From Burkholderiaceae bacterium (lineage in GTDB: Bacteria; Pseudomonadota; Gammaproteobacteria; Burkholderiales; Burkholderiaceae_C): a stretch of 35,485 bases of DNA. The DNA lies in the NCBI GenBank assembly GCA_004299095.1, contig SCQQ01000063.1, positions 1-35,485 on the forward strand, given 5' to 3'. Positions within the stretch are counted from its first letter, which is position 1. Each line of letters opens with the position of its first letter. Of the stretch, positions 1 through 35,485 are shown piece by piece. The notes under the pieces were generated by a model. It made no database searches and had not been told where the DNA came from. It saw only the letters and a program-made list of their open reading frames with translations. The position numbers were made by a program, and so were the translations under genes.

Positions 1-16
1 CCGCTAGCATTCGTCC

Positions 17-466
17 ATGGCACTCGAACCCTGGCTCGCTTTCTTTCACATCACGTCGTTCCTGGCGTGGATCGTCTTTGCTTCCAGTCAGGCGGCGCTG
101 TGCCGCGGCGACTGGTTGAACGCCGCCGGCGTGCGGCGCTTGGCGCGGCTCGACCGGATATTGTGGTTCGCGACGGCGGCGGTGGTGTTGAGTGGCCTGG
201 CCCGGGTCTGGTGGGGTGCCAAAGGCGTGCAGTGGTACGCCGCCAACCCGCTGCTCTACACCAAGATTGTCTTGTTCGTCATCGTCGCGTCGCTGCAAAT
301 CAGCCCGTCGCGTCACTATCGCCGCTGGATCGGTCTGCTCGATACACGGGGGCTGCCGCCCGCGGAGGAAATCCAGGGCGCACGGCGCAAAATCATGATT
401 GCCACGCACCTGATGGCGGTGATTCCGCTGCCAGCGGTTTTCCTCGCGCGCGGCTTCGGTGGTTGA
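17..466 (+). CDS. DUF2214 family membrane protein
   Basis: A 149-residue hydrophobic protein of unknown function. It has about four predicted membrane segments (roughly residues 5-25, 48-66, 78-95 and 127-146). The pattern of an N-terminal helix, then LARLDRILWFATAAVV, then GLARVWWGAKG, then a short ANPLLYTKI stretch and a C-terminal helix ending in ARG fits the DUF2214 family of predicted inner-membrane proteins, and the length is normal for it. No biochemical role is known to me. The start is the first ATG near the window edge. No convincing ribosome binding site is visible in the 16 bases available, and upstream context is missing. An AT-rich gap of about 95 bases separates it from the next operon, so it is probably transcribed independently. 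Confidence 0.8.
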   Translation: MALEPWLAFFHITSFLAWIVFASSQAALCRGDWLNAAGVRRLARLDRILWFATAAVVLSGLARVWWGAKGVQWYAANPLLYTKIVLFVIVASLQISPSRHYRRWIGLLDTRGLPPAEEIQGARRKIMIATHLMAVIPLPAVFLARGFGG

Positions 467-499
467 TCGATTGCACAGGAATCATCCGCATGCTGGCCG

Positions 500-562
500 C
501 GACTTATATATACTCGCCACCCGATTAACATGTCGTTATGACTTATTGTTATGGAGAATGCG
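500..562 (+). promoter_or_regulatory. AT-rich promoter region of the ABC importer operon
   Basis: This is an unusually AT-rich patch in a GC-rich window. It contains TATATATACT (505-514), which could supply a -10 element (TATACT, 509-514), but no good -35 hexamer is present at the right distance. The hexamer GTTATG occurs twice (535-540 and 548-553), 13 bases apart, and could be part of an operator. GGAG at 553-556 is a well-placed ribosome binding site for the ATG at 563. The promoter role is inferred from position and base composition only. Confidence 0.35.
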
Positions 563-1357
563 ATGAAGAAATGGACGAAATGGGTCGCCGCGGGTCTGCT
601 GCCGATGTTCTTGGCGTTGGGCTCGGCGGCTGCGGCCACCAATGATCTGGCGGTCATCCAGAAAGCGGGCGTGATCAAGATCGGCACCGAGGGTACGTTT
701 GCGCCGTTCACCTATCACGAAACCGGCGGCAAACTGGTGGGCTTCGACGTCGACATGGGGCGCGCCATCGCCAAGCAATTGGGCGTCAAGGCCGAGTTCG
801 TCGAGGGGCCGTGGGACGGGCTGATCGCCGGTTTGAATGCGCACCGCTACGACCTGGTGATGAACCAGGTCGGCATCACGCCCGAGCGCGAGGCCAAGTA
901 CGATTTCTCGCGCCCGTACCTGTCGTCCAGCGCAGCGCTGATGGTGCGCGACGACAACACCACGATCCACAGTTTCAAGGACCTCGCGGGCAAGACGGCA
1001 GCTGAAACGCTGACCAGCAACTTCAGCCATTTCGCCCAGCAGAACGGCGCCAAGATCGTGGCGGTGCAGGGCTTCAACGAAGCGATCGCCCTGGTCGTCC
1101 AGGGGCGCGCGGACGCCACGGTGAACGACTATCTCTCGTATCTGGATTTCCACAAGCGCCAGCCGCAGGCCAAGGTCAAAGTCGTGGCCGAAGACAGCAC
1201 GGGCGCGTTCGGGCGCACCGGCGTGCTGATGCGGAAAGATCAGCCGCAACTGCAGGCGGCGATCAACAAGGCGATCGACACCATCCTGGCGGACGGTACG
1301 TACAAGCAGATTTCGGAACACTATTTCGGGGTCGACCTGTCTTCCCGGCTCAAGTAA
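563..1357 (+). CDS. Amino-acid (probable cystine) ABC transporter substrate-binding protein
   Basis: Periplasmic solute-binding protein of the family 3 (polar amino acid) class, 264 residues. Residues 1-25 form a Sec signal peptide (MKKWTKW, a hydrophobic core, then SAAAA before TND). The mature part begins LAVIQKAGVIKIGTEGTFAPF, with the FDVDMGRAIAKQLG and VEGPWDGLIAGLNAHRYD segments typical of cystine-binding FliY/TcyJ-type proteins. The family binds its ligand in the periplasm and delivers it to the permease. I chose the ATG at 563 over the in-frame ATG at 551 because GGAG lies six bases before it and the signal peptide then starts normally. The permease and ATPase follow directly in the same order as E. 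coli fliY-yecS-yecC. Cystine is an inference from similarity; another polar amino acid is possible. Confidence 0.88.
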   Translation: MKKWTKWVAAGLLPMFLALGSAAAATNDLAVIQKAGVIKIGTEGTFAPFTYHETGGKLVGFDVDMGRAIAKQLGVKAEFVEGPWDGLIAGLNAHRYDLVMNQVGITPEREAKYDFSRPYLSSSAALMVRDDNTTIHSFKDLAGKTAAETLTSNFSHFAQQNGAKIVAVQGFNEAIALVVQGRADATVNDYLSYLDFHKRQPQAKVKVVAEDSTGAFGRTGVLMRKDQPQLQAAINKAIDTILADGTYKQISEHYFGVDLSSRLK

Positions 1358-1393
1358 CCGCAACGTAGCCACTGAAGTTCCAGACGCCAGCTC

Positions 1394-2074
1394 GTGCTTG
1401 ACGTGCTTCACCTGATGGCGCAATCGCTCTCGCCGCTGCTGGTGGCGGGCGTGAAGTTCACCATTCCGCTGTCCATCTTGTCGTTTGCGATCGGGCTGGT
1501 GCTGGCGTTCGTCACGGCGGTCGTTCGCTTGTTTGGTCCCAAGCCGCTGGTGGCGATCGCGCGCTTCTACATCTGGATCATTCGCGGCACGCCGCTGCTG
1601 GTGCAACTGTTCGTGATTTTTTACGGCTTGCCGAGCGCCGGGCTGGTGCTGGACCCGTTCGTTGCCGCACTGATCGGCTTCTCGCTCAACGTCGGCGCCT
1701 ACAACGCCGAAGTGATTCGCGGCGCGATCGAGTCGATACCCAAAGGGCAGTGGGACGCGGCTTATTCGCTCAACATGACGCGGGCGCAGGCGCTGTGCCG
1801 CGCCGTCATTCCTCAAGCGGCGCGCGTGGCGGTACCGCCGCTGGCCAACTCGTTCATTTCGCTCGTGAAGGACACGTCGCTGGCGGCCGTGATCACCGTG
1901 CCGGAAATTTTCCAGGCGGCGCAGCGCATCGTCGCGGCCACCTACGAGCCGCTCGTGCTCTATATCGAAGCCGCGCTGATCTATCTGGTGCTGTGCTCGT
2001 TTCTGGCGTCGCTGCAAACGCGGCTCGAGCGCTACTTCGGCAAGCACGCGGTGTTCAGCGAGGGCACGCGATGA
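1394..2074 (+). CDS. Amino-acid (probable cystine) ABC transporter permease
   Basis: Inner-membrane permease of the HisM/GlnP class, 226 residues. Three features give it away: RFYIWIIRGTPLLVQLF (about residues 56-72), the EAA loop region NAEVIRGAIESIPKGQWDAA, and PPLANSFISLVKDTSLAAVI, which closely resemble E. coli YecS/TcyL. It would form the membrane channel with the ATPase encoded next. The GTG start has only a weak ribosome binding site, and an ATG eight codons in is an alternative. The stop overlaps the ATPase start as ATGA (2071-2074), which suggests translational coupling. The substrate assignment carries the same uncertainty as for the binding protein. Confidence 0.88.
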   Translation: MLDVLHLMAQSLSPLLVAGVKFTIPLSILSFAIGLVLAFVTAVVRLFGPKPLVAIARFYIWIIRGTPLLVQLFVIFYGLPSAGLVLDPFVAALIGFSLNVGAYNAEVIRGAIESIPKGQWDAAYSLNMTRAQALCRAVIPQAARVAVPPLANSFISLVKDTSLAAVITVPEIFQAAQRIVAATYEPLVLYIEAALIYLVLCSFLASLQTRLERYFGKHAVFSEGTR

Positions 2075-2832
2075 TCGCGCTCGATGCCATTTGCAAGACC
2101 TTTGGCGCGTTGCAGGTGCTGAAATCAGTGAGCGTGACCATTCCGGATGGTCAGGTGACCGCGCTCATCGGCGCGTCGGGCAGCGGCAAGAGCACGTTGC
2201 TGCGTTGCGTCAACCTGCTTGAAACCCCGGACGCCGGAACGCTCACGGTTGGCGCCGAAGTGCTGAAATTCCGTCCCGGCCAGCCGCCCCGCCACGACGA
2301 TGTGCGCCGCATTCGCGAGCAGACCGGCATGGTGTTCCAGAACTTTCAGTTGTTTCCGCACCTGACCGCCGTGCAGAACGTGATGGAAGGGCTGGTCACC
2401 GTGAAACGCTGGCCGGCCGAGCGAGCGCGCCAGCGGGCGATGGAATTGCTGGACAAAGTGGGGCTGCGCGACAAGGCCGACGTCTGGCCCGGCAACCTGT
2501 CGGGCGGCCAGCAGCAGCGCGTGGCGATTGCGCGCGCGCTGGCGCCCGAGCCGAGCGTGCTGCTGTGCGACGAGCCGACTTCGGCGCTCGACCCAGGGCT
2601 GGCGTCCGAAGTGGTCGCGGTGCTCAGCACGCTGGCGCGCGAAGGCATGACCATGCTCATGGCCACGCACGATTTGCGCCTGGCCGAGCAGGTGGCCACG
2701 CAAACCGTTTTCCTGCAAGACGGCGTGGTGGTCGAATCCGGCCCTTCGCGCGCCCTGTTCGAAGCGCCGCAGGACCCGCGCACGCAGGCGTTCGTAGCCA
2801 CGCTTACGGCGGCGGTGCACATTGGCCCGTGA
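2071..2832 (+). CDS. Amino-acid (probable cystine) ABC transporter ATP-binding protein
   Basis: Cytoplasmic ATPase that powers the importer, 253 residues. Visible motifs are Walker A GASGSGKST (34-42), Q-loop VFQNFQLFPH (about 88-97), signature LSGGQQQR (143-150), Walker B LLCDEPTSALD (164-174) and the H-loop ATHDL with His200. Residues of the GlnQ/HisP/TcyN class surround these motifs. It overlaps the permease by four bases, so the three genes form one operon. The next gene, a sugar deacetylase, starts only about 35 bases downstream on the same strand and may be read through from this operon. Confidence 0.92.
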   Translation: MIALDAICKTFGALQVLKSVSVTIPDGQVTALIGASGSGKSTLLRCVNLLETPDAGTLTVGAEVLKFRPGQPPRHDDVRRIREQTGMVFQNFQLFPHLTAVQNVMEGLVTVKRWPAERARQRAMELLDKVGLRDKADVWPGNLSGGQQQRVAIARALAPEPSVLLCDEPTSALDPGLASEVVAVLSTLAREGMTMLMATHDLRLAEQVATQTVFLQDGVVVESGPSRALFEAPQDPRTQAFVATLTAAVHIGP

Positions 2833-2866
2833 GCCCGCTGACGATCAAGGATTGGCACAACGCCCG

Positions 2867-3739
2867 ATGGATGGCGCGCCCGCGATGATCGGTCCGCAAG
2901 CGCCAACAGGGGGCGCCAAACCGCTGGTGCTGTGCGCCGACGACTATGCCTTCAATGTTGGCGTGAGCCAGGCGATTTGCACGCTCGCGTATCAGTCACG
3001 CCTGACCGCGACCAGCGTCATGGTGCTCTCGCCGCGCTGGCGCGCTGACGCACTTCGACTCGCCGAGCGGCGCGGCCGCCTGGACGTCGGGTTGCACCTC
3101 GACTGGACCAGCCCGTTTGCGCATGCGGCGGGCCATGGCGTGACCTTGCTGGAAGCCATGCGACGCGCGCTGTTTGGCGGCTTCGACACGCAGGTCGCGC
3201 GCGGCGTGATCGAACGCCAGCTCGATCTGTTCGAGGCCGCCTGGGGCGCGCCCCCAGACCACGTCGATGGCCACCAGCACGTGCAGCAATTTGCCGGCAT
3301 TCGGGAAGCGCTGGTCGATGTCTTGGCACGGCGTTATCCCGGTCATCTGCCCTGGCTGCGCATTTCGCGCGCGCCGGCGGGCCAGCGCACGTTCAAGACA
3401 TCCGTGTTGTCGGTTTTGGGCGCGGCGCCGCTCACGCGCTTGGCCTGTGCCGCGGGGATTCCATGCACACCCGCGCTCTCGGGGATTTACGGCTTTGACT
3501 TGAGCGTCGCGGGCTACGGCCGGCAAATGGGGCACTGGCTGCACAGCTCTCCCACGGGTGCCGAGATCATGTGCCATCCGGGCGCGGCCGACAGCTTGGT
3601 CAAAGACGAGATTGCGACGGCGCGATCGCGTGAGCTGGAGTACCTCTCCAGCGCCGCTTTCGGGCAAGCGCTGCAAACCGCGGGCGTGCGCCTCGCGCGC
3701 GGATCGCTGCTCTATGCGCCGCGCGCCGTCAGCGCTTGA
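2867..3739 (+). CDS. ChbG/YdjC-family carbohydrate deacetylase (NaxD/HpnK-like)
   Basis: A 290-residue member of the YdjC polysaccharide-deacetylase-like family, which removes N-acetyl groups from amino sugars using a divalent metal. The metal and catalytic residues are recognisable: CADDYAFN (Asp25-Asp26), GLHLDW (His77), DGHQHVQ (His136 and His138) and CHPG (His237). In Francisella and Bordetella, NaxD-type members deacetylate a lipid-linked N-acetylated sugar before an ArnT-type enzyme transfers it to lipid A. The neighbouring glycosyltransferase and ArnT-like genes suggest the same job here. The start is uncertain: ATG at 2867 or 2885, neither with a strong ribosome binding site. Its 3' end overlaps the convergent gtrA-like gene by 11 bases. 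ChbG (chitooligosaccharide deacetylation) or HpnK (hopanoids) are family alternatives, but no chitin or hopanoid genes are seen. Confidence 0.82.
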   Translation: MDGAPAMIGPQAPTGGAKPLVLCADDYAFNVGVSQAICTLAYQSRLTATSVMVLSPRWRADALRLAERRGRLDVGLHLDWTSPFAHAAGHGVTLLEAMRRALFGGFDTQVARGVIERQLDLFEAAWGAPPDHVDGHQHVQQFAGIREALVDVLARRYPGHLPWLRISRAPAGQRTFKTSVLSVLGAAPLTRLACAAGIPCTPALSGIYGFDLSVAGYGRQMGHWLHSSPTGAEIMCHPGAADSLVKDEIATARSRELEYLSSAAFGQALQTAGVRLARGSLLYAPRAVSA

Positions 3740-4103
3740 ACGCCCAGTAACGGCTCAGCACGAAAGTCTGCCCGGCGGCCGCGATCATGGCGCCCACCAG
3801 CGCCACCCAGACCGGCCAGTGCGCCAGTTCCAGCAGCAGCACGAACACGACCTCGTTGGTGCCAAAACCGGCGAGCGCCGTCGGCAGGAAACGCGCCAGG
3901 CTTTGCCGGATGGTGGTGCGGGTGTCGTGGAAGCTCAGGCGCCGGTGCCCGGTGAAACTCACTAGGAATGCCACACAGAAGCCGACGGCGTTGGCCCAGG
4001 CCGGTGGAATCCACGGCAGCGCCAGGCCAAACACGCCGGCATGTGTGGCCGCGGCTGCGGCGCCCACCACGCCGAACCAGAAGCCGCTCGTGACCAGCTT
4101 CAT
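3729..4103 (-). CDS. GtrA family small membrane protein
   Basis: A 124-residue membrane protein with four predicted helices (about residues 7-25, 34-52, 70-92 and 97-116). The pattern of VGFCVAFLVSF followed by a basic H/R-R loop, and the C-terminal SRYWAFKR, match the GtrA-like family (PF04138). GtrA is thought to flip polyprenyl-phosphate sugars across the inner membrane, although its mechanism is not settled. The ATG overlaps the stop of the upstream glycosyltransferase as ATGA (4100-4103 on the minus strand), so the two are almost certainly co-translated. It would present the lipid-linked sugar made by that enzyme to the periplasmic transferase. The convergent overlap with the deacetylase gene leaves no room for a terminator between them. 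Confidence 0.85.
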   Translation of the reverse strand: MKLVTSGFWFGVVGAAAAATHAGVFGLALPWIPPAWANAVGFCVAFLVSFTGHRRLSFHDTRTTIRQSLARFLPTALAGFGTNEVVFVLLLELAHWPVWVALVGAMIAAAGQTFVLSRYWAFKR

Positions 4104-5104
4104 GGGTGCGAGTGCAGGCCTGAATCGTGTTCGCGCGGCGCCAGGCCGGTGCCGACGCGCCTGGCAATCCAGTACAGCGGCCGGCCCTTGACTTCGTCGT
4201 AAATGCGCGCCACGTACTCGGCCAGCAGGCCGATCGCCAGCAACTGCACACCCGAGAGAAACATGATGCCGGTGACGATGGTGGCGTAGCCGCGCACGCG
4301 CGCGCCCCAGACGAAATGCTCGATCACGACCCAGGCGCCATAGCCGATCGAGACCAGCGCCAACGCCAACCCGATCAAACCGAAGAAGCGCAACGGCGCC
4401 GCCGTGAACGACAGCAGCCCGGTGGCGCCGAATGCCAGCGACGCGCGCCAGCCGAAGTTGCTGTGCCCCGCCACGCGCGCCAGCGGGTCGTATGGAATGG
4501 CCACGCTCTTGAAGCCGGCCCAGGCGTACAGGCCCTTGGTGAAGCGATGGCGCTCGGGCAAGGCGTTCAGGACCTGCACCACGCGCCGGTCGAGCAGGCG
4601 GAAATCGCCCGCATCGGGGGGCACGCGAAAGCGCATGCCCCAGTTGATCAGGCGGTAGAAAACACGCACGCCGAAGGCGTAGAGCCGCGATTGCCCCTGG
4701 CGCGAGCGCACCGCGTAGACGTCGTCGACGCCGTCGTCGCGCCACAGCCGCAACATCTCGTCCACCAGTTCGACCGGATGCTGGCCGTCGGCGTCCATGA
4801 TGACCACCACGTCGCCGTGCGTGGCTTGCAGGCCGGCCGCGAGTGCCGCTTCCTTGCCGAAGTTGCGCGCCAGTTGCAGCAGTACGATTTGCGGGTGGCG
4901 CTGGCACAAGTCGGTCGCGACCACCGCGGTGGCGTCGCTGCTGCCATCGTCGATCAGGATTAATTCCACCCGGGGCGACAACTGCAGCAGGTGTTCCAGC
5001 ACCGCGGGGACGACGCGCGGCAGGCTCTCCGCTTCATTGAAGGCAGGCATCACGCAGGACAGGCTGGGTACCGCCGGACGGGCTGCAGTCATGGGCTCAT
5101 TCAT
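4100..5104 (-). CDS. Family 2 glycosyltransferase, polyprenyl-phosphate sugar synthase (ArnC/GtrB/DPM type)
   Basis: A 334-residue family GT2 enzyme. The N-terminal GT-A domain shows VMPAFNEAESLP (18-29), DDGSSD (52-57), LARNFGKEAAL (78-88) and the metal-binding MDADGQHP with Asp104-Ala-Asp106. RFTKGLYAWAGFK lies in the middle, and two C-terminal membrane helices (about 236-262 and 272-296) tether it to the inner membrane. This is the layout of ArnC, GtrB and dolichol-phosphate mannose synthase-like enzymes, which load a sugar from a nucleotide donor onto undecaprenyl phosphate. With the adjacent deacetylase and ArnT-like gene, the sugar is probably GlcNAc or GalNAc, but the sequence does not decide this. 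The start could be 5104 or the ATG four codons in. It is coupled to the GtrA gene by a four-base overlap. Confidence 0.88.
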   Translation of the reverse strand: MNEPMTAARPAVPSLSCVMPAFNEAESLPRVVPAVLEHLLQLSPRVELILIDDGSSDATAVVATDLCQRHPQIVLLQLARNFGKEAALAAGLQATHGDVVVIMDADGQHPVELVDEMLRLWRDDGVDDVYAVRSRQGQSRLYAFGVRVFYRLINWGMRFRVPPDAGDFRLLDRRVVQVLNALPERHRFTKGLYAWAGFKSVAIPYDPLARVAGHSNFGWRASLAFGATGLLSFTAAPLRFFGLIGLALALVSIGYGAWVVIEHFVWGARVRGYATIVTGIMFLSGVQLLAIGLLAEYVARIYDEVKGRPLYWIARRVGTGLAPREHDSGLHSHP

Positions 5105-5557
5105 GGGATCGCATCATGCCAGCATCAGGTTGTCGGCCGCATCGCGATTCCGAGGAATTCGTGCGCCGCGGGTGAGGTCGTCAGCACTGCGAAAACGCGC
5201 GCGGATGGCCCCGGAATGCCGTCCTGGTGGCGTATCGTCGCGCCCTCGATGCGCCTCTGTCTCTACTCCCTCGGCTGGACGTCTTGGTGGCGTGCGCCCG
5301 CCTGATTTTCACTCTGTCGCACGGCCCGCTGCGCAGCCGACCCCGGCCATGGACTGCCATGTCGGTGTCACCGGTCGGAGATAATTCGAGGGCTTACGTA
5401 CGCGCCGGTTCAGCACTGGGAGGAATGGAACCGGAGCGCTCCGTCTCGCATCCCACAACGGTTCGCGCCGGCGGATTGGCAGCTGATTCGGCGCAGTACC
5501 CTCTCCGAGTAAAAAATGGCGGGCTTGCAGCGCCAGGCCGTCCGAAAGAAGTTGCTC
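5105..5557. other. 453-base divergent intergenic region of the envelope cluster
   Basis: No convincing gene lies here; the open frames have no recognisable composition or start. It should hold the divergent promoters of the glycosyltransferase (minus) and PAP2 (plus) genes. Visible structure: a 12-base perfect palindrome CGGAGCGCTCCG (5432-5443) flanked by TGGGA (5417-5421) and TCCCA (5451-5455), which together can form a hairpin. There is also a 14-base imperfect direct repeat, CGTCCTGGTGGCGT (5220-5233) and CGTCTTGGTGGCGT (5280-5293), exactly 60 bases apart, and ATTCC-GA-GGAAT (5147-5158). GATAAT (5380-5385) could be a -10 element, without a clear -35. Any of these might be regulator sites, but none matches an operator I recognise. 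Confidence 0.5.
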
Positions 5558-6112
5558 ATGAATGGACTTGATCAAACGCTTTTCTTGTGGCTCAACTTGC
5601 CGCAAACGGCGCCGCACTGGGCGGTGAAGCTGGCCGTCTTTGGCGGCACGAGCCTGCTGCCCTTGCTGGTGGCGGCCACGCTCGCGGCCGCCCTGGTGGG
5701 GCGGCAACCGTGGCGGGCGCAGGCTTGGCGCGGGCTGCTCGCCATCGTGCTGGCGTCTGCCGCCACCTGGCTGCTCAAACACGGATTGAACATGCCGCGA
5801 CCGGGTGCGCTCGGCCTGGGTGTGCAGTGGTTGCAGCACAGCCGCATCCAGGGCATGCCCAGTTCGCATGCGGCTGTCGCGGCGGCCTGGGTCGGCGTGG
5901 CGCTCATGCTGCCGGGCGCCAAGCCGTGGCTGCGGGTGCTGTTTCTGGCGGTGGCGCTGTATGTCGGCTGGTGCCGCGTTGCCCTGGGGCTGCATTTCCC
6001 GTTCCAGGTGCTGGCGGGTTGGGTGCTGGGGGTGGTGTGCGCTGGGGTCGCGCAACTGGGTACGGCGGCCTGGGTGCGGCGCTCGGATCAGCGCCTGAGC
6101 GGGCACGAGTGA
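5558..6112 (+). CDS. PAP2-family membrane phosphatase-like protein with altered signature
   Basis: A 184-residue, five- to six-helix membrane protein of the PAP2 superfamily. Signature 1 is intact (KHGLNMPRP, Lys plus six residues then Arg-Pro), and signature 2 is MPSSHA. Signature 3 reads CRVALGLHFPFQ, where the family consensus is Ser-Arg-x5-His-x3-Asp. The Ser is Cys and the final Asp, which normally orients the nucleophilic His, is Gln. Family members dephosphorylate or transfer phosphate on lipid phosphates such as undecaprenyl diphosphate or lipid A. The start is the ATG at 5558, with a purine-rich AAAGAAG just before it; an upstream ATG at 5516 adds residues with no membrane character. 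It ends directly against the ArnT-like gene. It may act on lipid A or undecaprenyl diphosphate, or be catalytically weak. Confidence 0.83.
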   Translation: MNGLDQTLFLWLNLPQTAPHWAVKLAVFGGTSLLPLLVAATLAAALVGRQPWRAQAWRGLLAIVLASAATWLLKHGLNMPRPGALGLGVQWLQHSRIQGMPSSHAAVAAAWVGVALMLPGAKPWLRVLFLAVALYVGWCRVALGLHFPFQVLAGWVLGVVCAGVAQLGTAAWVRRSDQRLSGHE

Positions 6113-7786
6113 ATGGACGATGGCGCTGACGCCAAGACCCTGATTCACCGACGCATCACGATGGCTACTGTTTCTTCAGCGGACGCGCCGCGGACCGGTG
6201 CGCCGCGCCGCTTCTGGCTGTGGTTTGGCCTGCTGGCGACACTGCTGCTGGCGCTCTCGGCCGCACGGCCGCTGTCGGTTCCGGACGAAGGGCGCTACGC
6301 GGATATCAGCCGCTGGATGCTGGTATCGGGCGATTGGCTGGTGCCGCGGCTCGATGGCCTGCCGTTTTTTCACAAGCCGCCGCTCACGCACTGGCTGCAG
6401 GCCATCAGCATGGCGGTGTTCGGCGTCAGCCCCTGGTCCGCGCGCGTGCCGGGGGTGCTGCTCGCGCTGCTGATGGTGGCGGTCGTTTACCGCGTCGTGC
6501 GTGATCTGGGCGGTCGCGCCTTGGCCGGCCGCGCCGCCTTCATGCTCGGCGCCAGCGGCATGGTCCTGATCGGCGCGCAGTACGTCAACCACGATATCGG
6601 CGTGGCGGCGTGGATCACGGTCGCCATCGCCTGCTTCGCACGCTCGTTTGCCGAGGAGTTCCGGCCGCATGCCGGCTGGGCTTGCGCGGGGTTCCTGGCA
6701 TGCGCCCTGGGGCTGCTCACCAAGGGGCTGATCGGCGTCGCGCTGCCGGGCTTGGCGCTGTTCATTTGGGTCACCTGGACGCACCAGTGGCGCAAGGTCT
6801 GGCGCTTGCCCTGGGGCCGCGGCCTGGCGCTTTTCGTCGTGGTGGCTGTGCCGTGGTTCGTCCTGATCGCCTGGCGCTTCCGGGGCGCGTTCGAATACCT
6901 GTTTGGCGTGCAGCAGTTCGATCGCTACATCGACACCGGCTTCAACAATCGGCAGCCCTGGTGGTTCTTTCTGGCTGCGGTCGCACTGCTGCTGGCGCCC
7001 TGGATCGTTTTCGCCGTGCTGGAAGCGGCTGGGCAGATTCGTGAACGCTGGACGCGCGTGCGGCGCACGCCGTCCAACCGCTGGGTGGCGCTGTGCTGGA
7101 TCTGGTTCATCGCCATCCTGGTGTTTTTCAGCATCCCGCGCTCCAAGCTCATCGGCTACATCTTTCCGGCGATACCGCCGCTGGCCATTCTTGCCGCGCT
7201 TGGCTGGCAGCGCACCATGGCGGGGCGGCCGCGCGCCGTGCTGTGGTTTGGCGTGCTGGCCGCAATTCCCATCGTTCTTTCAACGGCGCTGACGCTGGGT
7301 TTTCCGTACATCGATCGCCAGCCGGTGGCGCGCGACGTGGGTCTCGAGCTGCGTTGCCGGCTTGCGCCCAGCGACGTGGTGCTGGTCACCGGCGGTTATC
7401 CGTTCGACTTGCCGTTCGTGGCGCGCACGCGCAAGCCGCTGGTGGTGCTGGACGATTGGCCGCAGTTGCGCAAGACCGAGCATGACACCTGGCGCCGCGA
7501 GCTGTTCGAGGCGGGCGATTTCCAGCCGGGGTTGGCTTCGGAAGTGCTGCGCTCACCCGATCTGGTGCAGAAGGACGCGCATGCGCCGGGCTACTGGCTG
7601 GTGCAGCGTGCCGACAAGGGCGCGCAGAATATTCCCGCGCCCGCCGGCTGGAATCTGGTGTTTCAGGGGCGCGCTTGGCGGTTGTTCCGGTCTACACCCG
7701 CAGAGGGAACGGCTGAGCCCGTTGCCGGGGCACCGAAGCGCGGCTGTTCGGAGGCCGCGAGCGCGCACGCAAAGACAAACGGATGA
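6113..7786 (+). CDS. ArnT-like GT39/GT83 membrane glycosyltransferase
   Basis: A 557-residue polytopic membrane protein of the ArnT/PMT class. These enzymes take a sugar from undecaprenyl phosphate on the periplasmic side and add it to an acceptor; ArnT adds aminoarabinose to lipid A phosphates. After the first helix (about 33-51) comes VPDEGRYADISRWML (56-70), corresponding to the acidic DE-R-Y-A motif of the first periplasmic loop. It is followed by DWLVPRLDGLPFFHKPPL, the second conserved loop of the family. About 11-12 helices occupy residues 33-420, with a soluble C-terminal domain after that. The length is close to ArnT (about 550). It abuts the PAP2 stop with no gap; an ATG at 6161 is an alternative start. 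No arnA/B/D genes are nearby, so the sugar is unlikely to be aminoarabinose made locally. Confidence 0.85.
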   Translation: MDDGADAKTLIHRRITMATVSSADAPRTGAPRRFWLWFGLLATLLLALSAARPLSVPDEGRYADISRWMLVSGDWLVPRLDGLPFFHKPPLTHWLQAISMAVFGVSPWSARVPGVLLALLMVAVVYRVVRDLGGRALAGRAAFMLGASGMVLIGAQYVNHDIGVAAWITVAIACFARSFAEEFRPHAGWACAGFLACALGLLTKGLIGVALPGLALFIWVTWTHQWRKVWRLPWGRGLALFVVVAVPWFVLIAWRFRGAFEYLFGVQQFDRYIDTGFNNRQPWWFFLAAVALLLAPWIVFAVLEAAGQIRERWTRVRRTPSNRWVALCWIWFIAILVFFSIPRSKLIGYIFPAIPPLAILAALGWQRTMAGRPRAVLWFGVLAAIPIVLSTALTLGFPYIDRQPVARDVGLELRCRLAPSDVVLVTGGYPFDLPFVARTRKPLVVLDDWPQLRKTEHDTWRRELFEAGDFQPGLASEVLRSPDLVQKDAHAPGYWLVQRADKGAQNIPAPAGWNLVFQGRAWRLFRSTPAEGTAEPVAGAPKRGCSEAASAHAKTNG

Positions 7787-7932
7787 CTGAACCAACACCA
7801 GGCCAGGACCGAGCGGCGCCGCTTGCCGATGGCGTTCGAAACCACCCCACGGCGCGGCCGCGTGCGTGGGTACGTTCAGTTGGCCGGCATGACCCCCAAG
7901 GGTTTTGAATGCGCTCCCTAGAATTGCGCCCC

Positions 7933-9606
7933 ATGGTTTCCGTCAAGACAGAGCTGTTGGCCGCGCTGGCTGCCGAACTGGAGAAGCTGGCGCCGGGCGT
8001 GGGCGCGCCGGCCGCTTTTGAATTACCCAAGCAGACGGGGCATGGCGACCTGGCCTGCACCGCAGCCTTGCAGTTGGCGCGCACGCTCAAAGCCAAGCCG
8101 CGCGACATCGCCGAGCGCCTGCGCGCTGCCTTGCTGGCGACCCCCGCGTTCGAACGCTGGGTGGCCGCGATCGAAATTGCCGGGCCCGGCTTCCTGAATC
8201 TGCAACTGAAGCCTGCAGCAAAGCAGCAGGTGGTGCACGCGGTGCTGTCCGAGGGCGAGCGCTTTGGCGCACAACCGGATCGCGGCCAGCGCATCATCGT
8301 TGAATTCGTGAGTGCCAACCCCACCGGGCCGCTGCACGTCGGCCATGGCCGGCAGGGTGCGCTCGGCGACGCTATCTGCAACCTGCTCGCGACGCAGGGC
8401 TGGCAGGTGCACCGCGAGTTCTATTACAACGACGCCGGCGTGCAGATCGATACGCTCGCGCACTCGGTGCAACTGCGCGCGCAGGGCGTCAAGCCGGGCG
8501 ATGCCGGCTGGCCCGAAGCAGCCTACAACGGCGATTACATCCAGGACATCGCCGACGACTTTCTGGCGCGCAAGAGCGTCAAGTCGGGCGATCGCGAATA
8601 CACCGCGAGCGGGAATGCGGCCGATCTCGACGGCATTCGCCAGTTTGCCGTGGCCTATCTGCGCCGCGAGCAGGACGAGGACTTGCGCGCATTCGGCGTG
8701 CGCTTCGACCAGTTCTATCTGGAGTCCAGCCTGTACCGCGATGGGCGCGTCCAGGCCGCGGTCGACCGCTTGGTCGCAGGCGGCAAGACCTACACAAAGG
8801 ACGGTGCCCTGTGGCTGCGCACCACCGACTATGGCGACGACAAGGATCGCGTCATGCGCAAGAGCGACGGCCACTACACCTATTTCGTGCCCGACGTGGC
8901 CTATCACGTGACCAAGTGGGAGCGCGGCTACCACAATGCGGTCAACATCCAGGGTACGGACCACCACGGCACCATCGCGCGCGTGCGCGCCGGCTTGCAG
9001 GCGATGGGCGCCGGCATTCCCAAGGGCTACCCCGACTACGTGCTGCACACCATGGTGCGCGTGGTGCGCGGCGGGCAGGAAGTCAAGATCAGCAAGCGCG
9101 CCGGCAGCTATGTGACGTTGCGCGACCTGATCGAATGGACCAGCGCGGACGCGGTGCGTTTCTTTTTGCTGTCGCGTAAACCGGACACCGAATACACCTT
9201 CGATGTCGACCTCGCCATCCAGAAAAACAACGATAATCCGGTGTATTACGTGCAGTACGCGCACGCACGCATTTGCTCGGTGCTGCACGCGTGGGGCGGT
9301 GACATGCAGACCTTGAAGAACGCGGATTTCGCGCCGCTGGATACACCGGCCGCGCAGGCGCTGATGCTGAAGCTGTCGGCCTATCCGGGCGTGCTGGCTG
9401 CGGCGGCGACCGACTTCGCTCCCCATGACATCACGTTTTACTTGCGCGAATTGGCGGCGGACTATCACCGTTACTACGACGCGGAGCGCATTCTGGTGGA
9501 TGACGTCGCGGTCAAAACGGCGCGCGTCGCCCTGGCGGCCGCGGTGGCGCAGGTATTGCGCAGCGGTTTGACGGTGTTGGGCGTATCGGCGCCCGCAAAG
9601 ATGTGA
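7933..9606 (+). CDS. argS: Arginyl-tRNA synthetase
   Basis: Class I aminoacyl-tRNA synthetase charging tRNA-Arg, 557 residues. The N-terminal additional domain (about 1-115) leads to [21 protein letters not shown], with the HIGH motif as HVGH (135-138). Further on are [12 protein letters not shown] and the degenerate KMSKS counterpart KISKR (385-389). The C-terminal DALR domain ends in [13 protein letters not shown], typical for bacterial ArgS. I chose the ATG at 7933 (MVSVKTELL) over an in-frame ATG at 7909 because homologues begin near this residue; the ribosome binding site is not decisive. The next gene starts only a base after the stop region, so argS, the SPOR gene and dsbA form the usual Burkholderiales block. 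Confidence 0.96.
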
Positions 9607-9607
9607 G

Positions 9608-10399
9608 ATGCGATCGTTCATGATGAAATCGAGGCAACGCGGCGGCACCGTTTTCGGTGTGATTTTTGGCTTGGTGGCAGGCCTGGCGGTCGCGCTCGTG
9701 GTGGCGATTTACGTCACCAAGGTGCCGGTGCCGTTTGTCCACCACCAGGCATCGCGCAGCCCGCTGCAAGACGAAGCGGAGGCCGAACGCAACCGCAACT
9801 GGAATCCCAACGCTGGCCTGCAGAGTCCGGTGGGCGCGGATTCGTCCGCCAATCCGGCGGGCGTGGCCAGCGGCAGCGTCACGCCCGCGCCTTCGCCCAC
9901 GACCGGGCTGGTTCCGGCCGAGGTGCCTGGGGTCACGCCGCCGGCCTCGACCTCGTCATCCGCCACGCCGCCCACCATGCCATTGGCCGGGAACTTGCCT
10001 GCCCCGAATCCGACCGTGACAGCGCCGGGCAAGGGGGTGCGGTCGGCGCCGGTTCGATCCGCACAGACACCCTTGGCCGATCCGCTCGGGGCACTGGTGG
10101 CGTCGCGCACGCCGTCACGCGAGTCCGCCGCGCATGCGGGCAGCAATGCCGCCTTGTCTGATCCGTTCCTGTATTACGTCCAGGCGGGCGCATTTCGCAA
10201 TTCGCAGGACGCCGACGCGCAGCGCGCGCGCTTGTCGCTGCTGGGCGTGGAAGCGCGCGTGAGCGAGCGCGACCAGTCCGGGCGGCGTGTCTACCGCGTG
10301 CGCGTCGGTCCGTTCCAGGACCACACCAGCGCCAATCAGGTGCAAACCCAGTTGGCCAGCAACGGTTTCGACGCCGCGCTGGTGCGCGAGCAGCGCTGA
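9608..10399 (+). CDS. SPOR-domain protein (FtsN-like)
   Basis: A 263-residue bitopic inner-membrane protein. A short basic cytoplasmic tail is followed by one membrane helix (about 14-36) and a long Pro/Ser/Thr/Ala-rich periplasmic linker (about 60-180). A C-terminal SPOR domain (about 186-261) contains YYVQAGAFRNSQDAD and YRVRVGPFQDHTSAN. SPOR domains bind denuded glycan strands at division sites, and FtsN-like proteins take part in cell division. Its place directly after argS and before dsbA is the common arrangement in Burkholderiales. The linker is low complexity and poorly conserved by nature. The start could be 9608 or the ATGs at 9620/9623. Whether it is the true FtsN or another SPOR protein cannot be told from the sequence. 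Confidence 0.88.
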   Translation: MRSFMMKSRQRGGTVFGVIFGLVAGLAVALVVAIYVTKVPVPFVHHQASRSPLQDEAEAERNRNWNPNAGLQSPVGADSSANPAGVASGSVTPAPSPTTGLVPAEVPGVTPPASTSSSATPPTMPLAGNLPAPNPTVTAPGKGVRSAPVRSAQTPLADPLGALVASRTPSRESAAHAGSNAALSDPFLYYVQAGAFRNSQDADAQRARLSLLGVEARVSERDQSGRRVYRVRVGPFQDHTSANQVQTQLASNGFDAALVREQR

Positions 10400-10415
10400 T
10401 CCGGGCTCATCGCCT

Positions 10416-10422
10416 GGAACTT
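10416..10422 (+). promoter_or_regulatory. Possible sigma-E-like -35 element before dsbA
   Basis: GGAACTT, identical to the -35 core of sigma-E promoters, lies 48 bases before the dsbA start. The expected -10 region about 16 bases downstream reads CTTTCGTATC and does not match the TCAAA/TCTGA type well. A seven-base match can arise by chance in a window this size. Envelope-stress control of a dsb gene would make sense, but this is a weak call. Confidence 0.2.
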
Positions 10423-10470
10423 CCGGCGCTCGGGTACGCTTTCGTATCGAATGAATTGGAGAAGCAGACC

Positions 10471-11106
10471 ATGAAACGACGTGCATTTGCCTTGAGTACC
10501 GTTACAGCCGCGCTGGCGCCGCTGTGGCTGCCAGCCACGGCACAGGCCGCGGACGAGGGCTACATCACCTTGAAAACACCCGTGCCGACCGACGTGCCGG
10601 CCGGCAAGGTGCGCGTGATCGAGTTTTTCTCGTACGGCTGCATCCATTGCATGCATTTCGCGCCGATCCTGTCGGCGTGGGAGAAAGACAAGGCGCCTGC
10701 CGAAGGGGCCGACTTGCGTCTGGTGCACGTGGGCTTCAGCAAGGCGTTCGAGCCGCTGCAGAAGATCTTTTACGCGCTTGAAGCCATTGGCCAGCGCGAC
10801 AAGGTGCACGAGAAGCTCTTCACGGCGTTGCAAGTCGACAAGATCCGGCTGGATCAGCCCGACGTGCTGTTCCCATGGATGGCGAAAAACGGCGTCGACC
10901 GTACCAAGTTCGAAGCGGCGTACAACTCGTTCGGCGTGGCGACCCAGGTGCGCCGCGCCAACGAGCTGCAGGAGGCTTATCAGGTGGAAGGCACGCCGGC
11001 CCTGGGGATCGCCGGCAAGTACTACACCGATGGCTCCATGGCGCGCGGCTTCGACCGCATGCTGCAAATCACCGATACGCTGGTGGCCAAGGAGCGCAAG
11101 GCTTAG
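10471..11106 (+). CDS. dsbA: Thiol:disulfide interchange protein DsbA
   Basis: Periplasmic thioredoxin-fold oxidase that introduces disulfide bonds into secreted proteins, 211 residues. A signal peptide covers about residues 1-27 (MKRRAF, hydrophobic core, TAQA-AD). The active site is FFSYGCIHCMHF with Cys57 and Cys60, and the conserved cis-proline is in VEGTPALG (Thr175-Pro176). The active-site dipeptide is Ile-His rather than the Pro-His of E. coli DsbA, which may shift its redox potential. GGAGAAG at 10457-10463 precedes the ATG at 10471 and fixes the start there rather than at the upstream in-frame TTG. It is reoxidised by DsbB in other bacteria; no dsbB is seen here. A strong terminator follows. 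Confidence 0.93.
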   Translation: MKRRAFALSTVTAALAPLWLPATAQAADEGYITLKTPVPTDVPAGKVRVIEFFSYGCIHCMHFAPILSAWEKDKAPAEGADLRLVHVGFSKAFEPLQKIFYALEAIGQRDKVHEKLFTALQVDKIRLDQPDVLFPWMAKNGVDRTKFEAAYNSFGVATQVRRANELQEAYQVEGTPALGIAGKYYTDGSMARGFDRMLQITDTLVAKERKA

Positions 11107-11140
11107 GAGCTTGGGTCGCGGAACGCGCCCGCCGTTTTGG

Positions 11141-11167
11141 AAAACCCGCGGCCCGCGGGTTTTCTTT
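11141..11167 (+). terminator. Rho-independent terminator after dsbA
   Basis: AAAACCCGC (11141-11149) pairs perfectly with GCGGGTTTT (11155-11163) around a five-base loop, followed by CTTTT. The AT arms give a T-rich 3' tail. It lies 35 bases after the dsbA stop and ends the argS-SPOR-dsbA unit. Confidence 0.85.
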
Positions 11168-11208
11168 TGGGTGTCGCGCAGGCGGCCGGATGCCGGGCAC
11201 CAGACCCC

Positions 11209-11214
11209 TACAAT
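11209..11214 (+). promoter_or_regulatory. Candidate -10 element for lptA-lptB-rpoN
   Basis: TACAAT matches five of six positions of the sigma-70 -10 consensus and lies between the dsbA terminator and the lptA start. No good -35 hexamer is visible 16-18 bases upstream. The terminator just before it makes a separate promoter here necessary, which supports the position. Confidence 0.4.
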
Positions 11215-11248
11215 CTTTGCGACAAAACCAGTCGGAAATGTGCATCAA

Positions 11249-11887
11249 ATGAATCGAGCGGCCCTTCTGCTTCGGAGCGCCTTGCGCGCGAGCGCTGTGG
11301 TGGCGCTGTTGGCGTGGGCGGCGCTGCCGGCGTGGGCCGATCTGGCCGACAAAGAGCAGCCGATGCACATCGAATCGGACGCGCTGCGCTACGAGAGCCA
11401 GCAGCAACTCTCGATCTTTACTGGCAACGTGGTGGTGACCAAAGGGACCATCATCATGCGCGGCGCGCGGTTGGAAGTGCGGCAGGACAGCGCGGGCAAT
11501 CAGAGCGCCACCATATTCGGTGCGCCCGGCAAGCGCGCGTTTTTCCACCAGAAGCGCGAGGGCCTGAACGAGTTCGTCGAAGGCGAAGGCAACCGCATCG
11601 ACTACGACGGCAAAACGGATATCGTGAAATTCATCGGCGACGCCGAAGCGCGCCGCCTGGTCGGTACCAAGGTGCAGGACGACATCAAGGGTGCCGTAAT
11701 CACCTACAACAACGTGACCGAGGTTTACACCGTCGATAGCGGCGCCGCGGCGGCTGGCGCTGCCAACCCGGGTGGACGGGTGCGGGCGCTGCTGATGCCG
11801 CAAGACACCGGGCCGAATGCGAAGAAAGGTACGCCAGCCCCCGTGCCGCTGAAACCGTCCACGCAGCTGCCGGGAGCCAAACATTGA
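11249..11887 (+). CDS. lptA: Lipopolysaccharide transport periplasmic protein LptA
   Basis: Periplasmic bridge protein of the Lpt machine that carries lipopolysaccharide from the inner to the outer membrane, 212 residues. A signal peptide ends near residue 30 (ALPAWA-DL). The OstA-type beta-jellyroll begins QPMHIESDALRYESQQQLSIF and continues with GNVVVTKGTIIMRGARLEV and FVEGEGNRIDYDGKTDIV, all typical of LptA. The C-terminal tail (about 160-212) is Pro/Ala-rich and variable. The start is the ATG at 11249; a nearby ATG at 11238 is out of frame and soon stops. lptB follows with a four-base overlap. Unusually, no lptC or kdsC precedes it: the upstream gene is dsbA on a separate transcript. Confidence 0.93.
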   Translation: MNRAALLLRSALRASAVVALLAWAALPAWADLADKEQPMHIESDALRYESQQQLSIFTGNVVVTKGTIIMRGARLEVRQDSAGNQSATIFGAPGKRAFFHQKREGLNEFVEGEGNRIDYDGKTDIVKFIGDAEARRLVGTKVQDDIKGAVITYNNVTEVYTVDSGAAAAGAANPGGRVRALLMPQDTGPNAKKGTPAPVPLKPSTQLPGAKH

Positions 11888-12669
11888 ACGACGTCGACGG
11901 CGCGCTGGCGCCGGCGCAGCCCGTGCACACCAGCCGCCTGCTGGTGCACGGGCTGCGCAAGAAGTATGGCGCGCGCCAGGTGGTGCACGACGTTTCGCTG
12001 GAGGTGCACAGCGGAGAGGTGGTCGGCCTGCTCGGGCCCAACGGCGCGGGCAAGACGACGTCGTTCTACATGATCGTCGGGCTGGTGCGCGCTGACGCCG
12101 GCTCGATTTCCATCGACGACGAACCGATCGAACACCTGCCCATCCACCGGCGCTCGCGCATGGGTCTGTCCTACCTGCCGCAGGAAGCGTCGATTTTTCG
12201 CCGACTCACGGTGGCGCAGAACGTGCGCGCGGTGCTGGAACTGCAACGCGATGAGAACGGCAAGGCACTGCCGCGCGCCGAAATCGAAAGCCGCCTCACG
12301 CACCTGCTGGAGCAGTTGCACGTGGAGGAATTGCGCGATTCGCCGGCGCCGGCGCTGTCGGGCGGCGAGCGCCGGCGCGTCGAGATCGCGCGAGCGCTGG
12401 CCACCCAGCCGCGCTTCATCCTGCTGGACGAGCCGTTTGCCGGCATCGATCCGATCGCCGTGATCGAAATCCAGCGCATCGTGGCGTTCCTGAAAGGGCG
12501 CGGCATCGGCGTGCTGATCACCGACCACAACGTGCGCGAGACGTTGGGCATCTGCGACCACGCCGTGATCATCAGCGAAGGCCGCGTGCTGGCCTCGGGC
12601 AATGCCGAGCAGATCGTCGAAAACCCGGATGTGCGTCGCGTGTACCTGGGCGAGCACTTCAAACTCTGA
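11884..12669 (+). CDS. lptB: LPS export ABC transporter ATP-binding protein LptB
   Basis: Cytoplasmic ATPase of the LptB2FGC complex that extracts lipopolysaccharide from the inner membrane, 261 residues. Motifs: Walker A GPNGAGKTT (51-59), the LptB-typical LSYLPQEASIFRRLTV, signature LSGGERRR (158-165), Walker B ILLDEPFAGIDP with Asp182-Glu183, and H-loop ITDHNVRETL. The start appears to be a TTG at 11884 overlapping the lptA stop as TTGA. About 15 extra N-terminal residues precede the usual domain start, so a later start is possible, but no in-frame ATG offers one. The stop overlaps the rpoN start (TGATG). LptF, LptG and LptC are not in this window. Confidence 0.95.
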   Translation: MNDVDGALAPAQPVHTSRLLVHGLRKKYGARQVVHDVSLEVHSGEVVGLLGPNGAGKTTSFYMIVGLVRADAGSISIDDEPIEHLPIHRRSRMGLSYLPQEASIFRRLTVAQNVRAVLELQRDENGKALPRAEIESRLTHLLEQLHVEELRDSPAPALSGGERRRVEIARALATQPRFILLDEPFAGIDPIAVIEIQRIVAFLKGRGIGVLITDHNVRETLGICDHAVIISEGRVLASGNAEQIVENPDVRRVYLGEHFKL

Positions 12670-14210
12670 TGCAAACCGGTCTCTCGGTACGGCTCGGCCA
12701 GCAACTGGTGCTCACGCCCCAGTTGCAGCAGGCGCTGCATTTGTTGCAACTCTCCACGCCGGAATTGCAGGAAGAGATCGAGCGGATGGTGGCCGACAAC
12801 CCGTTTCTGGAGGTTGCCGAAGATGCGGGCGCCGCGAATTTCGATGCGGCCGTGCCGCCAGGCGAACCGGATGGATCGGCCGATTGGGATGGGGCGTCGG
12901 ATGCCGGCGAGCTCGACGACGCGGGCGCTGAAATCACCCAGGCGCTGCCCGATGACGAGCGCGGTGATCTCGGGCCGACGGCAGACCGCGACCGCTGGGA
13001 AACGGGTGGCGCGCCGTCCGAAGGACCAGACGACGACCCGGCGGACTATTGGGCGGCCGGCGAATCGCTCGCGCAACACCTGCATTTCCAGGCGAACTTG
13101 CTGCGTCTGGAACCGGAGGATGCGGCCGCGCTCCATTTTCTGATCGACGCACTGGAACCCGACGGCTACCTCGAGGACTCGCTCGCCGAACTGGCCGCAA
13201 CCTTGGTCGAAGACGCGGACAGCCTGGACAGCATGCAGGACCTGGTGCAGCGCCTGCGCCGCGCGCTGTTGCTGCTGCAGACCCTGGACCCAAGCGGCGT
13301 GGGTGCGCACGATCTGATCGAATGTCTGACGTTGCAACTGCGCGCGCGGCGTGCTGAGACGCGCGGCGGCGACGCTGATGATGGAAGTACGCTCGACACC
13401 GCGCTGGCGCTGTGCGCGCTGGATGGTGCCGCTGCGCTCCTGGCCGAGGGTGACGCCGACCGGCTGGCGCGCGTGCTGGAGACCGACGCCGCCGCAGTGC
13501 GTGTGGCGTTGCGCCTGATCGGGCGCCTGGAACCGAGTCCCGGCCGCCGTTTCGCCGACTTGACCGGCCAGGTTGTGGTGCCGGAAATCATCGTCACGCC
13601 CAGCCGGACCGATCCGGCGCGCTGGCTGGTGGAACTGAACTCCGCGGTCGTACCGACGTTGGCGGTACACGAGGTGTACGCCGCCACGCTGCAGAAAGGC
13701 AGGGATGCGGCGCACGCCGAGCTCAGGCAGCGGCTGCAACAGGCCCGCGGTTTCGTCAAGGGCGTGCACCAGCGTGCCGAAACGGTGCTGCGCGTGGCGC
13801 GCTCCATCGTCGCGCGGCAGGCCGACTTCTTCGCGCACGGCCCGGTCGCGCTGCGGCCGCTGGCGCAACGCGAGTTGGCCACGGAACTGGGGTTGCACGA
13901 ATCGACGATTTCACGCGCGACCGCGGGCAAGTACATGGCCACCCCGAGGGGCACGTACGAACTCAAGTATTTTTTTGGGTCGTCGGTTGGTTCCGGAAGC
14001 GGCGCCGAAGGCGTCTCCGGCACCGCGGCGCAGGCGTGGATCAAGCAACTGATTGCAGCCGAAGACGCCCACAACCCGCTGTCGGACGGGCAACTGGTCG
14101 AGCAGCTCGAGAGCCACGGGATTCACTGCGCGCGCCGCACGGTGGCCAAATACCGCGAAGCGCTGCGCATTCCCGCGGCGGCCGTACGCCGCGCCCGGAG
14201 CGCCCCATGA
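12669..14210 (+). CDS. rpoN: RNA polymerase sigma-54 factor RpoN
   Basis: Alternative sigma factor for promoters of the -24/-12 type, which need enhancer-binding activators, 513 residues. Region I at the N-terminus reads QQLVLTPQLQQALHLLQLS (about 11-29) and ends at NPFLEV. An acidic, Asp/Glu-rich linker (about 55-130) corresponds to region II. The core-binding and helix-turn-helix region includes RELATELGLHESTISRATAGKY (401-422). The diagnostic RpoN box ARRTVAKYRE is at 488-497. The start overlaps the lptB stop, so it is coupled to lptAB, the usual proteobacterial arrangement. The gene normally found after rpoN (hpf/raiA or ptsN) is replaced here by an rRNA methyltransferase overlapping by four bases. 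Confidence 0.97.
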   Translation: MQTGLSVRLGQQLVLTPQLQQALHLLQLSTPELQEEIERMVADNPFLEVAEDAGAANFDAAVPPGEPDGSADWDGASDAGELDDAGAEITQALPDDERGDLGPTADRDRWETGGAPSEGPDDDPADYWAAGESLAQHLHFQANLLRLEPEDAAALHFLIDALEPDGYLEDSLAELAATLVEDADSLDSMQDLVQRLRRALLLLQTLDPSGVGAHDLIECLTLQLRARRAETRGGDADDGSTLDTALALCALDGAAALLAEGDADRLARVLETDAAAVRVALRLIGRLEPSPGRRFADLTGQVVVPEIIVTPSRTDPARWLVELNSAVVPTLAVHEVYAATLQKGRDAAHAELRQRLQQARGFVKGVHQRAETVLRVARSIVARQADFFAHGPVALRPLAQRELATELGLHESTISRATAGKYMATPRGTYELKYFFGSSVGSGSGAEGVSGTAAQAWIKQLIAAEDAHNPLSDGQLVEQLESHGIHCARRTVAKYREALRIPAAAVRRARSAP

Positions 14211-15508
14211 TGTCTGAATTCGCCTTGTTCCTGCCGTGCGCGGCGGGGGTCGAGGATTACCTGCTCGCCGAAGTCCAGGGCCTTGCGGGTGCGCAGCAAG
14301 CGCACTCACTCGTGCGCTTGCGCGGCGGCGTGCGCGTGCGCGGCGACTGGGCACTGGTCCTGCGCCTCAATCTGTGGAGCCGCCTGGCGCAGCACGTGCT
14401 GATCGAGCTGGCGCGCGCGCCCTATCAGACCGAGGGCGATCTGTACGATTTGGCCGTGCACGTGCCGTGGGAACACTGGTTTTCGCCGCGCGAGACATTC
14501 CGCGTGGACGTCACGGCGCACGCGAGTCCGCTCAGGAGCCTGCAATTTGCCGCCTTGCGCGTGAAAGACGCGCTGGCCGATCGCTTCCGCGCCAACGCAG
14601 GCGGCGTGCGTCCCAGCGTCGATACGCACCGCCCCGACGTCGCGGTGCGCGTGCATCTCACGGCCACCGAGGCCACGCTGTATCTGGATACCAGCGGCGC
14701 GCCGCTGTTCAAGCGCGGCTGGCGCTTCGACAAGGGCGCGGCGCCGCTCAAGGAAACGCTGGCGGCCGCCATGCTGGCCGCCTCCGGCTGGTGGAATCCG
14801 GCCACGCGCCAGGTGGCCGCGTTGCCGCTTTACGACCCATGCTGCGGCTCGGGCACGATCGTGATCGAAGCGGCCCAGTTGGCGATGGGCATGGCGGCCG
14901 GCGGCGAGCGCCACTTTGCGTTCGAGCGCTTGCGTCCCCATGACGGCACGCTTTGGGCACAGGCCAAGGGAGAAGCGCGCGCGGCGGCGGGCGCGCAACC
15001 GGACGCCGCGGCTGGCGTGCGCATTTTCGGCAGCGACGTGGCGCACCGCATGGTGGACTTTGCCGAGCACAACGCGCAGCGTGCCGGCGTGGAGCGCATG
15101 CTGCAGTTGCGCGGCGGCGACGCGCTGCAGCGCCTGCCGCCCTGCGCTGCACCCGGCGTGATCGTGATGAATCCGCCTTACGGCGAGCGCATTGCCGTCG
15201 CCGGGGTCGCCGCGGCTGGTCGCGCGCGGCCGGGGCGGGAAGGCTTCGGTCGCCCGTCATCGGAAGCTGACGTTGCTGGCGCAGCCGGTGCCGATGATCG
15301 CGGGGACGCGTTTTTCCGTCTCCTCTCGACGCACTGGAAGCTGCACTACGACGGCTGGACCGCCTGGCTGCTGAGCCCGGACGCGCAGCTTCCGGGGCGG
15401 TTGCGCCTGAAGGCGTCGCGCCGCGTGCCGCTGTGGAACGGGCCGATCGAATGTCGCCTGTTGCGCTTTGACATTCAGGCCCGCCGTGAGCGCCCGATCG
15501 GTGACTGA
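14207..15508 (+). CDS. THUMP-domain class I rRNA methyltransferase (RlmL-like)
   Basis: Probable 23S rRNA guanine-N2 methyltransferase, 433 residues, corresponding to the N-terminal (RlmL) half of E. coli RlmKL; the RlmK half is absent. An N-terminal THUMP domain (about 50-165) is followed by DTSGAPLFKRGWR, the SAM-binding DPCCGSGTIVIEAA (from Asp210), GSDVAHRMVDFAEHN, and the catalytic NPPYGERI (322-329). Right after that motif sits a stretch of about 35 residues rich in Ala, Gly and Arg (330-366), which looks like a low-complexity loop. The ATG at 14207 overlaps the rpoN stop as ATGA; a second ATG follows directly at 14210. Its exact target nucleotide is assumed from the family. Confidence 0.88.
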   Translation: MMSEFALFLPCAAGVEDYLLAEVQGLAGAQQAHSLVRLRGGVRVRGDWALVLRLNLWSRLAQHVLIELARAPYQTEGDLYDLAVHVPWEHWFSPRETFRVDVTAHASPLRSLQFAALRVKDALADRFRANAGGVRPSVDTHRPDVAVRVHLTATEATLYLDTSGAPLFKRGWRFDKGAAPLKETLAAAMLAASGWWNPATRQVAALPLYDPCCGSGTIVIEAAQLAMGMAAGGERHFAFERLRPHDGTLWAQAKGEARAAAGAQPDAAAGVRIFGSDVAHRMVDFAEHNAQRAGVERMLQLRGGDALQRLPPCAAPGVIVMNPPYGERIAVAGVAAAGRARPGREGFGRPSSEADVAGAAGADDRGDAFFRLLSTHWKLHYDGWTAWLLSPDAQLPGRLRLKASRRVPLWNGPIECRLLRFDIQARRERPIGD

Positions 15509-16046
15509 TCCGGCGGCGCCGGCCGAATGGGCGTCGGTCGACGTGGCGCGGGCGGGCGCCGTTGCCGGCCGGACTTGCGGCAGCGCTTTCCGGCCCGACG
15601 CGCGGCGAACGGACGCGCTGGTGGTGCTGGACACCAATTGCGTGCTGGACGCCTGGCTGTTCGAGGACCCGCACGTGGCCGCGTTGCCGCACGCGATTCG
15701 CACGCGCCACATCTGCTGGATTGCGACACCCGCCATGCGCAGCGAACTCATGCGCGTGCTGGGCTATCCGGCACTCACCCGGCCGTTGGCTGCCCGTGGA
15801 TTGACGGCCGAAAGTGTGCTCGGTGCATTCGACCGGTGGGCGCAGCCGGTCGCGCCGGCGCGGGCTTCGGCGCTGCGCTGCACCGACCCCGACGACCAGA
15901 TGTTCATCGATCTGGCGGTGCAGTGGCACGCCGCCTTGTTCAGCCGTGATCGCGCCGTTCGCGCGCTGGCGCAGCGCTTGCGGCCCGAAGGCGTGCGCGT
16001 GTGGCCCGCTGGCGCCGATGTCCCTTCCGGGGCGCATCCGGGTTGA
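15486..16046 (+). CDS. PIN-domain protein, putative ribonuclease
   Basis: A stand-alone PIN-domain protein of about 186 residues, in the COG1569-like group of putative toxins. The acidic residues of the metal-dependent RNase site are in order: VVLDTNCVLDAW (Asp49), RSELMRVL (Glu87), CTDPDDQMFIDLA (Asp136/Asp137) and FSRDRAVR (Asp155). The first 40 residues are not part of the domain. The start is uncertain: GTG at 15486 (used here), GTG at 15501 or TTG at 15468. All overlap the end of the methyltransferase gene, so it is probably co-expressed with it. No small antitoxin-like gene lies on either side, so a toxin-antitoxin role is doubtful. RNA processing, given the rRNA methyltransferase neighbour, is a possibility. 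Confidence 0.78.
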   Translation: MSARSVTDPAAPAEWASVDVARAGAVAGRTCGSAFRPDARRTDALVVLDTNCVLDAWLFEDPHVAALPHAIRTRHICWIATPAMRSELMRVLGYPALTRPLAARGLTAESVLGAFDRWAQPVAPARASALRCTDPDDQMFIDLAVQWHAALFSRDRAVRALAQRLRPEGVRVWPAGADVPSGAHPG

Positions 16047-16080
16047 AAGGCGAAAATAGCGGCTGTCTTTCGGACTCGGC

Positions 16081-17151
16081 ATGGATTCCGCACTTACATC
16101 ACTGGCAGACCAGGTTCAGCGCGCGTATGAGCAGCGCCGGCCGTTGCGCATTCGCGGCGGCGGGACCAAGGATTTTTACGGCGAACGCACCCAGGGCGAG
16201 CTGCTCGACCTGCGGTCCTTGAACGGCATCGTGTCGTATGAGCCGAGCGAGCTCGTGATCACCGCGCGCGCCGGCACGCGCCTCTGTGACATCGAGGCCG
16301 CGCTCACCGAGCACCACCAATACCTGCCGTTCGAGCCGCCGCGCTTCGGGTCGACCGGTACGGTCGGTGGCATGGTGGCCGCGGGGCTCTCGGGCCCGGC
16401 GCGCGCCAGCGCCGGCGCGCTGCGCGATTACGTCCTCGGCATCCAGATCATCAACGGCCAGGGGCAGGCGCTGACGTTTGGCGGCCAGGTGATGAAAAAC
16501 GTGGCGGGCTACGACCTGAGCCGGCTGATGGCGGGCGCCATGGGAACGCTCGGCGTGATCACGCAAGTCAGCCTGAAGGTGATGCCGCTGCCACCGGCCG
16601 AGTGCACGCTGCTGTTCGAGCTGTCGGAAACCAGCGCACGCCAGCAACTCAACCGCTGGGGCGCGCAGCCGCTGCCGCTGAACGCCAGTTGCTGGCTCGA
16701 TGGCGAACTGGCGGTGCGCCTGCGCGGCGCGCAGGCGGCCATCGAATCGGCGCGGCGCACCATGGGCGGCGAGGTGTTGGGGCAGGATCGCGCGGCCGGG
16801 CGCTGGAGCGCGCTGCGCGACCAGAGCCAGCGCTTTTTCCATTTGCGTCCGGGCGCCGTGCTGTGGCGCGTGAGCGTGCGCGATACCGCCACGCCACTGA
16901 ATCTGGGCGCCACGCTGATCGAGTGGCATGGCGCCTTGCGTTGGGTGCATTTGCCGCAGCTCTCGGCGGCGCGCGTGCAGGCCGCGGCGGAACGGGCCGG
17001 CGGCTACGCCACGATGTTTCGCGGCGGCGACGGCCGCTTCCCGGCGTTCGCGCGGCTGACCCCACCGCTCTCACAACTTCACGCACGCCTGAAGCGAGCA
17101 CTGGACCCGGCGGGTATTCTCAACCCCGGCCGCATGTCCCGAGAGTTTTGA
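16081..17151 (+). CDS. glcE: Glycolate oxidase FAD-binding subunit GlcE
   Basis: Subunit of glycolate dehydrogenase, which oxidises glycolate to glyoxylate and feeds electrons to quinones, 356 residues. The PCMH-type FAD domain shows LRIRGGGTKDFYG (about 21-33), LVITARAGTRL, FGSTGTVGGMVAAGLSGP and MKNVAGYDLSRLMAGAMGTL, followed by a cap domain and the C-terminal LDPAGILNPGRM. This matches GlcE in length and motifs. The start ATG at 16081 is 34 bases after the PIN gene. The stop overlaps the glcF start (TGATG). The catalytic GlcD subunit that normally precedes glcE is absent here, so it must be encoded elsewhere. Confidence 0.93.
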   Translation: MDSALTSLADQVQRAYEQRRPLRIRGGGTKDFYGERTQGELLDLRSLNGIVSYEPSELVITARAGTRLCDIEAALTEHHQYLPFEPPRFGSTGTVGGMVAAGLSGPARASAGALRDYVLGIQIINGQGQALTFGGQVMKNVAGYDLSRLMAGAMGTLGVITQVSLKVMPLPPAECTLLFELSETSARQQLNRWGAQPLPLNASCWLDGELAVRLRGAQAAIESARRTMGGEVLGQDRAAGRWSALRDQSQRFFHLRPGAVLWRVSVRDTATPLNLGATLIEWHGALRWVHLPQLSAARVQAAAERAGGYATMFRGGDGRFPAFARLTPPLSQLHARLKRALDPAGILNPGRMSREF

Positions 17152-18386
17152 TGAAAACAACGCTTGCATCCGAGTTCCTGAATACGTCCGACGGGAAGGA
17201 AGCGGAGGAGATCATCAGCCGGTGCACGCATTGTGGGTTTTGCCTGGCGACATGCCCGACCTATCAACTGCTGGGCGACGAGCTCGACGGCCCGCGCGGC
17301 CGCATTTACCAAATGAAGCAGGTGCTTGAGGGCGCCGAGCCCACGCGCGAGACGCAGTTGCACCTGGATCGCTGCCTGACCTGCCTGGCGTGCGAAACCA
17401 CGTGTCCGAGCGGCGTCCAGTACGGGCATCTGCTCGAAATCGGCCGGCGCGTGGTCGAAACCAAAGTGGAGCGTCCGGCGGAGCAAAGGCGCCCGCGCAC
17501 GCTGCTGCGGCACGGCCTGACGTCGCCGCTCTTCGGCCCGGCGATGCGCGTGGGTCAATCGGTGCGCGGCTTGCTGCCGTCCACGCTGAAAGCCAAGGTG
17601 CCCGAGCGCCGCGGACCGGGCGCCTGGCCCAGGGGGCATCACGCGCGCAAGGTGCTGCTGCTGGAAGGCTGCGTGCAACCGTCCATGATTCCGAACATCA
17701 ACGCCGCCACAGCGCGCGTGCTGGATGCGGCCGGCATCGAGTGCGTGCTGCCGCGCGGGCAGGGCTGCTGCGGCGCCATCAAGTACCACCTCGCCGATCA
17801 GAAAGGCGGCCTGAAGAACATGCGCACCAACATCAAGGCGTGGTGGCCGTACGTGGAATCCGGTGCGGTGGAAGCCGTGGTGATCAACGCGTCGGGCTGC
17901 GGCGCCATGGTGAAGGAATACGGCCACGCACTGCGCGGCGACGCCCGATACGCCGAGAAGGCAGCGCGCATCACGGCGCTGGCACGCGACATCAGTGAGT
18001 TGTTGCCCGATATCGCGCGCGCGCTGGCCGGCCGCGTGCGCCCGCCCGAGGGCATCTTCGCGTGGCACGAACCGTGCACGCTGCAGCACGCGCAGCAATT
18101 GAGCGGCGTGGTGCCCAGGGGCCTGGCGGCGCTGGGATTTGATTTGCGCCCGGCCGCGCAGGAAGCCAACATCTGCTGCGGCGCCGCGGGCACCTATTCC
18201 GTGCTGCAGCCCGAGCTTTCAGTGCAGTTGCGCGATCGCAAGCTGGGCCATTTGCAGGGCGACACTGCGGCCGAGCGCCCGCGCGCGATTCTCTCGGCCA
18301 ACATCGGTTGCATCACCCACTTGCAATCCGGCACCGACGTGCCTGTGCGCCACTGGATCGAAGTGCTGGACGAGGCGCTGGCCTGA
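17151..18386 (+). CDS. glcF: Glycolate oxidase iron-sulfur subunit GlcF
   Basis: Iron-sulfur subunit that takes electrons from GlcDE, 411 residues. Two 4Fe-4S motifs are complete: CTHCGFCLATCP (Cys25, 28, 31, 35) and CLTCLACETTCP (Cys75, 78, 81, 85). Two CCG-type cysteine-rich domains follow (GQGCCGAIKYH and ANICCGAAGTY), as in GlcF and heterodisulfide reductase-like proteins. It is translationally coupled to glcE by a one-base overlap. After its stop lies a convergent intergenic region with a palindromic repeat instead of a standard terminator. Confidence 0.95.
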   Translation: MKTTLASEFLNTSDGKEAEEIISRCTHCGFCLATCPTYQLLGDELDGPRGRIYQMKQVLEGAEPTRETQLHLDRCLTCLACETTCPSGVQYGHLLEIGRRVVETKVERPAEQRRPRTLLRHGLTSPLFGPAMRVGQSVRGLLPSTLKAKVPERRGPGAWPRGHHARKVLLLEGCVQPSMIPNINAATARVLDAAGIECVLPRGQGCCGAIKYHLADQKGGLKNMRTNIKAWWPYVESGAVEAVVINASGCGAMVKEYGHALRGDARYAEKAARITALARDISELLPDIARALAGRVRPPEGIFAWHEPCTLQHAQQLSGVVPRGLAALGFDLRPAAQEANICCGAAGTYSVLQPELSVQLRDRKLGHLQGDTAAERPRAILSANIGCITHLQSGTDVPVRHWIEVLDEALA

Positions 18387-18390
18387 TCAG

Positions 18391-18490
18391 GAAATGACAG
18401 AATGACCGCCGGTTGACGCCGGCATGACGAAATGACCGGTTGTCGGGGTCATGCGCCGCAAGGCGCGTCATCGGAGCGCAGCGAGGCCAT
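18391..18490. repeat. Dispersed palindromic intergenic repeat, copy 1
   Basis: It lies between the convergent glcF and pilU genes. It contains CATGACGAAATGAC (18423-18436), with an inverted partner GTCATG (18448-18453) for its CATGAC end. Next comes a GNRA-loop hairpin GCGCC-GCAA-GGCGC (18453-18466), then GTCATCGGAGCGCAGCGA (from 18467). Further ATGAC units precede it (18394 and 18403), and GCCGG/CCGGC form another small stem (about 18408-18423). The 14-base block is identical to one at 26940-26953, and the GTCATCG...GCGCAGCGA block recurs in the same order at 27010. This is a REP-like element; it may also serve as a bidirectional terminator or mRNA 3'-end structure. Confidence 0.65.
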
Positions 18491-18569
18491 CTTTCATTTG
18501 GCACCTTGAGCGCGCAACGGCATGAAATCCGGGATCGAGGCCGTTTAAAGTGAGCCCCCCGCGGCCCGT

Positions 18570-19706
18570 CTAAACCACCTGCAAGTGCTCGGTTCCCGCA
18601 GCGAGGTTGGGTGATTTGCCGCGCTTGCTCTGGAGTTTGATCTGCAGGCGCAGATCGTTGGCGGAATCGGCGTTGCGCAGCGCTTCCTCGTAACTGATCA
18701 GATGCGCTTCGAACGCATCGAACAGCGCCTGGTCGAAGGTCTGCATGCCGAGTTCGCGCCCCTTGGCCATCACTTCCTTGATCTCGTCGACCTTGCCCTT
18801 GAAGATCAGGTCGGAAATGAACGGCGTGTTCAGCATGATTTCGGCCACGGCCACGCGGCCGCGGTTGTCCTCGCGCGCGACCAGGCGCTGCGACACCAGC
18901 GCCCGCAGGTTGAGCGACAGGTCCATGAGCAACTGCTCGCGCCGTTCTTCCGGGAAGAAGTTGACGATGCGGTCGAGCGCCTGGTTGGCCGAATTGGCGT
19001 GCAGCGTGGCCAGGCACAGGTGGCCGGTTTCGGCAAACGCCACGGCGTGTTCCATGGTGTCGCGGTCGCGGATTTCGCCCATCAGGATCACGTCGGGCGC
19101 CTGGCGCAGCGAGTTTTTCAGCGCCGCGTCCCAGCTTTCCGTGTCAACGCCCACTTCGCGCTGCGTCACGATGCAGTTCTTGTGCGGGTGCACGAATTCG
19201 ATCGGGTCCTCGATCGTGACGATGTGGCCGTACGAATGGACGTTGCGCCAATCGAGCATGGCCGCGAGCGAAGTCGATTTGCCGCTGCCGGTGGCGCCCA
19301 CCATGATCGCCAGGCCGCGCTTGCTCATCACCACGTCTTTCAGGATTTGCGGCAGGCCGAGCCCGTCGATCGTCGGCACTTCTTGTGGAATCAGGCGCAA
19401 TACCATGCCGACGCTGCCTTGCTGCACGAAGGCATTCACGCGGAAACGGGCGATTCCGGCGGGTGAGATCGCGAAGTTGCATTCCTTGGTGCGCTCGAAC
19501 TCGGCCGCCTGCTTGTCGTTCATGACCGCGCGCACCAGCGCGATCGTGTGCGCCGCCGTGAGCGGCTGCTCCGACACCTTGGTCACCTTGCCGTCGACCT
19601 TGATGGCTGGCGGGAATTCGGCCGTGATGAACAAGTCGCTGCCGTTGCGGCTCAACAGCAGCGTCAACAGATCGTGGATGAATTGGCCTGCCTGATCGCG
19701 TTCCAT
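18570..19706 (-). CDS. pilU: Type IV pilus retraction ATPase PilU
   Basis: Hexameric cytoplasmic ATPase that assists PilT in retracting type IV pili, 378 residues. It opens with MERDQAGQFIHDLLTLL, typical of PilU. Motifs: Walker A GATGSGKST (137-145), Asp box TIEDPIEF, Walker B ILMGEIRD, and His box TGHLCLATLHAN. The C-terminal part ends GRELGMQTFDQALFDAFEAHLISYEEAL, which separates PilU from PilT. GGGAGGCG lies just before the ATG. It is downstream of pilT on the same strand, with a 115-base gap, as in most pilTU loci. No other pilus genes are in the window. Confidence 0.95.
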   Translation of the reverse strand: MERDQAGQFIHDLLTLLLSRNGSDLFITAEFPPAIKVDGKVTKVSEQPLTAAHTIALVRAVMNDKQAAEFERTKECNFAISPAGIARFRVNAFVQQGSVGMVLRLIPQEVPTIDGLGLPQILKDVVMSKRGLAIMVGATGSGKSTSLAAMLDWRNVHSYGHIVTIEDPIEFVHPHKNCIVTQREVGVDTESWDAALKNSLRQAPDVILMGEIRDRDTMEHAVAFAETGHLCLATLHANSANQALDRIVNFFPEERREQLLMDLSLNLRALVSQRLVAREDNRGRVAVAEIMLNTPFISDLIFKGKVDEIKEVMAKGRELGMQTFDQALFDAFEAHLISYEEALRNADSANDLRLQIKLQSKRGKSPNLAAGTEHLQVV

Positions 19707-19821
19707 TCTGATCGCCTCCCGTCGTGCGGCTGGTGGATGGTGTCAGCCGAAAAAATTTCCCGAAACCTCGTCTCGCCGCGTGCTTCGAGCGGGCGCGTCG
19801 CGCTGCGCCGCTTTCACATGA

Positions 19822-20862
19822 TCAGTTGAAGTTTTCCGGGATCTTCGCCTTGCTGCGCGCTTCGAGCACGCTGATCACGTTGCGGCGCACCAGCTCGGTC
19901 AGATTCTGATCCAGCGTCTGCATGCCGGTGCCGCGGCTGGTCTGGATGGTGGAATACATCTGCGCCACCTTGTCTTCGCGAATCAGGTTGCGGATCGCCG
20001 GGATGCCGATCATGATTTCGTGCGCCGCCACGCGGCCGGTGCCGTCCTTCAGCTTGCACAGGGTTTGCGAAATCACCGCTTCCAGCGATTCCGACAGCAT
20101 GGAGCGCACCATGTCCTTTTCGGTCGCCGGGAACACGTCGATGATGCGGTCGATGGTCTTGGCCGCCGACGAGGTGTGCAGCGTGCCGAACACCATGTGG
20201 CCGGTTTCCGCCGCGGTCAGCGCCAGGCGGATGGTTTCCAGGTCGCGCAGTTCGCCCACCAGGATGGCATCCGGGTCTTCGCGCAGCGCCGAGCGCAGGG
20301 CGTTGGCGAAACTGTGCGTCATCGGACCCACCTCGCGCTGGTTGACCAGGCATTTCTTCGACTGATGCACGAATTCGATCGGATCCTCGATCGTCAGCAC
20401 GTGGCTGTACTCGGTTTCATTGAGGTGATTCACCATCGCAGCGAGCGTGGTGGATTTGCCGGAGCCGGTCGGGCCGGTCACCAGCACCAGCCCGCGCGGT
20501 TTCAGCGCCAAGTCGCCAAAAATCTTCGGGGCGTGGAGCTGGTCCAGCGTCAGGATCTCGCTCGGAATGGTGCGGAACACGCCCGCAGCGCCACGGTTCT
20601 GGTTGAAAGCATTCACGCGAAAGCGCGCCAAGCCGCTGATTTCGAACGAGAAGTCGACTTCGAGGTTTTCTTCGTACACCTTGCGCTGCGCATCACTCAT
20701 GATGTCGTACAGCATCTTGTAGACGTCCTTGTGCTCCAGCGGCTCGACGTTCAGGCGGCGCACGTCGCCGTTGACGCGGATCATGGGTGGCACACCGGCG
20801 GAGAGGTGCAGGTCGGACGCTTTGTTCTTGACGCTGAAAGCCAGCAGTTGGGTGATGTCCAT
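19822..20862 (-). CDS. pilT: Type IV pilus twitching motility ATPase PilT
   Basis: Main retraction ATPase of type IV pili, needed for twitching motility, 346 residues, the standard length. It begins MDITQLLAFSVKNKASDLHL. Walker A is GPTGSGKST (130-138), then Asp box TIEDPIEFVH, Walker B ILVGELRD and His box TGHMVFGTLHTSSA. The C-terminal PilT-specific AIRNLIRE motif, required for retraction in studied species, is present. The neighbours on the minus strand are DUF3567 (upstream) and pilU (downstream). The usual yggS/proC neighbours of pilT are not seen. CATAAT on the minus strand (20900-20905, reading ATTATG on plus) could be its -10 element. Confidence 0.97.
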   Translation of the reverse strand: MDITQLLAFSVKNKASDLHLSAGVPPMIRVNGDVRRLNVEPLEHKDVYKMLYDIMSDAQRKVYEENLEVDFSFEISGLARFRVNAFNQNRGAAGVFRTIPSEILTLDQLHAPKIFGDLALKPRGLVLVTGPTGSGKSTTLAAMVNHLNETEYSHVLTIEDPIEFVHQSKKCLVNQREVGPMTHSFANALRSALREDPDAILVGELRDLETIRLALTAAETGHMVFGTLHTSSAAKTIDRIIDVFPATEKDMVRSMLSESLEAVISQTLCKLKDGTGRVAAHEIMIGIPAIRNLIREDKVAQMYSTIQTSRGTGMQTLDQNLTELVRRNVISVLEARSKAKIPENFN

Positions 20863-20992
20863 GGGCGAGGGCGGCGTATGCGGTGGCTGATGCGCGTCGA
20901 TTATGGCCGGATTCGCCGTGCGCTCCGCAGTAATGCAGGCAGCAACTCACCCCAAGTGAGGCACTAGGTTGAAACCCACGGGAAACCCGCGC

Positions 20993-21011
20993 GCGTCCGC
21001 GATGCGGACGC
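20993..21011 (-). terminator. Hairpin after the DUF3567 gene, possible terminator
   Basis: GCGTCCGC (20993-21000) and GCGGACGC (21004-21011) form a perfect eight-pair stem with a three-base loop in the gap between the DUF3567 stop and the pilT start. Read on the minus strand it is followed by GCGGGTTTCCC rather than a clean T run, so termination may be partial. A second small hairpin, CTCAC-CCCAA-GTGAG, lies at 20946-20960. Confidence 0.4.
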
Positions 21012-21068
21012 TTCAACGTGCTTTCTGCTCGGTCGCGATGTAACGCAGAGGTGCTGGCGGCACTGAAT

Positions 21069-21350
21069 TCAGTGCAGCACCACCGGGTTTTGCGCCAGCT
21101 CGGCGTAGCCCGCCAGCGCCTGTTCCACTTCTTCCTGCGTCGGCGTGTTTTTTTGCCAGTCGGCGATGCGCGCTTCGAACAGGTCCGCCCACGAGCCGTC
21201 CAGGTAAACCTCTTTGCCGGAGCGCTTGTCGACGATTTCGAAGCCCTGCCGCATCAGTGTGGGCTTGGCCGCGTCGGTTGCGTCCTGATGTCCCGCTTCG
21301 GGCAGCAGGTGAACGACCGCGAAGCTTTCCGAGTTGTAGAGCGTGTTCAT
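21069..21350 (-). CDS. DUF3567 family protein
   Basis: A small soluble protein of 93 residues, beginning MNTLYNSESFAVV and containing RQGFEIVDKRSGKEVYLDG and a C-terminal segment rich in Glu/Gln. This pattern is the DUF3567 family, which I know as conserved in Burkholderiales and without an assigned function. The start is fixed by the family's N-terminus. It sits upstream of pilT and downstream of the glutathione transferase on the same strand, with gaps of 131 and 206 bases, so operon membership is unclear. No membrane segment, signal peptide or cysteine pair is visible. Confidence 0.85.
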   Translation of the reverse strand: MNTLYNSESFAVVHLLPEAGHQDATDAAKPTLMRQGFEIVDKRSGKEVYLDGSWADLFEARIADWQKNTPTQEEVEQALAGYAELAQNPVVLH

Positions 21351-21481
21351 GTGTGCCACCCCGATTGCGCGTCCCGCATGCCGGGCTCGCTGTTCGGTAA
21401 GTGGGCGCCGGCCGCGCGCTTTCAAGGTGGCGCGCCGGGGCGTCGTGCCCCGGGCGCAGCGGGAAATCGAGCCGCTGCGCA

Positions 21482-22126
21482 TCAATGAGGCGGGCGCGAC
21501 ATCATGGCCTTCGTGTTGGCCTTGCGCTCGGCATCGACTTGTTGCACGCTGGCGCGGGTGCCCACGCGGGCCAGGTAATCCTTGATCGGCAGGCCATCCA
21601 GGAAACTGTGACCGTAAACCAGCTTGGTCGCGAGCCCCACCAGCGGCAGGTGCACGATCGCCGTGCAATCCGCCAGCGTGAATTCAGGCCCCGCGATGAA
21701 GGGTGAGAAGTGCACCAGTCGGCTGAACGCCGCGATGTTGGTTTGCAGTTCGGTTTTCGTGATTTCCTTCAGCCGGTCGCTCACCGTGCCGCCGAAGAAC
21801 GCTTGCGGATAGAGGCGCCGCGCCACCAGTTCCAGGTACAGCTCGCAGTGGCGAATCAGTTCGCGCACCTTGGCCGCAGCGAACGGATCGCGCGGCAGCA
21901 GCGGATGTTCGGGGTAGCGCGCTTCCAGGTATTCGAGGATCACGGTGGATTCGCTTAAGGGTCCGTGTTCCGTCAGGATGTAGGGCACTTTGCCGAGCGG
22001 GCTGGCGTGCTTGTCGGTCTCGCCCGCCCACGCGAGTTCCTCGGTGAACGGCACCTCTTTTTCGAGCAGGGCCAGTTTGACCGCGTTGTAGTAGTTGCTG
22101 GCAGCAAAGCCGACGAGTTTGAGCAT
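21482..22126 (-). CDS. Glutathione S-transferase family protein
   Basis: A 214-residue cytosolic protein with the GST layout. The N-terminal thioredoxin-like domain (about 1-77) includes MLKLVGFAASNYYNAVKLAL, GKVPYILTEHG and the glutathione-binding LSESTVILEYLE. An all-helical C-terminal domain follows (about 85-214), with FTLADCTAIVHLPL. The family joins glutathione to electrophiles or reduces peroxides; the substrate cannot be inferred. The catalytic position probably falls in the SNYYN segment, but which residue acts is not certain. A long upstream extension in the same frame was rejected because the family starts at MLKLVGF. Confidence 0.88.
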   Translation of the reverse strand: MLKLVGFAASNYYNAVKLALLEKEVPFTEELAWAGETDKHASPLGKVPYILTEHGPLSESTVILEYLEARYPEHPLLPRDPFAAAKVRELIRHCELYLELVARRLYPQAFFGGTVSDRLKEITKTELQTNIAAFSRLVHFSPFIAGPEFTLADCTAIVHLPLVGLATKLVYGHSFLDGLPIKDYLARVGTRASVQQVDAERKANTKAMMSRPPH

Positions 22127-22209
22127 GGATGTGCTTTCGGTCAGAAGGGGTGCACCGGCGTGCCGGACGAAGACCGCGGCCATTGTAGGAAAGCGGTCGA
22201 TTCCCGCTT

Positions 22210-22701
22210 TCAGCGCGCCACGAGGTTGAAAAATTCGTCCGAGGTTTTGGGGAAGGGCGGGCCGATGCGCGAAATGCCGCTTACGCGGGCGCACGGCGTG
22301 CCATCGGCGCTCACCAGGCCGCGCATGAACACCAGCGTGCGCGTGCTGCGCAGCATTTCAGCGCTGCCTTCCAGCCAGCAGCCCAGTGGCGCGCCGGCGA
22401 TGTAGTCGATTTGCAGGCTGACCGTGAGCAGAAAGCGCGGTTCGGCCTGCTCGCCCACCCGGTACGCCGACAGCGGCAGCAGCATGTCGCAGAAGCTCGC
22501 CATCATGCCGCCGTGCAGGTGGTTCATCGGGTTGCAGTGGCGCTTTTCCACCCGCAGTCCGAGCGTCACCGCGCCGCCCTCGCGCCGCAGATACAGCGGG
22601 CCGTTGCCGTTGATGAACGGGCCACCGGCGTGGATGGCGTGGAATCCGGGCGGGATTCCGGCACTGGAAACGGTGGCTTCGGGGACTTGGTCTGCAGTCA
22701 T
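22210..22701 (-). CDS. PaaI-family hotdog-fold thioesterase
   Basis: A 163-residue single hotdog-domain protein. The active-site helix segment is HCNPMNHLHGGMMASFCD, with the HGG motif at 63-65. A core strand LLTVSLQIDYIAGAPLGCWLEG follows, and then the FMRGLVSADG and ARVSGISRI strands. Family members hydrolyse acyl-CoA thioesters, often aromatic or short-chain ones; the substrate is unknown. It is the first gene of a minus-strand run (this gene, GST, DUF3567, pilT, pilU) and diverges from the transketolase gene. A second, only distantly similar thioesterase is at 31036. Confidence 0.85.
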   Translation of the reverse strand: MTADQVPEATVSSAGIPPGFHAIHAGGPFINGNGPLYLRREGGAVTLGLRVEKRHCNPMNHLHGGMMASFCDMLLPLSAYRVGEQAEPRFLLTVSLQIDYIAGAPLGCWLEGSAEMLRSTRTLVFMRGLVSADGTPCARVSGISRIGPPFPKTSDEFFNLVAR

Positions 22702-22827
22702 GGGGTGGGGGCTCGTGGGGTGCGCCGCGTGAGTGCGCCGCAGTTGTGCCTTGAATATAGACGCTGCGGGTGTTGGCGCGCCGGACGCGTGGGCGCAAGG
22801 TGGTGCGGACTGCCGGGGCCGCGCCGC

Positions 22828-22833
22828 TAAAAT
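22828..22833 (+). promoter_or_regulatory. Candidate -10 element for tkt-gap
   Basis: TAAAAT within GCTAAAATC lies 40 bases before the tkt start. It matches five of six sigma-70 -10 positions. No convincing -35 sequence is found 16-18 bases upstream, so this rests on position and the -10 match only. Confidence 0.35.
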
Positions 22834-22872
22834 CAAGCGGTTCTTCTCTGCTTCATCCCCTGGAGTCGCTTG

Positions 22873-25949
<3,077 letters not shown>

Positions 25950-25967
25950 CCCCGGCTCGCCGCAACG

Positions 25968-25993
25968 AAAAACGCGCCGCCGGCGCGTTTTTT
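25968..25993. terminator. Bidirectional Rho-independent terminator between gap and the ABM gene
   Basis: AAACGCGCC (25970-25978) pairs perfectly with GGCGCGTTT (25982-25990) around a three-base loop, with five A upstream and six T downstream (25988-25993). It can work for gap on the plus strand and for the convergent ABM gene on the minus strand, whose stop codon lies directly beside it. Confidence 0.9.
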
Positions 25994-26301
25994 CATGCGG
26001 GTTCGAGCACGTGGATCAGCTTGCGCTCGACCCAGTCCTTGGTTTGCGCGCCGTACGCCTGCATGTGCGCCGACTTGGCGTGCGCCTGCAGGTCGGCAAG
26101 CGACGCCCATTTCTCGATGGCGATGAACGTGTCCGGGCCGATGCTGCCGCGCGAGGGCGGCAGGCCGGCCGCGTCGATTGCGGCGCCATACTCGATGCAA
26201 CCGTATTCAGCGCGCACCGCGGTGCAGTTGGCGTTGAAGGCGGCGAGCACCTGGGCGCGCTGGCCCGGCTTGGCGGTAATGAATGCGATCACCTGAATCA
26301 T
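25993..26301 (-). CDS. ABM-domain (YgiN-like) putative quinol monooxygenase
   Basis: A 102-residue protein with one antibiotic-biosynthesis-monooxygenase-type ferredoxin-like domain: MIQVIAFITAKPGQRAQVLAAF at the start, then EYGCIEYGAAID, FIAIEKWASLADLQAHAKSAH and a short C-terminal helix. Such proteins are small dimers that act on quinols or related compounds, or sense them; the real substrate is unknown. The start ATG at 26301 is the first residue of the domain, and longer upstream frames show no homology. It converges on gap and shares its terminator. The divergent holin-like gene starts 209 bases away. Confidence 0.85.
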   Translation of the reverse strand: MIQVIAFITAKPGQRAQVLAAFNANCTAVRAEYGCIEYGAAIDAAGLPPSRGSIGPDTFIAIEKWASLADLQAHAKSAHMQAYGAQTKDWVERKLIHVLEPA

Positions 26302-26434
26302 GGCTGGCTCCGTTGGTTGAAATGGGAAATCCACGGCCGTGCGTGCCGCGGAATTTAGCAAACTGCCGGGTCGTGGCAGATGCGCCGGCGCCTCGACGGC
26401 GCGAATGCGATGGGACGGGGCGAAGCGCGAGCGT

Positions 26435-26461
26435 GGATTCGCGCCCGCGCGGCAATGACCG
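26435..26461. repeat. REP-like short inverted element
   Basis: Between the divergent ABM and membrane-protein genes, GGATTCGCGCCCGCGCGGCA continues into ATGACC. It resembles the widespread proteobacterial intergenic palindrome of the form GGATTCCCGC...GCGGGAATGAC, with several mismatches. A central CGCG-CCC-GCGCG stem is possible. It is a single degenerate copy in this window, so the assignment rests on resemblance only. Confidence 0.35.
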
Positions 26462-26510
26462 AAGGCATGAGGCATTGCCTTTGTTCCCGACTTCTGTGTA
26501 AGCTGTCCCC

Positions 26511-26870
26511 ATGATGCTGATTGTGAAATGGCTGCTTTCGGCGGTCGCACTGCTGTTCATCGCCTACATCTACAAGGGTGTGAGCGTGGCCGGATTTGGC
26601 TCGGCGCTGATCGCGGCGCTGGTGATCGGCCTGCTGAATCTGCTGGTGCGCCCGATCCTGATCGTGCTCACCATTCCCATCACGCTGGTGACGCTCGGGC
26701 TGTTCCTGTTCGTCATCAATGCGCTCATGTTCTGGGCGGCATCGGGCATCCTGCGCGGCTTTCACGTCAACGGCTTCTGGGCGGCCTTGATCGGATCGCT
26801 GCTGTATTCGCTGCTGGGTGTGCTGATCGATCGCGCGCTCACGGGCGGCGCCGGCGCGCGCTGGGTCTGA
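26511..26870 (+). CDS. Four-helix membrane protein (phage holin 4 superfamily / YvlD-like)
   Basis: A 119-residue protein made almost entirely of four membrane helices (about 3-22, 29-49, 55-78 and 86-106). GLLNLLVRPILIVLTIPITLV in the middle and LFVINALMFWAAS are the hallmark of the PF04020 family, called phage holin family 4 or YvlD. These are chromosomal membrane proteins, and despite the name most are not linked to phages. No phage genes are nearby. The function is unknown; YvlD of Bacillus belongs to an envelope-stress operon. Two ATGs in a row (26511 and 26514) leave the start ambiguous by one codon. It ends ahead of the second copy of the intergenic repeat. Confidence 0.85.
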   Translation: MMLIVKWLLSAVALLFIAYIYKGVSVAGFGSALIAALVIGLLNLLVRPILIVLTIPITLVTLGLFLFVINALMFWAASGILRGFHVNGFWAALIGSLLYSLLGVLIDRALTGGAGARWV

Positions 26871-26937
26871 ACCGGAGGAACCCGATACGGCCAAATCGGC
26901 GAGCGCGAGACGAAACGAAGCCTGCTGTTCGTGCGCT

Positions 26938-27080
26938 GCCATGACGAAATGACGCCGCCGCTCTGCGGCAACATGACGGCGGCTCTGCGTCATGGCTGGG
27001 GTAGCGGCCGTCATCGACGCGCAGCGAAGGCGGTCATCACGCCGAACGCCCAGCACGAAACGTGGGCATGACGGCGGCGC
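26938..27080. repeat. Dispersed palindromic intergenic repeat, copy 2
   Basis: It lies between the convergent membrane-protein and bepA-like genes. It has nested inverted repeats: GCCATGACG (26938-26946) with CGTCATGGC (26988-26996), GCCGCCG (26954-26960) with CGGCGGC (26977-26983), and GCCGC-TCT-GCGGC (26957-26969). It shares CATGACGAAATGAC (26940-26953) and a GTCATCGAC-GCGCAGCGA block (from 27010) with copy 1. The same blocks come in the same order, with 26 more bases between them. A last CATGACGGCGGCGCC (27067-27081) touches the end of the next gene. It probably folds into a branched structure that may terminate transcription in both directions. Confidence 0.65.
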
Positions 27081-27081
27081 C

Positions 27082-28620
27082 TCAACTCCACTTCTTCTCT
27101 TCTCGTTTCTGCTCGCGCAGCGCGTCTTGCGCAGCGTGCATGCGGCTGTCGACGATGCTTGCTTCGATCAGGTCGGCCGGGCTGCTCTGGTGCTGGCGCG
27201 AGTAATCCTGCGCCGCGCGCCAGCGGTCGATGGCGCCGGCGAAATCCAGGCGCGCCATTTGCACTTCGCCTTCGGCGCGCAGCGCGCGCAGCATTTGGCC
27301 CTGCGCCTGCAGCGCCTGCGCCAATTTGGCCCAGGCGCCGGCATCGGTCGGGTGGTCGCTCACCCACGGCTGCAGCGCCGAGGCGGCATCGGCGCCATGC
27401 CCGGCGCGGATTTGCGCCTCGCTGCGCATGAGCAGCAGGGCGCGGCCGTCCTGTCCGCGCGGATTGGTGTTGCCGCGGGCGGCCGGGTCGGTGGCCGGCA
27501 GAATCGTCAACGCCTGCTGCGGCTGGTCGGCGCGCAGCGCCAGCTCGGCCCGCAGCATCCGGGCCTGGTGCAGCGCCCGCGGATGCGCGCCCATGGCCTG
27601 TTCCAGTTGACCCGCCAGCGCCTGCGCGCGCGTTGGGTTGCGCAATTCGGTGTGCGCGAGCGTGGCGGCGTAGAGCGCCGGCGCCTGGCGCACCGCGGAT
27701 TGCGCCGCGAACCCCGGCTGATCGGGCTCACCTGCCCACTGGCGCAAGACGTCCACGCCCGGCCGTCCCAGCACGCGGGCGCGCGCTGCCAGCAGCAAGG
27801 TTTCCCAATCGGTCGGCGGCTTGGTGTGCGGGATGTTCTGTTCGCGCAACTGCACGTCGGCAATGCGCTCGCTGGTGAGCGGGTGCGTGCGCAGGAACGG
27901 CCAGTCGCCGTTGTCGTTCAGGCGTGACGCGGCTTCGAGCTTCTCGAACATGCTGACGAAACCCTGGGGCGCGAAACCGGCTTTCGTCATCAGGCCGTAA
28001 CCCACGCGATCGGCTTCCTGTTCCATGCTGCGTGAAAACACCAGTTGCTGGCGGATGATCGCCGCCTGTCCGCCGGCGGCGATGGCGGCGCCGGCCTGCG
28101 GGTTGCGGCTCGCGGCCACCGCGCCCAGCAGCAGTGCGGCGATCATCAGCGGCGTCTGGCGCCCCTGTTCGCCCAGCATGCGGGCGATGTGGCGCTGCAC
28201 GATGTGGCCGGTTTCGTGGCCCATCACGGAGGCCAGCTCGGCGCGCGAACTGACGACGCCCACCATGCCCATCAGCAACCCCATGTAGCCGCCAGGCAAG
28301 GCGAAGGCGTTCACGTCCTTGTCGCGGCCGAGCAGCAACTTCCAGGCGAAGCTTTCGTCCAGGTCCGGGGTGATTTCGCCGAGCTCGCGCCCGGCCACGC
28401 GCAAGCGGTGCCAGATGCCGCTGGCGTACTCGCCAATGATCGGATCGTCGACGTAATCGGGATCGCGATACAGGTCGCGCACGATCAGATCGCCCAGCTT
28501 GCGCTCCTGGGCGGCGGTCAGATCGCCTTGGTTGCCGAGCGCCGGCAACCCGGATTGCGCGCGGGCCGCAGCCTGCAACGCCAGCTCTCCGGCAGGCAGC
28601 GCAAACAGGGTTCGGACCAT
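27082..28620 (-). CDS. bepA: BepA-like M48 metalloprotease with TPR-type C-terminus
   Basis: Periplasmic zinc protease and chaperone for outer-membrane protein assembly, about 512 residues. The M48 catalytic domain has HETGH (135-139, the HExxH motif) and the third ligand region SMEQEADRVGY (Glu202). NAFALPGGYMGLLMGM before it and THPLTSERIADVQ after it are typical of BepA. The C-terminal half is helical with TPR-like repeats. The N-terminus is uncertain: the ATG at 28620 gives a short, weak signal peptide ending near ARAQS. An in-frame GTG at 28674 would add NPLTRRRFNWR, which looks like the twin-arginine or n-region of a longer signal. It diverges from moaC. Confidence 0.88.
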   Translation of the reverse strand: MVRTLFALPAGELALQAAARAQSGLPALGNQGDLTAAQERKLGDLIVRDLYRDPDYVDDPIIGEYASGIWHRLRVAGRELGEITPDLDESFAWKLLLGRDKDVNAFALPGGYMGLLMGMVGVVSSRAELASVMGHETGHIVQRHIARMLGEQGRQTPLMIAALLLGAVAASRNPQAGAAIAAGGQAAIIRQQLVFSRSMEQEADRVGYGLMTKAGFAPQGFVSMFEKLEAASRLNDNGDWPFLRTHPLTSERIADVQLREQNIPHTKPPTDWETLLLAARARVLGRPGVDVLRQWAGEPDQPGFAAQSAVRQAPALYAATLAHTELRNPTRAQALAGQLEQAMGAHPRALHQARMLRAELALRADQPQQALTILPATDPAARGNTNPRGQDGRALLLMRSEAQIRAGHGADAASALQPWVSDHPTDAGAWAKLAQALQAQGQMLRALRAEGEVQMARLDFAGAIDRWRAAQDYSRQHQSSPADLIEASIVDSRMHAAQDALREQKREEKKWS

Positions 28621-28761
28621 GCGCCAGTTGAAACGGCGGCGCGTCAACGGGTTGAATGGCGGTTTCGAGTCCACGGGACGATGTGCTCCGAAAAGGTGCG
28701 CCGCATCCAATGATCCGGCGACCTTCGTATGATGCCCAAATCCTGCGGATGTTCTGCACGA

Positions 28762-28787
28762 CCCGAGCGCTGACGGACGCGCTCGGG
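28762..28787 (+). promoter_or_regulatory. Perfect hairpin in the moaC leader
   Basis: CCCGAGCGC (28762-28770) pairs with GCGCTCGGG (28779-28787) around an eight-base loop, TGACGGAC. It ends 36 bases before the moaC GTG, followed by the ribosome binding site AAGGGGA (28811-28817). A -10-like TATGAT is at 28728-28733. It could be a leader RNA structure controlling moaC, possibly a molybdenum-cofactor riboswitch-type element, or an operator for a dimeric regulator. I do not recognise the conserved Moco RNA core here. Confidence 0.4.
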
Positions 28788-28823
28788 CGGAGGATTCCCG
28801 CTGCTCTTCCAAGGGGACACACC

Positions 28824-29342
28824 GTGTCGGACTCTGCACCCAAACCCCAGCTCACGCATTTCGACGCGCACGGCCAGGCGCACATGGTCGACATCGGCGC
28901 CAAACCAGCGACGCGCCGCGTGGCGCGTGCCAGCGGCCGCATCCTGATGAAGCCGGAGACCCTCGTGCTGATCCAGTCGGGCACGGCCAAGAAAGGCGAC
29001 GTGCTGGGCGTGGCGCGCATCGCCGGCATCATGGCGAGCAAGAAAACCAGCGAACTGATCCCGCTGTGCCACCCGCTTGCGCTCTCGCACGTGGCGCTCG
29101 ATTTCGACGTGGGCGCGCTTTCAGACGCGCAGGCGAAAGGTGTGCGCTGCGTCGCCACCGTGGAAACCACGGGCCCCACCGGCGTCGAGATGGAAGCGCT
29201 CACCGCCGTGCAGATCGCGCTGCTCACGATTTACGACATGTGCAAGGCAGTCGATCGCGGCATGACGGTGACCGACGTCCACCTGCTGGAAAAAGACGGC
29301 GGCAAGTCAGGGCATTACGTCGCGTCCGATTCGAGCTTGTAA
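28824..29342 (+). CDS. moaC: Cyclic pyranopterin monophosphate synthase MoaC
   Basis: Enzyme of molybdenum cofactor biosynthesis that turns the MoaA product into cyclic pyranopterin monophosphate, 172 residues. The sequence carries [19 protein letters not shown] (10-28), [18 protein letters not shown] (68-85) and [11 protein letters not shown], which are the conserved active-site segments of MoaC. I chose the GTG at 28824 because AAGGGGA ends six bases before it and homologues start with this residue; longer in-frame extensions are not supported. moaA is not nearby. The next gene on the strand is an ArsR-type regulator 76 bases away. Confidence 0.95.
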
Positions 29343-29418
29343 TGGCGCAGAGGTGCACCCGGCGTGGTCCGGGCGCGCCGCACTGGGGATTGCGCGCTGC
29401 CTGTGACGGCGCGGATGG

Positions 29419-30099
29419 ATGGGTGTGATGGATCGCGCTTGGCTGGAAGATCGAAGGGGGCAATCTGCGTGGGCTGCCCTGTTTGGCGTCCTTTTGACTG
29501 GCGAAGCCCGGACGACGCTTGAATTGGTGCGTGCCGCCGGACTGACGGTCGTGCAGGTCCACACGCGACTTGAGCAGCTCAAGTTGCGCGGCATCGCGCG
29601 CGTCGAAGTGCGTGCGCAGCGGCCGTACTGGCGCATTGCAAGCCCGACTGCCGCGCGTGCGCTGCAGGCGCTGGGGCTGGAGCCGCGTGCCGACGCGATC
29701 GCCCTGCGCTGGCGGCGCCGGTGCAATCAGCCGCTCAAGCGGGCGCGGCGCTGCTACGGGCATCTGGCCGGCGAACTCGGCGTGGCGCAGATGAAGGCGC
29801 TGCGCGCCTGCGACTGGGTGCGTCTGGAAGGCGCACACGCCGTGCTTACACCGGCCGCGCGCACCTGGGCCGCCGCGCACGGCATCAGCGTTGCGTCCGA
29901 GGCGCGCGGCGCGCGCCGCTGCCTGGACTGGTCGGAGCGCCGCGACCATCTGGGCGGCGCGTTTGCCCGCGCGCTGCTGGATTACGAGCTGGCCCAAGGC
30001 TGGCTGCGCGCCGCAGCCGTGCCGCGCGCGCTCGAACTGACGGCGCTCGGAGAACACGTCTTCCTGCCCTGGCTGAACGGCGCACACGTGCCGTTGTGA
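29419..30099 (+). CDS. ArsR-type winged-helix transcriptional regulator
   Basis: A 226-residue DNA-binding protein. The N-terminal winged helix (about 15-86) contains LVRAAGLTVVQVHTRLEQLKLRGIARV and RPYWRI. The C-terminal half has the pair RRCYGHLAGELGV (111-123) and RRCLDWSERRDHLGGAF (166-182), a pattern I associate with a subgroup of ArsR-family regulators that carries these cysteines outside the DNA-binding domain. The cysteines are Cys102, Cys112, Cys131 and Cys168. The ligand is unknown; metal, thiol or heme sensing are possibilities. The start is at 29419 or the ATG at 29428. It is between moaC and aroE, and neither is an obvious target. Confidence 0.75.
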   Translation: MGVMDRAWLEDRRGQSAWAALFGVLLTGEARTTLELVRAAGLTVVQVHTRLEQLKLRGIARVEVRAQRPYWRIASPTAARALQALGLEPRADAIALRWRRRCNQPLKRARRCYGHLAGELGVAQMKALRACDWVRLEGAHAVLTPAARTWAAAHGISVASEARGARRCLDWSERRDHLGGAFARALLDYELAQGWLRAAAVPRALELTALGEHVFLPWLNGAHVPL

Positions 30100-30140
30100 C
30101 GGCGGGCTGCACGTCAGCGCTGGTCGCTTAACATCGGACC

Positions 30141-30980
30141 ATGAGCGATCGCTACGCGGTTCTGGGTCATCCAATCGGCCACAGCCGCTCGCCGCAGATC
30201 CACCGCTGGTTTGCTGCCGCCACCGGACAAGACCTGCGCTATGACGCGCTGGATGCGGGCAGTGACGTGCCGAGCTTCCTGCGCACCTTGGTTGAATTCC
30301 GCGCGGCCGGCGGCTTGGGCGTGAACGTGACCTTGCCGTACAAGCTGGCCGCGCTGCAGGCCGCCGACGGCGCAAGCGAGGGGGCGCGCCTGGCCGGCGC
30401 CGCGAACACGCTGAAATTCGAGGACGGCCGCATCGAAGCGCGCAACACCGATGGCGTCGGCTTGGTGCGCGACATCGAAACCAATTGCCACGTGGCGCTG
30501 AACGGCCGGCGCGTGCTGCTGCTGGGCGCGGGCGGCGCGGCGCGCGGCGTGCTGCTGCCGCTGGCATGGGCGGGCGCGCGCTGCATCGTGGTGGCGAATC
30601 GCACGGCGGAAAAGGCACAAGCGCTGGCCAGCGAACTGGTGCCGCACGCCGAGGGTACGGTGCTGGACGGGATGGGGTTGGACGGCTTGGCAGGGGCCGG
30701 CGTATTCGACGTCGTGATCAACGCCACGTCCGCGAGCCTGAGCGGCGCGGCGCTGGATATTTCGGCGGGCGTGTTTGCCGCGGACGCACTGGCGTACGAC
30801 CTGGTTTACGGCCAGGGGCTCACGCCGTTCCTGCGGTCTGCGCGCGACGCGGGCGTAAGGCATTTGGCCGACGGTACCGGCATGCTGGTCGAGCAGGCGG
30901 CCGACGCTTTTGCCTGGTGGCGCGGCGTGCGGCCCGAAACGGCGACAGTGCGGGCGCGGCTGGCGGTGCCTCTCGAGTGA
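30141..30980 (+). CDS. aroE: Shikimate dehydrogenase
   Basis: NADPH-dependent enzyme reducing 3-dehydroshikimate to shikimate in aromatic amino acid synthesis, 279 residues. Substrate-domain motifs: GHPIGHSRSPQIH (9-21), VNVTLPYK with the catalytic Lys68, and RNTDGVGLVRD with Asp104. The NADP-binding GAGGAARG (129-136) and VANRTAEKA (151-159) follow, and DLVYGQGLTPFL is close to the end. This is the standard AroE pattern and length. It is followed by a thioesterase and a type II dehydroquinase gene, so two shikimate enzymes lie within 2 kb on one strand. The start ATG at 30141 opens directly with the family N-terminus. Confidence 0.95.
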   Translation: MSDRYAVLGHPIGHSRSPQIHRWFAAATGQDLRYDALDAGSDVPSFLRTLVEFRAAGGLGVNVTLPYKLAALQAADGASEGARLAGAANTLKFEDGRIEARNTDGVGLVRDIETNCHVALNGRRVLLLGAGGAARGVLLPLAWAGARCIVVANRTAEKAQALASELVPHAEGTVLDGMGLDGLAGAGVFDVVINATSASLSGAALDISAGVFAADALAYDLVYGQGLTPFLRSARDAGVRHLADGTGMLVEQAADAFAWWRGVRPETATVRARLAVPLE

Positions 30981-31035
30981 CTGCGCTGGTGCGCACAGGG
31001 CTTTGAACACCTTTTTGGGATCACGGGAGAACGAT

Positions 31036-31482
31036 TTGAACAATTTGGCTGCGTTGGGCGACACGTTTTCAGGCCGCGTCGGCGTCGAGGTGGTGGAGCG
31101 CGGTCGCGGTTCGGGCCGGTGCCGGCTGCAACTCGCGCCGTGGCTTTTCAATCCGCATGGCGTGGTGCATGGCGGCGTGCTGTTCACGCTGGTCGACACC
31201 TGCATGGGCGTGGCGCTTTATCCGACGCTGCAGCCTGATCAACTGTGCGCCACCATCGACATCCAGATCAGCTACCTGAATCCGGTGACCGAAGGTCCGC
31301 TGCAATGCACGGCTGAGCTGATCAAGCGTGGCAAGCGCGTGGCGCATCTGTACGCGCGGGTCTCCGTGGCGGATACCGTGGTGGCCACGGCGACCGGAAA
31401 TTTCGCCATCTTTCAACGCAAACCCCAGGCGATTCTGGCGGGTGCGGGGCAATCCGCGTCGGCACAGGACACCGCCAAGTAG
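31036..31482 (+). CDS. PaaI-family thioesterase
   Basis: A 148-residue hotdog-fold protein. The active-site segment is NPHGVVHGGVLFTLVDTCMG (39-58), with the HGG at 45-47 and the likely acidic catalytic residue Asp54. It is followed by the strand CATIDIQISYLNPV and the C-terminal AHLYARVSVADTVVATATGNFAIF. These residues fit acyl-CoA thioesterases of the PaaI group; the substrate is unknown. The start appears to be a TTG at 31036, five bases after GGGAGA; no ATG or GTG lies at a sensible place. It stands between the two shikimate genes and may be co-transcribed with aroE. Confidence 0.82.
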   Translation: MNNLAALGDTFSGRVGVEVVERGRGSGRCRLQLAPWLFNPHGVVHGGVLFTLVDTCMGVALYPTLQPDQLCATIDIQISYLNPVTEGPLQCTAELIKRGKRVAHLYARVSVADTVVATATGNFAIFQRKPQAILAGAGQSASAQDTAK

Positions 31483-31515
31483 CCGCGCGCGCCGGCGCTT
31501 CTCCATAATGCAGCC

Positions 31516-31971
31516 ATGAAAATCCTGGTTTTGCACGGCATCAACCTCGACATGCTGGGGCAGCGCGATCCGGCGCAGTACGGACACGCCACGCTCGCTG
31601 ACGTGGACGCGCAATTGCAAGCGCTCGCCGCGGAACTGGGCGCCGAGCTGGCGTGCTTCCAGACCAACCACGAAGGCGCCCTGTGCGAGCGCATCCATCA
31701 GGCGCTGCGCGAAGCCGCTGACGGCGTGGTGATCAACGCTGCCGCCTGGACGCATACCAGCGTGGCGATCCGGGACGCGCTCGAGATGCTGAAATGCCCG
31801 CGAGTGGAAGTGCACATGTCCAACATCCACGCGCGCGAGCCATTCCGCCGGCATTCCTACGTGGCCGAAGTGGCCACGGGGCAGATTTGCGGCTTCGGTG
31901 TGGATTCGTATTTGCTGGGGTTGCGTGCGTGCGTCGACCAAGTGCGCGCGCGCCAAAACGAGAAGAACTGA
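31516..31971 (+). CDS. aroQ: Type II 3-dehydroquinate dehydratase
   Basis: Dodecameric enzyme of the shikimate pathway removing water from 3-dehydroquinate, 151 residues. Catalytic positions map well to the family: Asn10, Arg17 in GQRDP, Tyr22 in QYG, Asn74 in VINAAAWTH with His80, His100 in [13 protein letters not shown], and Arg111. The N-terminus reads [10 protein letters not shown] where most family members have NGPNLNLLG, so it belongs to a divergent branch. Activity is likely because the key residues remain. Such divergent copies can also act on quinate catabolism. PduO follows five bases after the stop. Confidence 0.9.
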
Positions 31972-31975
31972 CGTC

Positions 31976-32560
31976 ATGGGAAAACGGGTTACGCAAGTCG
32001 CCACGCGCACCGGCGACGACGGCACCACCGGGCTCGGCAACAACACGCGCGTGTCGAAATCGAGCGCACGGCCGGTGGCGATGGGCGACGTCGACGAGCT
32101 CAACAGCGCCATCGGCGTGATGCTGTGCGAGCCCATGCCGGACGACGTGCGCAAGCTCCTCACCGACATCCAGCAACAGCTTTTCAACCTGGGCGGCGAA
32201 CTCTCCATTCCAGGCTTCGAGCTGCTGAAGGATGCGGCGCTGGACGAACTGGACGCCGCGCTCAAGCACTACAACGCGCACCTGCCGCGGCTGCAGGAGT
32301 TCATCCTGCCCGGCGGCACGCGCGCCGCGGCGCAGGCGCACATCTGCCGCACGGTGGCGCGTCGCGCCGAGCGTTCGGTCGTCGCGCTCGGTGAACAGGA
32401 AGAATTGCGGGCCGCGCCGCGGCGCTACCTGAACCGGCTCTCCGACCTGTTTTTCGTGCTGGCGCGCGTGCTCAACCGCGATGCGGCGGGGCACAAGCTG
32501 AACGCCGAGGTCTACTGGCAGAGCGAAAAGCTCAAACACTTCGAGACGGACAAGAACTAG
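31976..32560 (+). CDS. PduO-type ATP:cob(I)alamin adenosyltransferase
   Basis: Enzyme that makes adenosylcobalamin from cob(I)alamin and ATP, 194 residues. The ATP-binding N-terminal motif is TRTGDDGTTGLG (10-21). RPVAMGDVDELNSAIG follows, and the C-terminal RYLNRLSDLFFVLARVLN carries the conserved Arg and Asp-containing helix. Length and motifs match PduO/MMAB rather than CobA or EutT. It starts four bases after aroQ and is presumably co-transcribed. It supports adenosylcobalamin-dependent enzymes encoded elsewhere, such as methylmalonyl-CoA mutase, but none is in the window. Confidence 0.93.
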   Translation: MGKRVTQVATRTGDDGTTGLGNNTRVSKSSARPVAMGDVDELNSAIGVMLCEPMPDDVRKLLTDIQQQLFNLGGELSIPGFELLKDAALDELDAALKHYNAHLPRLQEFILPGGTRAAAQAHICRTVARRAERSVVALGEQEELRAAPRRYLNRLSDLFFVLARVLNRDAAGHKLNAEVYWQSEKLKHFETDKN

Positions 32561-32844
32561 CGCCGGCGTTGCAAGCGCAGTGCCTGTGGCGCGTCCGAGC
32601 CATCCCCGCGCGACGGATGGCGCCAGGGGTCGACGCTGCCCACGCGCCGATCCAGCACGATCACGCGGCCAACAACGCGGCCACGCCCGGGCCCCGGATC
32701 TGACCGCCGTTTGACGGCGCAGGGGGGCTCCGGTTTCCCCCGTTGCTGCTCGGGAAAAACCCGGGTGCCCGTGCGTGCCCAGAGCCGTTAGCATCGGGGC
32801 TCGAACCCATGTATGTATTTACACAATCCACGAGGAGGGCGCCG
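32561..32844 (+). promoter_or_regulatory. Intergenic region before the TRAP transporter genes
   Basis: A 284-base gap without a gene. Near its start, GCCATCC (32599-32605) and GGATGGC (32615-32621) form a seven-pair hairpin, extended outside by TGGC/GCCA (32587 and 32622). No T run follows, so it is a weak or Rho-dependent end for the pduO transcript. Near its end, TTAGCA (32788-32793) and TATGTA (32812-32817), spaced 18 bases, are a possible but poor sigma-70 promoter. GAGGAGGG (32832-32839) is a strong ribosome binding site for the next gene. Confidence 0.4.
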
Positions 32845-33804
32845 ATGCGCTTGAAGACCAAAATCGCGGCCGGATTCGCGGCTTGCCTGTTCGTCCTGGG
32901 CGGCGCGGCCGTGGCCCAGAAGAGCCAGTTCATCACCGTCCTCACGGGCGGGCAAAGCGGCGTTTACTACCCCGTGGGCGTGGCGCTGTCGCAGATTCTC
33001 GGCAAAGCCATCCCGGCAGCCAAGGCGACGGCGCAGGTGACCAAGGCGTCGGCCGAGAACATGAACCTGCTGCAGGCCGGCCGCGGCGAGCTCGCGTTTG
33101 CGCTCGGCGACACCGTGCTGGATGCCTGGAACGGCGACGCCGAAGCGGGTTTCAAGGAGCCGCTGAAGAACCTGCGCGGCTTCTCCGCCACCTACAACAA
33201 CTACATCCAGATCGTCGCCAATGCCGATTCGGGCATCAAGACGCTGGCCGACCTGAAGGGCAAGCGCGTCTCGGTCGGTGCCGCCAAGTCGGGCACCGAA
33301 CTGAATGCGCGCACGGTGTTCAAGGCGGCCGGCCTGACCTATGCCGATATCGGCCGGGTCGAGTACCTGCCGTTCGGCGAGTCAGTGGAGCTCATCAAGA
33401 ACCGGCAGCTCGATGCCACTTTCCAGTCGGCCGGCCTCGGCGTGGCGTCGATCCGCGACTTGGCGAGTTCCGTCAAGATCGTGGTGGTGCCGGTGCCCAA
33501 GGACATCGTGACCAAGATCGACAGCCCGGTCTATCTCCCCGCGGTGATTCCCGCGAACACCTACAGCGGCCAGGACGCCGACGTGGACACGGTGGCGATT
33601 CCGAACTTCCTCGTCACGCAATCCAAGGTGCCGGATGAATTGGCGTACGAAATGGTGAAGGCGATGTACGACAACATCGACACCCTGCATTCGGCGCACA
33701 ACGCGGTCAAGGGGCTGAAGGTCGAGAACGCCTTGAACGGCATGCCGGTTCCGCTGCACCCGGGCGTCGAACGCTACTACCGGCAAGTGGGCGTCCTGAA
33801 GTGA
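32845..33804 (+). CDS. TAXI family TRAP transporter solute-binding protein
   Basis: Periplasmic substrate-binding protein of a tripartite ATP-independent transporter of the TAXI class, 319 residues. A signal peptide spans about 1-24 (MRLKTKIAAGFAACLFVLGGAAVA). The mature protein has the TAXI-defining GGQSGVYYPVGVALSQIL (35-52), GELAFALGDTV, DLKGKRVSVGAAKSGTEL and a C-terminal LHPGVERYYRQVG. GAGGAGGG five bases before the ATG at 32845 fixes the start and predicts strong translation. The fused permease gene follows 67 bases later. Known or suspected TAXI ligands include glutamate and other carboxylates; the substrate here is unknown. Confidence 0.93.
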   Translation: MRLKTKIAAGFAACLFVLGGAAVAQKSQFITVLTGGQSGVYYPVGVALSQILGKAIPAAKATAQVTKASAENMNLLQAGRGELAFALGDTVLDAWNGDAEAGFKEPLKNLRGFSATYNNYIQIVANADSGIKTLADLKGKRVSVGAAKSGTELNARTVFKAAGLTYADIGRVEYLPFGESVELIKNRQLDATFQSAGLGVASIRDLASSVKIVVVPVPKDIVTKIDSPVYLPAVIPANTYSGQDADVDTVAIPNFLVTQSKVPDELAYEMVKAMYDNIDTLHSAHNAVKGLKVENALNGMPVPLHPGVERYYRQVGVLK

Positions 33805-33871
33805 GCTTGCTCGCCGGCGCGCAGACGTCTTGCGCCCCGGCGCTTTTCCGCCGATCTTTCCGACGTTTCCC

Positions 33872-35485
33872 ATGAGCGACCACGCACCTTCGGCCGCCTC
33901 GGCCGAAATCTACGGCACGCCGCTCGACGCGCCGCCCGCGCCCACGCACGACAAGCTGGCGTGGCGCACGCCGCTGTTCTGGATCGCGCTCGCGTTCTCG
34001 ACCTTCCAGGTCATCACCGCGGCGTTCAACCCGATCTCCAGCCAGGTGGTGCGCGGGGTGCACGTGGGCTTCGTGCTGCTGATGATCTTCGCGCTCTACC
34101 CGAGCTTCATCAAGGGGCGCAAGACGGGCAAGGCCGAGTGGGCGCTCGCCTGGCTGCTCGGCATCGCGGGATTCGCCACCGGCCTCTATCAATGGCTGTT
34201 CGAGGCCGACCTGACGCACCGCGCGGGCGAACTCACGCCGGCCGACTGGGTGATCGGCGTGCTCCTGATCGTGCTGGTGTTCGAAGCCACGCGCCGCATG
34301 ATGGGCTGGGCGCTCTTCATCGTCTGCGGCGTGTTCCTGGCCTACGGCATCTGGGGGCACCTGGCGCCGGGCTTCCTGCAGCACCGCGGCTATGGCCTGG
34401 ACCAGATCGTGAGCACGCTCTCGTTCGGCACCGAAGGCATTTACGGCACGCCGACTTACGTGTCGTCGAGCTACATCTTCCTGTTCATCCTGTTCGGCGC
34501 GTTCCTGGAACAGGCAGGCATGATCCAACTCTTCACCGACTTTGCCATGGGCACCGTTGGCCACACGCGCGGCGGGCCGGCCAAGGTGGCGGTCATCAGC
34601 TCGGGGCTCATGGGCACCATCAACGGCTCGGGCGTGGCCAACGTGGTCACCACCGGCCAGTTCACCATCCCGCTGATGAAGCGCTTCGGCTACTCGTCCG
34701 CGTTTGCCGGCGGTGTCGAAGCCACTGCCAGCATGGGCGGCCAGATCATGCCGCCGGTGATGGGCGCGGTGGCCTTCATCATGGCCGAGACGCTCAACAT
34801 CCCCTACATCGAGGTGGTCAAGGCCGCCGCAATCCCGGCCATCCTCTACTACGCCACGGCGTTCTGGATGGTGCACCTGGAAGCCGGGCGCAAGGGCCTC
34901 ATCGGCCTGCCCAAGGACCAGTGCCCGAACCCGTGGACCGCGGTGAAGCGCCAGTGGCACCTGCTGATTCCGCTCGTCGGCCTGGTCTGGCTGCTGATGG
35001 CGGGCTACACGCCGCTCTTTTCGGGCACCGTGGGGCTGGGCCTCACGGCCATCCTGATCTTCGGCGCGGCCTGTATGCTGGGCGTGCGCAGCATGGCGCT
35101 GCGCGTGCTGTTCTGGGTGCTGCTGGCGATTGCCACGGCCGGTTTCTTCAAGTTCGGCGTGGGCACCTTCTTCGTGGTCACCGCGGCGCTGGTGGCGCTC
35201 ACCTATGCCATGCGCAAGGGCCAGGACGCGCGGCGCCTGGCGGTGCAGTCCATGGTCGACGGCGCCAACCTGGCGCTGTCGGTGGCCATCGCCTGTGCGC
35301 TGGTGGGCGTGATCATCGGCATCATCAACCTGACCGGGATGGCCACCGAAATCGGCGGCCAGGTCATCAGCATCGGCGAGCACAACCTGTTCCTGGCGCT
35401 GCTGCTCACCATGATCACCTGCCTGATCCTCGGCATGGGCATCCCGACGATTCCCAACTACATCATCACCAGCTCGCTGGCCGCG
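33872..35485 (+). CDS. TRAP transporter fused permease (DctQM type), partial at window end
   Basis: Inner-membrane permease in which the small and large TRAP subunits are fused, as is usual for TAXI systems. The window holds 538 codons without a stop, and the gene continues past the end. The N-terminal part carries several helices (about residues 36-150) equivalent to DctQ. Then the DctM-like part has GTPTYVSSSYIFLFILFGAF, VISSGLMGTINGSGVANVV, EATASMGGQIMPPVMGAVAF and LGMGIPTIPNYI, all typical of the family. It uses an ion gradient and receives substrate from the upstream binding protein. The ATG at 33872 has no strong ribosome binding site. An overlapping long open frame on the other strand is a shadow of the base composition. 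Confidence 0.93.
   Translation, partial: MSDHAPSAASAEIYGTPLDAPPAPTHDKLAWRTPLFWIALAFSTFQVITAAFNPISSQVVRGVHVGFVLLMIFALYPSFIKGRKTGKAEWALAWLLGIAGFATGLYQWLFEADLTHRAGELTPADWVIGVLLIVLVFEATRRMMGWALFIVCGVFLAYGIWGHLAPGFLQHRGYGLDQIVSTLSFGTEGIYGTPTYVSSSYIFLFILFGAFLEQAGMIQLFTDFAMGTVGHTRGGPAKVAVISSGLMGTINGSGVANVVTTGQFTIPLMKRFGYSSAFAGGVEATASMGGQIMPPVMGAVAFIMAETLNIPYIEVVKAAAIPAILYYATAFWMVHLEAGRKGLIGLPKDQCPNPWTAVKRQWHLLIPLVGLVWLLMAGYTPLFSGTVGLGLTAILIFGAACMLGVRSMALRVLFWVLLAIATAGFFKFGVGTFFVVTAALVALTYAMRKGQDARRLAVQSMVDGANLALSVAIACALVGVIIGIINLTGMATEIGGQVISIGEHNLFLALLLTMITCLILGMGIPTIPNYIITSSLAA

Follow-up and report, generated by a model that had tools for sequence, protein, structure and literature searches.

The window, which is the whole 35,485-nucleotide stretch of Burkholderiaceae DNA that was analysed, contains a five-gene locus next to argS; its source belongs to the Comamonas family. 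The features of the locus and its flanks are:

551–2832, + strand: ABC amino-acid transporter genes, context outside the system, between c17 (17–466) and the YdjC gene
2885–3739, + strand: YdjC/NaxD-type deacetylase, 284 residues (PF04794, 149 bits)
3729–4103, − strand: GtrA-type small membrane protein, 124 residues (PF04138, 74 bits), its gene overlapping that of GtrB
4100–5104, − strand: GtrB-type polyprenyl-phosphate sugar synthase, 334 residues (Pfam GT2, 101 bits; phmmer)
5558–6112, + strand: PAP2 protein with an altered third motif (C-R-x5-H-x3-Q), 184 residues (PF01569, 60 bits)
6161–7786, + strand: ArnT-fold (GT-C) transferase, His-type, 541 residues (PF02366, PMT, 80 bits)
7909–9606, + strand: argS, a conserved neighbour given as context, which adjoins the locus in 11 of 18 family regions

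All five neighbouring genes named in the preliminary description are present, and the Pfam scores of YdjC, GtrA, GT2, PAP2 and PMT all exceed the cut-off. The start of the deacetylase gene has been corrected to approximately 2885. The tight coupling described for two gene pairs is confirmed: the GtrB and GtrA genes have 4 bases in common, and PAP2 is separated from the ArnT-like gene by 48 bases, or by 0 if the possible alternative start of the latter, an ATG at 6113, is used. The convergent YdjC and GtrA genes share 11 bases at their 3′ ends. The deacetylase gene had been placed on the opposite strand from its neighbours, which holds relative to GtrB–GtrA but not relative to PAP2–ArnT, whose strand it shares. 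The division into three transcripts is read from the gene geometry. A promoter scan of positions 2500–8100 found no sigma-70-like promoter, and the same region has 9 terminator-like matches, as against 4.9 (s.d. 2.6) in shuffled sequences. The locus, including the PAP2–ArnT junction, was seen on one contig of a 122-contig assembly.

The layout had been considered non-standard and the opposed strands new. The neighbourhood search refutes the novelty of the opposed strands, which are inherited, are the norm in the family and occur in 12 of 18 family regions and in 28 of 80 named loci (the best 80 of 86); the two sets share genomes (L151 and L155 belong to G214, L150 and L152 to G270) and are not independent. 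A block with the order YdjC>, ArnT>, <GtrA, <GtrB is common to relatives, including Comamonas, Acidovorax and Limnohabitans, and is often located beside argS. Comamonas badia DSM 17552 (L189) has this block. The window locus occupies the same argS-side place as the block of Comamonadaceae and has the same opposed strands, with YdjC, GtrA and GtrB approximately 45–65% identical. By contrast, it lacks ArnT in the middle of the block, and in the interval from GtrB to argS it carries PAP2 and an ArnT of the island type. A further local difference is that c17 directly precedes YdjC in four relatives (G270, G290, G278 and G285), whereas the ABC transporter genes separate the two in the window. In the phylogeny, the window ArnT clusters with the copies G270:C23, C5 of its own genome and G214:C4 (support 97/95), and not with the ArnT of the block. 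The copies that group with it are linked to genes of RND pumps or two-component systems. We infer that the original transferase of the block has disappeared, and that a PAP2–ArnT pair akin to the island copies beside an RND pump and a two-component system was placed upstream of argS. The block ArnT was lost more than once in the genus of the window organism, judging from a putative remnant at the ancestral spot in G263: searched with the ArnT of G134, it scores 28.1 bits, above all 1000 shuffles (best 24.6), and searched with the window ArnT 21.9 bits, not above the best shuffle (22.3). That the remnant exceeds the shuffles only with the nearer query is counted against it. The locus is of a known kind that has been locally rearranged, and its own, smaller value is as a case in which a transferase has been swapped between two genomic locations.

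The model of the ArnT-like transferase (pLDDT 83.5) agrees with the assignment made in the preliminary description: in a structure comparison with ArnT, it matches CmArnT (5f15) best, with a Z-score of 39.4 and an rmsd of 2.8 over 464 residues, and the next family has a Z-score of 26.7. Seven of the eight listed phosphate-orienting residues of CmArnT are kept (D55, R58, K85, D158, K203, R270 and Y345); the exception is Glu84, which is replaced by His71. The protein reads FFHKP where ArnT enzymes of aminoarabinose (Ara4N) have the motif YFEKP, as given in passages of PMC5377068.

The residue at this site was compared among 81 ArnT matches with DNA and 13 without, short fragments being left out. 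In the family genomes, 29 of 39 His-type copies adjoin YdjC, and 10 of 39 have no such link. None of the 14 Glu-type copies has a YdjC neighbour; 13 of them neighbour ArnB and 12 an arn-type formyltransferase, counts that include the two loci from which the queries were taken. The Fisher value of 8e-7 for this census is only indicative, as the counts ignore relatedness. Linkage to YdjC is not exclusive to His-type ArnT: of the 16 copies in which the site holds Ala or Gly, 7 show it too, and 14 have Thr in place of Asp55 as well. Neither ArnB nor the formyltransferase lies beside 28 His-type loci, the Gln-type C5 locus or the window locus. The patterns that retrieved the named loci (the best 80 of 86) demanded His or Gln at the site, a bias from which the family set is free. 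The difference between Glu and His may provide a sequence test that separates hexosamine-type from Ara4N-type ArnT in genomes.

The claim that arn genes are lacking holds genome-wide for the two that were searched for: in the 3.14 Mb assembly, no protein exceeds the cut-off for ArnB (best 219 bits, cut-off 631) or for the arn-type formyltransferase (best 127 bits, cut-off 316). The formyltransferase model, NF005414, is PRK06988, and a formyltransferase from an arn cluster of the family scores 443 against the same cut-off of 316. Because neither protein is found above its cut-off and Glu84 is replaced by His, the sugar is probably not Ara4N. The transferase does belong to the ArnT family, although its score with the NCBIfam ArnT model is 176 bits, below the cut-off of 567. 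An Ara4N system with its arn genes at another site is nevertheless exceedingly improbable, given the genome content, the His of FFHKP and the residence of Glu-type copies of the family in arn clusters, and it was rejected.

The YdjC protein can be aligned with a chitooligosaccharide deacetylase of solved structure (E 6e-6) and contains the motifs ADD, GLH, DGHQHV and CHPG of its family. Its expected substrate is a carrier-linked N-acetylhexosamine. Assignments to ChbG (61 bits) and HpnK (47 bits) were rejected against equivalog cut-offs of 227 and 233, respectively. YdjC is present in 55 of the 150 family genomes searched; 49 of these have GtrB, and 38 have some type of ArnT-like gene, no more than 10 kb away from YdjC.

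The window probably holds a naxD/lgm-type locus that decorates the phosphates of lipid A with a hexosamine, either glucosamine (GlcN) or galactosamine (GalN). In the pathway that we infer, GtrB would load N-acetylhexosamine onto undecaprenyl phosphate, and YdjC would remove the acetyl group to leave a positively charged hexosamine on the carrier. GtrA, which we take to be a putative flippase, would aid the membrane crossing of the carrier-linked hexosamine, and the ArnT-like enzyme would, on the periplasmic side, pass the sugar to a phosphate of lipid A. It is distinctly unlikely that GtrB, GtrA and YdjC instead make a carrier-bound amino sugar destined for a different acceptor, such as O-antigen, lipopolysaccharide core or a surface protein, with the ArnT-fold enzyme as its transferase. 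O-antigen glucosylation is the best-known setting of GtrA/GtrB pairs, a point for another acceptor, and the window GtrB is closer to Synechocystis GtrB (sll0501, 5ekp; 254 bits in phmmer) than to ArnC structures (117–120 bits). Five family genomes that are at least 99% complete (G123, G150, G191, G207 and G263) hold YdjC and GtrB but yield no ArnT match; therefore, the two genes may work with a different transferase or be in decay. The GT-C fold is also common to protein O-mannosyltransferases; however, the match to CmArnT is far better than that to PMT or OST (Z-scores of at most 26.7), the phosphate-orienting residues are retained, and the naxD operon of Acinetobacter has the identical gene set.

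This shared gene set upholds the functional class proposed in the preliminary description. Among the best 80 of 86 named loci, YdjC, GtrB and ArnT occur together in 23 of 23 loci of Acinetobacter and other Moraxellaceae and in one gammaproteobacterial MAG, and GtrA was detected in 19 of these 24. The ArnT is His-type in 24 of 24, under search patterns that required His or Gln. The Acinetobacter genes, which are controlled by PmrAB and add GalN to lipid A, form a single operon, YdjC> GtrB> GtrA> ArnT>, whereas in the window the genes form three groups, divided between two strands, and PAP2 is present in addition; the proteins of the two are 27–45% identical. No Bordetella or Francisella locus was among the named loci returned (the best 80 of 86). 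In Francisella, NaxD presumably acts within FlmF2–NaxD–FlmK, a system likened to the window by description. Its role there is also given by a citation in PMC9431647, and excerpts of PMC8306577 and PMC6581854 state that FlmF2 makes carrier-linked GalN and that FlmK moves GalN to the 1-phosphate of lipid A. The lgmA–D genes of Bordetella, likewise compared by description, resemble the window in having an ArnT-family enzyme for hexosamine on lipid A phosphates: LgmB adds GlcN, according to passages of PMC11895810 and PMC8168481. In A. baumannii, NaxD is tied to galactosamine on lipid A in passages of PMC12330716 and PMC6635527. However, PMC9431647 reports no detection of GalN in one set of resistant strains, and PMC6635527 reports naxD expression to be insufficient for colistin resistance; a role of the window locus in resistance is therefore doubtful even if the proposed chemistry is right. 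Passages of papers from 2022 and 2025 (PMC9431647, PMC12330716) call the A. baumannii lipid A GalN transferase unidentified or unknown, and the gene set common to both loci makes the ArnT-like last gene of the naxD operon a candidate for this role. A literature search, which covered its sources in part, found no lipid A data for the genus of the window organism.

PAP2 proteins have a first motif K-x6-RP, a second PSxH and a third R-x5-H-x3-D. The first two are present in the window protein (KHGLNMPRP and PSSH); in the third, Gln replaces the Asp that is found in 11 of 11 homologues examined. The window PAP2 may be inactive. PAP2 does not belong to the conserved gene set. PAP2 matches occur in 57 of 150 genomes, and the third-motif residue was read in 11 homologues. 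Many loci were compared with flanks of 1.5 kb, beyond which a more distant PAP2 would be overlooked. Just upstream of the C5 ArnT copy lies a PAP2 remnant covering residues 1–56, and the PAP2 of the G270 island, 58% identical to that of the window, goes out of frame in the third motif. PAP2 is probably a passenger of the PAP2–ArnT pair and probably has reduced phosphatase activity or none. An active role, either as an LpxE-like lipid A 1-phosphatase or as a phosphatase of carrier pyrophosphate that supplies the pathway, is unlikely. The transfer of sugar from a carrier monophosphate frees the monophosphate, so that no phosphatase would be needed, and the loss of Asp and the broken C5 and G270 copies also argue against activity. 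The best solved match, LpxE (6ebu, 40 bits), and the best NCBIfam match, a YbjG-type undecaprenyl-diphosphate phosphatase, favour it, although both are weak; a single-sequence model (pLDDT 59.9) was too poor for a structure search. LpxE also works on C55-PP, as stated in a passage of PMC6581854, and PAP2 beside ArnT has a precedent in the arnT-lpxE-eptA genes of Xanthomonas near raxRH, described in an excerpt of PMC8306577. The proximity of PAP2 and ArnT to a two-component system in Xanthomonas resembles the G270 island; the pair in the window, unlike that in Xanthomonas, is not directly beside such a system. That PAP2 serves ArnT as a partner without catalytic activity is highly improbable: a PAP2 without the third-motif Asp does abut ArnT in the window, but the broken C5 and G270 copies fit the passenger reading better. 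A broader scheme also appears improbable, in which His or Glu at the CmArnT Glu84 site marks hexosamine or aminoarabinose, ArnT is swapped between the naxD block and an inducible stress island, and the dead PAP2 is a subunit of ArnT, as LpxT in Pseudomonas.

No PmrA-type box was found upstream of PAP2 or YdjC, and the window contains 2 PmrA-box-like matches with 2 mismatches, where 2.78 are expected. An orthologue of the two-component pair of the G270 island is encoded on contig C113.

The five neighbouring genes of the preliminary description are all real and complete. The window is one entire contig (C52) of a 3.14 Mb assembly of 122 contigs, and the named relatives nearest to its transferase are Burkholderiales, chiefly Comamonas and other Comamonadaceae.

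2885-3739, forward strand: YdjC, complete gene
3729-4103, reverse strand: GtrA, complete gene
4100-5104, reverse strand: GtrB, complete gene
5558-6112, forward strand: PAP2, complete gene
6161-7786, forward strand: ArnT, complete gene
from 7909: argS, next after ArnT

The opposite-strand deacetylase had been thought perhaps new; instead, gene order indicates that the opposed strands are inherited, because a block with the same opposed strands (YdjC and ArnT forward, then GtrA and GtrB reverse) recurs in the Comamonas-type family and at named loci. The block is present in 12 of 18 family regions (two read on the opposite strand); the 18 are what remained of 20 after exclusion of this genome's contig C5 and G214:C4, which have ArnT without YdjC. 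A thirteenth region (G239) has the block order with an insertion of ~5 kb. ArnT is absent at the locus in G263, G150 and G180, the G211 region lacks both ArnT and GtrA, and that of G190 has a different order and PAP2; argS adjoins the locus in 11 of the 18. Among the best 80 of 86 named ArnT loci, 28 contain the four-gene block (one with an additional ArnT-like piece), five the block without a GtrA match, 18 a solitary ArnT, and five other or cut arrangements. The remaining 24, in the single-direction order YdjC, GtrB, (GtrA,) ArnT, are from 21 Acinetobacter, two Moraxellaceae MAGs and one gammaproteobacterial MAG; L171, a further MAG labelled Gammaproteobacteria, carries the Comamonadaceae block. 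What sets the window apart from its relatives is thus not the opposed strands but the loss of the middle ArnT and the presence of a PAP2-ArnT pair ahead of argS. An amino-acid ABC transporter trio (551-2832) lies between the upstream gene at 17-466 and YdjC, which adjoin each other in G270, G290, G278 and G285. In Simplicispira MAG L195 (6001-8769) and Giesbergeria MAG L222 (675-3177), ArnT directly precedes argS with no GtrA/GtrB between; the Simplicispira copy clusters with Acidovorax block copies.

In a tree of 27 proteins, the window ArnT clusters with those of G270:C23, own C5 and G214:C4 (support 97/95), all located outside the block, and is separate from the copies that G270, G278, G134 and Comamonas carry in the block. 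In G270:C23 one row of genes runs from PAP2 and an outer-membrane factor through an RND pump and a DUF347 protein to ArnT, then on to a 144-residue protein, a DedA-like protein (VTT domain), a putative response-regulator-like ORF and a histidine kinase; no membrane fusion protein was recognised among them. Pump, regulator, kinase and ArnT lie together in G214:C4. Own C5 has genes for pump, fusion protein and outer-membrane factor, the 144-residue protein, and ArnT immediately preceded by a PAP2 remnant (residues 1-56, 41% identity), and this genome's DUF347, DedA, regulator and kinase orthologues sit on separate contig C113. How exactly the PAP2-ArnT pair moved is inferred. Loss of the block ArnT is recurrent: G263, of the same genus, retains a remnant at the block position, which scored 28.1 bits with the G134 query, exceeding all 1000 shuffles (best 24.6), and 21.9 bits with the window query, under the best shuffle (22.3). 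G274 and G292 have neither ArnT nor GtrA at the locus, and only distant ArnT-like matches elsewhere.

The third motif of the window PAP2 reads C-R-x5-H-x3-Q, and all 11 homologues examined have Asp at the Gln position. The G270 PAP2 shifts out of frame within this third motif, perhaps through an assembly error. With many loci having short flanks, PAP2 was found within 3 kb of His- or Gln-type ArnT (classed by the residue at Glu84 of Cupriavidus ArnT, CmArnT) in the window, in C5 (the remnant), at G159:C276 and at G190; none of the 14 Glu-type copies had one. We take the window PAP2 as a probable passenger. A bolder reading is that it could be a non-catalytic partner of ArnT, for which the interaction of LpxT with ArnT in Pseudomonas, described in PMC13142001, is a precedent. 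In L264, L267, L268, L271, L278 and L283, PAP2-domain ORFs occur within ~2 kb of Asp-type ArnT-like genes that lack a neighbouring YdjC, a separate PAP2-ArnT pairing.

Of the 81 ArnT-like matches in family genomes with DNA sequence, 39 have His at Glu84, 14 have Glu, 16 have Ala/Gly and nine have Asp; in the other three the residue is a different one or missing. YdjC lies within 10 kb of 29 of the 39 His-type genes (window included), none of the 14 Glu-type, seven of the 16 Ala/Gly-type and none of the nine Asp-type. ArnB accompanies 13 and an arn-type formyltransferase 12 of the 14 Glu-type loci (two query loci counted); neither was found in 28 His-type loci, the Gln-type C5 locus or the window. 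The preliminary description had noted the absence of arnA/B/D; to this is added that no ArnB and no arn-type formyltransferase scored above cut-off in the whole genome assembly. The ArnB query itself, with ArnB as its best model, reached 337 bits, under the cut-off of 631. The formyltransferase query matched its own model above cut-off. The split in residue and neighbours, together with these genome-wide results, argues for a hexosamine (GlcN or GalN) over aminoarabinose. The Ala/Gly-type genes, mostly with Thr at Asp55, constitute a third class, beside YdjC in seven family genomes (L128, L281, L270, L273, L274, L279, L280). Elsewhere in this genome, on G000:C38 (27329-34679), ~5 kb separates a DegT-type aminotransferase, which reached 219 bits with the ArnB model (below cut-off), from a GtrB-like synthase of 27% identity.

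The predicted transferase structure (mean pLDDT 83.5) aligns with Cupriavidus ArnT over 464 residues at Z 39.4 and rmsd 2.8; the next family reaches Z 26.7. Of eight CmArnT residues singled out in PMC8306577, seven are retained (as D42, R45, K72, D145, K188, R255, Y333), and His71 occupies the Glu84 position. The window GtrB is closer to Synechocystis GtrB (254 bits) than to ArnC (117-120 bits). The window YdjC can be aligned to chitooligosaccharide deacetylase and scores far under the cut-offs of both the ChbG and HpnK models.

Counting against hexosamine addition to lipid A, five family genomes (G123, G150, G191, G207, G263) have YdjC and GtrB but no ArnT match of any kind. The literature search turned up no analysis of lipid A in this genus. 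No PmrA-like box was detected upstream of PAP2 or YdjC, and a scan of 2500-8100 gave no promoter match. In A. baumannii, too, the weight of GalN in resistance is disputed (PMC9431647, PMC6635527, PMC12330716).

Systems of this kind are already known from Francisella (Flm/NaxD), Bordetella (Lgm) and Acinetobacter (naxD). Our search, which covered few subscription papers and is therefore a weak sign of novelty, found neither the family block, the His/Glu split nor a named Acinetobacter transferase. PMC9431647 and PMC12330716 call the GalN transferase unidentified or unknown. The naxD operon of Acinetobacter/Moraxellaceae closes with a His-type ArnT-like gene (L203, L205-L221, L223, L224, L226-L229), which is a candidate for the GalN transferase. 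In the naxD operon of Acinetobacter colistiniresistens (L228, 3248-5459), GtrB matches as two pieces ~1.3 kb apart, as if interrupted.
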